In this document: piece after piece, positions 1 to 64,000 of the stretch
How the letters are laid out: each line of letters begins with the position of its first letter
Numbering within the stretch: the stretch's first letter is position 1
Source: Cytophagales bacterium
GTDB taxonomy: Bacteria; Bacteroidota; Bacteroidia; Cytophagales; 172606-1
NCBI GenBank assembly: GCA_030446715.1
Contig: JAUJMU010000003.1
Span: 248,001 to 312,000 of the forward strand
Direction: 5' to 3'
DNA length: 64,000 nt
Notes under the pieces: model-generated
The model's input: the letters and a program-made list of their open reading frames with translations, nothing else
Databases searched by the model: none
Told to the model about the DNA's origin: nothing
Translations under genes and position numbers: made by a program

Positions 1-378
1 GCGGTCCACCAGTTTGGTGAGTTCGCCCCGCTGGGCCATGTACAGATCACCATCCTTATAGGCCAGTCCCAGAATTTCGTGCAGGCCGGTGGCAAAGTGC
101 TGGTAATGCGGCTGTGAACCGTTTTTCATGTACGGATTTTCGATGATGTACACATCACCGCGGCGCGTAGAAACAGCCAGCTTTCCGTTGGGCATTACAG
201 CCAGTCCGCCTACTTCCAGCAATACGCCTTCCGGCACAGGCAGGGTAACCATCTGGTAGTAATCTTCTTCGGTGGGGCCTTCGGAGGCGTTCTGTCCCTG
301 CGCCGGGAGTTCGGCTGAACCCATCAGGGCGGCCAGCAACAGGGCCAGCGGACGGAGTTTTATTTTGGGAGAAAACAT
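1..378 (-). CDS. Secreted dehydrogenase-like (beta-propeller type) protein, N-terminal part, cut by window edge
   Basis: The gene reads leftward from ATG at 378 and runs off the left edge, so only the first 126 residues are visible. Residues 1-26 form a signal peptide (MFSPKIKLRPLALLLAAL, then small residues before a Q-rich stretch), so the product is exported. The mature start reads like the first blade of PQQ-type sugar dehydrogenase or large heme-binding dehydrogenase propellers, with LEVGGLAVMPNGKLAVSTRRG followed by GDVYIIEN and HEILGLAYKDGDLYM. It lies 116 bases downstream of the DUF1080 gene on the same strand, and such pairs are common in Cytophagales, so one operon for extracellular sugar or polymer breakdown is inferred. 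The catalytic part is not visible, so the enzyme class is a guess. Confidence 0.6.
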   Translation of the reverse strand, partial: MFSPKIKLRPLALLLAALMGSAELPAQGQNASEGPTEEDYYQMVTLPVPEGVLLEVGGLAVMPNGKLAVSTRRGDVYIIENPYMKNGSQPHYQHFATGLHEILGLAYKDGDLYMAQRGELTKLVDR

Positions 379-494
379 CTTTGGAGAATTTTAAATTTTT
401 GATTCTGAATTGTAAATGAGTGTAACCGGAAAGGAAGCTGAATGCGGAGGTCAGTAAATTCAAAATTTTGCCTTCAGCATTCAGCGTTTCCAGA

Positions 495-2420
495 TTACCA
501 GATGATGGAGTACTTCATGCCGTTTCCGGAGACCGGCACCAGCAGTTCGCTGCGGTTTCCCGCCTTCCTGACTGTTGCTTTGGCTTCGGCAGGAACGCGT
601 ACAAAATAAGACTTTCCGTCCACGGCGTACAGCCCGGCGGATACTTCGGTAATGTCGCGGCCCCCGGCAACCCTGGCGTACAGGTTGGCTGGTGCTGCCG
701 CAGCCAGACGGATTTCGCGGGTGAGGTAGCGGCCATTTTCTTCCGGACGGATCATGTCTTCTACTTCCACGCCACTGATGGTATAGCGGAAGGTTGGATT
801 TTCGTTTTCATCCAGGTCGTAGCCCCGGGAACGAAAATTATGGGTTGGGTTAATCGTATCCGGCCAGGCAGCGTTCCTGTCCGGGAGACTGGCCAGTACC
901 GGCGAAGCACCCAGCGGCACTACGCTGCCCACCGGCCGGGAACTGCCATCGCCGCGGCTGTTCCACATGGGCGTAGCATCCAGAAAACCACCCTTCCAAA
1001 CGTAGACCAGTGCCCCGGTATTAAGATCAAACGTGTAGCTGGTCCCGTCGGCACTGCCAACGGAAACGGCGTGGGTAATTCTTTTGGGAGTAGCATCAGG
1101 CTCTTTGCGGTAATCCACGAATGACCGCAGGATGCGGTTGTTTCCCTGAACGTTTGCCAGGATCGGATCGACTGGGTTGCGCATCGGTACGGAACCTGCC
1201 GCGTGCAGGTCCTGCAGACGCAGACCCGGACCTTCGATCGAAAAGCCAAGGGCAGGATTTACCCGCGGTTCCGGCTTGTGGTAAACGATTTCGAAGGGAT
1301 TGTCGCCAGCCTTCAGGTCGGCCACTCCCTGGCTGCTGCCCCGGGTACCGATCTGATCAATTACGGTTTTACTGGCAATGCTGAGGTTTGCCCAGCCCCC
1401 GCTGGGTAAGGAAAAGCGGTATTTGCCTTTTTCGGGCACCCGCAGATTGCCGGTAATCCGTAATATAAAACGGTCTTCGGGATTACGGACCACGTTCCAG
1501 GTCAACTCGGGCGTGGTTCCCTCTTTTTCGGCCTTGAGCGTTTTCAGGTCCGGCATTTGTTCAAATTTGCCGGGATAGTAGCTGTATTTCAGATTGGAAA
1601 GGGAAGCCGGGTTATTGCCGTAGGTCTTGTACCGGATGTTCCGGAAAGCTACCGGGCCGTGGTCGCCCTGAATCAGCAGCGGACCCATCGCTTTTTCGTC
1701 GCCGTTCATGCCGCCGCGGGTGGGCCCGGCCAGTTCCACATTTTCGTGAATGGTTACACCGTTGAGTTGCACCATGAGCATGCGGGCATTGGCGGTTTTA
1801 CGGCCGCTGCCGTCGAAGCGGGGCGCCTGAAAAGATATTTTCAGGTTCTGCCACAGACCGGGAGCCCTGGCCGCATTTATTCTTGGCGCATAGCCCTGGT
1901 ACCCTTGCCGGCCTTCCGGCTTGCTGTCGTCCCAGCGTTCATAAATACCGCCCACGTCGCCATATTTCGGGTTCTTCACCCCCCAGCTGTCGAGCAGCTG
2001 CAGTTCATAGCGGCCCTGCAGGTAAACACCGGAATTGGAGCCTTTTGCCATCATAAAATCAAACTCCAGATCAATGTCACCGTGCTCAAAGGTGGACGTG
2101 AGGTTGTCTTTCTGCTTGTCGTCGGGCAGGTTTACAAGTACACCTTTTCCGGGCGAGGTAGTGAGAACGTACTTTTTGTCCAGCTCACCGGAAACGTCGC
2201 CCACAATCCGCCAGTTGCCGGCTACTTTCCGGAAGGCTTTCATGTCGTTGAGGGGCAGTCCGGTCATCGGCAACTGGTTGGAAGGGTTTTTCTGCGCCAG
2301 TACGCCGCTTGCCGGGAAAGCTGCCAGCAGGAAGCAGGCCAGCAGCAGGAAGGGACTTTTTACAAATCGGGAGGAGTTCGGCTGACGTCCTCCCCGGGTG
2401 AAACGATCCATGTGGCTCAA
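495..2420 (-). CDS. Secreted DUF1080 (3-keto-disaccharide hydrolase-like) protein with PA14-like domain
   Basis: A 641-residue exported protein. Residues 1-43 carry a basic start, a hydrophobic helix (SPFLLLACFLLAAFPASG) and a VLAQ cleavage site. Residues about 55-270 match the DUF1080 jellyroll fold, seen in LEFDFMMAKGSNSG, VYLQGRYELQLLDSWG and the later MLMVQLNGVTIHENV. Residues about 285-405 (LRVPEKGKYRFSLPSGGWANL) resemble a PA14-type carbohydrate-binding module. The C-terminal third has no family I recognise. DUF1080 proteins are associated with glycoside or 3-keto-sugar breakdown outside the cytoplasm. Two start codons compete, 2420 and 2411 (MSHM); the signal peptide fits either. A TAACTTTG promoter element sits 26-35 bases upstream, and the dehydrogenase-like gene follows. 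Confidence 0.8.
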   Translation of the reverse strand: MSHMDRFTRGGRQPNSSRFVKSPFLLLACFLLAAFPASGVLAQKNPSNQLPMTGLPLNDMKAFRKVAGNWRIVGDVSGELDKKYVLTTSPGKGVLVNLPDDKQKDNLTSTFEHGDIDLEFDFMMAKGSNSGVYLQGRYELQLLDSWGVKNPKYGDVGGIYERWDDSKPEGRQGYQGYAPRINAARAPGLWQNLKISFQAPRFDGSGRKTANARMLMVQLNGVTIHENVELAGPTRGGMNGDEKAMGPLLIQGDHGPVAFRNIRYKTYGNNPASLSNLKYSYYPGKFEQMPDLKTLKAEKEGTTPELTWNVVRNPEDRFILRITGNLRVPEKGKYRFSLPSGGWANLSIASKTVIDQIGTRGSSQGVADLKAGDNPFEIVYHKPEPRVNPALGFSIEGPGLRLQDLHAAGSVPMRNPVDPILANVQGNNRILRSFVDYRKEPDATPKRITHAVSVGSADGTSYTFDLNTGALVYVWKGGFLDATPMWNSRGDGSSRPVGSVVPLGASPVLASLPDRNAAWPDTINPTHNFRSRGYDLDENENPTFRYTISGVEVEDMIRPEENGRYLTREIRLAAAAPANLYARVAGGRDITEVSAGLYAVDGKSYFVRVPAEAKATVRKAGNRSELLVPVSGNGMKYSIIW

Positions 2421-2445
2421 TAAAATAAGGGTTGGTTGGGAGCCC

Positions 2446-2453
2446 CAAAGTTA
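2446..2453 (-). promoter_or_regulatory. Bacteroidota -7 element for the DUF1080 gene
   Basis: On the minus strand the bases read TAACTTTG, an exact match to the TAnnTTTG consensus. It lies 26 bases before the 2420 start codon. No clear TTTG is found about 19 bases further upstream, so this is a half-supported promoter. Confidence 0.4.
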
Positions 2454-2544
2454 CCGATATTTATAGTGAATCCTGGATAAATTAAATTAAGTTTCTGAAT
2501 ATGATTGCCCTGCTTTACGAAAAACCGGGTGGATTTATCCGGAT

Positions 2545-3417
2545 TCAATCCACCACTACCACCAGGTACCTGGAAATGCTCCAGAATTTGTCGGGGTCCG
2601 TGATTTTGAGGAAGCTGCCGCCATTGGAAGCCTGCACGATCTGGTAAGAACTACCGGGATGGGTAGTCACGATTTTTTGCTTGCGGACGTCACCCAGCGG
2701 GATCTGGGAAGTGGCGCGGATGTCGATCGGCGTAAAGTTTTTCGGGTTCAGTTTGGTTGAAACTTTATCCGTTTTGCCGATTCCCAGCACCCCGCCGTCC
2801 CGGGCAATGATGCCCTTTTGGACCAGGTCCTTGCGGCTGCCCGAGCGGAAATAAGCACGTGCACTAACCTTTTCCTTGTTGCTCAGCACTTTCCTGACTT
2901 CCGTCAGCTGCTCTTCCTTTTCGGTGATTGCCTCGTTTTTCTCGGTCACGGTTGTTGCCAGCCGGGTATTGAGGCTCTCCACCTCACGGAGCAGCATCCG
3001 GATCTGGTTTTCCTTTTCGGTGATGGCTTTTTTTTGCACGGCGACCAGTTTTTTTAACTCCGCGTTCTGGCTGCCCTGCGCGGCTACCTGTTTTTCCAGT
3101 TTGGTGATGATATTCCGGTTCTCCTCAAAATAGGTCCCAATTTCGGCCACAATCAGCGTAACCCGGTCCTGCTCCCCAAGGTCGGAGTCATGCTTCACGT
3201 TCCTGATGCCCATTTCCCGTTCCCGGATGGCCGCCAGATTGTCCTCGATCTGGGTCATGAAATGAATGATTTCGCGGTTGTGCCCTTCCTTCTCCTTCAC
3301 CTGGGCTTCCAGTTTTGTTTTTTCCAGCAGGAGTGTCTGGTATTCATCTGAATCCTTTACGTCCGCGCACGCCGTTAATAATGCCACCCCTGCAATCCAA
3401 ACCGCTGTCTGTTTCAT
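2545..3417 (-). CDS. Coiled-coil lipoprotein of unknown function
   Basis: The ATG at 3417 gives a 290-residue protein with a lipoprotein signal peptide, MKQTAVWIAGVALLTAC; the LLTAC lipobox predicts lipidation at Cys17. An upstream in-frame start at 3516 would bury this signal behind 33 residues and is rejected. Residues about 25-190 are charged and heptad-like (LLLEKTKLEAQVKEKEG, then LNTRLATTVTEKNEAI), predicting a long coiled coil. The last 100 residues (RAYFRSGSRKDLVQKG, then FTPIDIRATSQIPLGD) look globular with several beta strands. I do not recognise the family; similar coiled-coil lipoproteins are frequent in Bacteroidota. It stands alone, with 308 bases to the next gene upstream. Confidence 0.75.
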   Translation of the reverse strand: MKQTAVWIAGVALLTACADVKDSDEYQTLLLEKTKLEAQVKEKEGHNREIIHFMTQIEDNLAAIREREMGIRNVKHDSDLGEQDRVTLIVAEIGTYFEENRNIITKLEKQVAAQGSQNAELKKLVAVQKKAITEKENQIRMLLREVESLNTRLATTVTEKNEAITEKEEQLTEVRKVLSNKEKVSARAYFRSGSRKDLVQKGIIARDGGVLGIGKTDKVSTKLNPKNFTPIDIRATSQIPLGDVRKQKIVTTHPGSSYQIVQASNGGSFLKITDPDKFWSISRYLVVVVD

Positions 3418-3725
3418 AATTAAAACTTTTGTCAGGACCGCCGGATTAAGGGGACTGGGAGCGCATCCTGACAGGAATTTATCCTGAAAGATAACCAGTC
3501 TGACCGCCTCTTCCATACGAAATCCTATCCCCGTTTAACCGGATATCCGGTACTTTTTGGTAATTAACGAACAGAAGAGGGGAATGGTCATGCCGGTTTT
3601 GGATTTTTTCCGTCAGGCATTCTGATTTTCCCAATACAACAGGAAAGCAGTGACCTGCTTCCCCACCGCTTTGTAAGTGATGCAAAGTCGTCCCCGGCAG
3701 ACTTACCGGAAACCGCACCGAAAGA
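3418..3725. other. Intergenic stretch without recognised feature
   Basis: About 308 bases separate the lipoprotein start from the end of the gamma-glutamyltransferase gene. A 79-codon minus-strand frame is open here, but it has no family resemblance, signal or start context and is not called. No clear hairpin or consensus promoter was seen. Confidence 0.4.
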
Positions 3726-5417
3726 TCAGTATCCCGCCGCTGTATCGTCGCCCCGCGGGTCGGCGCCGCCTTCGAGTTTACGTTTCTTCCGGATCAGGAT
3801 GGCATCCACCCGGCCAATAGCCGGCGTATACACAATCTTATGACCTTTTGCCTCCAGCGCCGCCGAAACGGCCGGTGTAAGGGCATCATTCTCCGCTAAA
3901 ATCTGATCGGGGAGCCACTGGTGGTGGAAACGCTTGGCCGCAACTGCCTCCTGCATGGTCATGCCGTGCTCCACCACGTTGAGGATGGTCTGAAAAACGG
4001 AGGTGATAATGGTGGAGCCGCCCGGCGTGCCGACCACCATATAGAGTCTGCCTTTCTTTTCCAGAATGGATGGCGTCATGGAAGAAAGCATCCGCTTGCC
4101 CGGGGCAATGGCGTTGGCCGCACCGCCCACCAGACCGTACATGTTCGGGGCACCGGGCTTTACGCTGAAGTCGTCCATTTCATTGTTGAGCAGGAAGCCC
4201 GCCTCCCGCACCACCACTTTGGCTCCGTAGCCTCCGTTCAAAGTAGTGGTGATGGAGACAGCGTTGCCGGCCCGGTCCACAATGGAAAAGTGGGTAGTCT
4301 GGTCGCTTTCCCGGAGGGCAAACTCCCCGGCCTGCACTGCCGCGGAAGGCGTGGCCCTGCCCGTATCAATGCTGCCCATCCGGCTCATCAGGTAGTCCGG
4401 ACTGAGCAGGCCGGCCAGCGGAACGCGGTGAAAATCAGGGTCGCCGAGGTGTTTTGCCCGGTCGGCGTACACGCGGCGTTCAGCCTCGGCCATCACATGA
4501 ACCGTAGTTGCGGTGTTCCAGCCGGATTTGCTCAGGTCAAAAGGCTTTATAATAGTAAGGAGTTGGAGAAGGGCCACTCCTCCGCTGGATGGAGGGGGCA
4601 TGGAGATCACCCGGTAGTCACGGTACTGCCCGGTCACCGGTTCCCGCCACACGGAATGGTAATTCTTCAGGTCCTCGTGGCTGATGATGCCGTTGCCCGT
4701 TTTCATTTCCCGTACAATCATATCGGCCGTTTCGCCGGCGTAAAACCCTTCCCGGCCCCGGTCACGGATGCGTTCCAGGGTAGCGGCAAGGGCAGGGTGG
4801 CGGAGGGTATCACCTTTTTGCCAGGTCTGCTCCCTGACAAGGTAAGGGAGGTGCGTATTGTAGCGGGTGAAGTTTTCCTTGTTGTTGTTGAGGCCGGAAG
4901 CCTCTTTCTGGGTAAGCACGACTCCGTGCCGGGCAAGGTCAATGGCGGGCTGGACAAGGTCTTTCCAGGGAAGGCGGCCGAATTTTCTGTGGGCTTCCGC
5001 CATTCCGTCCACTGATCCGGGTACGCCGGCCGCAAGGTGACCATTCATGCTCAGGCCGGGAACGACATTGCCGGCGGAATCCTGGTACATGGTTGCGGAA
5101 GCAGCGGCGGGAGCCTTCTCGCGGTAGTCAAGAGTGGAAACCTTGCCATCCTTCTGCCGGTACACCATGAAGCCGCCGCCACCTATGTTTCCGGCCACCG
5201 GAAAAGTGACGGCAAGGGCGAACTGGACGGCCACCGCAGCATCTACGGCATTGCCCCCCTTCCGGAGAATTTCCACGCCTGCCCGCGAAGCATCAGGATG
5301 GGCTGAAACCACCATACCGTTCCGCGCCGTTACGCCCGGTCCCGTTTGGGCGGGCAAAATGGCAACAGGCTGGAAAAATAAAAGGTTGAAGACCAGAAGA
5401 AACAGAAGCCGGAGCAT
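3726..5417 (-). CDS. ggt: Gamma-glutamyltransferase
   Basis: A 563-residue exported enzyme of the Ntn-hydrolase superfamily that moves the gamma-glutamyl group of glutathione and related peptides to water or amino acids in the periplasm. The signal peptide is residues 1-24 (MLRLLFLLVFNLLFFQPVAILPAQ). The large-subunit start shows GMVVSAHPDASRAGVEIL, RKGGNAVDAAVA and NIGGGGFMVYR. The self-cleavage site is in SDQTTHFSIVD near residue 374, where the first threonine becomes the nucleophile of the small subunit. Substrate-site motifs NNEMDDFS, SSMTPSI and VVGTPGGSTII follow in order. Length is normal for the family. It appears monocistronic; a terminator of the next operon upstream lies at 5473-5508. 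Confidence 0.95.
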   Translation of the reverse strand: MLRLLFLLVFNLLFFQPVAILPAQTGPGVTARNGMVVSAHPDASRAGVEILRKGGNAVDAAVAVQFALAVTFPVAGNIGGGGFMVYRQKDGKVSTLDYREKAPAAASATMYQDSAGNVVPGLSMNGHLAAGVPGSVDGMAEAHRKFGRLPWKDLVQPAIDLARHGVVLTQKEASGLNNNKENFTRYNTHLPYLVREQTWQKGDTLRHPALAATLERIRDRGREGFYAGETADMIVREMKTGNGIISHEDLKNYHSVWREPVTGQYRDYRVISMPPPSSGGVALLQLLTIIKPFDLSKSGWNTATTVHVMAEAERRVYADRAKHLGDPDFHRVPLAGLLSPDYLMSRMGSIDTGRATPSAAVQAGEFALRESDQTTHFSIVDRAGNAVSITTTLNGGYGAKVVVREAGFLLNNEMDDFSVKPGAPNMYGLVGGAANAIAPGKRMLSSMTPSILEKKGRLYMVVGTPGGSTIITSVFQTILNVVEHGMTMQEAVAAKRFHHQWLPDQILAENDALTPAVSAALEAKGHKIVYTPAIGRVDAILIRKKRKLEGGADPRGDDTAAGY

Positions 5418-5472
5418 AGTAATGATCAGATTAAGAAAGGTTATTCTGGAAAAAGAATCCGAAAAAGGTTAA

Positions 5473-5508
5473 CAAAAGAAAACCCGCCATGAGGGTATCA
5501 CGGCGGGT
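5473..5508 (-). terminator. Rho-independent terminator of the sigma factor operon
   Basis: Read on the minus strand, a 7-base stem (ACCCGCC with GGCGGGT) closes a 13-base loop and is followed by TTTTCTTTTG. It sits downstream of the LTXXQ-like gene and before ggt. Confidence 0.65.
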
Positions 5509-5627
5509 AAAATTACAAATTATCAGTCTAAGTAATGGTTGGTTATATGGTTGTATAGCTATAGGGCTGAATTGTTTAACTGTTGAATTGTTAGAGGATG
5601 GGGAAATGACCGTTCTGCCTGACAACA

Positions 5628-5673
5628 ATTCAGCCATTCAGCCATTCAGCCATTCAGCCATTCAGCCATTCAA
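5628..5673. repeat. Tandem array, 8-base unit ATTCAGCC
   Basis: Five perfect copies of ATTCAGCC (5628-5667) are followed by a partial copy ATTCAA. The array is non-coding, 43 bases past the end of the LTXXQ-like gene on the minus strand. Array length is likely to vary between strains, which is inference. Confidence 0.9.
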
Positions 5674-5715
5674 CAATAGGACCATAACCTTCCTTGTCAG
5701 TGCCGTTAAAAAGGT

Positions 5716-6189
5716 CTATTCCTGCCGTTTGCCCGTCCGTCGGTCTTTGAGGCGGTCCATCATCATGCCGTTAAACTCCTGTTCGGCCTTGTAGAGGGCA
5801 GCCACCTGACGCGGCGTAACCACTTTCAGCATCTTTTCCGTGTATTCCTTTTCGAGGTCAGTCTCCTGCTGATGAACTTTAAGCATCTGATCAAGATCTT
5901 TGCGGATCTGGGCATCAGACGCATTCTGGTCATAGTCATTCATCTTCAACTTGCGCATTTCTTTCCGTAATTCCATCCGTTTCTGATAGTATTCATTGTA
6001 CACCGGCCAGAAGGCGGCCGACTGGTCAGTGGTCAGGTTCAGGCGGTTGGTAATGAAGCCAACCCGGGCGGCCTGAAGCCGTTCGCGGCGTTCTTTCCAG
6101 TTACCATTGGAAGACTGGGCAAAGCTGCCGGCTGAAATCACCAGTAATAAAATGAATAAGGTTGCTCTCTTGAAATTTACTGTGTTCAT
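5716..6189 (-). CDS. Periplasmic Spy/LTXXQ-like protein
   Basis: A 157-residue protein with a signal peptide (MNTVNFKRATLFILLLVISAGSFAQ). The mature part is helical and basic with the family hallmark NRLNLTTDQSAAFWPVYNEYY, similar to the LTXXQ motif of Spy, CpxP and CnrX-like proteins, followed by KRMELRKEMRKLK and a long charged helix. Such proteins act as periplasmic chaperones or stress sensors. It is the last gene of a three-gene unit starting with an ECF sigma factor; only 20 bases separate it from the middle gene. A role as periplasmic sensor or output of that sigma factor is inferred from context. A terminator follows at 5473-5508. Confidence 0.8.
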   Translation of the reverse strand: MNTVNFKRATLFILLLVISAGSFAQSSNGNWKERRERLQAARVGFITNRLNLTTDQSAAFWPVYNEYYQKRMELRKEMRKLKMNDYDQNASDAQIRKDLDQMLKVHQQETDLEKEYTEKMLKVVTPRQVAALYKAEQEFNGMMMDRLKDRRTGKRQE

Positions 6190-6209
6190 GGTATTAAAAA
6201 TTAAAAGGA

Positions 6210-6638
6210 TTATAAAAAGTCTTCAACATAATAGTCGTCCACCTCGTCGGGCAGCAGCCCGCTATCGGCCGGCAACTCCATCCGGGGCAGCTCTTCGGCC
6301 TGAACGCCGGATTGGGTAAGGGCTTCGATCAGGTCATGGGAACTCACATCCTCGGTGAGCAGATACTCCGCAATGACCGGTTCGGACCCGTTGGCCAGTA
6401 CAAGGTCCGGGCCGGCAGCCGGAGTCCGGAATACCAGAAAGCCCAGCACCACGATCAGCATAGCGGCAAGACCAAGCGACGTCCGGAATACCGGAGAGGC
6501 GACCCAGCCCGTCCGCGAGTGCTTTCGGGGCAGCCGGTTCATTACGGCCATAGGCAGCTTGCCGAAGTAATCGTCCGGAACCCTGAATGGATTGGTCTTG
6601 TCAAAATCTTCCGGTGAAAAATCGTTTTCCTCCTTCAT
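6210..6638 (-). CDS. Single-pass membrane protein, putative anti-sigma factor
   Basis: A 142-residue protein without a recognised domain. Residues 1-45 are cytoplasmic-looking (PEDFDKTNPFRVPDDYFGKL), a single membrane helix lies at about 52-70 (SLGLAAMLIVVLGFLVF), and the acidic remainder, ending DEVDDYYVEDFL, would be periplasmic. The VPDDYF segment is typical of Bacteroidota proteins encoded beside ECF sigma factors. It sits 43 bases after the sigma factor gene and 20 before the LTXXQ-like gene. Position and one-helix topology suggest an anti-sigma factor, but the N-terminus lacks an obvious zinc-binding anti-sigma domain, so the role is inferred. Confidence 0.65.
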   Translation of the reverse strand: MKEENDFSPEDFDKTNPFRVPDDYFGKLPMAVMNRLPRKHSRTGWVASPVFRTSLGLAAMLIVVLGFLVFRTPAAGPDLVLANGSEPVIAEYLLTEDVSSHDLIEALTQSGVQAEELPRMELPADSGLLPDEVDDYYVEDFL

Positions 6639-6681
6639 ATTCTTTTTTTATGTCTTTTGGATGGAAAAAGCGGCTTAAGGT

Positions 6682-7236
6682 TTAACCCTGCTCCAAAAAA
6701 ATATGAATTTTTTTTACGGCGAGGTGGTAAGACGCCTTGAGGGCTCCGACGGAAGTACCCAGTACTGCCGAAATTTCTTCGTAGGTCAGGTTGTCGAAGT
6801 ATTTCATGTTGAACACCAGCCGTTGTTTGTCGGGCAGGCGGAGCAGGGCTTTTTGCAGTTTGAGCTGAATTTCGCCGCCGCTCCAGTACGCACCGGAATC
6901 GATGCTGCCGGCCAGCCGGGCGTTAACGTCCACGATGGGCAGGAAAAACTTACGCTTCTCCCTGTTCAGGAAATTGAGGCATTCATTGGTGGCAATCCGG
7001 TAAATCCAGGTAAACAGGCCGGCGTCGCCCCGGAAGGTTTCCAGCGCGGTCCAGACCTTCAGGAAAGTGTCCTGCGTCAGGTCATCGGCATCGTCGTGGT
7101 TGATTACCATTTTGCGGATATGCCAGTACACTTTCCGCTGATACTTATGGATCAGCTGGTTAAAGGCAAAGTTTCGTGTATCGGGATGCCGGAATTTCAG
7201 TAAGAGTTCCTCGTCTTCCAGGGCTGATTCAATCAT
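6682..7236 (-). CDS. RNA polymerase sigma factor, ECF family
   Basis: A 184-residue sigma-70 family protein of the extracytoplasmic-function class. Region 2 spans about residues 25-95, with FNQLIHKYQRKVYWHIRKM, the DADDLTQDTFLKVW core-binding motif and FTWIYRIATNECLN. Region 4 (about 128-180) has LPDKQRLVFNMKYFDNLTY and a helix-turn-helix at EISAVLGTSVGALKASYH. Length is normal. It heads an operon with a putative membrane anti-sigma factor and a Spy-like periplasmic protein, which suggests an envelope-stress or extracellular signal circuit. Autoregulation is likely for the class but no operator could be recognised. Confidence 0.92.
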   Translation of the reverse strand: MIESALEDEELLLKFRHPDTRNFAFNQLIHKYQRKVYWHIRKMVINHDDADDLTQDTFLKVWTALETFRGDAGLFTWIYRIATNECLNFLNREKRKFFLPIVDVNARLAGSIDSGAYWSGGEIQLKLQKALLRLPDKQRLVFNMKYFDNLTYEEISAVLGTSVGALKASYHLAVKKIHIFLEQG

Positions 7237-7332
7237 TGTTCTTGTTCCGGTATACTACCGGCAGCTTGGCTTAGACAATGAAACTGAAAAAGGTTTAAAC
7301 GTGAAACCGGATTATGAAGGAGCCCGCAAATG

Positions 7333-7511
7333 TTTCTCGCGGATTTTCACAGATAAGGGCGCAGATGGACGCTGATTTTGACTTCATCCGCGAATATCTG
7401 CGGTTCCATCAGCGTACCTCTGCTTGCCGGTAGTCAAGGTCAGGAAGATTTTATTTTCATCTGCGAACATCTGCGAAAAACATCTGCGAATATCTGCGAG
7501 AACCTCCGGGA
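7333..7511. repeat. Degenerate short repeats based on ATCTGCGAA
   Basis: The gap between the sigma factor and the exporter contains repeated ATCTGCGAA-like words (around 7393, 7460, 7471, 7483 and 7492) and their relatives CGCAGATGGACGCTG and CGCGGATTTTCACAG. The same vocabulary (CGCAGATTTC, CGCAGATTCACGG) reappears at 16310-16360. These look like decayed copies of a dispersed intergenic repeat common in this phylum. Confidence 0.6.
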
Positions 7512-7513
7512 AC

Positions 7514-8773
7514 CTATATCGAAAAATACCCCCCGAAAACCAGACTGGCCACCGCCAGCGTAAGGATGATGTTAAAGACCTGCGCAGCAATAAAAGCCAT
7601 TGCCGGCCGGCCTTCCCCGGTTTTAAGCAAAGTACCGAAATTGGTTTCCAGCCCGATGGAGGCAAAGGCCAGCCCGAACCAGATCGTCTGAATGCCTTTG
7701 ATGGGATCTTTGGTTGCCTTCACCACTTCGTCGCTCAGTACGAAAGAGAACAGGAGAGACGCCGCCAGAAAGCCAAGCACAAACTTGGGGAAGCTGTCCC
7801 AGATGCGGTGGTAATCCACCTGCTCCTTTTCGCGGCCCTTGCGCAGGCTCCAGTAAACGGAGATAAAAATTGCCGCCACGCCCAGCAGCACGTTCTGCGA
7901 AAACTTGACAATCGTGCTGATCTTGAGGGCTTCGTCGCCGAGCAGCGCCCCGGATGCCACCACGGCTCCGGTGGTGTCAATGGTCCCGCCCAGCCAGGCA
8001 CCGGCTACTTCTCCCGAAAGCGACATGGCTTTGGCGAGGTAGGGCATGCCGATCATCATCGGGATGGCAATTACCAGTACGAGAGACACCACGTACGAGA
8101 GTTTTTTGGGGTCACCCTTGATGGCACCGCAGGCGGCAATGGCCGCCGACACGCCGCAGATGGAAACGGCACTGGCAATGAGCACCCCCATTTCGTCGTC
8201 TACGCGCAGTTTCCGGCAAATCCAGTACGCCACGTACCAGACGCAGATTACCACCACCAGCGCCTGAATGATTCCGAGCAGGCCAGCCTGGAGAATATCG
8301 CTGAAAATGAGTCCCGCTCCCAGCAGCACCAGGCCGATTTTTACGAAAAATTCCCCCATCAGCACTTCCTTCCACAGGAGGGAAAGGTTGGTGAAGTTGC
8401 CCAACACCAAGCCAATAATTAAAGCGAAAATTACGTATTCCAGCCCCAGTTCCTTCATGGTTGTATTGCCAGCCATCAGCAGGGCGGCCATGCATATCAG
8501 GTAGAGTACGGTAAAGGCGGCAACGAACAGCCGCAGCCGTTTGCCCAGCAGGTAAGCCGAAAGGGTTCCGAGGGTAAGGGTATACAGGTAAAGGCCCGAC
8601 ATCCGCAACAGATTGGCACCGCTGAAAACATTCGCGGCAAGATCTCCGCCCGATGACCACTTGAATACCGGCATGGGCGGTACAATAATGTCTATGGTCA
8701 GTACGATGATCAGGAGACCTATCAGCACGGCCAGCCAGTCGTCATTGGTGAACACGGGAACGGATTTTTCCAT
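7514..8773 (-). CDS. YeiH-family (UPF0324) membrane protein, putative sulfate exporter
   Basis: A 419-residue protein with about ten to twelve membrane helices, for example WLAVLIGLLIIVLTIDIIV, ALIIGLVLGNFTNLS and VVICVWYVAYWICRKL. Family marks include GVLIASAVSICGVSAAIAAC and GGTIDTTGAVVASGALLG. These proteins are annotated as sulfate exporters by similarity; the substrate is poorly proven. ATG at 8773 is chosen because the frame's earlier start at 8857 would add 28 residues overlapping the divergent phosphodiesterase gene and its promoter, while MEKSVPVFTNDDW starts right before the first helix. The C-terminus ends at 7514, beside the repeat zone. Confidence 0.88.
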   Translation of the reverse strand: MEKSVPVFTNDDWLAVLIGLLIIVLTIDIIVPPMPVFKWSSGGDLAANVFSGANLLRMSGLYLYTLTLGTLSAYLLGKRLRLFVAAFTVLYLICMAALLMAGNTTMKELGLEYVIFALIIGLVLGNFTNLSLLWKEVLMGEFFVKIGLVLLGAGLIFSDILQAGLLGIIQALVVVICVWYVAYWICRKLRVDDEMGVLIASAVSICGVSAAIAACGAIKGDPKKLSYVVSLVLVIAIPMMIGMPYLAKAMSLSGEVAGAWLGGTIDTTGAVVASGALLGDEALKISTIVKFSQNVLLGVAAIFISVYWSLRKGREKEQVDYHRIWDSFPKFVLGFLAASLLFSFVLSDEVVKATKDPIKGIQTIWFGLAFASIGLETNFGTLLKTGEGRPAMAFIAAQVFNIILTLAVASLVFGGYFSI

Positions 8774-8809
8774 CAGAAAGGGGAGGGGCGGTTTTTTACC
8801 AATTCTAGC

Positions 8810-8817
8810 TAATTTTG
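8810..8817 (+). promoter_or_regulatory. -7 element for the phosphodiesterase gene
   Basis: TAATTTTG matches TAnnTTTG exactly and lies 14 bases before the start codon at 8832, in the short gap between divergent genes. A T-rich run near 8792 could serve as the upstream element but is not a clear TTTG. Confidence 0.45.
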
Positions 8818-8831
8818 GGTAAACTGCCCTT

Positions 8832-9338
8832 ATGATTATTGGCTTACTCTCCGACACCCACGGCTTTCTGGACGAAAGAGTGTACGGCCACTTTGGTGAC
8901 TGTGATCAGATCTGGCACGCCGGCGACGTGGGTGATGTGGTAATTTTTAATAAACTGGCCGCCTTTAAGCCCCTGCAGGCGGTGTACGGCAACGTTGACG
9001 GCCGGGAAGTCCGCTCCGGCTGGCCGGAAGACGCACGTTTCACCTGCGAAGGCCTGAGGGTGTGGATGACCCACATCGGCGGGTATCCGCCGCGGTACAA
9101 TCCCCAGGTGCTGAGGGTACTGAGAGCAGATCCTCCGGATATTTTCGTATGCGGGCACACCCACATTCTGCGGGTAATGGCTGATCCGAAACTGAACAAT
9201 CTGCTTTACCTGAACCCCGGGGCGGCCGGTCACCACGGTTTCCACAAGGTGCGTACGCTGCTGAAGTTTGAAATCAACAGCGGTAAGGTGCAGCACATGC
9301 GGGTAATCGAACTGGGCAAAAGGGGAGCTTTGGTTTAA
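8832..9338 (+). CDS. Metallophosphoesterase, YfcE/MJ0936 type
   Basis: A 168-residue cytoplasmic phosphodiesterase of the calcineurin-like family. Metal-binding motifs appear in the expected order: GLLSDTHG (residues 4-11), WHAGDVGD (about 33-40), VYGNVDG (about 57-63), MTHIGG (about 79-84) and VCGHTHI (about 108-114), followed by LNPGAAGHHGF. Small proteins of this kind hydrolyse simple or cyclic phosphodiesters in vitro; the natural substrate is generally unknown. Length is typical. It is divergent from the YeiH-type gene with a 58-base gap and is followed by a repeat-filled region, so it is probably monocistronic. Confidence 0.92.
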   Translation: MIIGLLSDTHGFLDERVYGHFGDCDQIWHAGDVGDVVIFNKLAAFKPLQAVYGNVDGREVRSGWPEDARFTCEGLRVWMTHIGGYPPRYNPQVLRVLRADPPDIFVCGHTHILRVMADPKLNNLLYLNPGAAGHHGFHKVRTLLKFEINSGKVQHMRVIELGKRGALV

Positions 9339-9375
9339 GCAGCTGCGTAATTCTAAATTTTGAATTCTGAATCCT
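9339..9375 (+). repeat. Dispersed AT-rich repeat, GCAGCTGCGTAATTCTAAAT type
   Basis: The sequence from GCAGCTGCGTAATTC to GAATTCTGAAT just after the phosphodiesterase gene resembles 21142-21186 on the same strand and 31108-31145 and 62816-62862 on the opposite strand. All share a GTAGnnGCrCAAnTTTAAA-like start and a trailing ...CTGAAT or TTTTGAAT. Confidence 0.55.
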
Positions 9376-9377
9376 GG

Positions 9378-9615
9378 AGGACTTGCTCAATAGAGGGTAT
9401 TGTTGCCTTGGTTCAGGCGTCCACGCCTGGATTAGCTGCCGCGGAGCCAGCTGAAGCGGTTATTTGTCAGAATCAGGATTTACAGGATGAGCAGGATGAA
9501 AGGATTTTAAGATCAGATCCTGTTTATCTTTTAATCCCGTAAATCCTGATGCTGACTTCTGATTCTGACCACCTGTCCCGGAGTCAACCAAAGCAGTATT
9601 TTGAAAAAGTCCTGT
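9378..9615. repeat. Repeat A copy, interrupted by repeat B
   Basis: The left part (AGGACTT at 9378, then GTTCAGGCGTCCACGCCTGG at 9411-9430) and the right part (CACCTGTCCCGGAGTCAACC to AAAGTCCTG, 9570-9614) align with the complete repeat A copy at 21248-21351. Between them sits repeat B (9467-9568). A second A-right-like segment (CTGCCGCGGAGCCAGCTGAA, 9437-9456) precedes B, so the right half is present on both sides of B. The inner CAGGCGTccACGCCTG is a hairpin. Confidence 0.7.
9467..9568. repeat. Repeat B copy (uninterrupted, inside repeat A)
   Basis: A 102-base segment bounded by a 10-base inverted repeat, TCAGAATCAG at 9467 and CTGATTCTGA ending at 9568. Its interior (AGGATTTTAAGATCAGATCC, TGTTTATCTTTTAATCCCGT, AAATCCTGATGCTGA) is matched by the copy split in two at 28088-28352, for which it serves as the empty-site reference. 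Confidence 0.7.
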
Positions 9616-9728
9616 TTTGAATGGTGGCAATCCCAATCCCGGTGAGAGAAAGCAAGATTGTTTACAATCAGCTTTGTCCTGCACCGTTACTTCCGGCCTC
9701 CGGTTTCCTTTCCTCCGGTTTCCCTTTT

Positions 9729-12176
9729 TCAGAAGTTTGCAATCCGGATGATGTCCGCAAACACCCCGGCGGCAGTAACTTCGGCTCCGGCCCCGGCACC
9801 TTTCACGATCAGCGGACGGGCCTTGTAACGTTCAGTGGTGAAGAGCACCATGTTATCGTTGCCTTCCACCTGATAGAAAGGATGCTCCGGACCGAAACTT
9901 TTCAGGCCCGTCCAGGCGCTGCCCTCTTCGTATACTGCCACGTACCGCTGCCGTTTCCCTTCGCTCTCCACCTTGCGGCGGGCTACTTCAAAACGGCCGT
10001 TAAAGCTGTGCAGGACGCCGAAAAATTCTTCTACAGTGGGAGCGATCTGACTGGATTCGGGCAGCAGGTTTCCCCGTTCCACATCTTTGGATTCCAGTTT
10101 TGCACCCGCTTCCCGGGCAAGGATCAGGATTTTGCGGGCCACATCCACGCCGCTCAGGTCCAGCCGCGGATCGGGTTCGGAGTAGCCTAGTTCTTTCGCC
10201 TTCCGGACCACATCACTGAAAAGAGTCCCCTGGGTAAATTCGTTAAAGACGAAATTCAGGGTGCCTGACAAAACTGCTTCAATGCGGATGATCTTGTCGC
10301 CGCTCTGTACCAGGTCGTTGAGCGTTTTGATGATCGGCAGACCAGCGCCTACGTTTGTCTCGAACAGGAATTTTACCCCCCGGCGGGCCGCCATTCCTTT
10401 CAGTTGCCGGTATTTGTCGTACGGCCCGGAACAAGCCACTTTGTTAGGAGTTACAACGGAAATACCACGGTTGAGGGCTCCTTCATAGAGTTGGGGCACC
10501 ACATCGCCGGCGGTGCAATCCACCAGAATGCTGTTGCGCAGGTTCAGCGTCTTCATCCGCGAATCAAAATGGGCAATGTCCATTTTTTCACCTTTGTCGA
10601 GCAACTGCTGCCACTGCGCCACGTCAATGCCCGCCTCGCTGAAATGCATCTTCCGGCTGTTGGCAATGCCGGTAATCCGGATGTCCACGTTGTGCTCGGC
10701 CCGGATTTTGGGAATCTGTTCGCCCATTTGCCTCAGCAGCGTACTGCCAACTGTCCCCGTACCTGTGAGGAAAAGATTGAGAACTTTGATTTCCGAAAGG
10801 AAAAAGGCTTCGTGGATTACATTCAGGGCTTTCTGGCAATCCGCTCCGCCCGTGACCAGCGAAATATTGTGTTCGGACGATCCCTGGGCAATGGCCCGCA
10901 CATTGATGCCGTTCTTGCCCAGTGAGGAAAATAAGCGGCCGGCAAGGTTGGGCGTGTTCTTCATGTTTTCGCCCACAATGGCCAGAATACTCTGCTCCAG
11001 TTCAACCTTCACCGGGTCCAGCTGGCCCGATTGGAGTTCCCGGCTGAATTCAGCCTCGATCAGTTGTTTGGCCAATGGGGCATCCTGAGGGGTAATTGCA
11101 ACGGTGATCGAATGTTCGGAAGATGCCTGGGTAATAAGAATGATATTGATCCTGCCGGTGGCAAGGGAACCGAACAGGCGGGAGGCAAAACCCGTTACGC
11201 CCACCATGCCGCTGCCGTTCAGCGACAGCAGCGCCACGGCATCAATGGAAGATATTCCTTTGATGGGAAGGCCGTTGTCTTCCGTCCGGCGGGTGATCAG
11301 GGTGCCTTCGCGGTCCGGGTGGAACGTGTTCCTGATTTTAAGCGGAATGTTCTGGGCCAGAACTGGTTGCACAGATGGCGGGTACAGTACTTTTGCCCCG
11401 AAATGAGACAGTTCCAGCGCCTCTATGTACGACAACTGGCGCAGGGGGATGGTGCTTTTTACCTTTCTGGGGTCGGCGGTCATCATGCCGTCCACGTCGG
11501 TCCATATCTCCAGCAGCTCGGCCCTGAGGGCGGCCGCCACGATGGCGGCCGTGTAATCGGAGCCACCCCGGCCGAGGGTAGTGGTTTCGCGGTTGGCCGT
11601 TGCCCCGATAAAACCGGGCAGCACCACCAGCTTGCCTTTCGATTTTGCGAAAAATTCACTGATCCGCCTGTAGGTTTCCTCGAATTGCACGGCGGCATTG
11701 CCAAAGCCATTGTCGGTCAGAATCAGCTGGCGGCAGTCGCCCAACACGGCGTCCACGTTGAGGCACTTGAAATACTCGGTAATGATGTGGGAAGAAAACC
11801 GCTCCCCGAAACTCATCACGAAGTCGCGGCTTTTCGGGGTGAGTTCCTTGAGCAGAAAAAGGCCCTGTAGTACGTCATCGAGTTCATTGAGCAGCATTTT
11901 GATGGCGGCCAGTGTGGCACTCTGGTTGTTCACGGGCAGCAGTTCACTCACGCATTGCAGGTGCTTCTTCTCGATTTCTTTCTGCAGTTGCTGGTAACTG
12001 TCGTCACCGGTTGAGGCCAGCCGGGCTACTTTTTCCAGATGGTCCGTCACCCCGGACATGGCCGAGACAACCACGGCAACGGAGGTTCCGGCGCTGGCAG
12101 TCATGACGATCTGCGCCACTTGCCTCATCATTTCGGGTGACTGCACCGAAGTGCCGCCAAATTTCATTACTCTCAT
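9729..12176 (-). CDS. thrA: Bifunctional aspartokinase / homoserine dehydrogenase
   Basis: An 815-residue fused enzyme that catalyses the first and third steps of the aspartate family pathway to threonine, methionine and lysine. The aspartokinase domain (about 1-290) starts with MKFGGTSVQSPEMM and contains GFIGATANRETTTLGRGGSD and EIWTDVDGMMTADPRKV. Two ACT segments (about 315-460) include SEHSITVAI and GINVRAIAQGSSEHNIS. The homoserine dehydrogenase part (about 465-815) shows LFLTGTGTVGSTLLRQM for the dinucleotide, VVTPNKVACSG and the catalytic region LSGTLNFVFNEF with PDPRLDLSGVDVARK. Length matches enteric ThrA. Thr and Met steps are not adjacent, as thrB and thrC are absent from the window. 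A strong promoter lies 266 bases upstream, leaving a long leader. Confidence 0.96.
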   Translation of the reverse strand: MRVMKFGGTSVQSPEMMRQVAQIVMTASAGTSVAVVVSAMSGVTDHLEKVARLASTGDDSYQQLQKEIEKKHLQCVSELLPVNNQSATLAAIKMLLNELDDVLQGLFLLKELTPKSRDFVMSFGERFSSHIITEYFKCLNVDAVLGDCRQLILTDNGFGNAAVQFEETYRRISEFFAKSKGKLVVLPGFIGATANRETTTLGRGGSDYTAAIVAAALRAELLEIWTDVDGMMTADPRKVKSTIPLRQLSYIEALELSHFGAKVLYPPSVQPVLAQNIPLKIRNTFHPDREGTLITRRTEDNGLPIKGISSIDAVALLSLNGSGMVGVTGFASRLFGSLATGRINIILITQASSEHSITVAITPQDAPLAKQLIEAEFSRELQSGQLDPVKVELEQSILAIVGENMKNTPNLAGRLFSSLGKNGINVRAIAQGSSEHNISLVTGGADCQKALNVIHEAFFLSEIKVLNLFLTGTGTVGSTLLRQMGEQIPKIRAEHNVDIRITGIANSRKMHFSEAGIDVAQWQQLLDKGEKMDIAHFDSRMKTLNLRNSILVDCTAGDVVPQLYEGALNRGISVVTPNKVACSGPYDKYRQLKGMAARRGVKFLFETNVGAGLPIIKTLNDLVQSGDKIIRIEAVLSGTLNFVFNEFTQGTLFSDVVRKAKELGYSEPDPRLDLSGVDVARKILILAREAGAKLESKDVERGNLLPESSQIAPTVEEFFGVLHSFNGRFEVARRKVESEGKRQRYVAVYEEGSAWTGLKSFGPEHPFYQVEGNDNMVLFTTERYKARPLIVKGAGAGAEVTAAGVFADIIRIANF

Positions 12177-12329
12177 GAACGTACGCTGAAAGGGTAGAAG
12201 TAAACTGAAAATTTACAATTGATATTTGAGACTGAAAAGAGATCGGGTGGTTGCAAAGTGAGGACGTGGTTTCTCCGGGTGAGGCAGGGATGCAGGTTCC
12301 CCGGGGCGATGTGAATTTTTACACCCTCC
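12177..12329 (-). other. Untranslated thrA leader, no recognised riboswitch
   Basis: The stretch between the candidate leader ORF and thrA contains C-rich words (GGAACCTGCATCCCTGCCTC, CACCCGGAGAAACCACG) but no lysine, SAM or threonine element that I can recognise. Confidence 0.3.
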
Positions 12330-12437
12330 TCAGAGGGTAATAATAACCGAAGCCGCACAGCCTGCCGCCGTGAAAATAAAGGGGAGGAAGGAAGAAAAAT
12401 CAATTTTGGCCAGTAAGCCCGCAGTAACTCTCTTCAT
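12330..12437 (-). CDS. Possible leader ORF / attenuator ahead of thrA
   Basis: A 35-codon frame begins at ATG 12437 and ends with codons for Val-Ile-Ile-Thr-Leu. Its stop overlaps a small hairpin (ACCCTC, loop TGAG, GAGGGT) followed by GTAAAAATT. Regulatory Thr and Ile codons would suit a leader of an aspartate-pathway gene. Against this, the ATG lies only five bases past the promoter's TATTCTTG, so the transcript would start at or near it, and only three relevant codons are present. I treat it as a candidate attenuator, not a proven gene. Confidence 0.25.
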   Translation of the reverse strand: MKRVTAGLLAKIDFSSFLPFIFTAAGCAASVIITL

Positions 12438-12441
12438 ACCG

Positions 12442-12472
12442 CAAGAATATAAATTATCCCACAGGATGCAAG
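12442..12472 (-). promoter_or_regulatory. Promoter upstream of thrA
   Basis: On the minus strand CTTG (12472-12469) and TATTCTTG (12449-12442) are separated by 19 bases, close to the TTTG-N19-TAnnTTTG consensus with one mismatch in each element. Transcription from here would give thrA a 5' leader of about 260 bases. Confidence 0.5.
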
Positions 12473-12508
12473 GGAATTTTGAAATAATGGCGTTCAGAAA
12501 TGAATAAG

Positions 12509-13477
12509 TCACCCTTTCCTTACTTTACGCCACCACTCCGTCAGAAATCCGATGCCGTAACCAGACAACTGCACGTAAACAGCCCCCACACTCAGCAGGC
12601 CGACTTTCAGGTCGCGGTTCCTGGCAGTGGCATGTAAAAAAATAAGCAGGGAATAGAGGATCAGACAATAAACGGCAAAAAGGAACAGTGGCCGCGAAAG
12701 GAAGGCCAGCAGGGGGACAGACGCACAGCCAAGAAAAAACAGAGCCGGGAAGCAATGCACGGGTTTCAGCTCCTCAGGAAAGAAGCGGGAAATGTTGATC
12801 CGGGCGCGGCCGAAAAAATGGAGTTGGCGGAAAAACTGCCGGAAACTGGTGCGGCGTTTGTGGTACACAAAGGCGTCCGGAATCAGGCCCGTCCGGAAAC
12901 CGTGGCGGATGATCCGGATGCTGTACTCGATGTCTTCTCCCATCCGGGTAATCAGAAAGCCGCCCACTTTCCGGTACACTTCCCGCGACAATCCCATGTT
13001 GAAAGACCGGGGATGAAACGCCCCTCCCAGCCGCTTTTTGCCCCCGCGGATGCCGCCAGTAGAGAAAGGAGAGGTCATCGAGTAGCTGATGGCTTTCTGG
13101 ACAGGGGTAAAAGAGGGGTGTTCCCGGTCTGGACCGCCCCAGGCATCATATCCGTGAAGATTCAGGTTCTCTTCTACCGCCTGGAAATAGCCGGGCGGCA
13201 GCAGGGCATCGGAATCCAGGATCACGAAGTAATCACCGCCGGCCCGTTCAAAGCCGTAGTTGCGGGTAAAGCCTTGTCCGCTGTTCTCTTTGAAATAGTA
13301 CCGGATGTCGAGTTGCCCGGCAAACTCCCGGACTACATCTTCGCACCGCAGGCGGGAACCGTCCTCAATGACCAGCACCTCAAATTGCCGGTAGGTCTGG
13401 GCGGTAAGGGTTTGCAGCAATTCTTTGACCTCATCCGGCCGGTTGTATACGGGGATGATAACGGAGTATTTTCTCAA
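12509..13477 (-). CDS. Family 2 glycosyltransferase with C-terminal membrane helices
   Basis: A 322-residue GT2 enzyme with a GT-A fold: SVIIPVYNRPDEVKELLQTL at the start, VLVIEDGSRL as the nucleotide contact, and FVILDSDALLPPGYF containing the DxD-type metal site near residue 92. A basic middle part (SRKVGG-like, EDIEYSIRIIRHGF near residue 182) gives the ED motif of the acceptor site. Residues about 240-300 hold two hydrophobic helices (CFPALFFLGCASVPLLAFL, LFAVYCLILYSLLIFL), so it is membrane-bound. Acceptor and sugar are unknown; polysaccharide or glycolipid synthesis is likely. The start codon is TTG, since no ATG or GTG precedes the conserved start in this frame. Confidence 0.88.
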   Translation of the reverse strand: MRKYSVIIPVYNRPDEVKELLQTLTAQTYRQFEVLVIEDGSRLRCEDVVREFAGQLDIRYYFKENSGQGFTRNYGFERAGGDYFVILDSDALLPPGYFQAVEENLNLHGYDAWGGPDREHPSFTPVQKAISYSMTSPFSTGGIRGGKKRLGGAFHPRSFNMGLSREVYRKVGGFLITRMGEDIEYSIRIIRHGFRTGLIPDAFVYHKRRTSFRQFFRQLHFFGRARINISRFFPEELKPVHCFPALFFLGCASVPLLAFLSRPLFLFAVYCLILYSLLIFLHATARNRDLKVGLLSVGAVYVQLSGYGIGFLTEWWRKVRKG

Positions 13478-13537
13478 GCAGAAACGAAGGGTTTACTCAT
13501 CCGCTAAGTTAGGAAATCTGCCCTTTTTTAACCTCCC

Positions 13538-13571
13538 ATTGAGAATTTTCAATTGCCAATTCTCAATTAAC
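13538..13571. repeat. Small inverted repeat in the glycosyltransferase-VWA gap
   Basis: ATTGAGAATTTTCAATTG and CAATTCTCAAT form an imperfect palindrome just after the VWA gene's stop. It uses the same AATTCTC word that forms the tandem array at 21463-21524. It may act as a weak terminator. Confidence 0.4.
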
Positions 13572-15656
13572 CTAATACGCTCCCTGAAATTTTCTTACCC
13601 CCCATTCAGTGGTGGCAAGTAACAAAAGCACGAAGAAAAGCCATTTGAGGTGAATCAGTTCGCGGGTGTCCTCGGTGCTCTGGACGCGGTCAGGCGGTGG
13701 ATTCTGGCTGAGTTTACGGGTCAGCTGGTCAAACTGCTCAGGCAGGTAAAACGTACCGCCGGTCTGGTTGGCCAGTTTGCGGAGCAGGCCATGGTCGGCC
13801 GTGGTATTGATTGATTCGAGTTGCAGGTCCCGCACCGTAAACTGACCGGTTACCACTTCATTCCGGTTCTGAACCCTTGCCGAGGCCCGGTACTGGTAAA
13901 CGCCTTTTGGCAAACCACCCGTCTGGAAACGGGAGCCGGATTCGGCATTGGTGAAGTTGTAACGGGAAACCTGGCCATCCGGCCGGATGATGTCCAGATT
14001 GATTTTCTGGTTGTAGATTTTTTCGTAAATCTCGTTATAGGTCTCCGCCTCGAAAGTAATCTGTTCGGTGTCCACAAACTCATCCGTAACCGGATAAACG
14101 CGCAGCCGGCGTTTGTCTTCTTTGGAGGAAAGGTACTGTACCAGCTTGATGATCAGTCCGTCTACTGCCTGGTGGCTTTCCGTCAGGTTAAATTCCTCCA
14201 GTCGCCACTCCCATAGTCCTTCGCCCAGCAGAATGGCCGATTTGCGGGTTTTATCAGTGTTTACCACCAGCAGTGGCTTGTCGGTAACCAGCGTGCCTAC
14301 TTTCTGGAACAGAATTACTTCGCTGTTGGGCGTGAGGCGGAAGTCGCCAAAGGGTACGTTTACCGGCGGAAGTTTCTGCACAAGGCTGCGGTTTGCATCT
14401 TCAACCTTGAAAAGGTTAAAGCCGGTGTTGAACGCCGGAAATACCTGATCAGTCTGGTTGCCACGGGAGGTCACTTTTACGGCATTGGTGGCTACGTTGA
14501 GTTGACCGAGATTGGAACTGCTGCCCGTGATGAACCAGATGGGGGTATCGCCTTCGAGATATTTCCTTGCCGCAGCCGTACCTGTGTTGTACATATCCGG
14601 AATCTGGTGCAGAATCACCAGATCGTATTTGGGTTGTTTGGGCGTACCCAGTCCGGCGATTACGGACTCAAATTCATAATTTTCATTTTTCTCCAGCGCA
14701 CTTTTGATGGCCTTGATGTCGGGATGGGGAGCAGCAGCAAGCAGAAGGATTTTTTCCTTGCCGTCAATCACTTCCACGTAGGCATCCCGGGCGTTGTTCC
14801 GGGTCGTAAATTCCTCCGGCTGGCTGGCCAGCTTTACCACGTAATGCTGCACGCCCCTGGCGGAGGCAGGTACGTAAAAAGTAGCCTCCTGCACGTCGTT
14901 GTTATTCCTGAAGCTGATGTTTTTGGTGTCGATTACCTTACCGCCCTGGGTCAGTTGCACGGTTGCCGGTTTACCGCCAAACCCAGTAGCGTGGATTTCG
15001 GCAACCACCGGAAATTTATTCCCCAGATAGGTGATCTTATTATAGTATAAGGCTTTCAGATTCAGGTCGCGGCGCGGTACCGTATCCCCAAGGCCAATCG
15101 TGTGTATGGGAAAGTTATATGGCTGAAACTCCGGTGAAAGACCCTGATTGTATATGCCGTCGGTAACCAGCACCACCCCGGCCAGGTTCCGGTTTTCGAA
15201 ATTGCTCTGTACCGCACCCAGCATGTTGTTCAGGTTAGTTACCTGGGCCTTAAACAGGCGGCTGCCGAGGGAGGAAACCGGCACCGTGCCTTCGAGCAGC
15301 TGGATTTCGACGTTGATTTCCTTCTGGCCCAGTTCCGCGGCAAGATTTCTGACCCTGGAAATGATTTCGCCAACCCGGGCGGAGTCGTTGGTAAAGGTAA
15401 CCGATTGAGAATTGTCAAGGGCAATGACTATCGTAGGCTTTTCGTATGTGTTGCGGATCTGCCGGATCAGGGGACCGATCAGCAGAAAGCAGAGCAGGCT
15501 TACCACCACAAAGCGGCAGGTGGCCAAAGCAAGATTGACCCCGCGGCTCCAGGTGGATTTTCGCTGGTAAAGGGCATAGGCATAAATGGCTCCTACGGCA
15601 AGGCAGATGAGAATAAACCAGGGAGAATAGGAAGTCAGCAGTTGAAAGCGGTTCAT
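13572..15656 (-). CDS. Large VWA-like membrane protein
   Basis: A 694-residue protein with two N-terminal membrane helices (WFILICLAVGAIYAYALY and FVVVSLLCFLLIGPLI), then a von Willebrand A-like domain starting PTIVIALDNSQSV, where DNSQS fits the DxSxS metal site. The VWA part continues with NLAGVVLVTDGIYNQG near residue 170. The middle (about 200-600) holds beta-rich, extracellular-looking domains, and a C-terminal helix (LKWLFFVLLLLATTEWGV) anchors the end. This plan, close to DUF1355 or BatA-like proteins, is frequent in Bacteroidota; the function is unknown. It is distinct from the smaller BatB-like protein at 59710-60678. Confidence 0.75.
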   Translation of the reverse strand: MNRFQLLTSYSPWFILICLAVGAIYAYALYQRKSTWSRGVNLALATCRFVVVSLLCFLLIGPLIRQIRNTYEKPTIVIALDNSQSVTFTNDSARVGEIISRVRNLAAELGQKEINVEIQLLEGTVPVSSLGSRLFKAQVTNLNNMLGAVQSNFENRNLAGVVLVTDGIYNQGLSPEFQPYNFPIHTIGLGDTVPRRDLNLKALYYNKITYLGNKFPVVAEIHATGFGGKPATVQLTQGGKVIDTKNISFRNNNDVQEATFYVPASARGVQHYVVKLASQPEEFTTRNNARDAYVEVIDGKEKILLLAAAPHPDIKAIKSALEKNENYEFESVIAGLGTPKQPKYDLVILHQIPDMYNTGTAAARKYLEGDTPIWFITGSSSNLGQLNVATNAVKVTSRGNQTDQVFPAFNTGFNLFKVEDANRSLVQKLPPVNVPFGDFRLTPNSEVILFQKVGTLVTDKPLLVVNTDKTRKSAILLGEGLWEWRLEEFNLTESHQAVDGLIIKLVQYLSSKEDKRRLRVYPVTDEFVDTEQITFEAETYNEIYEKIYNQKINLDIIRPDGQVSRYNFTNAESGSRFQTGGLPKGVYQYRASARVQNRNEVVTGQFTVRDLQLESINTTADHGLLRKLANQTGGTFYLPEQFDQLTRKLSQNPPPDRVQSTEDTRELIHLKWLFFVLLLLATTEWGVRKFQGAY

Positions 15657-15816
15657 CGGTTGCGGAAGACCATCAGATTGAGTTATTCCATTGATAACGG
15701 TCTAAACGTGAATATATTTAATTTTAACTGACCAGACTGCGCGAAAGCGCACCAATGGACTGAATGGGCAACGCATTGGCCGGCCTTATCCGTATTTATT
15801 TTAAAAAAACTCATTT

Positions 15817-16302
15817 ATGCAGAAAAATACAATCAGGCCGGTAGAGCCGGCAGATAACCGGGCCATGGCTTCGGTCATCCGCCGGGTGATGACGGAGTTC
15901 GGGGCAGTAGGAGAGGGGTATTCCATCAATGACCCTGAGGTTGATGCCATTTGCCAGAATTACCGCGGAAACGGGTACGCTTTCTTCGTGCTGGAGCAGA
16001 ATGGGCAGGTAACGGGCGGCGGCGGCATTGCCCCGCTCCAGGGTGGGGAAGCCGGTACGTGCGAACTGCGGAAAATGTATATTTTACCCGAAGCCAGAGG
16101 ACAGGGCTGGGGGAGGAAATTACTGGAAATTTGTCTGCAAGCCGCCCGCGGGAATGGTTACCGTACCTGTTACCTTGAAACCCTGAACCGGATGCAGCCG
16201 GCGCAGCACCTGTACCGCTCCTTTGGCTTCAAGCCGCTGGATGGCCCGCTTGGCCAGACGGGCCACAACTCATGCGATGCCTGGTACGCGCTCAGATTGT
16301 GA
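15817..16302 (+). CDS. GNAT family N-acetyltransferase
   Basis: A 161-residue acetyltransferase that would transfer acetyl from acetyl-CoA to an amine. The fold is complete: IRPVEPADNRAMASVIRRVM at the start, GGGIAPLQGG as beta strand 3-4, and CELRKMYILPEARGQG followed by WGRKLLEICL, which is the CoA pyrophosphate loop (about residues 88-110). The C-terminal strand CYLETLNRMQPAQHLYRSFG closes the fold. Length is typical. The acceptor cannot be told from sequence. It is flanked by a 160-base gap upstream and by repeat-like CGCAGATT words downstream, and seems monocistronic. Confidence 0.88.
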   Translation: MQKNTIRPVEPADNRAMASVIRRVMTEFGAVGEGYSINDPEVDAICQNYRGNGYAFFVLEQNGQVTGGGGIAPLQGGEAGTCELRKMYILPEARGQGWGRKLLEICLQAARGNGYRTCYLETLNRMQPAQHLYRSFGFKPLDGPLGQTGHNSCDAWYALRL

Positions 16303-16412
16303 AAAGTTTCCCGCAGATTTCAGGGGAAAGCCGACAGATAAACGCAGATTCACGGAGAATCCCCGTATGCCTGCAGGAAACTTCACCAATACGCTGCTCA
16401 GCACATCATCTC

Positions 16413-18062
16413 TCAGTACATCTTCTCGTAGTATTCCGTAGCCATGCGGTCGGAATCAAAGAAGGGAAGGATGTCCTGCATGCTGTTCTTCACGATTTGC
16501 AGCCAGCGGTCCGGCTGGCGGTAATACGCCGGCAGGATAACCTTCTCAAGGGTGTCCATCAGATTGTTGTGGTCAAAATCATCCTGTTCGTGCAGCCAGG
16601 CATTTGCATCTGCCGGTGGCGCGGTAAAGGAATTCTCGCCGTTCCGGGCAAATTCGGGTATCCAGCCGTCGGGCACCGATAGGTTCACGCCACCATTCAT
16701 GGCTGCCGTCATGCCGCTGGTACCGGATGCTTCGCGGGTGATCCGGGGGTTGTTGAGCCATATATCGGCACCACCCTTCAGCAGTCTCGACAGCCGGAGC
16801 TCGTGGCCAACCAGCACCGAGCAGTTTCGGTATTGTTTGGTGGTTTCTACGATCCGGTTGTAGATCGACACCGCCATGAAGTCCTGTGGATAGGGTTTGC
16901 CGGCCCAGATGATCTGCACGGGAAACTCTTTATTGGTCACCAGCGCGTGGAACCGTGCCTGGTCCCGCAGCAGCAGATCGGCCCGCTTGTATTCGGCAAA
17001 GCGCCTTGCCCACACAATCGTCAGCACGTTGGGGTCGTAAATTTCTCCGCACTGATCGGCTACCTCTTCAAACAAAGTCCGCTTGCGTTCCCTTTTTCTT
17101 TCCCGCATGGCCTCATTATTTCCGGATTCCATTGCCTCGTACAGAACCGGGTCGGCCCAGTAGCGGCGGTTCTGGGCGTTGGTGACGTGAATAATCGGAG
17201 AAACGTCGGTGTGGCGGCTCCACATCTGGCGGGCCACCTCGCCGTGCATGGCCGAAACCCCGTTGGATAGCCGCGAAAACCGCAATGCCACCAGGGTATG
17301 GTCCATGATGTCGCCCAGCGTGCCGGTCAGTTTCCGCACCTCTTCGGAGGATAGACTGCCAAAGAATCCCAGTTTTTCCAGCATCCGCAGATCAGTGCGG
17401 TCGTTGCCTGCCTCCACCGGGGTGTGGGTGGTGAATACGAGTCTTTTCTGTACCTCCTTTTTCTTGCCGAATTTCTGGAAGAGGTAAAATGCCAGCGGCA
17501 GGGCGTGGGCCTCATTCATGTGGTAGGTTTCCGGCTGAAAACCAATCAGGTCCAGCAACTTTGCGCCGCCGATACCCAGCAGCATGCTGGCCGCAATTTT
17601 GGCTTCGGTGTTGGAGTCGTAAAGCCGGTGGCTGATGGTGCGGGCCAGGTAATCGTTTTCGGGCAGGTCGGTGGTGAGGAAAAACATGGGCGTGGAGCCA
17701 AACACCTCCGGCGGCAGGTAATGCGCCGCCACCTTCACCGGGTGCTGGTTTACCATGATGTCGAACCGCAGACCCGTATCCACCAGGAAGCCGTAGTGTT
17801 TTTCCTGAAAGAGAACGTCCATCGTCTGGTCGCCTTTGCGGACCTGATCGTAGTAACCATATTTCCAGAGGATGCCGATGCCGATCAGATTCTGCTTCAG
17901 GTCGTGGGCACTGCGCATGTGCGAACCGGCAAGAAAACCAAGGCCTCCGGAGTAGATTTTGAATGGCTGGTGAATGGCGAATTCCATCGAGAAATAAGCC
18001 ACGGGTTTAGCGTAGGCAGGGTTGACCGGATAAGGGAATTGGAACGGTTGAAAGTTGTGCAT
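16413..18062 (-). CDS. Alpha-glucan phosphorylase-like protein, PLP-lysine position is threonine
   Basis: A 549-residue protein of the short glycogen/alpha-glucan phosphorylase group (GT35). Family marks are AYFSMEFAIHQPFKIYSGGL near residue 23, GSHMRSAHDL, YHMNEAHALPLAFYL (about 178-192), VFTTHTPVEAGNDR, ARRFAEYKRADLLL and the C-terminal EASGTSGMTAAMNGG. Classical phosphorylases read EASGTxxMK there and the lysine binds pyridoxal phosphate; here codon ACG (16707-16709, residue 452) gives threonine. Activity as a phosphorylase is therefore uncertain. ATG 18062 is chosen because earlier frame residues lack similarity and the usual start is close to FxYPVNPAYAKPVAYFS. No other glycogen gene is nearby. 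Confidence 0.82.
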   Translation of the reverse strand: MHNFQPFQFPYPVNPAYAKPVAYFSMEFAIHQPFKIYSGGLGFLAGSHMRSAHDLKQNLIGIGILWKYGYYDQVRKGDQTMDVLFQEKHYGFLVDTGLRFDIMVNQHPVKVAAHYLPPEVFGSTPMFFLTTDLPENDYLARTISHRLYDSNTEAKIAASMLLGIGGAKLLDLIGFQPETYHMNEAHALPLAFYLFQKFGKKKEVQKRLVFTTHTPVEAGNDRTDLRMLEKLGFFGSLSSEEVRKLTGTLGDIMDHTLVALRFSRLSNGVSAMHGEVARQMWSRHTDVSPIIHVTNAQNRRYWADPVLYEAMESGNNEAMRERKRERKRTLFEEVADQCGEIYDPNVLTIVWARRFAEYKRADLLLRDQARFHALVTNKEFPVQIIWAGKPYPQDFMAVSIYNRIVETTKQYRNCSVLVGHELRLSRLLKGGADIWLNNPRITREASGTSGMTAAMNGGVNLSVPDGWIPEFARNGENSFTAPPADANAWLHEQDDFDHNNLMDTLEKVILPAYYRQPDRWLQIVKNSMQDILPFFDSDRMATEYYEKMY

Positions 18063-18154
18063 GGGGATATTGCAGGTAATTGAACGGGAAATATAAGGCC
18101 AATTTTGCGGAGGATGCAAATCCTGGTGGTCAGGAATTATAGAAACGTGTCATA

Positions 18155-18186
18155 GAAAAGCCGCATATCCTTGTCGGTTGCGGCTT
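18155..18186 (-). terminator. Rho-independent terminator of efp
   Basis: On the minus strand AAGCCGCA and TGCGGCTT form an 8-base stem around a 13-base loop, followed by TTCTATG. The stem begins about 22 bases past the efp stop. Confidence 0.6.
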
Positions 18187-18208
18187 CACCAGATGGTTTC
18201 AGGCGGGA

Positions 18209-18769
18209 TTATTTAACTCTTTCGATGTATTCCCGGGTACGGGTATCCACCCGGATTTTTTCGCCGATGTTGACAAAAAGGGGCACTTTAATTTCAGCGC
18301 CGGTCTCCAGCGTGGCCGGTTTCAGGGTTTTGGTAGCCGTATCGCCCTGCAGGCCAGGTTCAGTGTAGGTGACTTCCAGTTCCACGGAACCGGGGATTTC
18401 GGCCGCAATCGGAGTGGTATTGTCAAAGCTCACGGTAACATTCATGCCTTCCTTGAGGAACTTCTCGCCATCTCCGAACAATATACCGTCTACGTACACC
18501 TGATCGTAGGTTTCGTTTTCCATCAGCACGTAGTTATCACCTTCTTTGTAAAGGAACTGGAACTCCTTGGTTTCGACGCGCACAAAATCCAGCGCTTCTC
18601 CGGCCCGGAAGCGGTTTTCGGCGAGTTTCCCCGTGCGGACGTTCCGCATTTTTACCTGATAAAAAGCCCGTAGGTTACCGGGCGTGCGGTGTTCATATTC
18701 CAGTACCTGTACCAGTTCGCCATTAAAACGCATGAAGGCGCCTCTTGAAAGATCGGATGTAGTTGCCAT
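18209..18769 (-). CDS. efp: Translation elongation factor P
   Basis: A 186-residue EF-P with the normal three domains; it binds ribosomes stalled at consecutive prolines and helps the peptide bond form. Domain I (1-62) starts MATTSDLSRGAFMRFNGE, the middle OB domain includes EKFLKEGMNVTVSF, and the C-terminal domain carries LEVTYTEPGLQGDTATKTLK and ends YIERVK. The tip loop reads HRTPGNLRAF, so residue 32 at the place of the modified lysine 34 of Escherichia coli (PGK) is asparagine. No modification enzyme (EpmA or EarP) was noticed in the window. A TACCTTTG element precedes the gene and a terminator follows. Confidence 0.95.
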   Translation of the reverse strand: MATTSDLSRGAFMRFNGELVQVLEYEHRTPGNLRAFYQVKMRNVRTGKLAENRFRAGEALDFVRVETKEFQFLYKEGDNYVLMENETYDQVYVDGILFGDGEKFLKEGMNVTVSFDNTTPIAAEIPGSVELEVTYTEPGLQGDTATKTLKPATLETGAEIKVPLFVNIGEKIRVDTRTREYIERVK

Positions 18770-18800
18770 AAAATGAGATAAGCTCAGTGTGTTAGGTCCG

Positions 18801-18808
18801 CAAAGGTA
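18801..18808 (-). promoter_or_regulatory. -7 promoter element of efp
   Basis: TACCTTTG on the minus strand matches TAnnTTTG exactly, 31 bases before the efp start codon. An upstream TTTG at the expected distance is not evident. Confidence 0.5.
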
Positions 18809-18853
18809 AAAAAATCTTCCGTCAGGATGGGTTTCCCTCCGGCAGACGGCGGA

Positions 18854-19264
18854 CTACCTTTTGGTCCGCATGGCCGGAATCTTTTTTATACGTTCATTTT
18901 GGAGAAAGGCCTTGTATTCCTCCGACTCCACCGGATAAAGGGCAATCTTTCCTTCCCCATTGTAATGGGCACCAAAGCCGTACCGTTTGGTAAGGGCAGA
19001 AGCCCGCAGGCAGGGGTGCCCTTTGGAAAACAATTCCTCCCGGATTTTTTGTCCTTCCGTGTCGGGCACGTATTGCGGGATTCCCTTTTGCCGGACGAAT
19101 ACTTCGAATATCAAGTCTTCATGACTGAACTGGTAAGGCTTTTCGGTAAGTAACCGGTACTGGATCAAATGCGCGGGAGCGGAATCCTTTTTAGGGATTG
19201 GAACCTCAGCTTTGTCCACCGGGCAATCAGGCGCGATGGTGATAAAAGTTTGGCTGTATGACAT
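18854..19264 (-). CDS. DUF6157 family protein
   Basis: A 136-residue soluble protein of a small conserved family of unknown function. Marks are YSQTFITIAPDCPVD near the start, YRLLTEKPYQFSHEDLIFEV (about 47-66), GKIREELFSKGHPC-like segment with CLRASALTKRYGFGAHYN, and KIALYPVESEEYKAFL near the end. ATG 19264 is preferred: the frame is open to 19351, but the extra 29 residues are hydrophobic and do not resemble family members, which start close to this Met. The next gene, a small hydrophilic protein, is read the other way 68 bases off. No function is claimed. Confidence 0.8.
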   Translation of the reverse strand: MSYSQTFITIAPDCPVDKAEVPIPKKDSAPAHLIQYRLLTEKPYQFSHEDLIFEVFVRQKGIPQYVPDTEGQKIREELFSKGHPCLRASALTKRYGFGAHYNGEGKIALYPVESEEYKAFLQNERIKKIPAMRTKR

Positions 19265-19332
19265 TGGGAAGATGTTTTTCCGGAATCCAACCTGAAGCCG
19301 GAATGGTACGTATATGCAAAAAAATAAAAAAT

Positions 19333-19548
19333 ATGGCAACCAAAGCATCACGCCGGAATCCTTCCACCTACGAACCGGCCAAAAATACGCAAGAACCTAC
19401 TTCCTACAACACCAGCCGGCCGGAAACCGATACGCCTCAGGAAATCCGGGAGGGGGCCGAGTCATCAGCCATGCAGAACCGTGAGCAGGAAGCCCGTAAA
19501 GGCAGCAATGATGAACCCGGGGCAGACGGTGTTGCGACCAGTTCGTAA
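19333..19548 (+). CDS. Small hydrophilic protein, hypothetical
   Basis: ATG 19333 gives 71 residues, MATKASRRNPSTYEPAKNTQ and onward, rich in Glu, Ser, Thr and Asn, with no hydrophobic segment or recognised domain. Its composition predicts disorder, like small stress-associated proteins, but no family motif is seen. It is divergent from DUF6157. The AT-rich upstream sequence (GCAAAAAAATAAAAAATATGG) fits a start in this phylum. A longer frame beginning at 19258 would overlap the DUF6157 start and is less likely. The coding call rests on frame length and start context only. Confidence 0.45.
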   Translation: MATKASRRNPSTYEPAKNTQEPTSYNTSRPETDTPQEIREGAESSAMQNREQEARKGSNDEPGADGVATSS

Positions 19549-19886
19549 TTTGTTCGGCTGAGTGAAAGTAGAAAAAAACTCCTGTTCCTCTTATCCAAAA
19601 CGAAAAGGACTTATCAACCCCTTCGTATCATTTGCCAAAGTAAGCCTTCCAGCAACCAGCGGCACTCCCCGCCATTCCATGTGATTTCCCCTATCCCGAC
19701 CGGCATATTTTGCAGATTGAAGCTCCCCCAACCGGCGGGCCTTTTCCATAAAGCACGTGACTTTTAAATATCTCATCCTGACTGATCCTGCTGCCTTTCC
19801 CCGGATTTAAAATTCTTTCAACACTTGAAAAAGTGCCAATATTTATTTTCATTGCCCAACTGAGCCAATATAAATTCAAAAGTAAG
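19549..19886. other. Intergenic stretch without recognised feature
   Basis: About 338 bases before the permease. No consensus promoter is exact; T-rich words (TATTTATTTTCATTG at about 19850) lie close to the permease start. No hairpin with a T run and no family-like coding frame was seen. Confidence 0.35.
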
Positions 19887-21101
19887 ATGCGTCCAGCCCT
19901 GCAAGTCCGGCTTTCGGTGATGATGTTCTTCAACTATTTCATATGGGGCTCGTGGTACGTGACTCTTGGCACCTATCTGGGTACGACCCTGAAGTTCAGC
20001 GGTCCGGAAATCGGTACCGCCTTCAGCATGGTTTCGGTTGCCGCCATGATCTCCCCGTTTTTTGTGGGCATGATTGCCGACCGGTTTTTTGCCACCGAGA
20101 AAGTGCTGGGTACCCTGCACATCATTGGGGCTCTGTTGCTGTTGGCGCTCACTCAGTTTGATAATCCGGCCTCATTTACGCCGGTGCTGCTGCTGTATAC
20201 GCTCTGTTATATGCCCTCCATTGCCCTCTGCAATTCCATCTGCTTCCACCAGATGCAAAACCCCGGCAAGCAGTTTCCGCCCATCCGGGTACTGGGCACC
20301 GTCGGCTGGATTGCGGTAGGTCTGATGATCGGATTTCTCCGATTTGAAGCCAGCCCGGATCAGTTTGTGCTGGGTGCGGTTGTGTCACTGGTGACCGGAG
20401 TGTATTGCTTTTTCCTGCCGCATACGCCGCCTAAACTGAAGGGCAACGCTGCCAGCATCCGCGATATTCTCGGCCTTGATGCGCTGAAACTGATGAGAAA
20501 TGTTTCTTTTGCCGTGCTGGTGGTTTCGTCGGTGCTGGTGTGTATACCCTTGTCTTTTTATTATGTCTTTACCAATCCTTTCCTCAATGAGCTGGGAATG
20601 GAAAATGCGGCCGGTAAAATGACCATCGGGCAAATGTCTGAACTGTTCTTCATGCTGGTCATGCCATTTTTCTTTGTGAGGCTTGGGGTGAAAAAGATGA
20701 TTGCCCTCGGAATGGCGGCATGGGTACTACGGTATATCCTGTTTGCCTTCGGCGACACCGGCCCGCTGATCTGGATGCTGTACGGCGGGATTGTGCTGCA
20801 TGGCATCTGCTACGATTTCTTTTTTGTGACCGGCCAGATTTTCGTGGACCGCCGCGCCCCGGAACACCTCCGCAGTTCGGCGCAGGGCATGATCACTTTC
20901 GCCACCTACGGACTGGGCATGTTCATTGGTTCGATGGTCTCCGGCCAGGTAGTAGGGGCTTATACAATTAACGAAAACACTCACCAGTGGCAATCCATCT
21001 GGCTGGTACCGGCAGTAGCCTCCGCCGTGGTATTTGTATTCTTCATGGTGCTGTTCAGGGAGAAAAAAGCAGAAAAGGAAATGGCCGCAACCGCCGCGTA
21101 A
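19887..21101 (+). CDS. MFS permease of the nucleoside:H+ symporter (NHS) family
   Basis: A 404-residue inner-membrane transporter with twelve predicted helices. The NupG/XapB-type start is MRPALQVRLSVMMFFNYFIW with GSWYVTLGTYL; later marks are FVGMIADRFFATEKVLG between helices 2 and 3, PPIRVLGTVGWIAVGL and a C-terminal FVTGQIFVDRRAPEHLRSSA. NHS proteins import nucleosides in enterobacteria, while Bacteroidota members often sit beside oxidoreductase or sugar genes and may carry other substrates. ATG 19887 is preferred to an upstream GTG at 19833 because it starts the conserved segment. The next gene, Gfo/Idh/MocA, lies 435 repeat-filled bases downstream. Confidence 0.88.
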   Translation: MRPALQVRLSVMMFFNYFIWGSWYVTLGTYLGTTLKFSGPEIGTAFSMVSVAAMISPFFVGMIADRFFATEKVLGTLHIIGALLLLALTQFDNPASFTPVLLLYTLCYMPSIALCNSICFHQMQNPGKQFPPIRVLGTVGWIAVGLMIGFLRFEASPDQFVLGAVVSLVTGVYCFFLPHTPPKLKGNAASIRDILGLDALKLMRNVSFAVLVVSSVLVCIPLSFYYVFTNPFLNELGMENAAGKMTIGQMSELFFMLVMPFFFVRLGVKKMIALGMAAWVLRYILFAFGDTGPLIWMLYGGIVLHGICYDFFFVTGQIFVDRRAPEHLRSSAQGMITFATYGLGMFIGSMVSGQVVGAYTINENTHQWQSIWLVPAVASAVVFVFFMVLFREKKAEKEMAATAA

Positions 21102-21141
21102 GTGAAGACTGGCGTGGCTCTCTCTGTCACAAATTATGGGC

Positions 21142-21186
21142 GTAAGTAGCTGCACAATTTTAAATGCCCTGTTTGAATTCTGAATG
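21142..21186 (+). repeat. Dispersed AT-rich repeat, GTAGCTGCACAATTTTAAAT type
   Basis: Second copy of the family described at 9339-9375: GTAGCTGCACAATTTTAAAT followed by GAATTCTGAAT. Confidence 0.55.
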
Positions 21187-21247
21187 GGAACGGATAACTA
21201 TTTGACTTTCAGTTGTATACCTTCAGTACATTAGGACTTGAAATCTA

Positions 21248-21351
21248 TCAGGACTTTCTTAAAATCTGGCTATTGTTGTACTGGTTCAGGCGTCCACGCC
21301 TGGACCACCTGCCCCGGAGCCAGCCGGAGCGGTATTCTGAGAAAGTCCTGA
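21248..21351. repeat. Repeat A, complete copy with inverted ends (MITE-like)
   Basis: A 104-base unit bounded by TCAGGACTTTCTTAAAA (21248-21264) and TTCTGAGAAAGTCCTGA (21335-21351), which are inverted repeats with 15 of 17 positions equal. The centre holds the hairpin word GTTCAGGCGTCCACGCCTGG. No convincing target duplication flanks it. Confidence 0.7.
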
Positions 21352-21462
21352 TCTGTATTTGATTCTGCTTTAGTGATTACTTTATTGTGAGGGGCTTGTT
21401 TGCCTTCGGGATAATGGATCGCACAATAGCATTGAGCACACATCCGAAAAAAATATTTTAAT

Positions 21463-21524
21463 AATTCTCAATTCTCAATTCTCAATTCTCAATTCTCAAT
21501 TCTCAATTCTCAATTCTCAATTCT
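21463..21524. repeat. Tandem array, 7-base unit AATTCTC, ending 12 bases before a start codon
   Basis: Eight perfect AATTCTC units (21463-21518) and a partial AATTCT are followed by AATTTTCCACCT and the ATG at 21537. The array occupies the position where promoter spacing or the 5' leader of the oxidoreductase would lie. Confidence 0.92.
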
Positions 21525-21536
21525 AATTTTCCACCT

Positions 21537-22745
<1,209 letters not shown>

Positions 22746-22950
22746 ATCCCTTGTTGAAAGGGCCTGTTGTCATTTCCGGAGATTAATACCCAAATGGTGG
22801 TTGAATAGTTATATGGCTGTATGGTTAACTTCTGATTTACAGCAATATACCACGTCGTAAAACGGGACATTCAGGATTTCCGGAAGCTGAGCCCGGGCTG
22901 AACCTCATTAACGATTGCTTTTTTACGATCCGGATCAGGTGAACGGGCTG

Positions 22951-23664
22951 TTACAGCCGGTAGAAGGCGCCGAAGCGAAACAGTTGCGGGACACTGCGGT
23001 CATTTAAACCGTCCAAGTTCCGGTTGTAATTGATCAGACCCTGCGAGTACCCGGCGGTGATGCCGAAGTTCTGGTAGCTGGCGGCAATATTCATGCGAAT
23101 CCGCGCATCAGCCCCGAAATTGGACCGTCGCCGGTTGATGTTAATTTCCCGGTCATTGTTGAGCATCACTTTTCCTTTCTCGCGGATGGCAAAATTATAG
23201 GCAAGATCAGGTCCGGCAGTGAAGTCAAAGGTAATGGTACCAACCGGAAACCGGTAGCCTGCCATCGGGTGAAGATTGATAAAGTGATGTTCCAGATTAG
23301 TTCTGCCGGCAGCCGGCAGGGTTGATGAGGTGAAAAAGTCCGTAGACTGTCTGATTTTGATCCGGTTCCGCAGATTTTCGTATCCCGCCTGCAACCCCAC
23401 AATTGCCCTGTCGCCGGTTACCCGCTGCAACTGACCGGCTATGCCGTACGACAAACCAAATTTCCGGCTGCCATAAGGATCGTTGGTGTAATAAACATCT
23501 TGGTCGCGGTATTCGTATTGGATCAGCAGTCCTGCATCTGGATTGGGGTTGGTGCTGATGAACGCAAACAAACCGCTGTTCAGGTGAACGGAATATTCGG
23601 TTTTCTGCCCGTAAGCAGCATAGCCAAAAAGCCCGGTAAAAAGGATCAGAAAGATTCTGCGCAT
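22951..23664 (-). CDS. Outer-membrane beta-barrel protein, hypothetical
   Basis: A 237-residue exported protein. The signal peptide is MRRIFLILFTGLFGYAAYGQ. The mature part alternates polar and aromatic residues as in small outer-membrane barrels, for example YSVHLNSGLFAFI, FGLSYGIAGQLQRVTG, MAGYRFPVGTITFDFTAG and NFGITAGYSQGLINYN, and ends in a barrel-like FRFGAFYRL with a C-terminal hydrophobic residue. This places it among PorT-like or generic eight-strand barrels of the phylum, with no specific function. ATG 23664 is chosen because an earlier in-frame start at 23691 would place nine residues before a perfect signal peptide. Confidence 0.72.
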   Translation of the reverse strand: MRRIFLILFTGLFGYAAYGQKTEYSVHLNSGLFAFISTNPNPDAGLLIQYEYRDQDVYYTNDPYGSRKFGLSYGIAGQLQRVTGDRAIVGLQAGYENLRNRIKIRQSTDFFTSSTLPAAGRTNLEHHFINLHPMAGYRFPVGTITFDFTAGPDLAYNFAIREKGKVMLNNDREININRRRSNFGADARIRMNIAASYQNFGITAGYSQGLINYNRNLDGLNDRSVPQLFRFGAFYRL

Positions 23665-23938
23665 GGGTTGTGGTGTTAAAAATGTTTGCATTCAGGGAAA
23701 AGGACCCGTATAGCTGCCAAAAGGTTACATCCTTTCCTCTGATTCTGCAATATTTTTCAGCATCCTGCCCGATACCGGCCATGACGTCATCACCCGTGCC
23801 GGAGAAAGTCATCAATCAACTGACCGGAAGAAACCCCGGAATGCCTGAACACTGGTTCAGGGTACCTCATTTGCGGATCAGTAAATTCCATTGACTGCAA
23901 ACAAATGGCACTTTGCCAAAGTATAAGGATTAAAAACG

Positions 23939-24898
23939 ATGGAAAAACGCACATTCGGGAAATCGGACTTACAGGTGGCTCCGCTGGCCTTCGGAGGCAA
24001 TGTCTTCGGCTGGACGGTAGACGAAAAAACTTCATTCTCCCTGCTGGATCAATTTGTGGATGCCGGTTTTGATCTGATTGATACGGCTGATGTTTACTCC
24101 CGCTGGGTGCCTGAAAATCAGGGCGGCGAATCAGAAACGATCATTGGCAACTGGCTGAAAAGGGGCGTGAAGCGCGAAAGGGTTATCATTGCCACCAAGG
24201 TGGGTAGTTCTATGAGTGCCGGTAATCCCCGCAAAAATCTTTCCCGGAAATATATCCGGCAGGCCGCCGAAGATTCGCTCCGCCGCCTCAGAACTGACTA
24301 CATTGACCTTTATCAGTCGCACTACGACGATCCGGAAACGCCGGTGGAAGAAACCCTGCAGGCGTACGACGAACTGGTGAAGGCCGGCAAAGTGCGCTAC
24401 ATCGGGGCGTCTAATTTTTCCCCGGCGCGGCTTTCCGGGAGCCTGCGCGTGAGTGAGGAGCGGAATTATCCCGCTTATATCAGCCTTCAGCCGGAATACA
24501 ACCTGTATAGCCGGGCAGTTTTTGAAAAAGAACTGCAGCCGCTTTGTCTCAGGTACGGCCTCGGGGTCCTGAATTACTACGCACTGGCCAGCGGTTTCCT
24601 CACCGGCAAATACCGCTCGGAGGCCGATTTGTCGGTAAGTAAGCGCGGAAAAGGCATTACCAAATACCTCAATGACCGGGGCTTGCGTATCTTGCACGCG
24701 CTGGACCAGGTGGCCGGCCGGTACGAGACTACGCCGGCCAGCGTTTCCATTGCGTGGCTGCTGGCGCAACCTGGCATTACGGCACCGATAGCCAGTGCCA
24801 CCAACCCGAAGCAGCTTGATTCTTTGGTGCAGGCTGTTGGGCTGAAATTAGACAATGAGGCACTGTTGCAACTGAATCAGGCCAGTGGGGAGGATTGA
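23939..24898 (+). CDS. Aldo/keto reductase
   Basis: A 319-residue NADPH-dependent oxidoreductase with the TIM-barrel fold, of the Tas/YajO-like group. Seen are LAFGGNVFGWTVDE, FDLIDTADVYSRW with catalytic Asp and Tyr (about residues 45-55), VIIATKVGSSMS with the catalytic lysine (about 85), DLYQSHYDDPETPVEETLQA with the catalytic histidine, and GASNFSPARL. The C-terminal part SIAWLLAQPGITAPIASATN is the cofactor site. Substrate is unknown. It lies between an opposite-strand barrel gene and the cupin gene, with a tandem array in the 105-base gap downstream. Confidence 0.92.
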   Translation: MEKRTFGKSDLQVAPLAFGGNVFGWTVDEKTSFSLLDQFVDAGFDLIDTADVYSRWVPENQGGESETIIGNWLKRGVKRERVIIATKVGSSMSAGNPRKNLSRKYIRQAAEDSLRRLRTDYIDLYQSHYDDPETPVEETLQAYDELVKAGKVRYIGASNFSPARLSGSLRVSEERNYPAYISLQPEYNLYSRAVFEKELQPLCLRYGLGVLNYYALASGFLTGKYRSEADLSVSKRGKGITKYLNDRGLRILHALDQVAGRYETTPASVSIAWLLAQPGITAPIASATNPKQLDSLVQAVGLKLDNEALLQLNQASGED

Positions 24899-24946
24899 AG
24901 GACTGAAGGGACCGGAGATCAGCATGATGCTGCCGGCTGCTAACTG

Positions 24947-24974
24947 ACCACTTACCACTTACCACTTACCACTT
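24947..24974. repeat. Tandem array, 7-base unit ACCACTT
   Basis: Four perfect ACCACTT units followed by ACAACC lie in the gap between the aldo/keto reductase and the cupin gene. Related words (GACCACTAGTCACTTGCC) occur at 57485-57505. Confidence 0.85.
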
Positions 24975-25003
24975 ACAACCATTACCTACCCACTTCACAC
25001 CAG

Positions 25004-25507
25004 ATGAATACCGAACAGCATAAAGCGGCTCTTTTCCGCGAAATTGAGCAACAACTGACCGAACAGGGATTTTCCATCAGCAAACAGGATCAGGCCCGTC
25101 CGTGGGGAGGCTTTTTCGTATTGAATGAAGATCAGGCCCAGCGTTTTTCAGACCTTTACTTTGATGGCATGTCCGTAGAGAAGCTGCGGATTTCGGGTAA
25201 ATTAAGTCCTAAAATTCTGATCGTGGCCCCGCAGAAGCGGCTTTCGTGGCAATATCACCACCGCCGCGCTGAAATCTGGCGGGTTATCAAGGGCACAGTC
25301 GGCGTGGTAACCAGCGAAACAGACGAAGAGGGGGAGGTGAATGTGAGGGTGCCCGGTTCCCTGATTACCCTCCGTCAGGGAGAACGCCACCGCCTGGTTG
25401 GCCTTGACGAATGGGGCGTACTGGCTGAAATCTGGCAACATACCGACGCCGGCAGCCCCTCCGATGAGGAGGATATTGTGCGGGTTCAGGATGATTTCGG
25501 ACGTTAA
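25004..25507 (+). CDS. Mannose-6-phosphate isomerase type II-like cupin protein
   Basis: A 167-residue protein made of an N-terminal extension and one cupin domain of the phosphomannose isomerase group. Residues about 26-36 read ARPWGGFFVLN. Metal-binding positions lie in LSWQYHHRRAEIWRVIKGTV (about 81-100), with the HH...E pattern, and in GERHRLVGL with the later histidine. The end LAEIWQHTDAGSPSDEEDIV and QDDFGR is the conserved tail. Such short proteins are often labelled phosphoheptose or phosphomannose isomerase without proof; the sugar phosphate is not known. It converges on the phytase-like lipoprotein with a 35-base gap. Confidence 0.82.
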   Translation: MNTEQHKAALFREIEQQLTEQGFSISKQDQARPWGGFFVLNEDQAQRFSDLYFDGMSVEKLRISGKLSPKILIVAPQKRLSWQYHHRRAEIWRVIKGTVGVVTSETDEEGEVNVRVPGSLITLRQGERHRLVGLDEWGVLAEIWQHTDAGSPSDEEDIVRVQDDFGR

Positions 25508-25542
25508 TGTCTGACCGGACAACCAACAATGCTCCACTGGCA

Positions 25543-26700
25543 TCAGGGAAGCACTTCCCAGGCAAGAAACTGAGTGACCTGCAGCGCGTTGAAATTGTTG
25601 TCCGATACCATAATCAGACTGCGGCTGCCGTTGGGCAGCCGGGGACCAAAAGTCATTCCTTCCAGGTTATCCACCCGGAAAGTACCGTTACTGCCTACGT
25701 CAAGGATCAACTTCTTGCTGGCGGGGGTATAGCCCGCCCCGGCAAGGGCATTGATTCCATTAACATCGGTTGCATGGCCCAAATCAGCCTCATAAATTTT
25801 AACCGAAAATTCCGGGATAACGCCAAAGGCAAAAGACCGTTCCATCACCAGCATTTTTGTTTCGGTCATGGCCAGTATTTCAACAACGCCATTCAGTTCA
25901 AACTGTCCGGGAGGATTGGGGGTGGCGTGAACCTTGTCCAGCGGATAGGCATACTGGGCCACCACGCTTCGGCTGTTCAGGTCCAGTTTCAGGATCCGCA
26001 CGACTGCATTGGGTGTATTTGCACCGGCCCGCGGGCCATCTTCAAACAGCGGTTCTTCCAGTGCTGCAAAGAGAAACTTTCCGTCTTCCGAAACAGAAAG
26101 ACCTTCAAACACGCCGTTCCGCCGGGGGCCCGTTTCGCCCGTTTTAAAATTGAACAGTTCCGGCAGGGCAAGGTCCCGGACGTAATCGCCTCCCGTGGTC
26201 ATCTCCCGGATAAACGGCTGTACCAGCAGGGGCGGATTATTGGCCGGCAGGCGTTCCCCTTCACTGGACCAGAAAAGCGTGCCCGAAAGGGGATTGTACG
26301 CAATGCCTTCCGGATCAACGGTGCCCTGCCGGTCGGTAGCCGCACCGGGAAAGACGCTGCCGTCCGGACGTTTCAGGGTGACTACGTGCTCAAAGGAAAC
26401 GTTCCTGAAACTGCCGGCGTCAAAATCCAGCGTTGCGACGTAAAACCGGGCTGCCTGCAGCCCCGACTGATCGTCACTGATGATGTACCAGGTGTTATTG
26501 CCGGCGCGGAAGTCAATACTGGAAAGGCCACCTACGGTGGAATTCCGGAACTGAAAGTTATACGGAACCAGCACCTGACCGATAAACCGCAGGGAGCTGA
26601 TCGTATTTTTGGTTTCCGGCGTGTTGTTTTCCTTTTTGCACCCGGCCAAAATGGCAATCAGGGCCGCGGTCAGCAGGAATACGTTTGAAAGTTTTTTCAT
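25543..26700 (-). CDS. Esterase-like/phytase-like family lipoprotein
   Basis: A 385-residue lipoprotein: MKKLSNVFLLTAALIAILAGC ends in an LAGC lipobox with Cys21. The mature part matches the esterase-like activity of phytase family (a beta-propeller) in GGLSSIDFRAGNNTWYIISD, DPEGIAYNPLSGTLFWSSEG, VFEGLSVSEDGKFLFAALEE and LEGMTFGPRLPNGSRSLIMV. The family is named after weak phosphoester or phytate activity, and the natural substrate is not settled. The protein is probably anchored at the outer membrane. A creatininase-family gene lies 21 bases upstream on the same strand, so the two are probably cotranscribed. Confidence 0.85.
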   Translation of the reverse strand: MKKLSNVFLLTAALIAILAGCKKENNTPETKNTISSLRFIGQVLVPYNFQFRNSTVGGLSSIDFRAGNNTWYIISDDQSGLQAARFYVATLDFDAGSFRNVSFEHVVTLKRPDGSVFPGAATDRQGTVDPEGIAYNPLSGTLFWSSEGERLPANNPPLLVQPFIREMTTGGDYVRDLALPELFNFKTGETGPRRNGVFEGLSVSEDGKFLFAALEEPLFEDGPRAGANTPNAVVRILKLDLNSRSVVAQYAYPLDKVHATPNPPGQFELNGVVEILAMTETKMLVMERSFAFGVIPEFSVKIYEADLGHATDVNGINALAGAGYTPASKKLILDVGSNGTFRVDNLEGMTFGPRLPNGSRSLIMVSDNNFNALQVTQFLAWEVLP

Positions 26701-26721
26701 ACAATTTTTTTCGCATCCAGG

Positions 26722-27489
26722 CTACTCATACAAATCATCTGGGTCGGCAGCGGCGAGCTGGATCAGAAACTGGCCGATGCCGGCCGTTACGGCTTTGAAA
26801 AATGCCTCACCTTTCATGGGAGTGGCGGCGGAAGGGTCACCGGTCCCGGTATCCGCCGTGACCTTGCTCCATTCCCGCTGCGCCCATGCCCAGCCCTGCC
26901 GGAAGGCCTCAATCCTGAATTCCCTGGCTTTGCCGTTTCCGGCCTCCGAAAGTGGCCGCACCAGATCCGGTTCGAGGTGCATCATGACACTGGTTTCCAT
27001 TTCGTCGGCGTGGTCGCCGGGAGCGGAAAAAAAGTCATCCCGCCGGGCGACCTTGAACCAGTTTACGGTGCAAAGAAATACGGAAGGAAACCGGGCCTGC
27101 AACTCCCGGAGCATCTGCCGGAAATCGTTGCCGCCGTGGCCGTTAAGCACCACCAGCTTAGGGATTCCCTGCCGGTCCAGTACCTGAATCAGATCCCGCA
27201 AAATGGCAAGCTGGGTACTCGGGTTCAGATTCATGTCGAGGGTAATGTCCAGCTGACCCGTGTTGACTCCGAAAGGAATGGTGGGGAGCACAGTCACTTT
27301 CGCACCGGCTGCCCACGCCAGGCGGGCCGCCTCAGCGGCGATGTGGCCGCACTGGTAGTTGTCGGTGCCGTAGGGGAGGTGGTAGTTGTGGGCTTCGGTA
27401 GCACCCCAGGGGAGTACCACCACCTGAAAGGGGGTGTCCCGGACTGCTTTCCAGGTAGATTCGGCCAGAATGTATGGGCGTGGCTCCAT
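26722..27489 (-). CDS. Creatininase family (amidohydrolase) protein
   Basis: A 255-residue metal-dependent amidohydrolase-like protein. Family marks are VVVLPWGATEAHNYHLPYGT with Glu and His ligands near residues 32-38 and Asp at 43, then TLDMNLNPST, VVLNGHGGNDFRQML (about 112-126) and DHADEMETSVMMHLEPDLV with a Glu ligand near 165. Members cleave cyclic or formyl-amide bonds, for example creatinine or riboflavin precursors; the activity here cannot be told. The start MEPRPYILAESTW is usual. It heads a two-gene unit with the phytase-like lipoprotein. Confidence 0.88.
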   Translation of the reverse strand: MEPRPYILAESTWKAVRDTPFQVVVLPWGATEAHNYHLPYGTDNYQCGHIAAEAARLAWAAGAKVTVLPTIPFGVNTGQLDITLDMNLNPSTQLAILRDLIQVLDRQGIPKLVVLNGHGGNDFRQMLRELQARFPSVFLCTVNWFKVARRDDFFSAPGDHADEMETSVMMHLEPDLVRPLSEAGNGKAREFRIEAFRQGWAWAQREWSKVTADTGTGDPSAATPMKGEAFFKAVTAGIGQFLIQLAAADPDDLYE

Positions 27490-27843
27490 TGCCAGAACAG
27501 TTGATTGGGTGTAAGTGAACTGCCCGTAATATAGGCAACCACACGCGTATGAAAAAATTCACTACTGGCTTCCCGTTTGCAGGGGGAGAAGAGCAACTGA
27601 AAGTGGAAGTAAGGTGCAAAAACAGGCAGCAACTGACCCAGAACAGGCTGAAGAAAAATATTCAGGATTTCTTAATAAAAAATCACCTGAAAGTAAATCT
27701 TCACTGCACCTTTTTCTACCTTTGTTCGTATAAGCCGATAGAATAATTAATATAAAAAATTGACTTTTAAAAGGATAAAGTTTATTTTTTTCCGAACTTT
27801 CACCTTTTATCTGGCTTTTCAGCCCGAGTCTGTCTATTTCACT
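27490..27843. other. Intergenic region upstream of the small protein
   Basis: About 354 bases holding the promoter element at 27717-27724 and an A+T-rich leader. A 65-codon plus-strand frame (27549-27746) is open but shows no family resemblance and runs over the promoter, so it is not called. Confidence 0.4.
27717..27724 (+). promoter_or_regulatory. -7 promoter element before the small protein gene
   Basis: TACCTTTG matches TAnnTTTG exactly, 119 bases before the start at 27844. The leader that would follow (27735-27800) is strongly A+T rich. Confidence 0.4.
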
Positions 27844-28071
27844 ATGAGAACATCGATGCTTGATTACACCCAGCTTATACTGAGCAAGGTTAGCTTCAGT
27901 GAGGCGCTTTTCGAAAAGGAACTCAGAAAACACTTATGCCAGCTATCGGAGCAGGAACAATCAGACCTTCAGAAATGGTGCAGTCATCATTACAGCGTTA
28001 AATACCAGGCCATTCTTGACCGCTGCTTTTACGCGGAAGGAGAAGGCGTGGTTCACCAGATGGCCGGCTGA
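27844..28071 (+). CDS. Small conserved cytoplasmic protein of unknown function
   Basis: ATG 27844 gives 75 residues: MRTSMLDYTQLILSKVSFSE, followed by ALFEKELRKHL and LQKWCSHHYS. The MLDYT...VSF...LFEKELRK pattern is one I associate with short Cytophagales proteins, but no function is known and the recollection is not proof. It is helical with no membrane segment. The inner Met at 27856 is an alternative start. An exact -7 element and a long A+T-rich leader precede it, suggesting a regulated or highly expressed gene. Repeat material begins 16 bases after its stop. Confidence 0.65.
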   Translation: MRTSMLDYTQLILSKVSFSEALFEKELRKHLCQLSEQEQSDLQKWCSHHYSVKYQAILDRCFYAEGEGVVHQMAG

Positions 28072-28087
28072 CCAGCCTCACCCTCAA

Positions 28088-28352
28088 AAGGATTTCAGGA
28101 TCAGATCCTGTTTATTTTTTAAGGTTTCTGGAGAGATTCAGGGAATGACCGGTTGCAGGACCTCACCCTGAAACTATGTTCGCAAGCTCCAAACTCTCGT
28201 TTGGGCTTGTCTCTCTTGGGGAGAGGGACTTCAATAAGCGGGTTTTTCTCCCCCTCGCCTCAGGAGAGGGGGCCGGGGGGTGAGGTTTTATACCAGCCTT
28301 TCCCTACATGTCTCCAGGAACCTCTTTTAATCCCGTAAATCCTGATGCTGAG
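28088..28352. repeat. Repeat B copy split by an inserted 200-base element
   Basis: The left part (AAAGGATTTCAGGATCAGAT to TTTTTTAA, 28088-28122) and the right part (TCTTTTAATCCCGTAAATCC to TGATGCTGA, 28323-28351) join to give a sequence matching the intact copy at 9499-9555. The right part also encodes the last residues and stop of the DNA ligase read from the opposite strand. Confidence 0.75.
28123..28322. mobile_element. MITE-like 200-base element with inverted ends and 8-base target duplication
   Basis: The ends are GGTTTCTGGAGAGA (28123-28136) and TGTCTCCAGGAACC (28309-28322), inverted with 12 of 14 equal. It is flanked by TTTTTTAA (28115-28122) and TCTTTTAA (28323-28330), one mismatch apart; the intact repeat B reads TCTTTTAA once. 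The interior has no coding frame of note but holds GGACCTCACCCTG and its counterpart GGGGTGAGGTTTT, plus CTCTCTTGGGGAGAGG-like hairpins that also occur in the element at 48479-48877. The mobilising transposase is not in the window. Confidence 0.75.
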
Positions 28353-29949
28353 CGGAGACTGGTTTGATCAGGTTTAAAAATGCCCTCAGATCACTCAATG
28401 AATTGGCTTCGTCTGCGGGTTTATCATTCCGCCACCGCAGGAGCCGGGGAGACCGCACCGATAGCCCCGATTTGTGCCGGGCCGACAGTTCCACGCCGTT
28501 GAAAGCAATTTCAAACACCAAATGCGGCTTTACCGTACGCACCGGACCAAACTTTTCAAGGGTATTTTCCCGGATGAATTTTTCCAGCTCCGCAGTCTGT
28601 TCTGCATCCAGTCCGGCCTGAAGACGGGCAAACGGAACCAGTCTTTCCCCGTCCCATAAACCAAAAGTAAGGTCGGTGCAGGCGAACCGGCTTCCCGTTT
28701 GGGTCTGCTGCGCGTACATCAGCACCCCGTCGAGGGTATGCGGGTCAGACTTCCACTTCCACCAGTCTCCCCGGCGGCGGCCGGTCAGGTAAGGTGAATT
28801 TTTGCGCTTCAGCATAATTCCTTCGGCGCAGTTTTCGCGGGCCTGACCGTGCAGTACCTGCAATTCATTCCAGGTGGCAAACTCCAGCGAATCAGAAAGA
28901 AGAAGGTTTTCCTGCCTGAGGTTGTCCAGCAGTGTTTCCAGCTTTTCCCGCCGTTGCTGATAAGGATAGGTGCGGATGTCATCCCCATTGCTTTCAAGCA
29001 GGTCGAAGGCAACCAGAATGGCCGGACACTCTCTGAGTGATTTTGCTGAAACATTTTTGCGTGAAAACCGGGACTGCAGGGCACCGGCCGGCAGCGGACA
29101 ACCTTCAGAAAACCCGATGATTTCACCGTCGATCACCGTACCTTCCGGCAGCATACTTTGCAGGAGGGCAAGTTCCGGAAATTTAGGCGTGACCAGTTCT
29201 TCTCCCCGCGACCAGATGAACAATTCGCCTTCCCGCCTGACCAGTTGCGCCCGGATTCCGTCCCATTTCCATTCGGCCTGCCATTCGGTTGGCTCTCCCA
29301 GTTGGGCCAGATCGTCCTCAAGGGCATGCGCCAGACTAAACGGGTAAGGTTGGGAAACATCCCTTGCACAGCCGGTTCCGGCAAGCAAATCTTCCAGTGA
29401 ATGCTGGTCCGGATGCCAGTTTCCGGCCAGCCGGTGGGCCACTACAGATTTGCGGGCACTGGCCAGTTCGGCCACTGCTTCCGTGACCAACTTCCCGGGC
29501 ATCGGCGACCGGAAACTGCCGGCCAGTAATTTTATGATCAGCAGGCGTTCTTCCGGTTCCTGCTCATCCCAGGCAGCCTGGAGACTTTCCCGGCGCTGGA
29601 ACTCATTCAGTTCCTCCAGGGAGTGGAGAAAGGTCATCCACTGCGTCAGGCTTTTACGGGAAGGAAACCGGGCCGGCGGCAAGATCAGGGAAATGGTTTC
29701 GGCCAGTTCGCCCACCGCCTGCACGGATTCTTCAAACAGCCAGGCGGAAACATCGCTTGCCTGAAGGGCCCAGTTTTTCAGGGTGCCAACGGTAGTCACC
29801 CGGCGGGGAATGCGTCCCATCAGCAGAGAAATGCCCCACATCCGGTCGGTGGGACCGGCTTTGCAGGCGTAATCCCTGAAGAGTTCTTTTTTCCGGGCCG
29901 GATCGGCAGCGTTTTCAAGGGCGAGGCAAAGAAGGGCAAATGATTTCAT
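28327..29949 (-). CDS. ATP-dependent DNA ligase
   Basis: A 540-residue ligase that seals nicks using ATP. The helical DNA-binding N-domain spans 1-200 (SLLMGRIPRRVTTVGTLKNW). The adenylation domain starts about 225 with EWKWDGIRAQ, where the lysine near residue 229 takes AMP; further motifs are FIWSRGEELVTPKFPEL, TVIDGEIIGF, LVAFDLLESNG, CAEGIMLKRKNSPY and WWKWKSDPHTLDGVLMY. The C-terminal OB domain ends VELSARHKSGLSVRSPRLL. The form is that of bacterial ligases usually encoded beside a ligase-associated exonuclease and helicase, which are absent here; a DNA/RNA endonuclease lies upstream instead. The last seven residues and stop lie in repeat B. Confidence 0.93.
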   Translation of the reverse strand: MKSFALLCLALENAADPARKKELFRDYACKAGPTDRMWGISLLMGRIPRRVTTVGTLKNWALQASDVSAWLFEESVQAVGELAETISLILPPARFPSRKSLTQWMTFLHSLEELNEFQRRESLQAAWDEQEPEERLLIIKLLAGSFRSPMPGKLVTEAVAELASARKSVVAHRLAGNWHPDQHSLEDLLAGTGCARDVSQPYPFSLAHALEDDLAQLGEPTEWQAEWKWDGIRAQLVRREGELFIWSRGEELVTPKFPELALLQSMLPEGTVIDGEIIGFSEGCPLPAGALQSRFSRKNVSAKSLRECPAILVAFDLLESNGDDIRTYPYQQRREKLETLLDNLRQENLLLSDSLEFATWNELQVLHGQARENCAEGIMLKRKNSPYLTGRRRGDWWKWKSDPHTLDGVLMYAQQTQTGSRFACTDLTFGLWDGERLVPFARLQAGLDAEQTAELEKFIRENTLEKFGPVRTVKPHLVFEIAFNGVELSARHKSGLSVRSPRLLRWRNDKPADEANSLSDLRAFLNLIKPVSAQHQDLRD

Positions 29950-30102
29950 AGCTGATCAAAACTTCAATAAACCTGTACAACCTTAAAACGGTTAAAAATA
30001 AAATGAGTTTAGTGCAAAAAAATATCGCCACTTGAGTGAGCAGACGCTCCGGTGAATGAATAAATTATCTCATGCCTTTCCTGCACCAGAACAATTTCCC
30101 CA

Positions 30103-31062
30103 TTACCCGGCAGGTTGGGTTTCCTCTTTTGGGGTACCGGTTCCCGGGAACCAGCCCCGCGTTTCCACCTGGCTTTCAAGTTGATCCTCCAGATCGTCGG
30201 GCAGCTGCGGAAAAAAGTCAATTCCGGTTACCTCTTCGACCTGGTCCACCGAAACGACAAAGGATTTGAGCGCCAATCCGGAACCCTCATTGCGCATGAG
30301 GAAGGCAATGGCACGGGCTTCCGGATACCGGAGAAAAAGCACAACTTTATAATACTGCTCCGGCACGGCCACCTGATTGCGCCTTCCGATGGTGGGCAGC
30401 CCTTTTTTCAGCGCGGGGCCGGTCACGATGTACAGCATTTTGTCGCGGCGGGCCCATACCCTTACCCTTGATTCCAGCTTTTCCCAGATGCCCCGGTTAA
30501 AATCCGGTGCCTGCGGACTCATATTGCTCATGTAAAAAGATTCAGACATCCGTTCGGGTGAACTTTTGAAATCCGCCGCAGGAGCGAGGTGGCCCCGGTC
30601 GTATCCCGAGCCGCGGTAATCGTCGGGCGTGGCGGAGCCGGTACTTACGTCAGGGTCAGGACGAAAGTCATTTTCTCGTTCGGCCGTGCCTTTCAGGTTG
30701 TCGGAGGTTAGCTGATAAGCTACCCACAGCGGCTGTTCCCATGCCTCCCCGTAGCAGATTGTATAGGCCTGGTGTTTCACCAGTTCGCAGTCCCTTGCGG
30801 AATTTGGGAGACCAAAACCGGCCTCGCTTTCAAAGGGGAATCCACCATGGGCGGGAGCCCCGGTCCGGTTGTTTCCGGCGGTTCGGTCAGGCGAACGTTT
30901 TTCAGGAGTAGTTTTGTTTCCGGTGCGGGGAGGTTTCTTCTCCCGGCCGGTAGCCGGTGGCGTAGCATCGTCGGGGGGCTGCAAAAAATACCATATTACA
31001 AACAGCAGGATGAAGGCGAGGATGATTTTGCCCGGAACCTGGTTTCCCTTTTTTCTGGCCAT
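30103..31062 (-). CDS. DNA/RNA non-specific endonuclease (NUC1 family), membrane-anchored
   Basis: A 319-residue nuclease. One N-terminal helix (IILAFILLFVIWYFL, residues 12-26) anchors or exports it. Residues 30-75 are low-complexity linker. The catalytic domain has HQAYTICYGEAWEQPLWVAY, YRGSGYDRGHLAPAADFK with the DRGH motif (catalytic His near residue 160), and SFYMSNMSPQAPDFNRGIWE with the metal-binding Asn. It ends near VSVDQVEEVTGIDFFPQLP. Secreted or periplasmic nucleic-acid scavenging is the usual role. A 153-base gap separates it from the ligase gene on the same strand; a shared role is not implied. Confidence 0.9.
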   Translation of the reverse strand: MARKKGNQVPGKIILAFILLFVIWYFLQPPDDATPPATGREKKPPRTGNKTTPEKRSPDRTAGNNRTGAPAHGGFPFESEAGFGLPNSARDCELVKHQAYTICYGEAWEQPLWVAYQLTSDNLKGTAERENDFRPDPDVSTGSATPDDYRGSGYDRGHLAPAADFKSSPERMSESFYMSNMSPQAPDFNRGIWEKLESRVRVWARRDKMLYIVTGPALKKGLPTIGRRNQVAVPEQYYKVVLFLRYPEARAIAFLMRNEGSGLALKSFVVSVDQVEEVTGIDFFPQLPDDLEDQLESQVETRGWFPGTGTPKEETQPAG

Positions 31063-31107
31063 AGCTGAGGAGTGGGTATTGGGTATTAGGTACTGGGTAT
31101 TGGCAGG

Positions 31108-31145
31108 ACATTCAGGATTTACAGTTTAAAATTGCGCCGCTACTC
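31108..31145 (-). repeat. Dispersed AT-rich repeat, GTAGCGGCGCAATTTTAAAC type
   Basis: Read on the minus strand, GTAGCGGCGCAATTTTAAAC leads to TGTAAATCCTGAATG. It belongs to the family at 9339-9375, 21142-21186 and 62816-62862. Confidence 0.55.
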
Positions 31146-31331
31146 AAGTTTGGCTAAAATAACCCATTCCCGGTTAACCTCAATGCTCAGGTTATCTGAG
31201 TTGACCGAAGAAACAGGTATCCGGGCAGAATTACAGGATATTTTGTTCTTATCAAGCAGCTGATCATCCGCGGGTATTACTGCCCGGACAACGAACAACT
31301 AACAACCGGCAACTGATTAAGCAGCCGATCC

Positions 31332-32600
31332 ATGAAAGAACCTAAAATAATAGCGGTAATCGGAGGAGGCGCTGCCGGATTTTTCGGGGCCGTCACGGCG
31401 GCCCGCACCTTCCCGGATTGGGAGGTGGTGCTGCTCGAGAAAACGCATAAACTGCTTTCTAAAGTGAAGGTTTCCGGCGGAGGGCGGTGCAACGTAACCC
31501 ACGCCTGCTACGAGCGGAGCCGGCTGGTCAGAAACTACCCGAGAGGGGAGAAGACCCTGCCCGTTCCTTTTGCCCGGTTTGCCGCGGGCGAAACCGTTGA
31601 GTGGTTTGAGGAGAGAGGCGTGCGGCTGAAAACCGAAGCTGATGGCCGGATGTTTCCCGTCACCGACGACTCCCAGACAATTATCGACTGCCTGATGGCA
31701 GAAGCCCGCCAGACCGAGGTGGAAATCAGGAAAGGATGGGGCGTTTCCGGGATTGAAAAACTGGCGGAGTCAACGGGCTTCCGGATCACTTCTCCCGACG
31801 GTGCTGCCCTCCACGCCGGCCGTGTACTGATCGCCACGGGTGGAAGCCCCAACGTAAATTCTTACGGATGGCTGGAAAAACTGGGTCACCGGATCATTAC
31901 GCCGGTGCCCTCGCTGTTCACTTTCAACGTGCCTGATTCCGACCTCACCGACCTGTCCGGCATATCCGTACCGGAAGCAAACCTTAAAATATCCGGGACC
32001 AGACTAGTACAGAATGGTCCGCTGCTGATTACCCACTGGGGCTTCAGCGGACCGGCAGTATTAAAATTATCGGCCTGGGGTGCCCGCGAACTGGCTGAAG
32101 TCGGGTACCGTTTTCACTTTCAGATCAACTGGGTACCGGATCAGAATGAAGACGCCGTGCGGGCTGACCTGACCCTTTTCCGCGAAAATAATCCAAAGAA
32201 ACTGGTAACGGCCCATGCACTTTACGGTTTGCCGCAGCGCCTCTGGAAGCGTTTAACCGAAGGTTCCGGAATTACTGATACCATAAGATGGGCAGATTTG
32301 CCCAAAAAAAACCTGAACAAGCTGATTGACCGGTTGGTGAGGAGCACCTACGCTGTAAATGGTAAAAGCACTTTCAAAGAAGAGTTTGTTACCTGCGGTG
32401 GAATCTCCGGCGGAGATGTTGACTGGCAGACCATGGAAAGCCGCCAGTGTCCGGGTTTGTTTTTCGCCGGCGAGGTGCTCGATGTAGACGGCATCACGGG
32501 CGGCTTTAATTTTCAGAATGCCTGGACTACCGGATTTCTTGCCGGTCAGAACATTGGCAGACCTATCCTTTCGGAGAAAGGGCAGCTAACCGACAAATAA
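31332..32600 (+). CDS. HI0933-family FAD-dependent oxidoreductase (BaiN-like)
   Basis: A 422-residue flavoprotein. The start holds the FAD loop IIAVIGGGAAGFFGAVTAAR (residues 5-24) and VVLLEKTHKLLSKVKVSGGG with RCNVTHACY (about 42-68), the family signature. GRVLIATGGSPNVNSYG (about 160) is the second cofactor motif, followed by HWGFSGPAVLKLSAWGARE. The C-terminus has FAGEVLDVDGITGGFN with FQNAWTTGFLAGQNI. Characterised relatives reduce bile-acid intermediates in gut bacteria or flavins, but most members have unknown substrates. It stands alone, with a terminator shared with the convergent OmpA-type gene. Confidence 0.92.
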   Translation: MKEPKIIAVIGGGAAGFFGAVTAARTFPDWEVVLLEKTHKLLSKVKVSGGGRCNVTHACYERSRLVRNYPRGEKTLPVPFARFAAGETVEWFEERGVRLKTEADGRMFPVTDDSQTIIDCLMAEARQTEVEIRKGWGVSGIEKLAESTGFRITSPDGAALHAGRVLIATGGSPNVNSYGWLEKLGHRIITPVPSLFTFNVPDSDLTDLSGISVPEANLKISGTRLVQNGPLLITHWGFSGPAVLKLSAWGARELAEVGYRFHFQINWVPDQNEDAVRADLTLFRENNPKKLVTAHALYGLPQRLWKRLTEGSGITDTIRWADLPKKNLNKLIDRLVRSTYAVNGKSTFKEEFVTCGGISGGDVDWQTMESRQCPGLFFAGEVLDVDGITGGFNFQNAWTTGFLAGQNIGRPILSEKGQLTDK

Positions 32601-32629
32601 TCCTGAGGGTTTTCTGCTGATGGGAGCAT

Positions 32630-32660
32630 AAAAAAACTGCCGGCAGTTATGCCGGCAGTT
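32630..32660 (-). terminator. Rho-independent terminator of the OmpA-family gene
   Basis: An 11-base perfect stem (AACTGCCGGCA with TGCCGGCAGTT, 32635-32645 and 32650-32660) closes a 4-base loop. On the minus strand it is followed by a run of seven T. On the plus strand no T run follows, so it mainly serves the gene ending at 32683. Confidence 0.88.
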
Positions 32661-32682
32661 CATCTCACCGTGAGTAACCGAT

Positions 32683-33363
32683 TCAGTCAACCTTCACATC
32701 ACCGGTCTGAGCTTTCTTCTTCAGGTCTTCGTTGGCGAAGATTGCCACTTCCACGCGGCGGTTCTGCGTCCGGCCGGTTTCGGTATCGTTGGAAGCCACC
32801 GGCTGATCAAGACCGTAACCCTTGATAGTGAGCCGGTTGTTGCCAACGCCAAGTTCCTTGAGGCGGCTGGATACTTCTCTGGCCCGGCGTTCAGAAAGAT
32901 TCTGGTTATACTGGGCAGTGCCTTTGTTATCCGTATGGCCTTCAATTACAATCTCAGTGTCTTCATACTTTTTCAACACCTTGGCCATTTCTTCCACGCT
33001 TTTAACTGCCTGTGGAGTCAGTTTATCGGAGTCGAAACCGAAAAGGATACCGGATTCCATGGTCACCCTGATTCCTTCTCCAACCCGCTCCACTTTAGCG
33101 GTCGGTACTTCTTTTTCCAGTTCTTTTGCCTGCTTATCCATGTAGCGGCCAATAACGGCACCGGTAGCGCCACCCACGGTAGCACCTATAATGGCACCGG
33201 CAGCTGTGTTACCGGTAGCAGCTCCTATAACACCGCCAACTGCTCCACCGGCACCTGCACCGATTAAGCCACCCTTGGTGGTACGATTGGCATTGCAACC
33301 AAAAATAAGCAATGCGGCCAGAAAAATCGGAAGAATACTCTTTAAGCTGATTGATGTTCTCAT
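32683..33363 (-). CDS. OmpA-family peptidoglycan-binding lipoprotein
   Basis: A 226-residue lipoprotein: MRTSISLKSILPIFLAALLI ends in an IFGC lipobox. Residues 26-75 form a glycine-zipper-like segment (GGLIGAGAGGAVGGVIGAAT, then AGAIIGATVGGATGAVIG), typical of YMGG or OmpA-like glycine zippers that may sit in the membrane. The OmpA C-terminal domain (about 100-210) contains LFGFDSDKLTPQAVKSVEEM, IVIEGHTDNKGTAQYNQNLS and ERRAREVSSRLKE, with NRRVEVAI at the end, which bind peptidoglycan. It likely links outer membrane and cell wall. It has a strong terminator and is separate from the next gene. Confidence 0.92.
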   Translation of the reverse strand: MRTSISLKSILPIFLAALLIFGCNANRTTKGGLIGAGAGGAVGGVIGAATGNTAAGAIIGATVGGATGAVIGRYMDKQAKELEKEVPTAKVERVGEGIRVTMESGILFGFDSDKLTPQAVKSVEEMAKVLKKYEDTEIVIEGHTDNKGTAQYNQNLSERRAREVSSRLKELGVGNNRLTIKGYGLDQPVASNDTETGRTQNRRVEVAIFANEDLKKKAQTGDVKVD

Positions 33364-33555
33364 TGTTACTGATTTTTAAATTAAAATAACAGTTTTGGTA
33401 TGGTTTGATTAGCTGTCGTGCCTATACTACGTGAGTTTGCCCGATTATGTTTTTCCCGCAGGTAAGCCCTTTCAGCCATTCATACACCTCTTGGCAATCA
33501 TTGTGCCGGAAATTTTCTTATGGCCCCTGCCGGTAAAAAATCTTCCATACAAAAA

Positions 33556-34005
33556 TCATCCCCGCATTTTGTCCAGTAAATGGTTGATCGTGCGGGCTTC
33601 TTCCTCAGTAAGGTTCTGAATATCTTTCCGCATGGCCTCGCCCTGCTTGTCCAGCTCTTTCAGCAGCTGGAGTCCTTTTTCGGTGATCAGCACATTCACG
33701 GCCCGCCTGTCTTCCGGACAAACACACCGGTCGACCAGGCCTTTGAGCCGTAATTTTTCAACCAGCCGGGAGGCATTGGAGCTTTTGTCCAGCATTCTTT
33801 CGGTCAGCAGGGTTACGGTAGCCGAGTTGGGATGCTGTCCCCTCAGGATCCTCAGAATATTGAATTGCTGGGGAGAAATACCGTAAGGTTTTAACCGCTG
33901 GGTATGGCGGAGGCTAAGCCAGTTGCTTGTGAATATAATATTGAGCATCAGCTTCTGGTGTTCGTGTTCAAACTTAGTCTGGTGAATTTCCTTTTCCAGT
34001 TCCAT
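33556..34005 (-). CDS. MarR family transcriptional regulator
   Basis: A 149-residue winged helix-turn-helix repressor. Marks are LNIIFTSNWLSLRHTQRLKP with YGISPQQFNILRILRGQ (about 30-62), then LLTERMLDKSSNASRLVEKL as recognition helix (about 72-92), and LVDRCVCPEDRRAVNVLITE as the wing with the DRR motif. ATG 34005 is used: the open frame continues 25 codons upstream across the AT-rich palindrome at 34038-34062, which must be the operator region rather than coding sequence. The gene lies downstream of csaA on the same strand. The ligand is unknown; Cys residues at about 95-97 could sense oxidation, which is speculation. Confidence 0.88.
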   Translation of the reverse strand: MELEKEIHQTKFEHEHQKLMLNIIFTSNWLSLRHTQRLKPYGISPQQFNILRILRGQHPNSATVTLLTERMLDKSSNASRLVEKLRLKGLVDRCVCPEDRRAVNVLITEKGLQLLKELDKQGEAMRKDIQNLTEEEARTINHLLDKMRG

Positions 34006-34037
34006 CAAACGGTACGGTTTAAATAAGGGTAAATATA

Positions 34038-34062
34038 TGTATATACATTTAATGTATGTACA
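34038..34062. promoter_or_regulatory. 25-base palindromic operator of the MarR gene
   Basis: Half-sites TGTATATACATT (34038-34049) and AATGTATGTACA (34051-34062) surround one T; they are inverted with 11 of 12 equal. The palindrome lies 33 bases before the MarR start codon, where repressor binding would block transcription, and 15 bases past the csaA stop. This fits autorepression by a MarR dimer. Confidence 0.75.
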
Positions 34063-34076
34063 ATTTGTGCAAACAA

Positions 34077-34424
34077 TCAAGCGATTCTCAAGCCATCAGG
34101 TACCTTTCTGTCGGGCTGTATCAGCACTACTGCTCCTTGGTGGCCAATAATTCCCAGTATCAGGCATTCAGACAAAAAATTGGCGATTTGTTTCGGGGGA
34201 AAGTTGGTAACGGCAATTACCTGGCGGTGGAGGAGTTCTGTTCTGGAATAAAGGGAGGTTACCTGGGCACTCGACTTTTTCGTCCCGGCCGGGCCAAAGT
34301 CAATTGTTATTTTGTAGGCTGGTTTGCGTGCCTCCGGAAATTCGTCCGCGGCGATAATTGTACCAACCCGGATTTCCACTTTTTCAAAATCTTCCCAGCT
34401 GATGGGCGGCAAGGCATAAAGCAT
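34077..34424 (-). CDS. csaA: CsaA-type tRNA-binding domain protein
   Basis: A 115-residue protein with a single tRNA-binding (EMAP-like) OB domain. Family marks are ISWEDFEKVEIRVGTIIAAD near the start, ARKPAYKITIDFGPAGTKKS (about 33-52), TSLYSRTELLHRQVIAVTNF and LILGIIGHQGAVVLIQPDR. CsaA is described as a chaperone tied to protein export and binds tRNA-like surfaces. Length is standard. It precedes the MarR gene by 71 bases that hold the MarR operator. A terminator lies between it and the small coiled-coil gene upstream, so it has its own promoter, which I could not pinpoint. Confidence 0.9.
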   Translation of the reverse strand: MLYALPPISWEDFEKVEIRVGTIIAADEFPEARKPAYKITIDFGPAGTKKSSAQVTSLYSRTELLHRQVIAVTNFPPKQIANFLSECLILGIIGHQGAVVLIQPDRKVPDGLRIA

Positions 34425-34433
34425 ATGAGCATT

Positions 34434-34460
34434 AAAATAAAAAAAGCCCCGAAAGGCTTT
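34434..34460 (-). terminator. Rho-independent terminator after the small coiled-coil gene
   Basis: On the minus strand AAAGCC and GGCTTT form a 6-base stem with a 6-base loop, followed by TTTTATTTTAATG. It sits 26 bases past the gene ending at 34487. Confidence 0.75.
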
Positions 34461-34486
34461 GCAAGTTAAGGAGAATGGAGAATGTC

Positions 34487-34777
34487 TCAGGAGGCAAGCA
34501 TCTTTCGCTTTTTCTCAATAATCTCATGGTAGTATTCCAGATCGTCTTTCAATTGAAAACGAACCATATAGGACAGGGTGGTCTTACACAGAATCTGGGT
34601 GACTTCTTCCACTTTATGTTCAAGCACTTTGATCTCCTCCATAATTTTCAGATGATCTGCCTTTTCGGCGGCGGCCTGAGCAGTGTATTGTTCTACTCCC
34701 TGCATTTTTTGGCTGAGTGCGTCGGAAGTTTCCTTCAGGAGTTCTCCGACATTGTTTTGTTCGACGATGCGTATCAT
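34487..34777 (-). CDS. Small coiled-coil protein of unknown function
   Basis: A 96-residue, wholly helical protein: MIRIVEQNNVGELLKETSDA, then EKADHLKIMEEIKVLEHKVE and YMVRFQLKDDLEYYHEIIEK. Charged heptads predict a coiled-coil dimer; there is no signal peptide or membrane helix. I do not recognise a family. It is followed by a terminator before csaA and preceded by a 440-base gap, so it is an independent unit. Confidence 0.65.
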   Translation of the reverse strand: MIRIVEQNNVGELLKETSDALSQKMQGVEQYTAQAAAEKADHLKIMEEIKVLEHKVEEVTQILCKTTLSYMVRFQLKDDLEYYHEIIEKKRKMLAS

Positions 34778-35217
34778 CTTTTTCGGATTGGGATACGGTA
34801 AATTATGCTTAAAAATTACTCAATATTTGGATCAATCAAAACAAACCCGAAACAAAATTTTTCGCCTGACCAAAGCCGGAACCCGGGAAGGAGGCCCGGG
34901 TAAAGCGAATCACCTGCACAATACCCCCAAAACACGCAGGAAAGGAGGTTTGCCGGAGCCCGGGCGGTTCATCTTGACTCGTACATGAAAGGACAACAAG
35001 TTTAAAGGCGAATGGTTTTCTTACATAATCCGGGTGCCTGTTGATACCTTGCGGACGTACAGGCTTCTTACGTTGCCGGCCCGAAAAAGTTAAGGATTTT
35101 CTGCAGGTTACCAGCCTCAGAAAAATAAGAAGATCTGCGGGAAGTCCGCCAATGATTATGCCTGGCAGGGCAATCCTCAACAGGGGGTTTTGTCCTTAAA
35201 ATTTTCAGCCCGTCTGA
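34778..35217. other. 440-base intergenic region, no recognised gene
   Basis: Lies between the small coiled-coil gene's start and the end of sbcC. A minus-strand frame of 114 codons is open (34836-35180) but is rich in basic and proline residues without family similarity. A short palindrome CCCGGGaaggaggCCCGGG lies near 34884. No repeat of the families seen elsewhere was found. Confidence 0.35.
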
Positions 35218-38200
35218 TCAGTTGCCGATCACGATTTTGCTGACTCCGCCGCTTTGCCTGACCACCTGAATCTGGGCGGAGATGCGTTCTTTGAGGGTTT
35301 CCACGTGGGAAATAATGCCGATCATCTTGCCGGAAGCCTGCAAATTCTCCAAGGTGGCAATCACCACATCGAGCGTGTCAGGATCGAGGGTACCGAAGCC
35401 TTCGTCAATAAAGAGAGAGTCAATTCTGGTTTTGTTGCCGGCAAGGTCTGATAAGCCCAGGGCAAGGGACAGACTTACCAGAAAAGTTTCGCCGCCGGAA
35501 AGTGTTTTGAGGGGCCGTACATTATCGGCCTGGTCGAGGTCAATGATTTCGAGGTCAAGATCGGTGCCCGGCACCCGCCGGATCTGGTAGCGGCCATTGA
35601 GCCGGCGCAGGTGGCGGTTGGCCATCAGCACCAGCTGGGCCAGGGTTAGTCCCTGGGCAAAAGTATTGAACTCGGCCCCGGTCGCCGACCCGATCATCGC
35701 AGAAAGCGTTTTCCAGCGGTGGTATTCGGCCCGTTGTTTCCGGATGTCGGCGGCTAGCCGCGAATACGCCTGAACCAACTGTTCATTTTGAGTGAGGATG
35801 TGCCTCAGTTTTACAATCTGTTCGGTAATTGCTTGCTTTTCGGGTTTGAGTGCCACCAGATGATTTTGAATTTCTTCAAGGCCGCATTGGGTCAGTTGTT
35901 GCGCCTGAACTGCACCCAGGTCGCTGGCATTTTGGGAGAGGGCACCACCCATCCGGGTGATGGCCGATTGCAGTCTTTCATTTTCAGTGCGCAGGCGCTC
36001 TTCTTCTGCCGCAGCAAGCAGGCTGGCCCGGAAAGTAGCCTGATCCGGAAACCCGGCCGCGGCGAGTTTTTCGGAAAAAACAACGAGTTGCAGCTTCTGC
36101 TGGCTCCGGGTGGCGGCAAGGGCCTGCTCCTGTTCCTGCGATTGACCTTGTCGCTGGGCCAGCTGGTCATTCCGGAAATTAAGCTGTACGGTGAGGATTT
36201 CAAGGCGGTTTTCGCAATCGGTTACGGCCTGATTCAGGCGCAGCCGTTCCGCGGCGGGGCCTTTGCCAGCCATCAGTTCACGGATACCCGCTGCAAGGTT
36301 TTGCCCCTTCACTTTGAGGGCGTCAATGTCAGCCTGCCGGCGGTCAAGGGTAGTCTGCAACTGGGCAATCAGCGCGGTCAGTTTTTCCTCACCGGCCTCC
36401 GCAGTCCTGATCAGGTTCAAGGTTTTTTCGTCCTCCTGCTTTGCCCGTTTGTACTCTTCAATCCGTTTTCGCAGCCCATCCAGCCATCCTCCCTGCCCGT
36501 TTTCTCCGGGAATGGTGAGCTGATAAAGTCCTGATTTTTCATCCAGCGCCTCCCGCAGCTGCTGGTGGGTTTCCCCGAGCCGCCGGAGGTCTTCTTCCAG
36601 TTGTTTCCTTTCCCGCTCCAGCTGACCGAGCAGAGAGCTGGCCTTGTCTATTTCTCCCTCGAGCTTCTGGACCTGCGCCCGGTCTCCTTCCCGCTGTTCC
36701 CTGTACTGCTGGAGGTTTTCCTGCTGGGTGCGGTAATTGCGCTGAATCTCGAGGAGCTGTTGCTGATCCCGCTGGTAGTTTTTCAGCAGCGTCTGCAGGG
36801 CTTCCGGCTCGGCAATCGGGTTCTGCTTGCCAATCTGCTGGTTGAAAGCAGCAAAGTTCTTCTCAAGGGTAGTGGTTTCGAGGGCAAGGTTCTGCACCTG
36901 CCGCTGGTCTTTGGCCCGGCTGGTTTCCAGACCAGTCAGCTGGGTACGTACCCGGTCCATTTCCGTGCGCACTTCCTGAAGCTGGCCGTGCTTCTGGTCG
37001 CGTTTCAGCTGGGTTTCGGAGAGTTGAGGTACGTAATTCGCCTCCTTGAACGGATGGTGCCCGGAGCCGCAAAGGGGACAGGGCTGGCCGTTGACCAGGT
37101 GCTGCCGGGCAGATTCGTAATTGAGTATCAGGTTTTCGGCTTCGCAGAGCCGCTGGAGCAGGGTAAGCTCAGTGAGCATATGCGCTTCCATTTCCCGGAA
37201 GCGGATCAGTTCGCCCTGCAATACGGCGGTTTGCTGCTGGTTGGTGAGCAGGTCCTGCTGGAGTTCTTCAAGCTGTCCGTTTTTCAGGGCGTAATCCCGG
37301 GCCAGGGTCACCTGATTGTTGAGGGCCACGTAGCGGTGGGTCATTTGCTGAAGCTGGTTTTCCAGTTTCTCAGGGGAGTAGCCGGAAAGCGTTTTTTCAA
37401 CTGAAACTTTCATTTCTTCAACTTGTGAATCCAGCCAGCGCAGGTGTGCAGCGTATTTTTTAAGGGCACCGGCATTTTGGAGGTTGTTCTGTTCAAGCTC
37501 ATTGCGGCGACCTGCTGATTCGGCCAGCAGTTTTTGCTTTTCCTCAATCTCCCGGATGGTATGGAAAAGCTGGGGGAGCATCTGCGCAAAGAGGGCCACG
37601 TCGCTTTCCAGACATTCGTCCTGAGCGTGAGTCAGCAGGTATGTCCTGATTTTTTCCTGTTTCTCCCGCAGGGAATGTTTTTCGCTGGCCAGCTGGTTTT
37701 GCTCCTGCTGATTTTTTTCGGTTTCTTTCCGGACGGCGTCCTGTTCTTCGTGGATGCTTTTGTACTGTCCCCGGAGGTCGTCCCGCTCCCGCGCCAGCAA
37801 TTCAGCCTTAGTGATGACCGGCAGGTTAACTGTCAATTCTTCCTTTGCTGCCATCAGGTGCCTCCGGGCGGTTTCGGTCTCCTGGCTAACCCCATTTCTG
37901 GCAATTTCCTGAGCCCCTGTTTCTTCCTGAAGCCGGTTCAGTTTGGAGACCAATCGGGCTTCCTGCTGCTGAAGAACCTCAATTTCCCGGTAGTCGCTGC
38001 GCAGGGGCAGGGCCCGCAGGTGAACATCGTAGCGTTGCATCTGGCTGCCAAAAGCCTCTTTCTGAGCAAGGGCATCCTCAAGGGCGGCCTGCAGCTCCTG
38101 ACTTTTCTGCTGCAGGTTTCGCAGGTCGGTAAGCCACTGTCTCAACCGGCTCAGCCGCTCAATGTCCGCATCCAGTTCCCGGCCTTTGGATTCGCCGGTG

Positions 38201-38871
38201 GTGAGTTCCTGGCGGATGACCAGTTGTTGCTCCTCAGTCAGCAGGCGGGTGCTGTCCATTTGCTTTTCCAGGTTTTCCAGTTCCTGCTTCTTTTGTTTCT
38301 GTGCCTCAAAGGCCCTTTTTGAAAGGCGGGTATACAAATCAGTGCCGGTGATTTTTTCAAGCAGTTCCCCCCGGGATCTTTCGTCTGCTTTTAGAAAGGC
38401 GGCAAAGTCGCCCTGGGCAAGCATCACGGACCGCAGGAACCGGAAATAATCAAGTCCGGTGATTTCTGTGACCAGCGGCGGCACCAGTGATTTTTTTTCT
38501 TCCAGAATCTTTCCGTCCGACAGGTCATGCAGTTCCATTCTGGGGTCCTGCAGGTTGCCGTCCGGTTTGTTGCGGGCCCGGGCCAGCGACCAGCGGGACC
38601 GGTAGATCCGGCTGTTTACCTCGAATTCAACTTCGGCGGAGCAATCACCGGTATGGTAACTCATCACCTGAACCGGGCTTTCCCGGTTGAAACGGGGAGC
38701 AAGGCCGTAAAGGGCAAGCGTGATGGCGTCCAGGATGGAGGTTTTTCCCGCGCCGGTGGGGCCGGTAATGGCAAACAGACCTGTTTCCGTAAAGGGACTG
38801 GTGTTGAAATCAATAAAATGCTCCCCTTTCAGGGAATTGATATTCTTCAGACGAACGGAAAGAATCTTCAT
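35218..38871 (-). CDS. sbcC: Exonuclease SbcC, ATPase and coiled-coil subunit
   Basis: A 1217-residue SMC/Rad50-type protein that with SbcD cuts hairpins and protein-blocked DNA ends. The N-terminal half-ATPase has MKILSVRLKNINSLKGEHFI and the Walker A GPTGAGKTSILDAI (about 38-51), and FLRSVMLAQGDFAAFLKAD holds the Q-loop. Two long coiled coils flank the zinc hook CPLCGSGHHPF near residue 600. The C-terminal half has the signature LKTLSGGETFLVSLSLALGL and Walker B SLFIDEGFGTLDPDTLDVV, then IGIISHVETLKERI. Length is in the expected range. sbcD lies 155 bases upstream on the same strand. Confidence 0.96.
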   Translation of the reverse strand: MKILSVRLKNINSLKGEHFIDFNTSPFTETGLFAITGPTGAGKTSILDAITLALYGLAPRFNRESPVQVMSYHTGDCSAEVEFEVNSRIYRSRWSLARARNKPDGNLQDPRMELHDLSDGKILEEKKSLVPPLVTEITGLDYFRFLRSVMLAQGDFAAFLKADERSRGELLEKITGTDLYTRLSKRAFEAQKQKKQELENLEKQMDSTRLLTEEQQLVIRQELTTGESKGRELDADIERLSRLRQWLTDLRNLQQKSQELQAALEDALAQKEAFGSQMQRYDVHLRALPLRSDYREIEVLQQQEARLVSKLNRLQEETGAQEIARNGVSQETETARRHLMAAKEELTVNLPVITKAELLARERDDLRGQYKSIHEEQDAVRKETEKNQQEQNQLASEKHSLREKQEKIRTYLLTHAQDECLESDVALFAQMLPQLFHTIREIEEKQKLLAESAGRRNELEQNNLQNAGALKKYAAHLRWLDSQVEEMKVSVEKTLSGYSPEKLENQLQQMTHRYVALNNQVTLARDYALKNGQLEELQQDLLTNQQQTAVLQGELIRFREMEAHMLTELTLLQRLCEAENLILNYESARQHLVNGQPCPLCGSGHHPFKEANYVPQLSETQLKRDQKHGQLQEVRTEMDRVRTQLTGLETSRAKDQRQVQNLALETTTLEKNFAAFNQQIGKQNPIAEPEALQTLLKNYQRDQQQLLEIQRNYRTQQENLQQYREQREGDRAQVQKLEGEIDKASSLLGQLERERKQLEEDLRRLGETHQQLREALDEKSGLYQLTIPGENGQGGWLDGLRKRIEEYKRAKQEDEKTLNLIRTAEAGEEKLTALIAQLQTTLDRRQADIDALKVKGQNLAAGIRELMAGKGPAAERLRLNQAVTDCENRLEILTVQLNFRNDQLAQRQGQSQEQEQALAATRSQQKLQLVVFSEKLAAAGFPDQATFRASLLAAAEEERLRTENERLQSAITRMGGALSQNASDLGAVQAQQLTQCGLEEIQNHLVALKPEKQAITEQIVKLRHILTQNEQLVQAYSRLAADIRKQRAEYHRWKTLSAMIGSATGAEFNTFAQGLTLAQLVLMANRHLRRLNGRYQIRRVPGTDLDLEIIDLDQADNVRPLKTLSGGETFLVSLSLALGLSDLAGNKTRIDSLFIDEGFGTLDPDTLDVVIATLENLQASGKMIGIISHVETLKERISAQIQVVRQSGGVSKIVIGN

Positions 38872-39026
38872 TTAGCAAATAGCAAATAAAATGTACTGGA
38901 TGCCCTTTTGCCGGTAGCCGCAGGCGTTACCGGATTTCGGGCCGGGGCACTGCCATTGGTGCTCACCCGGCTGGCTCCGGCCGGGTGCCGGAGCCTGTTC
39001 TGACCGCGAATAACCAATAACCAATC

Positions 39027-40253
39027 CTACCCCTCTTCTTCCAGTTCTTCGAGCAGTTCGCGGAAGGCGCCAAGAATGTCCGGGTTGCCTTCGAGATTAA
39101 ATTTTTCGCTTTCGCATTTCCGGCGGAAAACTTCTTCGGCGCTGATGTCGCGCAGGTCGCGCTGAGGGGTGAGTTCATCCAGCGTCTGGGGCCGGTTTGG
39201 GTAAAGTACCTGATGCTTGAGTACTGCAAGGTTGCGGCCCCGGGTGAGTTCAGTCATTTTCTGCACAAAATAAGGGTCATACTCATCGAGTTCCGCCCTG
39301 ATCTCGGCCCATGCCTTCAGGGAACCGGCCTGCTCTTCAAAGGTTAAAATGTCGTTGGTGATGCTGGTCAGCGGCCCCCGGAAACGGACCAGCCGCCGCC
39401 AGCAGGGCACATCCAGAGGCTCTGCCCCGGCAAGGTTACTGCCTTCAAACTGAAGCATGAACACCGATTTCTGGTCGGCGAATTCGCTGAAGCTGAGGGG
39501 AACCGGAGCGCCGGCGTACCGGATATTGTCGCGGCCGCTTACTTTCTGGGGACGGTGCAGGTGACCAAGGGCGATGTAGTCGAAGGTGGAGGGAAAATCG
39601 TCGGCGCAGACGTTGCCCAGGGTGCCGATGTGGATGGGCTTTTCGCTGCCTTCAAGACTGTCAGTGAGTTGGCCGCCGCTGGCAAACAGGTGACCCGTGG
39701 CAATTACCGGCACCGACCCTTCGCGCAAAGGCTGGGCATGGGCTGCCACCTGCTGGTAACGCCGGATGATTCCTTCCTTAAGGCGCTGCTCAATTTCGCT
39801 ATAACTTTCCCCGGCTACGGCCTGCCGGATGTCGCGGTCCCGCAAAAAAGGGACGGCGCAGATGATTCCTTCCGGTTTGCCGGATTTCCCCTTCAGGATG
39901 ATTACCTCATCGTCGAGGCTTTCGTGGGCCTTGCCCGTCACGTGAATATTGAGCGATTTGAGAATTTCGCGGGGGGCATTGAGGGTGCCCGGCGAGTCGT
40001 GGTTGCCGCCGATGATGATCACGTGCCGGCAGCAGGTCCTCTTGAGATTCATCAGGAAACTGTAGTACTGCTGCAGGGCCTGATGAGTGGGGTTTGCCGT
40101 ATCAAAAATGTCACCCGCGACGATCAGTGCATCGGCCCGCTGCTTCTCGATTGTGTTCAGGAGCCACTCCAGAAAAAGAGCGTGTTCCTGGGAACGATCG
40201 TGGTCGTGCAGGCGGTGGCCCAGGTGCCAGTCGGAGGTGTGCAGTACGCGCAT
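39027..40253 (-). CDS. sbcD: Exonuclease SbcD, nuclease subunit
   Basis: A 408-residue Mre11-type nuclease. Metal-binding motifs are MRVLHTSDWHLGHRLHDHDR at the start, ALIVAGDIFDTANP (about 47-60), VIIIGGNHDSP (about 84-94), VIATGHLFASG and DYIALGHLHRPQKV. The C-terminal cap (about 300-400) ends in a Glu-rich tail. ATG 40253 is preferred to an upstream start at 40361 because the extra 36 residues lack similarity and the family begins MRxLHTSDWHLG. It works with SbcC, encoded downstream, in double-strand end processing. The Gp157 gene diverges from it with a 203-base gap. Confidence 0.95.
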   Translation of the reverse strand: MRVLHTSDWHLGHRLHDHDRSQEHALFLEWLLNTIEKQRADALIVAGDIFDTANPTHQALQQYYSFLMNLKRTCCRHVIIIGGNHDSPGTLNAPREILKSLNIHVTGKAHESLDDEVIILKGKSGKPEGIICAVPFLRDRDIRQAVAGESYSEIEQRLKEGIIRRYQQVAAHAQPLREGSVPVIATGHLFASGGQLTDSLEGSEKPIHIGTLGNVCADDFPSTFDYIALGHLHRPQKVSGRDNIRYAGAPVPLSFSEFADQKSVFMLQFEGSNLAGAEPLDVPCWRRLVRFRGPLTSITNDILTFEEQAGSLKAWAEIRAELDEYDPYFVQKMTELTRGRNLAVLKHQVLYPNRPQTLDELTPQRDLRDISAEEVFRRKCESEKFNLEGNPDILGAFRELLEELEEEG

Positions 40254-40418
40254 AATGAAAAGTGGCAGGTTGTATGCCCGAAACAGACTTCCCGGAGCGG
40301 GGCGGCAGAGAAAAGCCTGATCTGGTACGGTGCGTCTACAAATTAACAAATTTCCGGTCACACAGGAGGCAGAAAAATAGCTCCAAACCCGGATTTCCGG
40401 AATGAAATGTGGTCGTTT

Positions 40419-40446
40419 TTTGTTAAATTATAGCTATAAATCTTTG
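40419..40446 (+). promoter_or_regulatory. Candidate promoter of the Gp157 gene
   Basis: TTTG (40419-40422) and AATCTTTG (40439-40446) are separated by 16 bases. The second has one mismatch to TAnnTTTG and the spacing is short, so the match is modest. The start codon follows 10 bases later. Confidence 0.3.
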
Positions 40447-40456
40447 TCATTCAAGC

Positions 40457-40942
40457 ATGAAAACTCTTTTAAATATCCGCAAAGAATATACTGATCTGCT
40501 GTCCCGGATTGAGGAGGGAGAAGGGGAGCTGACCCCCGAAGTAGAGCAGGCCCTATCTATCAGTCAGCAGGAGCTCGCCGAAAAAAGCCTTGCTTACATT
40601 GAGTTTATCGGTAACCTGCAGGCCCAGAATGACCGCATTGAGGATGAGGTTAAGCGCCTGCAACACCTGAAGCGGCAGAACACGCAGCTGCTGAATTTTC
40701 TGCAGAAAGGGCTGGTGCACGCCGTACAGGAATTCGGTACCATCCGGGTGGGTACCCACACCATCGGGCTCCGTCAGACGGAGGAATGTGTGATTGAAGA
40801 TGCGGAAAGGGTGCCGGATAAATTCAAGACCGTGAAGATGGACATTCAGGTCGATAAACTGGCCGTTAAAAGAGCCCTGAAAGACGGCGAAAACGTGCCG
40901 GGAGTTCACCTTCAGCAAAACCAGCATCCGGTGATCCGGTGA
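40457..40942 (+). CDS. Siphovirus Gp157-family protein
   Basis: A 161-residue protein of the phage Gp157 family (Streptococcus phage resistance protein-like). The N-terminal half is a long coiled coil (EVEQALSISQQELAEKSLAY, then RIEDEVKRLQHLKRQNTQLL), and the C-terminal half has TIRVGTHTIGLRQTEECVIE with DKFKTVKMDIQVDKLAVKRA and the end KDGENVPGVHLQQNQHPVIR, which are family hallmarks. In phages such proteins lie in recombination or early regions, similar in position to Gam. Here no other phage gene is close, and the gene diverges from sbcD-sbcC. Whether it inhibits or aids an exonuclease is unknown. Confidence 0.82.
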   Translation: MKTLLNIRKEYTDLLSRIEEGEGELTPEVEQALSISQQELAEKSLAYIEFIGNLQAQNDRIEDEVKRLQHLKRQNTQLLNFLQKGLVHAVQEFGTIRVGTHTIGLRQTEECVIEDAERVPDKFKTVKMDIQVDKLAVKRALKDGENVPGVHLQQNQHPVIR

Positions 40943-40962
40943 TTCAGGTTTTGAGAAAATTT

Positions 40963-41004
40963 AAAAAGCGGGATACCACCGAAAAGGATGGTATCCCGCT
41001 TTTT
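40963..41004. terminator. Bidirectional terminator between Gp157 and SEC-C genes
   Basis: A 16-base perfect stem (40963-40978 with 40989-41004, AAAAAGCGGGATACCA and its complement) closes a 10-base loop. Runs of A and T at the two ends let it serve the converging genes from both sides. Confidence 0.92.
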
Positions 41005-41016
41005 ACGAAAGGCTTA

Positions 41017-42024
41017 TCAGGACATGCAGCATTTTTTGTATTTTTTACCGCTGCCGCAGGGGCAGGGGTCGTTTCTGCCCGCTTTTGGTCCGCTGATGAC
41101 GGGCAACCTGGGTTGGCTGGCGGCAGCTCTTTGCTGTAACAGTGCAGCGCGTTTTTTTCTCTCCGCTTCTAACTTCATCTCTTTTTGCCGGCGGATATTT
41201 TCCGCATCCGGATTAAAGGGAGAGTCATCTCCCGGCCATTCCCTCATGGCTTCGTATCTTTCAAAGATGTTCCGGTAAACTTCCGGAGTTTCATCGTGGA
41301 AACTGATGTCATCCTCATCCCCGCTGATGGACTGGTCTACAAGGCCTTTCCGGTGGCACTCCCTGATTTCATTTTCCAGTTCGGTGGCATTGATGCCTTC
41401 AAGGTCAGAGAGGGTAAAGGCCAGAAAAGTATAAATGTCATAGCCGTAGCTTTCATCCTGATCTTCCGGAAAGGCAGTTTCAATGTGATCAGCGTGTGTG
41501 AGTACGTTTTGCAGATAGCCCCTGAAAAACTCAATGATGTCCGGTCTGTGTTCCGGATGCAGTACGGTAATCAGGGCAAGAGACTTGACAATCAGGTTCC
41601 GGCTGTGCAGGGAAAACGAATCATCATTGATGGCTTCCATCAGAGGCGGTAGCCGGTTATGCCCTACCCGGGCCAGCAGTTCGGGTACTTCCTCATAAAT
41701 ATTGTCTCCGAACCAGTATTCCTGAAAAGCGTGCCTCTTTTTCAGCACCTCCAGAAAGACCGGCAGGGATGCTTCCGATTCCAGGTCTGCCAGCAGATAC
41801 AGGGCGTGCAGAAAGTGAAAATTGAGGTACCAGCTGTTGTGGACATTTTCCGGATCAGAGGGCTGCTCCGGATCAAAGGTCTGAAGGGTACCGGCAACTA
41901 TTTTTTCCAGTTCGGGAACGGCAGCCTCTTTGCCGAGGCTGAGAATTTCCCGGAGGATACTGTCATCAATAAAGCAGTCCTTTTTGTAGAGTTCTTCAAA
42001 AACCGGGTGATTGAATTGCGGCAT
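41017..42024 (-). CDS. DUF1186 and SEC-C domain protein
   Basis: A 335-residue soluble protein. Residues 1-270 are helical and acidic, of the DUF1186 type ([20 protein letters not shown], then [20 protein letters not shown]). The C-terminus is a SEC-C zinc-binding motif, [18 protein letters not shown], residues about 314-331, as in the tail of SecA. Residues 275-312 form a charged linker. The SEC-C tail suggests contact with ribosomes or export factors, but the function is unknown. ATG 42024 is chosen over a start at 42072 whose extra 16 residues are not conserved-looking. It converges on the Gp157 gene with a strong terminator between. Confidence 0.82.
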
Positions 42025-42084
42025 AACGGCAGAAGGTTGGGTGCCGGCAAAAATAACAAAACCACATTGCACAGATGCAGTTTT

Positions 42085-45000
42085 TTACCGTACCCACACC
42101 CGTTTCACCATAGTCTGTCCGTTGGCGGTGATCCGCACCTGGTACAGGCCGGGGGCCGGCAGAAACAGGCTGCTGAGCTTTCCGGGCTGACTGATTTCCT
42201 TCCGCAGGATTTCCCGGCCGAGCAGGTCCGTAACCAAAAGGGAGATATGATCGGTCACAAAGCCGTTGTCTTTCCGGAGGGTAAATTTTCCGTCAGACGG
42301 ATTGGGATACACCTGAACGGCGATGGACAAGTCTTCCACGGCCGTCCGGAATACGGCCACGCGGCGGGTGGCTTCCGCGGTGCAGCCGAGGCTGTTGCGG
42401 GTCAGTAATTTCACTTCGTACTCACCCGGCACGGCGTAGGCGTGAACCGGATTCGGCTCCCGGCTGGTGCTGCCGTCGCCGAAGTCCCACTGCCACTCCA
42501 CGGCTCCCGCACTGGCGTCGGTCAGGCGTAATACTTCTTCTTCGCGGAGGTCAAGCCGGTGGGCATTGGTGCGAAAAGCTGCATGGGGGCGGGCAACGGA
42601 GATGCGGACTGTCACCGGATCGCTTTCCGTCAGAAAATCATTCCCGGTTACGTAAAAGAGCGTGTCCCGGGTGATCGGACCGGTCTGGAAGGCAGAACCC
42701 GTAAAGACCAGTTGCTCCGAAGAATGGCTGGTGTAAAACTTAAACGAAGTGCCGTTGCCGGGACGGATAGTGGCGGCTTCGTTCAGGCAAACCGAAAAAT
42801 CACGGACGGTCGGAGCCGGGCTTTTAAGACCCTCAAAGACCCTGACTATCCGGGAGGCGGAGCCCGTACAGCCAATATGATTTACCGCAGTAAGCTTCAC
42901 TTCGTAGGTACCCGGCACGGCGTAGGCGTGAACCGGATGCTGCTCCCGGCTGGTGCTGCCGTCGCCGAAGTCCCACAGCCATTCTGTGGCTTCCGTGCCG
43001 CCGGCATTCAGTTCCAGCTGGTGCCCTTCGATGATCCCGAGGGTATCCCGGTTGGCCGATATGGCCGCCGTGGGGATCAGGGCCTTCAGGGTTACGGCTA
43101 TCCGCTGACTTTCGTACAGGGAATCAGCCCCGGCGAGGTAAAGAGTAGTGTCTTTCCGGATTGGGCCGATATGGAAAGATGTACCGGAAGCAATGGGTGA
43201 AGTGTCACCCTCCCGTGCGTACAATCTGAAAGCATTGCCGTTGCCAGGCGCAAGCACCACACTTTCATCCTTGCAGTATCCGGTGCGGGCTACTACTGGC
43301 AGTGGACTGGTTTTTACCCTGATAAATTGTTGTCTGATGGCGTCGGCCTGTTTTTGCAGGTCGGTCAGGTTGTCTCCGGCTACCAGGGCAAAAGCCACGG
43401 TGCGGGTTTCGCCCTTTTTCAGGTTCAGGAGCTGCGTCCCGATGGTTTGCATGACATCAAGGGCCGCTGGTACGGACGGAGTGCGGGCAATGCCTTCGGA
43501 CATGCTCCGGAATTTCTCTTCGGGCGAGAACCCATCGTACACGAAAAGCTCTGACTGGGTGTCAAAGACGTAATACTGCTGGGGCGCTTCCGCAGTCAGT
43601 AGCCGGATACCGGCAAAGAGGTTGGGCATTGCTTTGTTATACACGTATCCAGTCTGCCGCAAAGCATCCCACGCGCCCTCATTGTTGGAGTAGCCGTAAA
43701 TATTCCAGTCGGTGAAGATGCCGGCGTATAGCTGGGGAATATCCGCATTGGAAGTGTTGGTGATTTTGTATTCAAAAATGACTGATTTTTCTACCGGAGC
43801 GTCTTTCCAGGCATACACCTGCTGCCGGATCTGCAGGCCGGTGCCGGCGGGGTTGCCCGAATCAGTGAAGCTGACCGTGGCGGAAAAATCAGCGCCGTTG
43901 GAAGCGTCAAACCAGATGGGTTTTGCCGCCCGGAAGTGGTCGTCTTTGGTGAAATTACCGGTATGGTCGCGGAAACAATTGGAAAGCTGGGTAGGGGAGG
44001 TGCCGATCATCAGGCCCGATTCGTGGAGCAGGGACTGATTTTTGTACCACAGGCCCATTCCCTGTCCGGTGAGTTCATCGTTGTAGCCGATCCGGCCCCG
44101 GCTGGTGGCCGTCAGTTTCAGTTGATTGACGGTTACATCCAGATAATCCTGACTGACTTCCACCGTGAAATGCTCGGAACCCGTATAAGTGCCGTCCGTG
44201 TAAGTCAGCAGAAAATTTACGGGCGTATTTACGGGCGTACCGGCCCTGACAGTAAAAATAAACGGAGCGGCCCCGTTTCCGGCTACGGACCCCGCTACCA
44301 GTGCCCCGATGGTGGCCTGACCGGAAGTAATAGTGACGTAAGGGGAGGGGGTGGTCAGGGAAATCTTCAGATTTTCCAGATTACCCATTGTACTTTTTAC
44401 CCGGACCACCATATTCGCTGAGTGACCAGCGTAGGCATAAGGCTGGTTTCCGTAGCCGGTCAGGCTGGCATCCACAAAGGCAGCGCCTTTGGTTTCGGTC
44501 AGGGCCCGGTACATATTCAGGCGGCCACGCCCGAGTTTAGCCACGTAAGGGGCATTTTCGGGTATGTCGTAAATATTGTCGGAAGTAGAAATGAGCCTGT
44601 CGGCAATCTGTTTTGCATTAAGGGCAGGGTACTGGGAACGCAGCAGAGCCGCGGCTCCCGCGACCAGCGGGGAAGAGAAGGAAGTGCCCCAGTTGATGCC
44701 GTAGCTTCCGTTGGTGGTGCTGTACACCCCGGACCCGGGTGCTGAAATATCTACCTTGTCGTTGTAGTTTGACCCGCCGCCGCCCCACACGGCTTTCTGG
44801 TCGTTGCTTTCGGTGGCCCCGACCGAGATTACATTGTCGTAGGAGGCCGGCCAGATGTAATCGGCTGAGTTGCTGTTACCGGCGGCGGCTACTACCACCA
44901 CGTCGTAATTGTACACGACATAGTTGATAATGTCTTCTTCAGCCCTGGAGGCAAAGCCTGGCCGGCCCCAGGAAAGATTGATGACTTTGCAGCCCCGCTC

Positions 45001-45870
45001 GGCCAGGTACAGCAGGCCATTGTAACCTTTGGAGCCGTCAATGGTGACGGGCATAAATTTGCAGTTGAATCCGGCGCCGGCAATGCCCTTTCCGTTATCG
45101 GGCGTACCGGCTGCCATACCGGCCACGAAAGAGCCGTGGGTCGTATGGGAATTGGATGCGCCCGCAAGATTGCTGGTATTGATCGCAAAATTCCAGCCGG
45201 CATAATTGTCCGCCATGCCATCATTGTCATTGTCTACCCCATCGACCGGATCGGCGGTATTGTACCGGATATTGTCTCTCAGGTCTTCGTGGTTGGCATC
45301 CGTACCGAAATCTGCAATGCCAATCGTGATGGCCGGATTGCCTTTCTGAATATCCCAGGCCTCGTAAGCTTTGATTTTGGCGAGCTGAAACTGGCCCCCC
45401 GTTAACGGCTGGGCCTGCGGGTCGTTGGGTACATAGAGCGGCGCGTAGTTGGTGTAAAGCGGCTCGGCGTATTCAATGGCGGCATCAGACCGGAGCAGCT
45501 TCAGGGCCTTTTCAACGTCCAGGCCGGGGGCAATTCTGAACTGGTAGATTCGGGACAGGTCTACCGGCCGGAGGCCGGGCCGGATAGCCCGTTTGTCCTT
45601 ACCAGCCGCCACCCGGCCAGGAAACGGCTGGGTCAGCTTTTTTACCCCCAGCTGCTGCAAAACGTAATAATTTCTGACATCAGGAGAGAACTGCCGGGCT
45701 TTGGACCCGGTTTGCGGCTTAAACTTGACAACAAGAACAGTACCGCCGCCGGAATCGCCGGCAGCATCCGGACCAGATGTAAAGGGAAGGGACTGAGCCC
45801 GGCCGGCCGTAACCAGACTAAATAACAAGGCCGTAAGCAGCCATTGGCGCATACGCATGGTTTTTTGCAT
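42085..45870 (-). CDS. Secreted subtilase with two PKD domains and type IX sorting domain
   Basis: A 1261-residue S8 serine protease. The signal peptide is MRQWLLTALLFSLVTAGRAQ (after six residues). A propeptide leads to the catalytic domain, with Asp near 186 (ITIGIADFGTDANHEDLRDN), His near 244 (SHTTHGSFVAGMAAG) and Ser near 399 (NWGTSFSSPLVAGAAALL). The middle has jellyroll-like domains. Two PKD domains share WDFGDGSTSREQHPVHAYAV and WDFGDGSTSREPNPVHAYAV. The end QVYPNPSDGKFTL to MVKRVWVR is a type IX secretion sorting domain, so the enzyme is exported to the surface. The PKD-coding DNA at 42424-42490 and 42910-42976 is almost identical. Confidence 0.93.
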   Translation of the reverse strand: MQKTMRMRQWLLTALLFSLVTAGRAQSLPFTSGPDAAGDSGGGTVLVVKFKPQTGSKARQFSPDVRNYYVLQQLGVKKLTQPFPGRVAAGKDKRAIRPGLRPVDLSRIYQFRIAPGLDVEKALKLLRSDAAIEYAEPLYTNYAPLYVPNDPQAQPLTGGQFQLAKIKAYEAWDIQKGNPAITIGIADFGTDANHEDLRDNIRYNTADPVDGVDNDNDGMADNYAGWNFAINTSNLAGASNSHTTHGSFVAGMAAGTPDNGKGIAGAGFNCKFMPVTIDGSKGYNGLLYLAERGCKVINLSWGRPGFASRAEEDIINYVVYNYDVVVVAAAGNSNSADYIWPASYDNVISVGATESNDQKAVWGGGGSNYNDKVDISAPGSGVYSTTNGSYGINWGTSFSSPLVAGAAALLRSQYPALNAKQIADRLISTSDNIYDIPENAPYVAKLGRGRLNMYRALTETKGAAFVDASLTGYGNQPYAYAGHSANMVVRVKSTMGNLENLKISLTTPSPYVTITSGQATIGALVAGSVAGNGAAPFIFTVRAGTPVNTPVNFLLTYTDGTYTGSEHFTVEVSQDYLDVTVNQLKLTATSRGRIGYNDELTGQGMGLWYKNQSLLHESGLMIGTSPTQLSNCFRDHTGNFTKDDHFRAAKPIWFDASNGADFSATVSFTDSGNPAGTGLQIRQQVYAWKDAPVEKSVIFEYKITNTSNADIPQLYAGIFTDWNIYGYSNNEGAWDALRQTGYVYNKAMPNLFAGIRLLTAEAPQQYYVFDTQSELFVYDGFSPEEKFRSMSEGIARTPSVPAALDVMQTIGTQLLNLKKGETRTVAFALVAGDNLTDLQKQADAIRQQFIRVKTSPLPVVARTGYCKDESVVLAPGNGNAFRLYAREGDTSPIASGTSFHIGPIRKDTTLYLAGADSLYESQRIAVTLKALIPTAAISANRDTLGIIEGHQLELNAGGTEATEWLWDFGDGSTSREQHPVHAYAVPGTYEVKLTAVNHIGCTGSASRIVRVFEGLKSPAPTVRDFSVCLNEAATIRPGNGTSFKFYTSHSSEQLVFTGSAFQTGPITRDTLFYVTGNDFLTESDPVTVRISVARPHAAFRTNAHRLDLREEEVLRLTDASAGAVEWQWDFGDGSTSREPNPVHAYAVPGEYEVKLLTRNSLGCTAEATRRVAVFRTAVEDLSIAVQVYPNPSDGKFTLRKDNGFVTDHISLLVTDLLGREILRKEISQPGKLSSLFLPAPGLYQVRITANGQTMVKRVWVR
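42424..42976 (-). repeat. Two near-identical 67-base direct repeats within the PKD domains
   Basis: Positions 42424-42490 and 42910-42976 match at 65 of 67 bases. The rest of the two PKD domains is clearly more diverged, which points to recent duplication or local gene conversion. Confidence 0.9.
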
Positions 45871-45979
45871 AATGTCAAGTTACAGCCAATGGAGGCCGCA
45901 AACCATTGCCTTCTCCTTCCGGAAGGTACACCGATCTTATTTAAGCCGCACTTACCTTTTCCTTCCCTTTCCGCCGGGG

Positions 45980-46012
45980 ATTGTAAAAATGAGAATGAGT
46001 TACCTATTTTTG
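45980..46012 (+). promoter_or_regulatory. Promoter of the Mpl-type ligase gene
   Basis: ATTG (45980-45983) and TATTTTTG (46005-46012) are 21 bases apart; the second is an exact TAnnTTTG. The start codon lies 36 bases downstream. The upstream element has one mismatch to TTTG. Confidence 0.55.
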
Positions 46013-46048
46013 TGCATCCTCCCGGAGATTTTTAAACCAGGCCCGATC

Positions 46049-47443
46049 ATGTATTCCAATAAGCCCCGAGTTCATTTCATTGCAGTTGGCGGAAGCGCTA
46101 TGCACAACCTTGCCATCGCCCTCCACCAGAAAGGGTATCAGGTTACTGGTTCTGACGATGAGATCGTTGAACCCTCCAAAACCCGGCTTGCCAACCGGGG
46201 CCTGCTGCCGGAAGCCATCGGCTGGTTTCCCGAAAAGATTGACAGCGGATTGGAAGCAGTCATTCTCGGCATGCACGCAAGGGCGGATAATCCGGAGTTG
46301 CTGCGCGCCAGGGAGCTCGGCCTGAGGGTATTTTCTTATCCGGAATACATTTACGAACAGTGCAAAGACAAGCAGCGGATCGTGATTGCCGGCAGCCACG
46401 GCAAAACCACCATTACCTCCATGATCCTGCACGTGCTGCAGTACCACAACCGCAAGTTTGACTTTATGGTAGGGGCGCAGATCGAAGGGTTCGAAACCAT
46501 GGTGCGGCTCTCCGAGGATGCGCCGGTAGTGATCATTGAAGGCGATGAATACCTTGCTTCTCCGGTGGACCGCCGGCCCAAGTTTCTCCTCTACAAGCAC
46601 CACATCGGCCTGGTGAGCGGCATTGCCTGGGACCACATCAACGTGTTCCCTACCTTCGATGAATACGTGCGGCAGTTTGACCTTTTCGCCGATGCTACCC
46701 CCAGGAGCGGCACATTGATCTTTGATGAAACGGATGATCTGGTCACGGTAATCTGCCGCAAGGAACGCGAAGACGTGCAGCGGGTTGAGTACACCACCCA
46801 CCGCCACGTGGTCCGGGACGGACAGACCTGCCTGGTCACCGACGCGGACGAAGAAGTGCCCGTGCAGGTCTTCGGCGAACACAATATGCGGAACCTCAAT
46901 GGGGCCCGTGCCATTCTGAGCAAGATCGGCATCGGCGACCGCCGGTTCTACGAAGCCATCCGGACGTTCAAGGGAGCTGCCCGCCGGCTGGAAGTAGTCG
47001 GTCAGAACCAAAACACGATTGTGTACCGCGATTTTGCCCACGCGCCTTCCAAACTGGAAGCCACCACCAGGGCCGTTAAAAAACAATTCACTGACCGCAA
47101 GCTGGTTGCCTGTCTTGAGCTGCACACGTTCAGCAGCCTCAATAAAGAATTTTTAAAGCAATACAAGGGCTCCTTTGAAGACGCGGATACGGCCATTGTG
47201 TACTTTAATCCGCACACCATTGCCCACAAGAAATTAGAGCCGATCAGCCCCGAAGACGTAAAGAATGCCTTCCGCCGCAAAGACCTGATGGTATTTACCG
47301 ATCACCTTGAGCTTGGGCAGTATCTGACCTCCCAGCAGTGGTCAGCCAAAAATCTGTTGCTCATGAGTTCGGGCACCTTTAACGGCACTGACCTGAAGGC
47401 GCTGAGCCAAAAAATTCTGGGACCGGTGGCTTCCGTGAGTTAA
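46049..47443 (+). CDS. mpl: Mpl-type UDP-N-acetylmuramate: peptide ligase
   Basis: A 464-residue Mur-ligase family enzyme that joins murein tripeptide to UDP-MurNAc during cell-wall recycling. The N-domain has KPRVHFIAVGGSAMHNLAIA with the nucleotide loop; the P-loop is RIVIAGSHGKTTITSMILHV (about 110-129); VVIIEGDEYLASPVDRRPKF lies near 170, and SGIAWDHINVFPTFDEYV is characteristic. The C-domain includes FKGAARRLEVVGQNQN and FAHAPSKLEATTRAV, where DHxHP-like motif is DFAHAP. ATG 46049 is chosen because the frame's 64 extra codons upstream cross the promoter and a neighbouring start. Distinction from MurC rests on this pattern, so Mpl is likely but not certain. Confidence 0.85.
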   Translation: MYSNKPRVHFIAVGGSAMHNLAIALHQKGYQVTGSDDEIVEPSKTRLANRGLLPEAIGWFPEKIDSGLEAVILGMHARADNPELLRARELGLRVFSYPEYIYEQCKDKQRIVIAGSHGKTTITSMILHVLQYHNRKFDFMVGAQIEGFETMVRLSEDAPVVIIEGDEYLASPVDRRPKFLLYKHHIGLVSGIAWDHINVFPTFDEYVRQFDLFADATPRSGTLIFDETDDLVTVICRKEREDVQRVEYTTHRHVVRDGQTCLVTDADEEVPVQVFGEHNMRNLNGARAILSKIGIGDRRFYEAIRTFKGAARRLEVVGQNQNTIVYRDFAHAPSKLEATTRAVKKQFTDRKLVACLELHTFSSLNKEFLKQYKGSFEDADTAIVYFNPHTIAHKKLEPISPEDVKNAFRRKDLMVFTDHLELGQYLTSQQWSAKNLLLMSSGTFNGTDLKALSQKILGPVASVS

Positions 47444-47500
47444 AATCTGATATTATTGGTTCAATGTTAAAGACGAAAGGGGCATTTAAGTAAGAAAACA

Positions 47501-47579
47501 ATTTTAAATTATGAATTCTGGATTTTGAATGGGCATGTTAACACACTGTCTGCGAGAGATTTAATTCATAATTTAAAAT
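47501..47579. repeat. AT-rich 17-base inverted repeat after mpl
   Basis: ATTTTAAATTATGAATT (47501-47517) and AATTCATAATTTAAAAT (47563-47579) are perfect complements separated by 45 bases. The repeat is not followed by a clean T run, so it is better seen as a dispersed-repeat relic or an mRNA end hairpin than as a terminator. The words recall the AT-rich repeat family seen elsewhere in the window. Confidence 0.75.
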
Positions 47580-47662
47580 TCAAAATCTATAATTTAATGC
47601 TGATCGGGCATTTATCTTATCAAAACCTTTAACATTGGACCCACAACCTTCCGCATTCCTCT

Positions 47663-48469
47663 ATGCATTCCCTTAAGCTGAAAAAGCCACTTGCCTTTTT
47701 CGATCTTGAAACCACCGGTACCAATATCTGCAATGACCGAATCGTTGAAATCTGCATAGCCAAGGCAATGCCCAACGGGGATGTCAACGTAAAGACGTGG
47801 CGGGTAAACCCCACCATTCCCATTTCGGCCGAATCGAGCATGATCCACGGCATCTACCAAGAGGACCTGAAAGATGCGCCGACTTTCCGGGATCTGGCCC
47901 GGCCAGTCCTGCAGTTTTTTGAAGGCGCCGACCTTGCGGGTTTTAATATTATCCGGTTTGATGTGCCGATGCTGGTGGAAGAGTTTCTGCGGGTGGACAT
48001 TGATTTCAGGATGGACAACCGCAGGATGGTGGATGCCCAGAAGATTTTTCACCTGATGGAACCCCGTTCCCTGACGGCCGCCTATCGCTTTTACTGCAAC
48101 AAGGAACTGGAAAACGCCCACAGCGCCGAGGCGGATACGCTGGCTACTTTTGAAGTGCTTTGTGCGCAGGTAGCACGGTATGAAGGAAAAGTGATGAAGG
48201 ATGAAAAGGGAAAAGAATACGTGCCGATTCACAACGATGTGGCCAGGCTGCACGACCTGACGGCCGAAAAAATGATTGACCTTGCCGGACGGTGGGTGTA
48301 TAACGGCAACGGCGAGGCAGTCGTCAATTTCGGCAAACACAAAGACCGCCCCCTCGCCGAGGTGCTTCAGAAGGAGCCTGCTTTCTACGACTGGGTGATG
48401 AAGGGAGAATTTCCCCTGGATACCAAGCGAAAGCTGACTGAGATGAAGATCAAAAGCTTTAAAAGATAA
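47663..48469 (+). CDS. DnaQ-like 3'-5' exonuclease
   Basis: A 268-residue DEDDh-type exonuclease similar to DNA polymerase III epsilon and RNase T. Motifs are LAFFDLETTGTN (Exo I, about 11-22), LAGFNIIRFDVPML (Exo II, about 92-105) and AHSAEADTLATFEV with His and Asp of Exo III (about 152-165). Residues 180-268 carry an extra domain with VVNFGKHKDRPLAEVLQKEP, resembling the short DUF3820-like segment found in other nuclease proteins. The role is proofreading or nucleic-acid trimming; the substrate is not evident. The stop codon lies directly at the target duplication of the mini-element at 48479-48877. Confidence 0.9.
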   Translation: MHSLKLKKPLAFFDLETTGTNICNDRIVEICIAKAMPNGDVNVKTWRVNPTIPISAESSMIHGIYQEDLKDAPTFRDLARPVLQFFEGADLAGFNIIRFDVPMLVEEFLRVDIDFRMDNRRMVDAQKIFHLMEPRSLTAAYRFYCNKELENAHSAEADTLATFEVLCAQVARYEGKVMKDEKGKEYVPIHNDVARLHDLTAEKMIDLAGRWVYNGNGEAVVNFGKHKDRPLAEVLQKEPAFYDWVMKGEFPLDTKRKLTEMKIKSFKR

Positions 48470-48887
48470 GCGTCAGATCATACTACGGTACATGTACCAG
48501 TTTCTGCCTCTTCAGGGACCTCACCCCCAACCCCTCCCCATGGGAGCTACGATTATGACACAAAATGGAAAGGGAACCGGGCAGGAATTTAAAATGGGCT
48601 TAAATTCTTGATTCTGGCCTTTTCAGAACCTCACCCCCAACCCCTCTCCTCGGGAGAGGGGAGCCACAAACGCATGCCTATCAGCAAGTTGCAAAATGTG
48701 TCCTGATCGTAGCTCCTTGGGAAAGGGGAGTCACAACGATCTGATTTACAGTTGGTCAGAAAAATGTTCTGATCATAGCTCCCGGGGAAAGGGGAGAAAA
48801 ACGCCGCTGTGGCTCCCCCTCTCCCAGGGAGAGGGGGCCGGGGGGGTGAGGTCCCTTGCCGGAATGTACCGTAGTATAGCGTCAGAT
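48469..48887. mobile_element. MITE-like 399-base element with 14-base inverted ends and 10-base duplication
   Basis: The element (48479-48877) is bounded by ATACTACGGTACAT (48480-48493) and its exact complement ATGTACCGTAGTAT (48864-48877). AGCGTCAGAT directly flanks both sides (48469-48478 and 48878-48887), a 10-base direct repeat, as expected from target duplication. The interior has no gene but holds several C-rich and G-rich hairpin units (ACCTCACCCCCAACCCCTCC, CTCGGGAGAGGGGAGCC, CCCTCTCCCAGGGAGAGGGG) and GGGTGAGGT at the right. The left copy touches the stop codon of the exonuclease gene. Confidence 0.85.
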
Positions 48888-48993
48888 ATAAAAGACTTCA
48901 CAGGACTGCAAGCCGGCTGGGAATTCCCGCCGGCTTTTTTAACTTTAAAGTGAAAATTTAAGGTAGATTTTTCTTAACCGGAGATTTTAAAAT

Positions 48994-50379
48994 ATGAAAA
49001 CCAGCCTTTTTGCAGCCTTCATCCTTCTGTTATTGGTTTTTGGCTGCAGACAACAGGAAGAATATGATCTGGCAGTCACCAACATAACCCTGTTCGATTC
49101 AGAGACCAAAAAGACCATTTACAATAAGACGATATTAATCATCAGCGATACTGTTACCGCAATAGTGGATGGTGATCAAAAAGTTGCGGCTAAAAAAGTA
49201 ATTGACGGGAAGGGGCGGCTGGTTACTCCAGGACTGGTAGATACTCATATTCACATGACTGATGTCTTTGGAGATTATGATGCGGCGCCTCAGTACCTTG
49301 CCAGTGACTCAGCTTCATTTTACCGGGAGCGTCTGGCAAAAACTCACCTTGCATATGGTGTAACTACAGTTGCCGATATGGGCCAGCCTGAAAAATGGAT
49401 GAGCATTACCATGGACTGGCAGAATACCCCCGATCCGAAATACCCCAACTTGTTTAACTGCGGTTCAGCCCTGATATCTGATGAAGAAAGAGTGCCTTAC
49501 GTCAGTCATGCAGAAGTAGCTGATTCTGAGGAGGCCGAAAGAAAAGTTCAGGAGTATTATGGAAAGGGAGTACGCCATATAAAGCTTTACTGGAGATTAA
49601 GAGAGGCTGAAATGAAAGCCGCAGCTGAAAAAGCCCGGTCTCTGGGCATGAATATATATGCCCATATTGACAACAACATCATCAGTATTAATCAGGCATT
49701 GGACATGGAGGTCAGGCATTTTGAGCATGCAAGCACTGTTTCCAATGATGTTTTTCAGTTCCAGACTCATGGCGACTCCCTCACTGAACTTATGCAGCTC
49801 CACTATCCGGAGGTGCAGGCATACATGCCTTTTGCCCTTGAGAAAATTCAGTATGTAGAGGATAATCCCGATCTGCGGGAAAGAAGGGATCAACTTATCG
49901 GAAAAATGATTGACGCCGGGGCCAGCCTGTCCACTACAATCCATTTGTTCGGATCCTTTTGCGGTAGAACCTACTTTGATTCTTCTCTGGAGTCCCATTA
50001 CCGGGATGAAACCCCACAGCTGAATCAAAATCAAAAGAAAAGACTGAATGCTGCTTTTGATACCTATATGGCTTATCTTAAACGGGCACACGATAAGGGG
50101 CTTGCCCTAAGGATCGGGACAGATGGTAAGGAGGGTGGAAAGGCCGCTCTTTCTGAAATGCTCCTGCTTGCCGAAGCTGGCTTTTCGATGGCCGATACTC
50201 TGCAAATTGCCACTTACAATGGCGCAAGGGCACTGAATGCTGATAAACACCTTGGCTCAATCAAGCCGGGAAAAAAAGCAGATCTGATCATTTTTGATAA
50301 AGACCCTTTCAAGGATTATAAGAACCTGCTCTCGGAGAAGACCATAGTCAAGGGAGGGATGGTTTATCTGAAGCAGTAA
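48994..50379 (+). CDS. Amidohydrolase family lipoprotein
   Basis: A 461-residue lipoprotein: MKTSLFAAFILLLLVFGC is a lipobox signal. The amidohydrolase fold (composite beta and TIM barrel) shows GRLVTPGLVDTHIHMTDVFG with the metal-binding HxH near residues 84-86, IKLYWRLREAEMKAAAEKAR holding the bridging lysine region, YAHIDNNIISINQALDMEV, EHASTV and LALRIGTDGKEGGKAALSEM with the Asp ligand. The end GSIKPGKKADLIIFDKDPFK is typical of imidazolonepropionase-like and dihydroorotase-like proteins. The substrate is unknown. The A+T share is higher than in neighbours, with sampled lines at about 43-50% G+C, which suggests transfer. A mini-element lies just upstream. Confidence 0.85.
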   Translation: MKTSLFAAFILLLLVFGCRQQEEYDLAVTNITLFDSETKKTIYNKTILIISDTVTAIVDGDQKVAAKKVIDGKGRLVTPGLVDTHIHMTDVFGDYDAAPQYLASDSASFYRERLAKTHLAYGVTTVADMGQPEKWMSITMDWQNTPDPKYPNLFNCGSALISDEERVPYVSHAEVADSEEAERKVQEYYGKGVRHIKLYWRLREAEMKAAAEKARSLGMNIYAHIDNNIISINQALDMEVRHFEHASTVSNDVFQFQTHGDSLTELMQLHYPEVQAYMPFALEKIQYVEDNPDLRERRDQLIGKMIDAGASLSTTIHLFGSFCGRTYFDSSLESHYRDETPQLNQNQKKRLNAAFDTYMAYLKRAHDKGLALRIGTDGKEGGKAALSEMLLLAEAGFSMADTLQIATYNGARALNADKHLGSIKPGKKADLIIFDKDPFKDYKNLLSEKTIVKGGMVYLKQ

Positions 50380-50569
50380 CCTAACAGGAACCAATAGTCA
50401 ATATTCTCTATCCCACGAACCTTTCTGGAATTCGCTTTGCAGCTGATTCGCCGTTACTTTGCCGGTTGATGCCCGTATTCCGGGAAGCTCCCTGCTGATC
50501 AGCCTGATTCCCCTGCCGGTAAGTCAGCTGTTCAAGCGGATCCTGAAGGTTTTGCCGTAAGGACAAAGG

Positions 50570-53038
50570 TCAGAAAGGGTAGCCGATCCCCACGTTGATC
50601 ACCGTCTGATTCTTTTCGCCTAACGGGCGGCGCAGGGTCAGGTTGCGGAAAGCAAACCGGTCTTCGCCCCGGCGGCCGGGGTCGTATAGCTTGGTGGCTA
50701 CGTCTAACCGGACAATCAGGAACGAGAAATCGAGCCGGATGCCGAGGCCGCCCCCCACGGCGATTTCTTTGAAGAAGCTGTTAAAGGCAAATTCACCTCC
50801 CGGGTAAGCATTATTGGCCCGCGCCAGCCAAACGTTACCCGCGTCAATGAACGCGGCTCCCTCCAGAACGCTGATGATGTCGAAGCGGTATTCGGCACTG
50901 GATTCCAGCACAATGTCGCCAGGTTGTTCGAAGTTGTAGATTGCGTAGCTCCCGTCTCCGGACAAACTGTCAGGAAAAGAGCCGAGGCCAAGCCGACGGG
51001 GTGCCCAGGCCCTTACGCTGTTGCTGCCACCGGCAAAGAAAAACTTCTCGTAGGGCAGGGAGCGGGCCGGGCCGTAGGGGTTTGCCAGCCCCACATTTAC
51101 CCGAAACGCCCAGGTACTTCTTTTGCCCTGCGGAACGTAATACCGGAAATCCGCGCTGAAGCGGAGGAAGCGGTAAAACTGCAATCCGCTGTTGAGGCTG
51201 TCGCCCTGAAGGCCAAGAAAATTGAGGTACGACCCGCCGCTTTCCCCGAATAACCGCAGATAGTGCGTCCGGGAGCCCGGATTGGTCAGACTGCCGTTGA
51301 AAGTATACGAAGCATTGACGCTGGACACAAACGACCGGCGGAAGGCCCGCCAAAGCGTACTGCCCTGTTCGCGCAGGGTAGTATCCACGTACTGCTGAAA
51401 AGCCGGATCAGTATAGGTGGAGTAGATCCGGCTGATGTCCAGCGGCGTCACGGTATACTGGTGGCGCGGACTGGGCTGCCAGTTGTAGGCAAATGCGCTT
51501 CGGAAGTTGTACCGGCGGTATTCCGGCCGTACGGTGAGGTTATAACCCGCCGTGATCCGGGTAGAAGGGTTATACCGGTTGAAATAATATTTGAGCCGCG
51601 AAGGAAAAAGGATCTGCGGAAAGGTAAGGGTGGAGGTGATGTTCAGTTCCTTACTGGCGTATACGTTTCTCAGGTCCGTAACTGCTGCCTGGCCTTCAAT
51701 ACCGCCCGTAGCCCGCACTTCGAAGATTTCCATGCCGTTGAACACGTTACGTACCTTGAAGTTGAGGCTGCCGAATGGCCCGGGGAAGCCCATCGTGACC
51801 GTACCGCCGCCTTCAGCCGTGTACGAATATTTTTCAATGGGATTGGTGAATATCCGGGCAATGAATTTGCCGCCGGTGGTATCGTAATAAATATTGGCAA
51901 ACTTGAAAATATCGATGCTGGTCAGCAGACGCTGCGTTTCCAGGGTATTGTTGAGGCTGTACAAATCTCCGGGCCGGATCTGCAGCTTGGTATCCAGCAC
52001 CCGGCGGGAGTAGCGGTGGTTGCGGGCAAGGTAGTGAATGCCCTGGTACACAATCGTATCCCGTTTCACCCGGCGGCTTTGGTTGTCGGCATCTTCCAGA
52101 AAATAAACTTCCTGAATCCGGTATCGCTGGTGCTGCTGATTCCGGCCGGGCTTATTGATCAGGGTATAAATATCTACCTGGTGGCTGGCCCTTGCCGTGT
52201 CGCGGATGGTGGTGTCACGCACGGTTGAATCTACTTCAAACTCTACGAACTGACGGCTGAAGTTGTAGTAGCCGTTGTTTCGCATGATCCGGTCAATCCG
52301 GTCCCTTTCCGAATCCAGTTTGTCCACGTCATACTGACTGCCCGGTTTGATGGCAGAACCCGTCAGATTCACGCGCAGCAGACTGTCCATTTTGGGGTTA
52401 TCGGTGACATAATTGGTATCCAGTACCCGGTAAGGGGTGTTTTCGGTCACCAGATAAGTGACAGTGGCATTCCGGCGCTGGGGATTTAAATCATACCGGA
52501 AGGAGGTTTTACCGTTGAAAAAACCTTTCCGGTTGAGGTAGGCCTTCATCTGGTCCGCCGTCTGCTTTGCAAGCGAGGAATCAAATACAACGGGCGGCTC
52601 CCCGACGCGCATCAGGAAATTTCCTTCCTGCAGGGCTTTATCCAGCTTGTCCAGCTTGCGGTCTTTCTGCCTTTTGAGTCGCCGTACCCGGGCCGTCTGA
52701 TCCTCCGTTTCGGCTTCGGCGATCCGGGTATTGAATCTCTGGGTGGTAGCTTCGATCCGGGCTTCCACTTTCTCCCGGTTGTAATACCGGCTACCCACGT
52801 AGTAAACCCAGAGGAAGGGCTGGATCGGCAGACCAAAAAGCCGCCGGTTAGCGGTTTGCCGGTAAAAAGGCGTCAGTTCGCTGGATGGAACTTTCTTATT
52901 GCCCTTGATGGTCTGGTTGTACAACAGATACTGATCCTGTTTCAGTAACCTGTCTTTATTGAGGCAACCGCTCAGGATGCCCGTTGTCAGACAGGCGATT
53001 ATCGCGTAATATAGTGTGAACTTCAACAACCTGCTCAA
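50570..53038 (-). CDS. tamL: TamL, lipoprotein TamA-like outer-membrane assembly protein
   Basis: An 822-residue Omp85 family protein. The N-terminus is a lipoprotein signal ending in an LSGC lipobox (GILSGCLNKDRLLKQDQYLL), the mark of the Bacteroidota form TamL. Residues about 30-130 are charged; POTRA-like domains span about 150-400 (FSRQFVEFEVDSTVRDTTIR, then RRVLDTKLQIRPGDLYSLNN). The C-terminal 16-strand barrel (about 430-822) contains KFFFAGGSNSVRAWAPRRLG, AAFIDAGNVW and the end TVINVGIGYPF with terminal Phe. It works with TamB, not in the window, in moving proteins or lipids to the outer membrane. The start codon appears to be TTG at 53038, and the divergent TrmH gene starts at the same point. 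Confidence 0.92.
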   Translation of the reverse strand: MSRLLKFTLYYAIIACLTTGILSGCLNKDRLLKQDQYLLYNQTIKGNKKVPSSELTPFYRQTANRRLFGLPIQPFLWVYYVGSRYYNREKVEARIEATTQRFNTRIAEAETEDQTARVRRLKRQKDRKLDKLDKALQEGNFLMRVGEPPVVFDSSLAKQTADQMKAYLNRKGFFNGKTSFRYDLNPQRRNATVTYLVTENTPYRVLDTNYVTDNPKMDSLLRVNLTGSAIKPGSQYDVDKLDSERDRIDRIMRNNGYYNFSRQFVEFEVDSTVRDTTIRDTARASHQVDIYTLINKPGRNQQHQRYRIQEVYFLEDADNQSRRVKRDTIVYQGIHYLARNHRYSRRVLDTKLQIRPGDLYSLNNTLETQRLLTSIDIFKFANIYYDTTGGKFIARIFTNPIEKYSYTAEGGGTVTMGFPGPFGSLNFKVRNVFNGMEIFEVRATGGIEGQAAVTDLRNVYASKELNITSTLTFPQILFPSRLKYYFNRYNPSTRITAGYNLTVRPEYRRYNFRSAFAYNWQPSPRHQYTVTPLDISRIYSTYTDPAFQQYVDTTLREQGSTLWRAFRRSFVSSVNASYTFNGSLTNPGSRTHYLRLFGESGGSYLNFLGLQGDSLNSGLQFYRFLRFSADFRYYVPQGKRSTWAFRVNVGLANPYGPARSLPYEKFFFAGGSNSVRAWAPRRLGLGSFPDSLSGDGSYAIYNFEQPGDIVLESSAEYRFDIISVLEGAAFIDAGNVWLARANNAYPGGEFAFNSFFKEIAVGGGLGIRLDFSFLIVRLDVATKLYDPGRRGEDRFAFRNLTLRRPLGEKNQTVINVGIGYPF

Positions 53039-53790
53039 TGGTTTCGGGTAAGTGGCTCAAACTTGTAAAATCCCTGCAAATAAAGAAATACCGGCAACTC
53101 CATCAATGTTTTCTGGTGGAGGGCACCAAAAGCGTACTTGAATTACTGGACTCTCATCTGGTCATTGAAGTATTGTTTGGCACAGACACTTTTTTACGGC
53201 AGCATATACGCACCCGGAGTGACATAAGTTTTGAATACCACCCGGCTTCTGACGACGAACTGGCACGGATGGGCAGTTTCCAGACAAATAATTCAGTCCT
53301 TGCCGTTGTGCAGATGCCCCGCCAACACCCGCTGCGGATTGAAAAAGGGGAGTATGCGCTTGCTCTGGATGGAATTCAGGACCCCGGCAATCTGGGCACC
53401 ATCCTCCGGATAGCCGACTGGTACGGGTTGAAAAAAATATTTTGTTCAGAAGATACCGCTGACCTTTATAACCCCAAGGTAATCTCTTCCAGCATGGGTT
53501 CGTTTATGCGGGTCAGTACCTGGTACGGTGACCTTGGAGTGCATTTTGAGACCATGCAGAATATTCCGATCCTTGGGGCTTTTCTGGAAGGAGAAAATGT
53601 CCACCAGTATACCTTTCCGGATTCCGGAATCATTGTGACGGGCAACGAATCCAAAGGGATCAGGACTGATCTTCATGCTTATATCAGCGACAGGGTGCAC
53701 ATACCCCGTTATGGCGGTGCCGAATCGCTGAATGCCGGCATTGCCACTGCCATCATCTGCGACAATCTGCGGAGGACAAAAAAGGTGTAA
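53038..53790 (+). CDS. TrmH/SpoU family RNA 2'-O-methyltransferase
   Basis: A 250-residue SPOUT methyltransferase. The N-terminal substrate-binding part (1-90) has LKLVKSLQIKKYRQLHQCFL and VEGTKSVLELLDS. The knot domain (about 100-250) shows the SAM-binding ALDGIQDPGNLGTILRIADW (catalytic-type Asn and Arg), SSSMGSFMRV and IIVTGNESKGI, with IPRYGGAESLNAGIATAI as motif 3. It would methylate ribose in tRNA or rRNA; the site is unknown. ATG 53038 sits head to head with the TTG of tamL, so the two genes overlap only by a base and their promoters must lie in each other's coding sequence. Confidence 0.9.
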   Translation: MVSGKWLKLVKSLQIKKYRQLHQCFLVEGTKSVLELLDSHLVIEVLFGTDTFLRQHIRTRSDISFEYHPASDDELARMGSFQTNNSVLAVVQMPRQHPLRIEKGEYALALDGIQDPGNLGTILRIADWYGLKKIFCSEDTADLYNPKVISSSMGSFMRVSTWYGDLGVHFETMQNIPILGAFLEGENVHQYTFPDSGIIVTGNESKGIRTDLHAYISDRVHIPRYGGAESLNAGIATAIICDNLRRTKKV

Positions 53791-53806
53791 GTCGTTTCAG
53801 AGTCGC

Positions 53807-53935
53807 CAGTCGTAAGGGGCAGAGTTGTAAGCGGGCAGTGGCTGACGCAACTGTTTGCCCCCGCCAAACCCCTTACGACTGGTATAGACGCCATGCATGG
53901 CGTCTCTGCACTTACGACTCTGGACTTACGACTAC
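53807..53935. repeat. Palindrome-rich repeat between trmH and the queuosine transporter
   Basis: CCAGTCGTAAGGGG (53806-53819) and CCCCTTACGACTGG (53869-53882) are inverted repeats. They are followed by a perfect 20-base palindrome AGACGCCATGCATGGCGTCT (53886-53905) and by two more CTTACGACT words. The stretch overlaps the end of the transporter gene and may end transcription from both sides. Confidence 0.7.
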
Positions 53936-54700
53936 CAGAGCAGGGGCAAGGTAGCGGTCAATGAAGGAATGGGCGATGTAGAGCAGGGGAGTAAGCCCAA
54001 CCGCTACCACAAATTTGTAGATGTAATTGATGATGCCCACGGCTAACACCTGCGAAAAAGTCCAGTTGCCGAACACGTAAAAGGCAATCCAGAGTACCAG
54101 AAAGCTGTCTGCCAGCTGCGATACGACCGTAGAACCCGTGGCCCGCAGCCAGAGAAAACGGTTCTGCGTCAACCGCCGGAGGTATTGGAAAACATAGGCA
54201 TCCATCACTTGCCCGACCAGAAAGGCGGTCAGGGAGCCGGTGATGATGCCCAGGCCCTGCCGGAAAATTTTACCGAACGCAAAATTGATGTCGAGCCCGT
54301 TTTCGCGGTTTACTTCCAGCCAGAACTGCGCCGGAGGAAGCAGGGTAGTCAGGTAGATGGCAAAAAAGGAATAAAGAATGAAACCCGCCGTAATGTAACT
54401 GATCCGCTTTACTCCTGCCGGACCGAAGTATTCATTGATCACATCGGATGTAACAAAGACCACCGGCCAGATCAGCGCCCCGGCAGTCAGGTTAAAATCC
54501 AGCACAAAACCGCTCAAGAGGGGAATATGCGCGGGCTCCATGCCCAGTAATGACTCAACTGAAAATATCTTCACTCCGATGATTTCCGCCAGCAGGGCGT
54601 TGGTCAGGAAAATACCGCACAGCAATACGTATAGTGTATTCTTCCGGCGGGAATCAATGGGGGCGGTGGTTTTCACGGGGCGACAGGATTGGTACGGCAT
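53912..54700 (-). CDS. Queuosine precursor transporter, YhhQ-like
   Basis: A 262-residue membrane protein of the vitamin uptake transporter family that imports preQ0 or preQ1. Six or seven helices are visible, for example LYVLLCGIFLTNALLAEIIG, GFVLDFNLTAGALIWPVVFV with TSDVINEYFGPAG, and DSFLVLWIAFYVFGNW; LTAGALIWPVVFVTSDVINE and QLADS are family signatures. ATG 54700 is used since the frame's earlier start at 54727 would be TTG. Queuosine synthesis genes are not in the window. The end of the gene overlaps the palindromic repeat at 53807-53935. Confidence 0.9.
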   Translation of the reverse strand: MPYQSCRPVKTTAPIDSRRKNTLYVLLCGIFLTNALLAEIIGVKIFSVESLLGMEPAHIPLLSGFVLDFNLTAGALIWPVVFVTSDVINEYFGPAGVKRISYITAGFILYSFFAIYLTTLLPPAQFWLEVNRENGLDINFAFGKIFRQGLGIITGSLTAFLVGQVMDAYVFQYLRRLTQNRFLWLRATGSTVVSQLADSFLVLWIAFYVFGNWTFSQVLAVGIINYIYKFVVAVGLTPLLYIAHSFIDRYLAPALVVVSPES

Positions 54701-54909
54701 TTTAACAAAGTGTCCATAAGTATCCAAACTTTTTTCCTGAGCAAGGCAGTTGCCGGAGTTCCCGGGGAGAGAGGCAATACGCCGAAGTCTTGTATCATTT
54801 TACTGCTCTCCCTCGAAAGCCGCAGTGACATTGACACAGTGGAGCCCGACGATGAGGCTTTTGCCCTGAAAAAATAGATCTCAGCCCCCGCAAATAACAC
54901 GGAAAATTT

Positions 54910-55821
54910 TTACTCAACCACTATGTCTTCTCCCTCAATGGAGAGAATGGTATCGGGAAAAATTTCCTTTGCTTCGGTAAGGAAGGGAGTCAGGTCGCGG
55001 TAACGGGAGGAGTAGTGGCCCAGGACCAGTTTGTGTACTCCCGCCATTTGGGCGATACTGGCTGCCTGACGGGCCGTGCTATGGTAAGTTTCGGCAGCCC
55101 GTTCCCGCTGGTCATCCAGAAAAGTTGACTCGTGGTAGAGCAAATCAACGCCCCGGATGTACTCCACAAGTTCCTCGTGGTAGCGGGTATCCGAGCAGTA
55201 GGCATAACTACGGGGTTGCCTTGGCGGCAGCGTCAGTTGTTCGTTGCGGTAGAGCAGGCTGCCCGATTGGTCAAACAGGTCCTTGCCTTCTTTCAGCCGC
55301 TTCAGCTGGTGCACCGAAAGGCTGGGCGGCAGCATTTCTTTACCAATCCGGCGTTTGCCGGTTTTTTCCCGGAACAGAAAGCCCATGCATAGAATCCGGT
55401 GACTCAGCGGCAGCGTTTGCACCGAGAAGTGTTCAGTTTCCAGAATCACTTCCGGCACCGGACCTACTTCGTGGTAATGCAGCCGGTAACAAAGGGTAGT
55501 ATGGGAATACCTGAACTGGGTGGTAATGATTTCTTCCAGCCCGGGCGGGCCGTAAAGGTACATATCCTCGGCGCGGCCATTGAGGTGCAGACTGGAAAGT
55601 AATCCGACCAGTCCGAGGTAATGATCACCGTGCAGGTGACTGATAAATATATAACGAATGCGGCTAGCCCGCTGCCGGAGCGCGAGTAGCCGCATCTGGG
55701 TTCCTTCCCCGCAGTCAATCAGCAAATGTTCCTGACCGATCCGCAGCAACTGGGAAGTTGGATTGCGGTTATGGGCAGGGGAAGCTGAATTGCTGCCCAG
55801 AATGGTAACAACGAAACTCAA
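54910..55821 (-). CDS. rnz: Ribonuclease Z
   Basis: A 303-residue metallo-beta-lactamase-type nuclease that trims the 3' ends of tRNA precursors. Motifs are TILGSNSASPAHNRNPTSQL at the start, LIDCGEGTQMRLL (motif with Asp and Gly), IFISHLHGDHYLGLVGLLSS (HxHxDH, about 59-78), GPPGLEEIITTQF, SYAYCSDTRYHEELV with the Asp ligand and LVLGHYSSRYRDL with a later His. Length is that of the long-enough bacterial form. The start codon is TTG overlapping the stop TGA of the STAS gene (TTGA), which suggests translational coupling. Gene order STAS then rnz is common in this order of bacteria. Confidence 0.93.
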   Translation of the reverse strand: MSFVVTILGSNSASPAHNRNPTSQLLRIGQEHLLIDCGEGTQMRLLALRQRASRIRYIFISHLHGDHYLGLVGLLSSLHLNGRAEDMYLYGPPGLEEIITTQFRYSHTTLCYRLHYHEVGPVPEVILETEHFSVQTLPLSHRILCMGFLFREKTGKRRIGKEMLPPSLSVHQLKRLKEGKDLFDQSGSLLYRNEQLTLPPRQPRSYAYCSDTRYHEELVEYIRGVDLLYHESTFLDDQRERAAETYHSTARQAASIAQMAGVHKLVLGHYSSRYRDLTPFLTEAKEIFPDTILSIEGEDIVVE

Positions 55822-56207
55822 GCCTTGTCGTCGCTTTCTTCGGTACCGAGCTGGCTTTCCAGTTCACTGAAAAAAACGGAATCTATTGCTTCCTGCACCG
55901 TTGGCAGGATATCCAGTACGCTGTCAAGCTGGGAAATCTTGATCAGTTTCATGACGTGATCCGTCACACCGGCAAGCACAAAAGCACCTTCTGCATCATT
56001 GGCCAGCCGGTTTCCCACCAGAATTGAGCTCAGACCGGATGAGTCGATATACTTCACCTGCGACAGGTCCAGAATTAAATTTTTGTATCCTTCCGCGTTC
56101 AGCGTTACAAATTCGGATTTCAATTGGGGAGATACCGTGGCGTCAAGTTTGGCCTCGTGCAACTGGATAAGCAGGTATTTTTCTTGCTTGTCGATGGTGT
56201 ACTTCAT
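55818..56207 (-). CDS. STAS-domain anti-sigma factor antagonist-like protein
   Basis: A 129-residue STAS protein of the SpoIIAA type. The domain includes YTIDKQEKYLLIQLHEAKLD at the start and LILDLSQVKYIDSSGLSSIL (about 47-66), where the serine of DSSG is the usual phosphorylation site. The C-terminal tail is acidic (SELESQLGTEESDDKA). Such proteins bind anti-sigma kinases or other partners; none is encoded in the window. It overlaps rnz by 4 bases and is the first gene of the unit. Function with rnz in one pathway is not implied by the overlap alone. Confidence 0.9.
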   Translation of the reverse strand: MKYTIDKQEKYLLIQLHEAKLDATVSPQLKSEFVTLNAEGYKNLILDLSQVKYIDSSGLSSILVGNRLANDAEGAFVLAGVTDHVMKLIKISQLDSVLDILPTVQEAIDSVFFSELESQLGTEESDDKA

Positions 56208-56368
56208 AGTTGGTAGGGTGGTTTTAGAGAGTAAAACGGTAAAAGATTCTGATTATTGATTGGGAATGCCGGCGGTTTCCCTGAGTAAAAGGTATTGACC
56301 GGCATGACTTCCGGAAAACTCCGGAAAGTATTCGCAAAATAAAATAACTACAGGCTTCAACGTTTTGT

Positions 56369-57310
56369 TCAGAGCCCGTTCATACAGGCCAGAATACTGG
56401 TTTCGATGCGTTTTTCAATGTCGGCCGAATCGGTTTTCGAGAATTTCTCGCCGGTAACCTGTTCGTACAATTCAATATACCGGTCGGATATGATTTTTAC
56501 CCGGTTGTCGTCCATTTCGGGAACACGCTGTCCTTCAAGGCCCTGAAAGCCGTTGCTGATCAACCACTCCCGGACAAACTCTTTGGAAAGGTGCTTTTGG
56601 GGCCGGTCAGCCGCCTGGTTTTCGGCATAGCCTTCTGCATAAAAGTACCTTGACGAATCAGGCGTATGCACCTCGTCAATGAGGTAAATGCGGTTTCCCG
56701 TCCGGCCGAATTCATACTTGGTATCAACCAGAATCAACCCCTTTTTTGCCGCCAGCCGGGTTCCCCGTTCAAACAGGGCAAGGGCAAATTCTTCGAGTTT
56801 ACGGTACTCAGCCGCCGGCACAATCCCCCGGGCTACAATTTCAGCACCCGAAATATCCTCATCATGTCCTTCCTTCGCTTTGGTGGTAGGGGTGATGACC
56901 GGATGCGGCAATTTGTCGTTTTCTTTCAGGCCTTCGGGCAACTGCACGCCGCATAGTTTTCTTTTTCCGGATTTGTACACCCGCCAGGCGTGACCCGTCA
57001 GGTAGCCCCGCACGACCATTTCAACCGGATAAGGCTCGCAGCGGATGCCGATACTCAGGTTTGGGTGCGGCACCTGCAGCAGCCAGTTGGGTACAATATC
57101 GGCGGTTTGTTCCAGAAAACGGGCGGCAATCTGATTAAGGACTTGTCCCTTATACGGAATAGGACGGGGAAGGATTACGTCGAACGCAGAAATTCTGTCA
57201 GAAGCGACCACTGCCATCCGGTCGCCGAAGTAATAGACGTCCCGGACTTTCCCCCGGTAGAAACTGGTCTGGTTCTTAAAACTGAAATTGGTTTCTTTCA
57301 AAGCATTCAT
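56369..57310 (-). CDS. purC: Phosphoribosylaminoimidazole-succinocarboxamide synthase
   Basis: A 313-residue SAICAR synthetase that adds aspartate to CAIR in purine synthesis. The start KNQTSFYRGKVRDVYYFGDR matches the family; ASDRISAFDVILPRPIPYKG, VPNWLLQVPHP and MVVRGYLTGHAW follow. VITPTTKAKEGHDEDIS holds the substrate and metal site, and LILVDTKYEFG with YLIDEVHTPDSSRYF is the typical later part. Length is that of the longer form of PurC. No other pur gene is near. The gap to STAS is 161 bases with no strong terminator. Confidence 0.96.
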   Translation of the reverse strand: MNALKETNFSFKNQTSFYRGKVRDVYYFGDRMAVVASDRISAFDVILPRPIPYKGQVLNQIAARFLEQTADIVPNWLLQVPHPNLSIGIRCEPYPVEMVVRGYLTGHAWRVYKSGKRKLCGVQLPEGLKENDKLPHPVITPTTKAKEGHDEDISGAEIVARGIVPAAEYRKLEEFALALFERGTRLAAKKGLILVDTKYEFGRTGNRIYLIDEVHTPDSSRYFYAEGYAENQAADRPQKHLSKEFVREWLISNGFQGLEGQRVPEMDDNRVKIISDRYIELYEQVTGEKFSKTDSADIEKRIETSILACMNGL

Positions 57311-57385
57311 CCCGTAAGTGGTAAGGCGTAAAAATAGAATTCATATGCGTTAAGTCATAGGGTGGAAGGAAAAAAATAGAAGTTT

Positions 57386-57516
57386 GAAGTGGTTAGTGGT
57401 AAGTTGTAAGCCGCACCTAAAAAGGAAGTCGCCGGCTGTAAGGGGCTCATGGAAAGAATCCACTCTGCCTCAACAACCGGCGACTGACCACTAGTCACTT
57501 GCCACTAATCACTTAC
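57386..57516. repeat. Inverted repeat-like AT/AC-rich segment
   Basis: GTGGTTAGTGGTAAGTTG (near 57387) and GACCACTAGTCACTTGCC with ACTAATCACTTACC (57483-57517) are roughly complementary over about 30 bases and use the same words as the ACCACTT array at 24947. The segment fills most of the gap between purC and the thiolase. Confidence 0.45.
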
Positions 57517-57518
57517 CT

Positions 57519-58697
57519 TTACATCTTCTCCAGCACCAGCGCTGAGGCACCGCCTCCGCCGTTGCAGATTCCCGCAACCCCGATGTTGCCCCCCTTCTGA
57601 TTGAGCACGTTGCTGAGCGTAGCCACAATCCGGGCCCCTGAACAGCCCAGCGGGTGGCCGAGTGAAACGGCACCGCCGAAGGGATTTACTTTCTCGGGAT
57701 TCAGGTCCAGCAGGCGCATATTGGCAAGCGCCACCACGGAAAATGCTTCATTGATCTCGTAATAATCAACATCTTTTTCAGTGAGGCCGGCATGCCTGAT
57801 GGCTTTGGGAATTGCCTGGGCCGGGGAGGTCGTAAACCACTGCGGCGCCTGTTCGGCGTCGGCAAAGCCCAGAATCCGGGCAATTGGTTTGAGGCCCAGG
57901 GCCAGGGCCTTTTCCTTGCTCATCAGCACCACGGCGGCGGCCCCGTCGTTGATGGTGGAAGCATTTGCGGCCGTTACGGTGCCTTCCGGCGAGAAAACGG
58001 GCTTTAGCGTGGGGATTTTCTCAAACTTTACGTTTTTGTATTCCTCATCTTCCCAAATCAGAAGAGGTTCTTTCCCGCGTTGGACTACTTCCACCGGGAC
58101 AATCTCCTCCCGGAAACTCCCTGCCTGAGTGGCGGCAGCAGATCTTCTGTAGGACTCTATGGCGTAGGCATCCTGATCCTGCCGGGAAATGCGGTATTCC
58201 CTGGCCGTCAGGTCGGCGGCATTGCCCATTGCGTAATTTTCGTACACTTCCCACAAACCATCCTTCTGCAGGCCATCTACCAGTTTACCGTCTCCGTACT
58301 TGTATCCGAAGCGGGCTTTTTCGATGTAGTAGGGTACATTGGACATACTTTCCATGCCACCGGCCACCACTACGTCCGTCAGCCCCAGCATGATGCTCTG
58401 GGCGCCCAGCATGATGGCTTTGGTTCCGGAAGCACAAACTTTGTTCACCGTGGTGCACACCACATTGTGGGGCAGACCGGCATAAAGGGCCGCCTGACGG
58501 GCCGGAGCCTGGCCAAGGTTGGCCGAAAGAACATTGCCCATAAATACTTCCTGCACTTCGGCCGGGTTCAAACCGGCTTTCTGAAGCGCACCTTTGATGG
58601 CATAAGAACCCAACTGGGTAGCAGAAAAGCTGGAAAGAACCCCGCCAAAGCTGCCAATAGGCGTCCGGACGGCCGAAATCACATATACTTCTTTCAT
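57519..58697 (-). CDS. Acetyl-CoA acetyltransferase (thiolase)
   Basis: A 392-residue thiolase that joins or cleaves acetoacetyl-CoA. The start is MKEVYVISAVRTPIGSFGG. The active-site cysteine lies in TVNKVCASGTKAIMLGAQS near residue 88; DVVVAGGMESMSNVPYY follows. The C-terminal half has ANASTINDGAAAVVLM, the NEAFSVVALANM histidine/asparagine loop, GGAVSLGHPLGCSGARIVAT with the catalytic His and GICNGGGGASALVLE with the second Cys. ATG 58697 is preferred over an upstream frame start at 58772 whose 25 extra residues do not match the family. It could serve fatty-acid breakdown or mevalonate-like supply; neighbours do not decide. Confidence 0.95.
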   Translation of the reverse strand: MKEVYVISAVRTPIGSFGGVLSSFSATQLGSYAIKGALQKAGLNPAEVQEVFMGNVLSANLGQAPARQAALYAGLPHNVVCTTVNKVCASGTKAIMLGAQSIMLGLTDVVVAGGMESMSNVPYYIEKARFGYKYGDGKLVDGLQKDGLWEVYENYAMGNAADLTAREYRISRQDQDAYAIESYRRSAAATQAGSFREEIVPVEVVQRGKEPLLIWEDEEYKNVKFEKIPTLKPVFSPEGTVTAANASTINDGAAAVVLMSKEKALALGLKPIARILGFADAEQAPQWFTTSPAQAIPKAIRHAGLTEKDVDYYEINEAFSVVALANMRLLDLNPEKVNPFGGAVSLGHPLGCSGARIVATLSNVLNQKGGNIGVAGICNGGGGASALVLEKM

Positions 58698-58970
58698 GTT
58701 TGCAGATAATTGTTTGAGGAATAAACTTAATCCGAGCCCGGTAACGGAGAGCAACGGCTGACAGGACGACAACTAAACATTCCTGCTTTGGCTTTGTCAA
58801 CATAACCAGCCTCCAAAAGATTGCGTTCCACAATCCGGGCCACAAAATCAGCCAATTATTTAATGGAATGCTTCAAATACGGCAAAGCGCATTCCGGCAA
58901 ACGCGGATATTCCTGCCCCCCTTCACTTACCAAATAAAATTTTCCCATTCCCGGCTTTTTCAACTTTCCC

Positions 58971-59690
58971 TCACCAGTCAGGTCCTTTGTAGTTGCCCTG
59001 CACCCGCTTTGAAGAGGCATCCTGTCGCTGACGCAGGTATTCATTTTCCTGACTTTGAATGGCTTTCAACAGCATTTCTGCCCGTTCGGGACTAAGCCCT
59101 CCCTCCGTGACGGGGGGCGGAGAATCACCGTCCGCCCCTCCACCGGAATCAGGTTCCGAAAAATCCTCCCCCGGCTTCTGGACTGCCGAATCCGGTGGGG
59201 GAGGAGGTGGCAACCCAGGCGGTATGGTGAAAGCGGATGAATCCCCAGGGGACCAGCTTCCCTGCTGAACACTCAGCAATTCAAAATTATAACGCGCGTC
59301 TTCATTCCCCGGATTTGCCAGCAGGGATGATTTAAACAACGCCAGGGACTGCTCCCGTTTGCCAAGCCGCCAAGCCAGCACGCCAAGTTGCTGCAGGGCC
59401 ACCGTCCGGATAGCCGGGCTGCCGGACTGTTGCAGCATAGTATATTGTTTGCGGGCACTGGCGGTGTCGCCCAGCATAAAGTAGCAATGGGCAAGGTTCA
59501 GGATAATTTCTTCGTCGGGCAGTTTGTAGGTATGGCGGAGGTAGCGGTACTGCACCATGGCCGATACAAAGTTTCTCTTCTCAAATTCTGCCTCTGCCTG
59601 CATTTTAATCACGTTGGCCTTGCCGATTGTAAGAAACGGCTGATCGGGGAGCCAGACCTGCAGGAAGAAGATCAGGAAGAATGGAATCAT
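58971..59690 (-). CDS. BatC/BatE-like TPR protein
   Basis: A 239-residue exported protein with a hydrophobic start (MIPFFLIFFLQVWLP), then tetratricopeptide-like repeats (about 30-140): EEIILNLAHCYFMLGDTASA, LQQLGVLAWRLGKREQSLAL and FKSSLLANPGNEDARYNFEL. Residues about 145-200 are a proline- and acid-rich linker (PPGLPPPPPPDSAVQKPGED). The C-terminus is helical and basic, ending VQGNYKGPDW. TPR proteins beside VWA genes are known as BatC or BatE of the aerotolerance operon. It lies 19 bases downstream of a BatB-like gene. Function is inferred from this pairing. Confidence 0.75.
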   Translation of the reverse strand: MIPFFLIFFLQVWLPDQPFLTIGKANVIKMQAEAEFEKRNFVSAMVQYRYLRHTYKLPDEEIILNLAHCYFMLGDTASARKQYTMLQQSGSPAIRTVALQQLGVLAWRLGKREQSLALFKSSLLANPGNEDARYNFELLSVQQGSWSPGDSSAFTIPPGLPPPPPPDSAVQKPGEDFSEPDSGGGADGDSPPPVTEGGLSPERAEMLLKAIQSQENEYLRQRQDASSKRVQGNYKGPDW

Positions 59691-59709
59691 TGTTCAGTAA
59701 AATTGCCTT

Positions 59710-60678
59710 TTAGAAGCGGATGGTGTTTACCGCAATGGTAACGTCCAGAGCCAGCAGCACCAGTGCGGCCAGCAGAAAATAATAGTACTTGTTAGCGGAA
59801 ACGTCGGTTTGCCGGGTATCCCGCAGCTGGCCGTCAACCTTCCGGAGTTGCGCAAAAAGCCGGTTCATATCATTTTGCACCGGGGTAACTTCGAATAATT
59901 CCCCTTCTGCCTGCCGGCTCAGGCGCACCAGCTGATCCCGCTCCAGCCGGGTGACCACCGCCTGCCCCGGACTGATTTGTTTGAAGTTCTTTCCCGCGGG
60001 TATTTTGCTCCCGCCTTCGCTGCCGATTCCGATGGTGAACAATTTGATGCCATTGCCGGCGATGTTCCGGGCTATTTCCCGGAAGTCTTCCCCGAAATCT
60101 TCTCCGTCAGTAATCAGGATTATGGCTTTGGAGGTGTTTTTCAGCGTGGTGTTCCGCGGATCAGTGTGCTTTTCGAGGGCCAGCCGGAGCCCGGCGGCCA
60201 GATTGGTTCCACCGCCGGAAAGCAGCCCCGTTCTCAGCGAATTAATGAACAGGCGCAAAGCATTCTGGTCAAATGTAAGCGGGCATTGCACGACAGCCTC
60301 GGCTGAAAACAGGATCAGGCCGATGCGGTCGTTGGGAAACCGGTCCAGCAGCCGGCCTGCTTCGTACCTTGCCCTTCCCAGCCGGGAGGGAGGCAGATCC
60401 GTGGCGTTCATGGATTGCGACAGATCCACTACCAGAAACAAATCGCGTCCGCTGGTGCTGACCTCTCTGGTCTCCTTCCCGAAGGAAGGACCGGTAAGGG
60501 CAATAATAATAAGGGCAAAGTAAAGCGTACGGATGATGAATTTGGCCAATATTACGCTGGCAAATATTCCCATCCGCTGCGCTGCTCCCACTACCCGGAT
60601 GATATACAGGATATAAGCCGCAATGAAGGCAGCGCCCAGCAGATACTCCCACTGACCAAACTGATAATACCAATTCAT
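59710..60678 (-). CDS. BatB-like VWA-domain membrane protein
   Basis: A 322-residue protein with two N-terminal helices (YLLGAAFIAAYILYIIRV and LYFALIIIALTGPSF), a VWA domain from about residue 80 to 270 and a C-terminal helix (YYFLLAALVLLALDVTIAV). DLFLVVDLSQSMNATDLPPS holds the DxSxS metal site; GLLSGGGTNLAAGL and AIILITDGEDFGEDF supply the remaining MIDAS residues. This is the BatA/BatB plan of Bacteroidota and Bacteroides aerotolerance operons. Only the TPR gene follows; no BatA, BatD or MoxR ATPase is nearby, so the operon is partial. The TPR gene overlaps in function, not in sequence. Confidence 0.85.
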   Translation of the reverse strand: MNWYYQFGQWEYLLGAAFIAAYILYIIRVVGAAQRMGIFASVILAKFIIRTLYFALIIIALTGPSFGKETREVSTSGRDLFLVVDLSQSMNATDLPPSRLGRARYEAGRLLDRFPNDRIGLILFSAEAVVQCPLTFDQNALRLFINSLRTGLLSGGGTNLAAGLRLALEKHTDPRNTTLKNTSKAIILITDGEDFGEDFREIARNIAGNGIKLFTIGIGSEGGSKIPAGKNFKQISPGQAVVTRLERDQLVRLSRQAEGELFEVTPVQNDMNRLFAQLRKVDGQLRDTRQTDVSANKYYYFLLAALVLLALDVTIAVNTIRF

Positions 60679-60785
60679 AACTGACTACCGGTCATAGGGG
60701 TGGGTAATAATTTGCAAGATGGGTTAAAACCGCAAAATCCGCAAAGAAGAAGGTGTTTTGGGCGGTGGCAGAATTGAGGAAAATC

Positions 60786-60816
60786 TTTGGGAGAGTGAAT
60801 TAGTTTTTTATCTTTG
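60786..60816 (+). promoter_or_regulatory. Promoter of the serine tRNA
   Basis: TTTG (60786-60789) and TATCTTTG (60809-60816) are exactly 19 bases apart, an exact match to the Bacteroidota consensus in both elements. The tRNA starts 16 bases downstream. Confidence 0.8.
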
Positions 60817-60832
60817 CACCACTCCAAAACCC

Positions 60833-60919
60833 GGAGAGATGCCTGAGAGGCCGAAAGGAACAGTTTGCTAAACTGTCGTACTGGAAACGGTACCGAGGGT
60901 TCGAATCCCTCTCTCTCCG
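60833..60919 (+). tRNA. tRNA-Ser, anticodon GCT
   Basis: The acceptor stem GGAGAGA (60833-60839) pairs with TCTCTCC (60912-60918), followed by discriminator G. The anticodon arm CAGTTTGCTAAACTG shows anticodon GCT in loop TTGCTAA. A long variable arm (CGTACTGGAAACGGTACCG) and the T-arm GGGTTCGAATCCC are present. CCA is not encoded. Confidence 0.96.
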
Positions 60920-61039
60920 CGAATATGTCAAAAGCTCATCATCAGCCCACGAAGCCCGCACCCGAAATGCGGGTTTCCTGCTTTTTAACGTACCGTTACC
61001 CGGATACCCTCCAAAAATTCAATAAAAACAAATAAATCA

Positions 61040-61888
61040 TTGGCCAACGACTACGATAAGATACTCAGGGAAAATATTGCTTCCCTGCTCCTTCCGCTGA
61101 CGGAAAAATACCTGGACATCAAAATCATCAGCAGCCGGGAACTGAAAGATAAGCTGCAAACCACGATAGAAAAAGAGCCGGATTTCATCCGGGTGGTGAA
61201 AACGGATACCGGAGAAGAATTTATTCTGCACATTGAGTTTCAGACAAAGGACGAAGAAGGCATGATCTACCGGATGCAGGAGTACTTTAGTCTGCTTCGC
61301 CGCAAGCATGGATTATTCGTAAAACAGTTTGTCGTTTATTTAGGGGTGAAAGCATCTGAAATGCAGACCCGGTTAGCACCCGGGGAAGTATTTACCGGTT
61401 TCACTTTAAAAAGTTTGCGGGATTACTCCTGCGAAAGCTTATTGGATTCACAGGTTCCGGAGGAGATTATCTTAGCCATTCTGAGTAACTTTAACAAGCA
61501 GAATCCTTCAGAAGTCATTCGCAAAATCCTGGGCAGGTTAAAAGAAATCGGAACGGACGAAATTACGTTAAGAAAGTATATCCGGCAGCTTTCCGTGCTT
61601 GCCAGATTACGGAATCTGACCAAAGAAACACACAAACAGATACAGAGCATGGGACTTACTTATAATATCACTGAAGACTACCTTTATCAGGAAGGATTAG
61701 CCGAGGGTGAGCAAAAAGGCCTGGAAAAAGGCCTGGAAAAAGGCTTGGAAAAAGGCCGGGAAGAAGAAAAGAGACTACTGATTATGGAAATGATAAAAGA
61801 CGGAACCCTGACCGTTGAAAAAATTGCTGCATTGGCAAAAGTATCCGCGGAACAGGTCAGACAGATAAAAAAAGAACTGAAAAAATAA
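61040..61888 (+). CDS. Rpn/PD-(D/E)XK nuclease family protein
   Basis: A 282-residue protein of the Rpn (recombination-promoting nuclease) or transposase-like YhgA family. The N-terminal nuclease-like part includes KEPDFIRVVKTDTGEEFILH with IEFQTKDEEG (about 46-75), a D...ExQ pattern matching the PD-(D/E)XK site. LRRKHGLFVKQFVVYLGV follows. The C-terminal part is helical with a (GLEK)n run, QKGLEKGLEKGLEKGREEEK, coded by a 12-base repeat, then an HTH-like end. The start codon is TTG; no ATG fits. G+C is lower than around (about 42% in a sampled line), and tRNA-Ser and decayed genes flank it, so it is likely acquired. Its role in recombination is inferred from family members. Confidence 0.8.
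   Translation: MANDYDKILRENIASLLLPLTEKYLDIKIISSRELKDKLQTTIEKEPDFIRVVKTDTGEEFILHIEFQTKDEEGMIYRMQEYFSLLRRKHGLFVKQFVVYLGVKASEMQTRLAPGEVFTGFTLKSLRDYSCESLLDSQVPEEIILAILSNFNKQNPSEVIRKILGRLKEIGTDEITLRKYIRQLSVLARLRNLTKETHKQIQSMGLTYNITEDYLYQEGLAEGEQKGLEKGLEKGLEKGREEEKRLLIMEMIKDGTLTVEKIAALAKVSAEQVRQIKKELKK
61713..61760 (+). repeat. 12-base in-frame tandem repeat in the Rpn gene
   Basis: Three to four copies of AAAAAGGCCTGG, with one base change in the third, code for GLEK repeats. Copy-number change would keep the reading frame. Confidence 0.85.
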
Positions 61889-61973
61889 AGTCCCCGCCTG
61901 ACACCGGGCACACCGGTCAGCCGGCCGCTCCAGCGCAAAGCCAGCGCATGAGACCTTACCGCTACCGCCTGAA

Positions 61974-62479
61974 GAAGAGATATATCTCCTACCCGGACAG
62001 GGAGTAATACCGGATCACACAGAAAGGCAGCATCCGGAAGTCCGGATTTTCAGGGAGTTTTTTATGAAGTGGAAACTGGCGGGGATGCCCTCAGTCAGGA
62101 TTATTACAATGGGGTAAACCTGCTCAAAGAAGCCATCAGCCGCCAAATGCAAAGACGGGGTTTAACCCAATCCCAGACAAACCCTGACCTGCTGGTCAAT
62201 CTGGGGATTGTGGTGAACCAGAAGGTGCAAACGCGCCAGACCAGCCTCCTGACTGACCCGCCAAACTACATCGGGCAGCGGCGCTACCGGTGGCAGAGCC
62301 GGGAGGTCGAAACCGGCCGCTACCGGCAGGGCACGGTAGAGGTTCATCTGGTGGACCCTGCCAGGAATGAACTCGTCTGGCGGGGAGTGGCCGAAGGCGT
62401 TGTGCCCGAAAGAACGGCCCGGCTGGAAAGAACCATCTCGGAGGGCGCCGAAAAACTCTTCCGCAGAATCCCGCAATAG
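61974..62479 (+). pseudogene. DUF4136 family protein, 5'-truncated
   Basis: The frame from 62069 (GTG) encodes 136 residues of a DUF4136 domain: NPDLLVNLGIVVNQKVQTRQ, RYRQGTVEVHLVDPARNELV and WRGVAEGVVPERTARLERTI. Upstream, the same frame is open to a TGA at 61970 without any ATG and without the lipoprotein signal that full members have; residues before GTG (FQGVFYEVE) still look like family sequence. The start is therefore missing and the gene is probably a remnant. It may still be translated from GTG, but it could not be exported. It lies downstream of the Rpn-family gene. Confidence 0.65.
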
Positions 62480-62529
62480 GACCGGATTCAGGGGTTAATC
62501 TGTTACCAGTATTGACAACACATTCCCGC

Positions 62530-62828
62530 TGCCACCCAGGTGACCAAAGGGGCCTTTTTCTACCATTTCAAAAGCAAAGAAGAGATGGGGACTAGCCCTG
62601 ATCAACGAAGTGATCTACCCGGGCATGCAGGAAGTATTTGTCAAACCGCTGGCTGATTCGGAAGATGATAGTGTACGGATATTCGTGTTACCACACCTGC
62701 CTGCGGGAATTGAAACGGTACTCGGGGCAGTTGGCCGCCCGGCCCTATATCCGGTTCTGATCACGATGAAAACCTTTTTGTATTATGCAGGTCCGGGGCC
62801 AAATATCCGGCTTTCATTCAAAATCTGA
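62530..62828 (+). pseudogene. TetR family regulator remnant, frameshifted
   Basis: The reading frame near 62534 gives ATQVTKGAFFYHFKSKEEMG, the recognition helix of TetR regulators. Directly after, the continuation LALINEVIYPGMQEVFVKPL is in the next frame; one extra base near 62588-62590 (ATGGGGACTAGCC) separates them. The first helices and the ligand domain are not recognisable. This is a broken regulator fragment. It lies 50 bases after another decayed gene (DUF4136) and before a repeat and the ROK gene. Confidence 0.75.
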
Positions 62829-62862
62829 AATTCACAATTTAAAATTTGCGCAACTACTTATA
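62816..62862 (-). repeat. Dispersed AT-rich repeat, GTTGCGCAAATTTTAAATTG type
   Basis: On the minus strand the segment reads GTAGTTGCGCAAATTTTAAA followed by TTGTGAATTTCAGATTTTGA. It is the fourth copy of the family at 9339-9375, 21142-21186 and 31108-31145. Confidence 0.55.
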
Positions 62863-62875
62863 CCAGTCATTTTTT

Positions 62876-63781
62876 ATGCAGACACTTTGGGGAATTGATT
62901 TGGGCGGGACAAAAATTGAAGGGGCGGTGATCCGGCCCGGACGGGAGCCGGAGGTGCTGACCCGTTTACGCATTCCGACGGAAGCAAACCAGGGTTATCA
63001 GCACATCATCAGTCGCATTGACCTGCTGGTGGAGCAGTTGAAAGCACAAACCGGGCTGGCTCCGGAGAAGGTCGGAATCGGTACACCCGGAACGATAGAC
63101 CCGCTTTCCCAAACCCTGAAAAACAGCAATACCACCAGTCTGAACGGCATGCCTTTTCGCCGGGATCTGGAGGAAAAGCTGGGCATACCGGTCCTGACTG
63201 CCAATGATGCCAATTGCTTTGCCCTTGCCGAAACCAGGCTCGGGGCAGTCTCCCGGCACTCGCCGGAAGCGGAAGTCGTGTTTGGGGTAATCATGGGTAC
63301 CGGCGTCGGTGGCGGACTGGTGGTCCATGGGAAAGTAATCAACGGCCGGCAGGGAATAGGAGGGGAGTGGGGGCATAACTTTCTGGATGAATCCGGCGGG
63401 CCCTGTTACTGCGGTAAAACGGGCTGCGTGGAAAAAGTACTGGCTGGTCCGGCCCTGGAAGGTTTTTACCAGTCACTGAGCGGCCAGCCGCTCCGGTTGG
63501 CGCAGATTGTGAAGCAGTACCAGAATGGCGATCCTCATGCAAAAGCAACGGTTTCCCGCCTGATTGAAAATTTTGGCCGGGCCATGTCGGTGGTTATCAA
63601 TATTCTGGACCCGGATGTGATCGTGATCGGCGGCGGAGTGGGAAATATTGACCTTCTCTACACGGAAGGCATAGCAGCCGTGCGGAGGTATGTTTTCAAT
63701 GACCGTCTGGATACTATGTTTCTGAAGCCCTTACTGGGCGACAGTGCCGGGGTATTTGGCGCGGCTATGCTTGCAGAATAA
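62876..63781 (+). CDS. ROK family sugar kinase
   Basis: A 301-residue sugar kinase. Marks are LWGIDLGGTKIEGAVIRPG for ATP binding at residues 4-22, GIGTPGTIDPLSQTLKNSNT with the sugar site, GMPFRRDLEEKLGIPVLTAN with the catalytic DANCFALAE (Asp near 108), VVFGVIMGTGVGGGLVV and the ROK zinc motif GPCYCGKTGCVEKVLAG. The C-terminal VIVIGGGVGNIDLLY is the adenosine site. Glucose, fructose or N-acetylmannosamine are usual substrates; the specific one is unknown. ATG 62876 is chosen; an upstream TTG start (62846) would add ten non-conserved residues. It converges on the NifU gene with a terminator between. Confidence 0.9.
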   Translation: MQTLWGIDLGGTKIEGAVIRPGREPEVLTRLRIPTEANQGYQHIISRIDLLVEQLKAQTGLAPEKVGIGTPGTIDPLSQTLKNSNTTSLNGMPFRRDLEEKLGIPVLTANDANCFALAETRLGAVSRHSPEAEVVFGVIMGTGVGGGLVVHGKVINGRQGIGGEWGHNFLDESGGPCYCGKTGCVEKVLAGPALEGFYQSLSGQPLRLAQIVKQYQNGDPHAKATVSRLIENFGRAMSVVINILDPDVIVIGGGVGNIDLLYTEGIAAVRRYVFNDRLDTMFLKPLLGDSAGVFGAAMLAE

Positions 63782-63824
63782 AAAAGCATCCGCCCGGCAT
63801 CCCGGAGGGACCAGAGCGGATGCG
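63781..63824 (-). terminator. Rho-independent terminator of the NifU-domain gene
   Basis: On the minus strand GCATCCGC (complement of 63817-63824) and GCGGATGC (complement of 63787-63794) form an 8-base stem with a 22-base loop, followed by a run of six T. It lies between the NifU gene and the ROK gene. Confidence 0.7.
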
Positions 63825-63842
63825 TCTGAAGTTTCAGGAACA

Positions 63843-64000
63843 TTACCAGTTGTCCGGCAGCTTTGCGCCCGGATCTCCGTAGGCGGTAAGGTTTACGGCT
63901 TCTACCGAAAGCACCTCCGGCACTGCCCGCCGGATGGATTCTTCCACCCCGGCCCTGAGGGTCATGGCCGACATCGGGCAGGAGCCGCAGGAGCCCAATA
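63843..64000 (-). CDS. NifU C-terminal domain protein, cut by the right edge
   Basis: The visible 52 codons read leftward from outside the window to TAA at 63843. They encode LGSCGSCPMSAMTLRAGVEE, followed by SIRRAVPEVLSVEAVNL and AYGDPGAKLPDNW. The CxxC pair in GSCGSCPMS is the Fe-S cluster site of the NifU C-terminal domain, which carries a cluster during Fe-S assembly. Only the C-terminal part is visible, so the length and any upstream domain are unknown. A terminator follows at 63781-63824. Confidence 0.88.
   Translation of the reverse strand, partial: LGSCGSCPMSAMTLRAGVEESIRRAVPEVLSVEAVNLTAYGDPGAKLPDNW

Follow-up and report, generated by a model that had tools for sequence, protein, structure and literature searches.

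Glycogen phosphorylases hold pyridoxal phosphate (PLP) covalently through the lysine of the motif EASGTxxMK, and this covalent bond has long been regarded as odd, because the Schiff base does not participate in the catalytic reaction. As phosphorylase reduced with NaBH4 stays active, the Schiff base is not needed for the reaction. No report of GT35 proteins without this lysine was found in the open PMC literature. The closest described systems to the protein analyzed here (whose residue numbers are used throughout) are the TIGR02094 phosphorylases such as the S. copri glycogen phosphorylase 9l6i, which resemble it in best-matching sequence family, best Foldseek match, catalytic positions and, in one case, operon partner (type II GAPDH). 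In contrast to them, it has no PLP lysine and 19 further positions are fixed differently; the additional length seen in members of 674-924 residues is missing as well. Short phosphorylases of 542-575 residues (loci L083, L155-L158 and L160) share its length and architecture, in some cases within the same genomes, although they are 34-38% identical to it and have Lys at 452 and no Lys at 429. The catalytic and PLP-pocket positions of the E. coli glycogen and maltodextrin phosphorylases (TIGR02093) also align with it, but the PLP lysine is present in those enzymes. The GT5 synthases with ADP (2qzs and 6gne) have the whole-chain GT-B fold in common with it (Z about 30), and we take its R354, K359 and E444 to be the counterparts of R300, K305 and E377 of GlgA, whereas it is not a GT5 member by sequence and appears to lack the KTGG lysine.

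The window, a 64,000-nucleotide stretch of a contig from a Cytophagales bacterium, contains an open reading frame on the minus strand (16413..18062) that starts with ATG and encodes a 549-residue GT35-like protein containing PRITREASGTSGMTAAMNGG. The protein is related to TIGR02094, would be annotated as glgP, and is the only PF00343 match in its own genome. Its PLP-site motif is EASGTSGMTAAMNGG, in which the codon ACG (16707..16709, minus strand) specifies Thr452. Alignment placed this residue opposite the Schiff-base lysine, Lys662 of E. coli GlgP and Lys646 of MalP, in agreement with the initial annotation, which had pointed out threonine in place of the PLP lysine.

Profile searches gave scores over the cut-offs for TIGR02094 (alpha-glucan family phosphorylase; 420.5 bits, cut-off 191.7) and PF00343 (Phosphorylase; 53.2 bits, cut-off 27), and below them for TIGR02093 (44.8 bits, cut-off 552.9) and TIGR02095 (GT5 glycogen synthase; 33.2 bits, cut-off 328.45). 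The other catalytic and presumed PLP-contact positions of GT35 were present. The hhalign comparison detected MalP with an E-value of 8e-14, while the match to GlgA, run as a single sequence, was not significant (E 0.04, probability 1%); the sequence therefore leans to the phosphorylase side. An AlphaFold2 model built from 24 sequences (pLDDT 83.4, pTM 0.87) predicted a GT-B fold, and its top Foldseek matches were the S. copri glycogen phosphorylase 9l6i, in first place, and 20yr. In VIA-align, the model matched ADP-bound E. coli glycogen synthase 2qzs (Z 30.2, 438 aligned residues, 3.2 A), starch synthase IV 6gne (Z 30.1) and 9l6i (Z 30.1). As these three were tied, the fold does not separate the phosphorylase and synthase readings, and the match to 2qzs is a common fold that shows no function. 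Judged by its sequence, the protein is derived from GT35, but it cannot be filed as a normal phosphorylase because the PLP lysine is missing.

The search covered genomes of the same genus, then of the order and the phylum, and residue 452 was read in all loci fetched. The 186 distinct C-lobes carried T (98), S (18) or A (15), amounting to 131, or K (55), and the division coincided with subfamily membership: T, S or A was found in 131/131 subfamily relatives and K in 55/55 relatives outside it. With regard to the question of whether threonine is fixed in homologues, the absence of lysine was thus universal in the subfamily, but the residue in its place varied. Among 183 full-length proteins, identity to the query was 47-100% for the 128 without Lys452 and 29-38% for the 55 with it, with none in between, and the bit scores of the phylum sample showed a similar gap, close relatives scoring no lower than 617 bits and the next match 328. 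Strong matches to the lysine-less gene were detected in 168 of 291 genomes of the order, along with three weak cross-matches. In a tree of 75 proteins, comprising 41 of the 89 Lys452-less alignment rows and 34 Lys452 rows, the Lys452-less rows formed one side of a single branch (SH-aLRT 100, stem of 1.26 changes per column); the motif pattern failed on one of the 124 rows, which was excluded from the tree and from the 89 versus 34 comparison below. The tree contained a single K/non-K change, followed by several changes among T, S and A, and therefore the lysine was lost once and never regained in this sample. The loss of Lys452 is real, ancient and clade-wide.

These results dispose of the view that the threonine reflects a sequencing error or a strain-level mutation. 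The codon ACG is indeed only one base from AAG, and the initial annotation had allowed for both a miscalled AAG and a sequence variant. Threonine was found, however, in two genomes of the same genus with the codons ACG and ACC, which excludes a base-calling error, and the T/S/A residues of the 131 distinct relatives are likewise specified by different codons, so that the probability left for this explanation is negligible. The short form of 549 residues, to which the loss had also been linked, is not its mark either, since relatives of 542-575 residues with the normal lysine exist, some of them in genomes that also contain the lysine-less gene.

A conserved lysine nearby, which the initial annotation had proposed to look for, was found at residue 429 (codon AAG, 16776..16778, minus strand), a candidate for a relocated cofactor lysine. 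Lys429 was present in 131/131 Lys452-less C-lobes and 0/55 Lys452 ones, a perfect lysine swap; the latter carried V (31), I (13), T (8), L (1), F (1) or Y (1) at this site, and among canonical phosphorylases it was Ile in both E. coli enzymes and Tyr in two from Cytophagales. In the comparison of 89 with 34 rows, it was the sole lysine that was invariant in the subfamily and never lysine outside it. Residue 452 varies between T, S and A, whereas residue 429 is invariant, which fits a small residue at 452 that would make room for the new lysine. Besides 452, 19 positions carried a residue that was fixed at 95% or more among subfamily members and seldom seen in the 34 Lys452 rows. Eleven of the 19 lie within the donor lobe (residues 345-480; expected 4.7, p=0.002), and four of them, G419, E421, S425 and K429, are clustered in one segment. 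Lys429 is located in the helix preceding the EASGT loop, by homology one helical turn beyond S425 and on the same helix face; S425 is aligned with Ala619 of MalP, presumably a PLP-lining residue. The two lysine changes share one long stem with about 20 other fixed changes, and as the swap is a single joint event on that stem, it provides no independent link between the two lysines.

The rest of the family pattern was reported as intact by the initial annotation, and this was borne out across the subfamily. Y23, G39, G40, H213, N295, W302, R354, K359, K389, E444, G447 and T448 were kept in 128/128 full-length members, position 353 was R or K in all 128, as in phosphorylases, and position 420 was Y in 119 and H in 9. 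From muscle phosphorylase structures, we take these positions to match those through which MalP contacts PLP and phosphate. Tyr23 (17994..17996, minus strand) corresponds to MalP Y64 and, like W302, presumably borders the former PLP ring; Arg354 and Lys359 in RFAEYK (16986..17003, minus strand) to MalP R535 and K540; and Glu444 at the start of EASGT (16731..16733, minus strand) to MalP E638, which we assume to contact the donor sugar. All four were also conserved in 55/55 Lys452 proteins. The NG86 analysis with a same-genus homologue of 82% identity gave a dN of 0.13 and a dS of 0.96 (dN/dS about 0.13); a second pair was saturated in dS. Given the retained catalytic and PLP-pocket residues and the low dN/dS, the protein is not a decayed pseudoenzyme, and the lysine-less family is under purifying selection and predicted to be functional.

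The genomic surroundings of the gene varied. Genes for Usp, Hsp20, PEP synthase, PfkB, PLD or P-type ATPase were neighbors in 19/22 loci, mostly of Chitinophagaceae, but neighbors of these kinds were found in only 4/20 loci of the query's own order. A lysine-less copy on a Pontibacter plasmid lies two genes after type II GAPDH, and in Pseudorhizobium a Lys452 enzyme directly follows type II GAPDH. A Pyridox_ox_2 (PNPOx-like) gene was located directly downstream of the lysine-less gene in two loci (L034 and L118). It was considered as a source of PLP and not favored, as small Pyridox_ox_2 proteins are mostly of the flavin type. In another locus (L116:5415-8736), a trehalose-6-phosphate synthase/phosphatase fusion and a 351-residue protein with no Pfam match were encoded upstream, and the 351-residue family also adjoins the lysine-less gene in L114. 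The next gene in the window encodes elongation factor P (EF-P; 18209-18769, minus strand), whose loop is PGNLRAF with Asn at the tip, likewise in a genus mate (L104); the corresponding loop of E. coli EF-P, PGKGQAF, carries the modified lysine. A role in protein glycosylation through EF-P was considered and not adopted, as EF-P adjoins the gene in this genus mate but not in the other neighborhoods listed.

GlgB over the cut-off was detected in 60/168 genomes with the lysine-less gene and 18/123 without it (odds ratio 3.2, p 5e-5, ignoring shared ancestry), and was not detected over the cut-off in 108 of the 168. In the query's own genome, GlgB is encoded near a TreS-maltokinase fusion (L135:8978-15835), a proximity that suggests glycogen formation via the maltose-1-phosphate route. 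Searches of the same genome for a full GlgA found an N-terminal piece only, and a GT3 synthase was not found; the GlgA-like remnant is a 290-residue ORF covering the N-terminal half of GT5 (G000 contig C21:8079-8747, L136). One section of a review (PMC11046441) describes a GlgA-GT5 fragment as being kept by Bacteroidetes. A canonical phosphorylase scoring over 1000 bits was found in 10/291 genomes of the order, two of which have the lysine-less gene. A Lys452 enzyme is also present in at least 9 of the 168 genomes that carry the lysine-less gene; the two types are therefore not simple replacements of each other, and a takeover of the normal phosphorylase by the lysine-less gene is correspondingly doubtful. 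Five genomes (G179, G192, G140, G154 and G180; L155-L158 and L160) carry it together with a short Lys452 paralogue of 542-551 residues, and this coexistence argues for different jobs.

The explanation that we tentatively favor, at somewhat less than even confidence, is that the protein is a catalytically active GT-B enzyme acting on glucosyl units, with PLP still bound either through Lys429 or non-covalently. With the other pocket positions kept and a Schiff base dispensable for catalysis, the loss of the lysine, from which the initial annotation concluded that PLP should not be used in the classical way, may yet be compatible with such use. The Schiff-base lysine was lost a single time, on the stem leading to the clade, where the invariant Lys429 also arose, in the helix that precedes the EASGT loop. 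The old pocket would still be occupied by PLP or a different cofactor with a 5'-phosphate, bound by Lys429 or non-covalently. The phosphate of this cofactor would still perform the acid-base work, and the enzyme would still transfer glucosyl units between alpha-glucan and phosphate. The changes E421, G419 and S425 beside the ring weigh against retention of PLP, as a different ligand could be bound there. The narrower proposal, that in this Bacteroidota clade the Schiff-base lysine moved from 452, in the helix that follows EASGT, to Lys429, which would then have to reach PLP, with cofactor, pocket and reaction all kept, is rather doubtful; for a PLP lysine to change place naturally within a single fold would be highly unusual, and we know of no such case.

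The pocket may instead have passed to a nucleotide. An NDP-glucose transferase, with the nucleotide of ADP- or UDP-glucose in the former PLP site, would act as a glycogen-synthase-type alpha-glucan synthase or as a disaccharide synthase, and from the sequence comparisons and the model we consider this main rival reading possible but on the unlikely side. It would account for the tie of 2qzs and 6gne with 9l6i in VIA-align, although this program weighs the fold only and the GT5 chains are shorter. Residue 452 presumably also falls on the second E of EX7E, a motif of NDP-sugar GT-B enzymes, a weak alignment shows similarity between the segment GYExxLS and GlgA GYHEAFS, and the own genome has GlgB with neither a full GlgA nor a GT3 synthase detected. 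The phosphorylase-type Y23 and R/K353 are kept in 128/128 members, however, and the hhalign result places the sequence near MalP and not GlgA. Tyr37, which precedes SGG in 128/128 members, would occupy the place of the GlgA KTGG lysine, as in the Lys452 phosphorylases, in a region that the hhalign match to GlgA did not span. Abandonment of catalysis altogether is improbable. A non-catalytic sensor of glucan or a metabolite, for example in the stress clusters, would agree with the loss of a residue invariant elsewhere in the family and with the Usp/Hsp20-type neighborhoods, frequent as these are in 19/22 loci but not in the own order. Pseudoenzymes usually lose several catalytic positions, whereas H213, N295, R354, K359, E444 and T448 are unchanged in all 128 members; this strict conservation and the low dN/dS likewise speak against the glucan-binding regulator suggested by the initial annotation, and its other suggestion, a hydrolase, gained no positive evidence.

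The lysine-less group is thus probably a working enzyme in which, to judge from the conserved residues, the cofactor is held or replaced in a new way. The absence of the cofactor-defining residue also bears on annotation, as two named plasmid copies are labeled glgP in spite of it and the gene has a strong match in 168/291 genomes of the order. A natural family that lacks the lysine but keeps the machine would test directly what the covalent bond is for; alternatively, it would reveal the way in which a phosphorylase reverts to a nucleotide-sugar enzyme.

Follow-up and report, generated by a model that had tools for sequence, protein, structure and literature searches.

Beside the 3' end of a DNA ligase gene in the genome G000, a copy of a dispersed repeat (repeat B) is split by 200 bases. 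Is this truly an element within an element, as the original prediction held from the letters of the DNA, and if so, what kind of element was inserted and what does it carry? The window analyzed is a stretch of 64,000 nucleotides (C4:248001-312000) of this genome, which is a draft of 6.43 Mb in 25 contigs.

The inserted unit measures exactly 200 bp and has sharp ends (Table 1). Its first 14 bases and its inverted last 14 (GGTTTCTGGAGAGA / GGTTCCTGGAGACA) are equal at 12 of 14 positions, as had been claimed, and the two flanking octamers form an 8-bp target duplication. The intact repeat B of the window provides an empty site within the genome, and about 12 further full copies lie elsewhere in it, none interrupted at the split point. 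The matching ends, the 8-bp duplication and the uninterrupted repeat-B copies bear out an element within an element. The split of repeat B is likewise real, but the copy proved to be left-truncated as well; its first ~36 bases are absent, and in the alignment CCTCACCCT stands in their place. The stop codon of the ligase reading frame does lie inside the right-hand duplicate. Ligase orthologues of three relatives end without the SAQHQDLRD tail, and repeat B is absent at their 3' ends, so that they offer no orthologous empty site for the unit. An Rfam search at the unit found no RNA family.

Two other kinds of repeat were seen in the window. Another dispersed repeat is present at 9395-9479 and 21268-21352 (78% identical) and abuts repeat B at its first copy, and short tandem arrays (21449-21536 and 5610-5673) consist of AATTCTC-type and CCATTCAG units.

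Table 1. Positions in the window of the features at the split repeat B and of the 400-bp element
Feature	Position	Strand	Basis
Intact repeat B	9463..9561	+	Alignment
Orphan CCTCACCC where the repeat-B remnant is truncated on the left	28076..28083	+	Alignment
Left remnant of repeat B	28087..28122	+	92% match to positions 37-72 of intact repeat B
Left 8-bp target-site duplicate TTTTTTAA	28115..28122	+	Flank comparison, alignment
200-bp non-autonomous ISL3-type element (MITE)	28123..28322	+	Ends shared by at least 14 elements genome-wide, 8-bp duplications
Left terminal inverted repeat GGTTTCTGGAGAGATTCAGGGAA	28123..28145	+	Matches both decayed ISL3 elements and the sister-species ISL3 element
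Passenger palindrome CCTCACCC...GGGTGAGG	28161..28285	.	Also in the second MITE family, without either end set, and flanking DUF559 genes
Right terminal inverted repeat GGTTCCTGGAGACATGTAGGGAA, minus-strand reading	28300..28322	-	End pairing, alignment
Right 8-bp target-site duplicate TCTTTTAA, contains the ligase stop codon	28323..28330	+	Alignment, ORF
Right remnant of repeat B	28323..28351	+	100% identity to 9527-9555
DNA ligase ORF, tail SAQHQDLRD* within or bordering the repeat-B remnant	28327..29949	-	ORF
Left 9-bp target-site duplicate GCGTCAGAT	48470..48478	+	Flank comparison, alignment
400-bp MITE of the second family, ends CATACTACGGTACATG/AATGTACCGTAGTATA, same passenger palindromes	48479..48878	+	17 elements, 9 with perfect 9-bp duplication
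Right 9-bp target-site duplicate GCGTCAGAT	48879..48887	+	Flank comparison, alignment

Other copies of the unit were expected to have sharp ends at the same terminal sequence, and two full-length relatives, C3:15779-15976 (90% identical) and C3:22155-22348 (75%), have identical terminal bases. A terminal-sequence search of the genome with inspection of end pairs gave at least 14 elements. Twelve are short (38-257 bp) and have no transposase gene; the other two measure ~1.28 kb. Left and right flanks of the 14 elements were compared at each length from 2 to 15 bp, and their mean identity is 0.68 at 8 bp as against 0.17-0.38 at other lengths. The predicted 8-bp duplication is perfect at three of these elements and has at most one mismatch at seven. 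The two longer elements (C4:597194-598470 and C10:317579-318864) contain an interrupted transposase gene whose product matches DDE_Tnp_ISL3 (PF01610) and Zn_ribbon_ISL3, and in a sister species a related ISL3 transposase is bounded by GGTTCTTGGAGACATTTAGGGAA. Terminal inverted repeats are thus common to the unit and the ISL3 element. Because the two ~1.28-kb elements with a broken ISL3 transposase have the same ends, the 200-bp unit is classified as an ISL3-type miniature, non-autonomous transposon.

The unit resembles ISL3-family insertion sequences and the MITEs derived from them in sharing its ends with an ISL3 DDE transposase and zinc ribbon, in its 8-bp duplications and in the existence of short non-autonomous copies. 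It differs from such MITEs in that its interior is a passenger palindrome and not a deleted transposase gene, and in that end-only micro-elements down to 38 bp are present here; the smallest (C7:129138-129175, L066) consists of two inverted ends alone, with a perfect 8-bp duplication. At another locus (L073, C14:112207-112684) four ISL3-type end sequences occur in 480 bp, which suggests nested or composite MITEs.

An ISL3-family DDE transposase would have recognized in trans the GGTTYCTGGAGA...AGGGAA inverted ends of the unit, which would then have inserted in AT-rich sequence within repeat B, an older palindromic repeat beside the DNA ligase gene, duplicating 8 bp. Mobilization in trans is something we only infer, because no intact ISL3 copy with the unit's ends was found in the draft genome, where the transposase copies found are broken. 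Could repeat-B copies instead vary through recombination between palindromes, with no insertion at all? The split copy is indeed left-truncated too and stands beside an orphan CCTCACCC, but the matching ends, the ISL3 partner and the 8-bp duplications constant across the family already contradict this explanation, and we find it scarcely credible.

The interior of the unit was said to share the CCTCACCC...GGGTGAGG design with a 399-base element at 48479-48877. The shared design was confirmed, but the element is one base longer, 400 bp. Elements ending in TATACTACGGTACATT form at least 17 pairs in the genome, and the 9-bp duplication is perfect in 9 of 17 and has at most one mismatch in 12 of 17, no other length being prominent. 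A single family comprising the 200-bp and 400-bp elements was considered and is ruled out by their different terminal repeats and by duplications of 8 versus 9 bp. The only link between them is a third, independent palindromic element. No autonomous partner of the second family was found among the ~1-kb regions around single ends. This family also has a micro-element made of ends only (C18:886596-886623, L317; 28 bp, perfect 9-bp duplication), and since end-only micro-elements with perfect duplications exist in both MITE families, the passenger is unnecessary for the mobility of the ends. Two members are unusual. One (L297, C4:548336-548450) has a CACAAAGTCACCAAG-type palindrome in place of CCTCACCC in its interior, and the other (L015, C13:288944 region) has no right end, and the direct repeat at its flanks, TTTATGAAGGCTATATACTTTCTCC, is ~26 bp long rather than 9 bp.

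What, then, is the passenger? The CCTCACCC...GGGTGAGG palindrome is present in most members of both MITE families, and copies with neither set of MITE ends also exist in the genome. Its arms are laid out as inverted hairpins, CCTCACCCCCGGCCCCTCTCC-loop-GGAGAGGGGAG ... CTCCCCTCTCC-loop-GGAGAGGGGCCGGGGGTGAGG, with a hairpin sequence that shows ~90% conservation across genomes from other families of the order. The passenger was probably acquired by the MITEs as they formed or later. It would have come out of a second, unrelated element family whose autonomous form probably carries a ~110-residue DUF559 nuclease (Vsr/EDxHD-like fold) between such arms and often lies in frame in host genes.

The association with DUF559 was surveyed in a scan of public genomes that yielded 80 named DUF559 loci, mostly from Bacteroidota, with some from Chloroflexi, Ignavibacteria and others. 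Arms were sought within 250 bp on both sides, and 788 shifted intervals within the same loci served as controls. Inverted arms stand on both sides in 47 of 79 named loci as against 7 of the 788 controls (Fisher 1e-48). Since some of the DUF559 query sequences came from arm-flanked copies, the arm frequency, though not the contrast with the controls, may be overestimated. Exact CCTCACCC upstream together with GGGTGAGG downstream was found at 26 of 80 loci, and CCCTCTCC-type words on both sides at 37 of 80; neither pattern occurs in any of the 788 controls. In a set of relatives collected by Pfam model, arms are present at DUF559 in 14 of 30 cases (controls, 1 of 114). At about 40% of the named loci no inverted arm is clear, and many DUF559 genes are free-standing.

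The DUF559 profile matches an endonuclease-like protein (PDB 3hrl, 1.8e-32) and, weakly but significantly, a structure annotated as 'Mobile intron protein' (PDB 3r3p, 9.8e-5). The ExDGxxH motif is intact, by a strict pattern, in 96 of 105 DUF559 domains. DUF559 is endonuclease-like, and the literature searched gives the family no established biological role.

DUF559 domains were found repeatedly inside long reading frames in relatives, and 35 of the 80 loci have an open frame of at least 150 codons on both sides. The LeuRS gene of G000 (C10, minus strand; L150 1377-4928), an ORF of 1183 aa, has a palindrome-flanked DUF559 in frame in its editing region and, further along, a second palindrome insertion without the nuclease, before YPYELSTMPGWAGSSWY. 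Two insertion sites emerged when LeuRS sequences of relatives were aligned. Neither is occupied in most relatives; an occupied one holds a short peptide coded by the palindrome or else the DUF559 form, and such repeated use of two sites is compatible with site-specific cleavage of the empty allele. In the seven hosts checked with NCBIfam (LeuRS, IleRS, RecG, MetH, MutS, AroC and a RecB-like helicase) each protein has a DUF559 match, and PurL, ValRS and other hosts were recognized from sequence by eye only. The DUF559 tree, which is weakly resolved, requires more than one entry into LeuRS, PurL and MetH but does not discriminate between site-by-site homing and free transposition.

Inteins typically lie in frame within essential genes, as DUF559 does here, and the fold is similar to that of a mobile-intron endonuclease (3r3p). 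Both would fit an intein or intron endonuclease that is removed from the host genes by splicing. However, NCBIfam recognized only the host family and DUF559 in the seven hosts, with no intein domain, Rfam found no intron inside any insert, and the palindrome-only inserts in LeuRS, of ~25 codons, are too short for a splicing domain. Splicing is therefore a very improbable account of these insertions. EDxHD/Vsr-like homing endonucleases (I-Bth0305I, PDB 3r3p) are similar in having a related nuclease fold by profile and in their location in conserved essential genes, but here DUF559 has no surrounding intron or intein, hairpin arms flank it, and gene-less copies exist. Rickettsia palindromic elements (RPE) are palindromes translated in frame inside proteins. 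The likeness to RPE lies in this in-frame translation; the present family differs in having a nuclease-coding full-length form, and the sequences are presumably unrelated.

If the arms belong with the nuclease, the arms of a given DUF559 gene should recur gene-less in its own genome and be missing from genomes that lack the gene. The arm found in G050, CCCCTCCTC-NNNN-GAGGAGGGGYTAGGGGTGGTTG, occurs 16 times in G050 and 20 times in G035; nine further genomes, of which five belong to the same genus, have no match, and reversed-pattern controls also gave none. The pairing of arms and DUF559 in G035 was not known in advance. Each of the two genomes (L339-L358) has one ~500-bp copy with DUF559 exactly between full-length arms and several doublets of 112-124 bp without the gene.

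REPIN/RAYT systems are REP palindromes associated with a Y1 transposase (PMC8266576, PMC3733652). The present elements are like them in being dispersed, genome-specific doublets of inverted hairpins that match a full-length, gene-carrying copy, and the ~85-bp spacing of the two hairpins in the dispersed doublets could be taken to mean that a Y1 tyrosine transposase moves them as REP doublets and that DUF559 is a bystander. We think this quite improbable; the gene between the arms is DUF559 (Vsr/EDxHD-type), which in two genomes lies exactly between full-length arms, and no Y1 transposase was found in the arm-bounded intervals. Unlike in REPIN/RAYT, moreover, many full-length copies are in frame inside host genes.

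It may still be asked whether the unit is an ordinary ISL3-type MITE only, its CCTCACCC palindromes being passively captured GC-rich sequence (terminators or replication products) near which DUF559 genes merely insert. Unrelated interiors are common in MITEs, and the CACAAAGTCACCAAG-type palindrome in one second-family member is in keeping with passive capture. Yet the arms at DUF559 are symmetric far beyond the controls, one arm family is genome-specific and matches the DUF559 flanks of those very genomes, and the LeuRS sites occur in a palindrome-only as well as a DUF559-filled state, so that passive capture appears unlikely. In our reading, the passenger belongs to a nuclease-encoding, REPIN-like element, of which it represents the non-autonomous form.

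According to the most likely model, a cut by the nuclease at or near the target would allow copying of the arms into the site, either together with the gene or alone, and the host protein would accommodate in-frame copies in permissive loops. Cleavage and mobilization by the DUF559 protein may drive the spread of the palindromes.

Taken together, a 200-bp ISL3-type MITE inserted in repeat B, with a passenger from the DUF559-nuclease palindrome family, is the best explanation of the locus, and we consider it probable. We also favor, with less assurance, a wider proposal, namely that DUF559 between inverted hairpin arms constitutes a widespread and apparently undescribed bacterial mobile element with gene-less doublets as non-autonomous forms, which enters essential genes in frame, is tolerated there unspliced, and appears without its gene as the CCTCACCC...GGGTGAGG palindrome of the MITEs in the window. 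The limited literature searched gave nothing relevant on DUF559 with palindromes, in-frame insertion or the encoded peptide.

There is nothing unusual in the unit as a MITE; what would be a surprise, if confirmed, is the nuclease-palindrome element that it appears to carry. The passenger ties the GC-rich CCTCACCC palindromes of Bacteroidota genomes to DUF559, two things usually treated as unrelated. If the link is true, DUF559 would gain a role, and there would be a REPIN-like system that has a nuclease in place of the Y1 transposase. LeuRS, IleRS, RecG and MutS would then carry an unspliced selfish nuclease domain, and translated repeats in database proteins (LTPGPSPxERG and similar) would be mobile-element sequence, which is a warning to those who use them.
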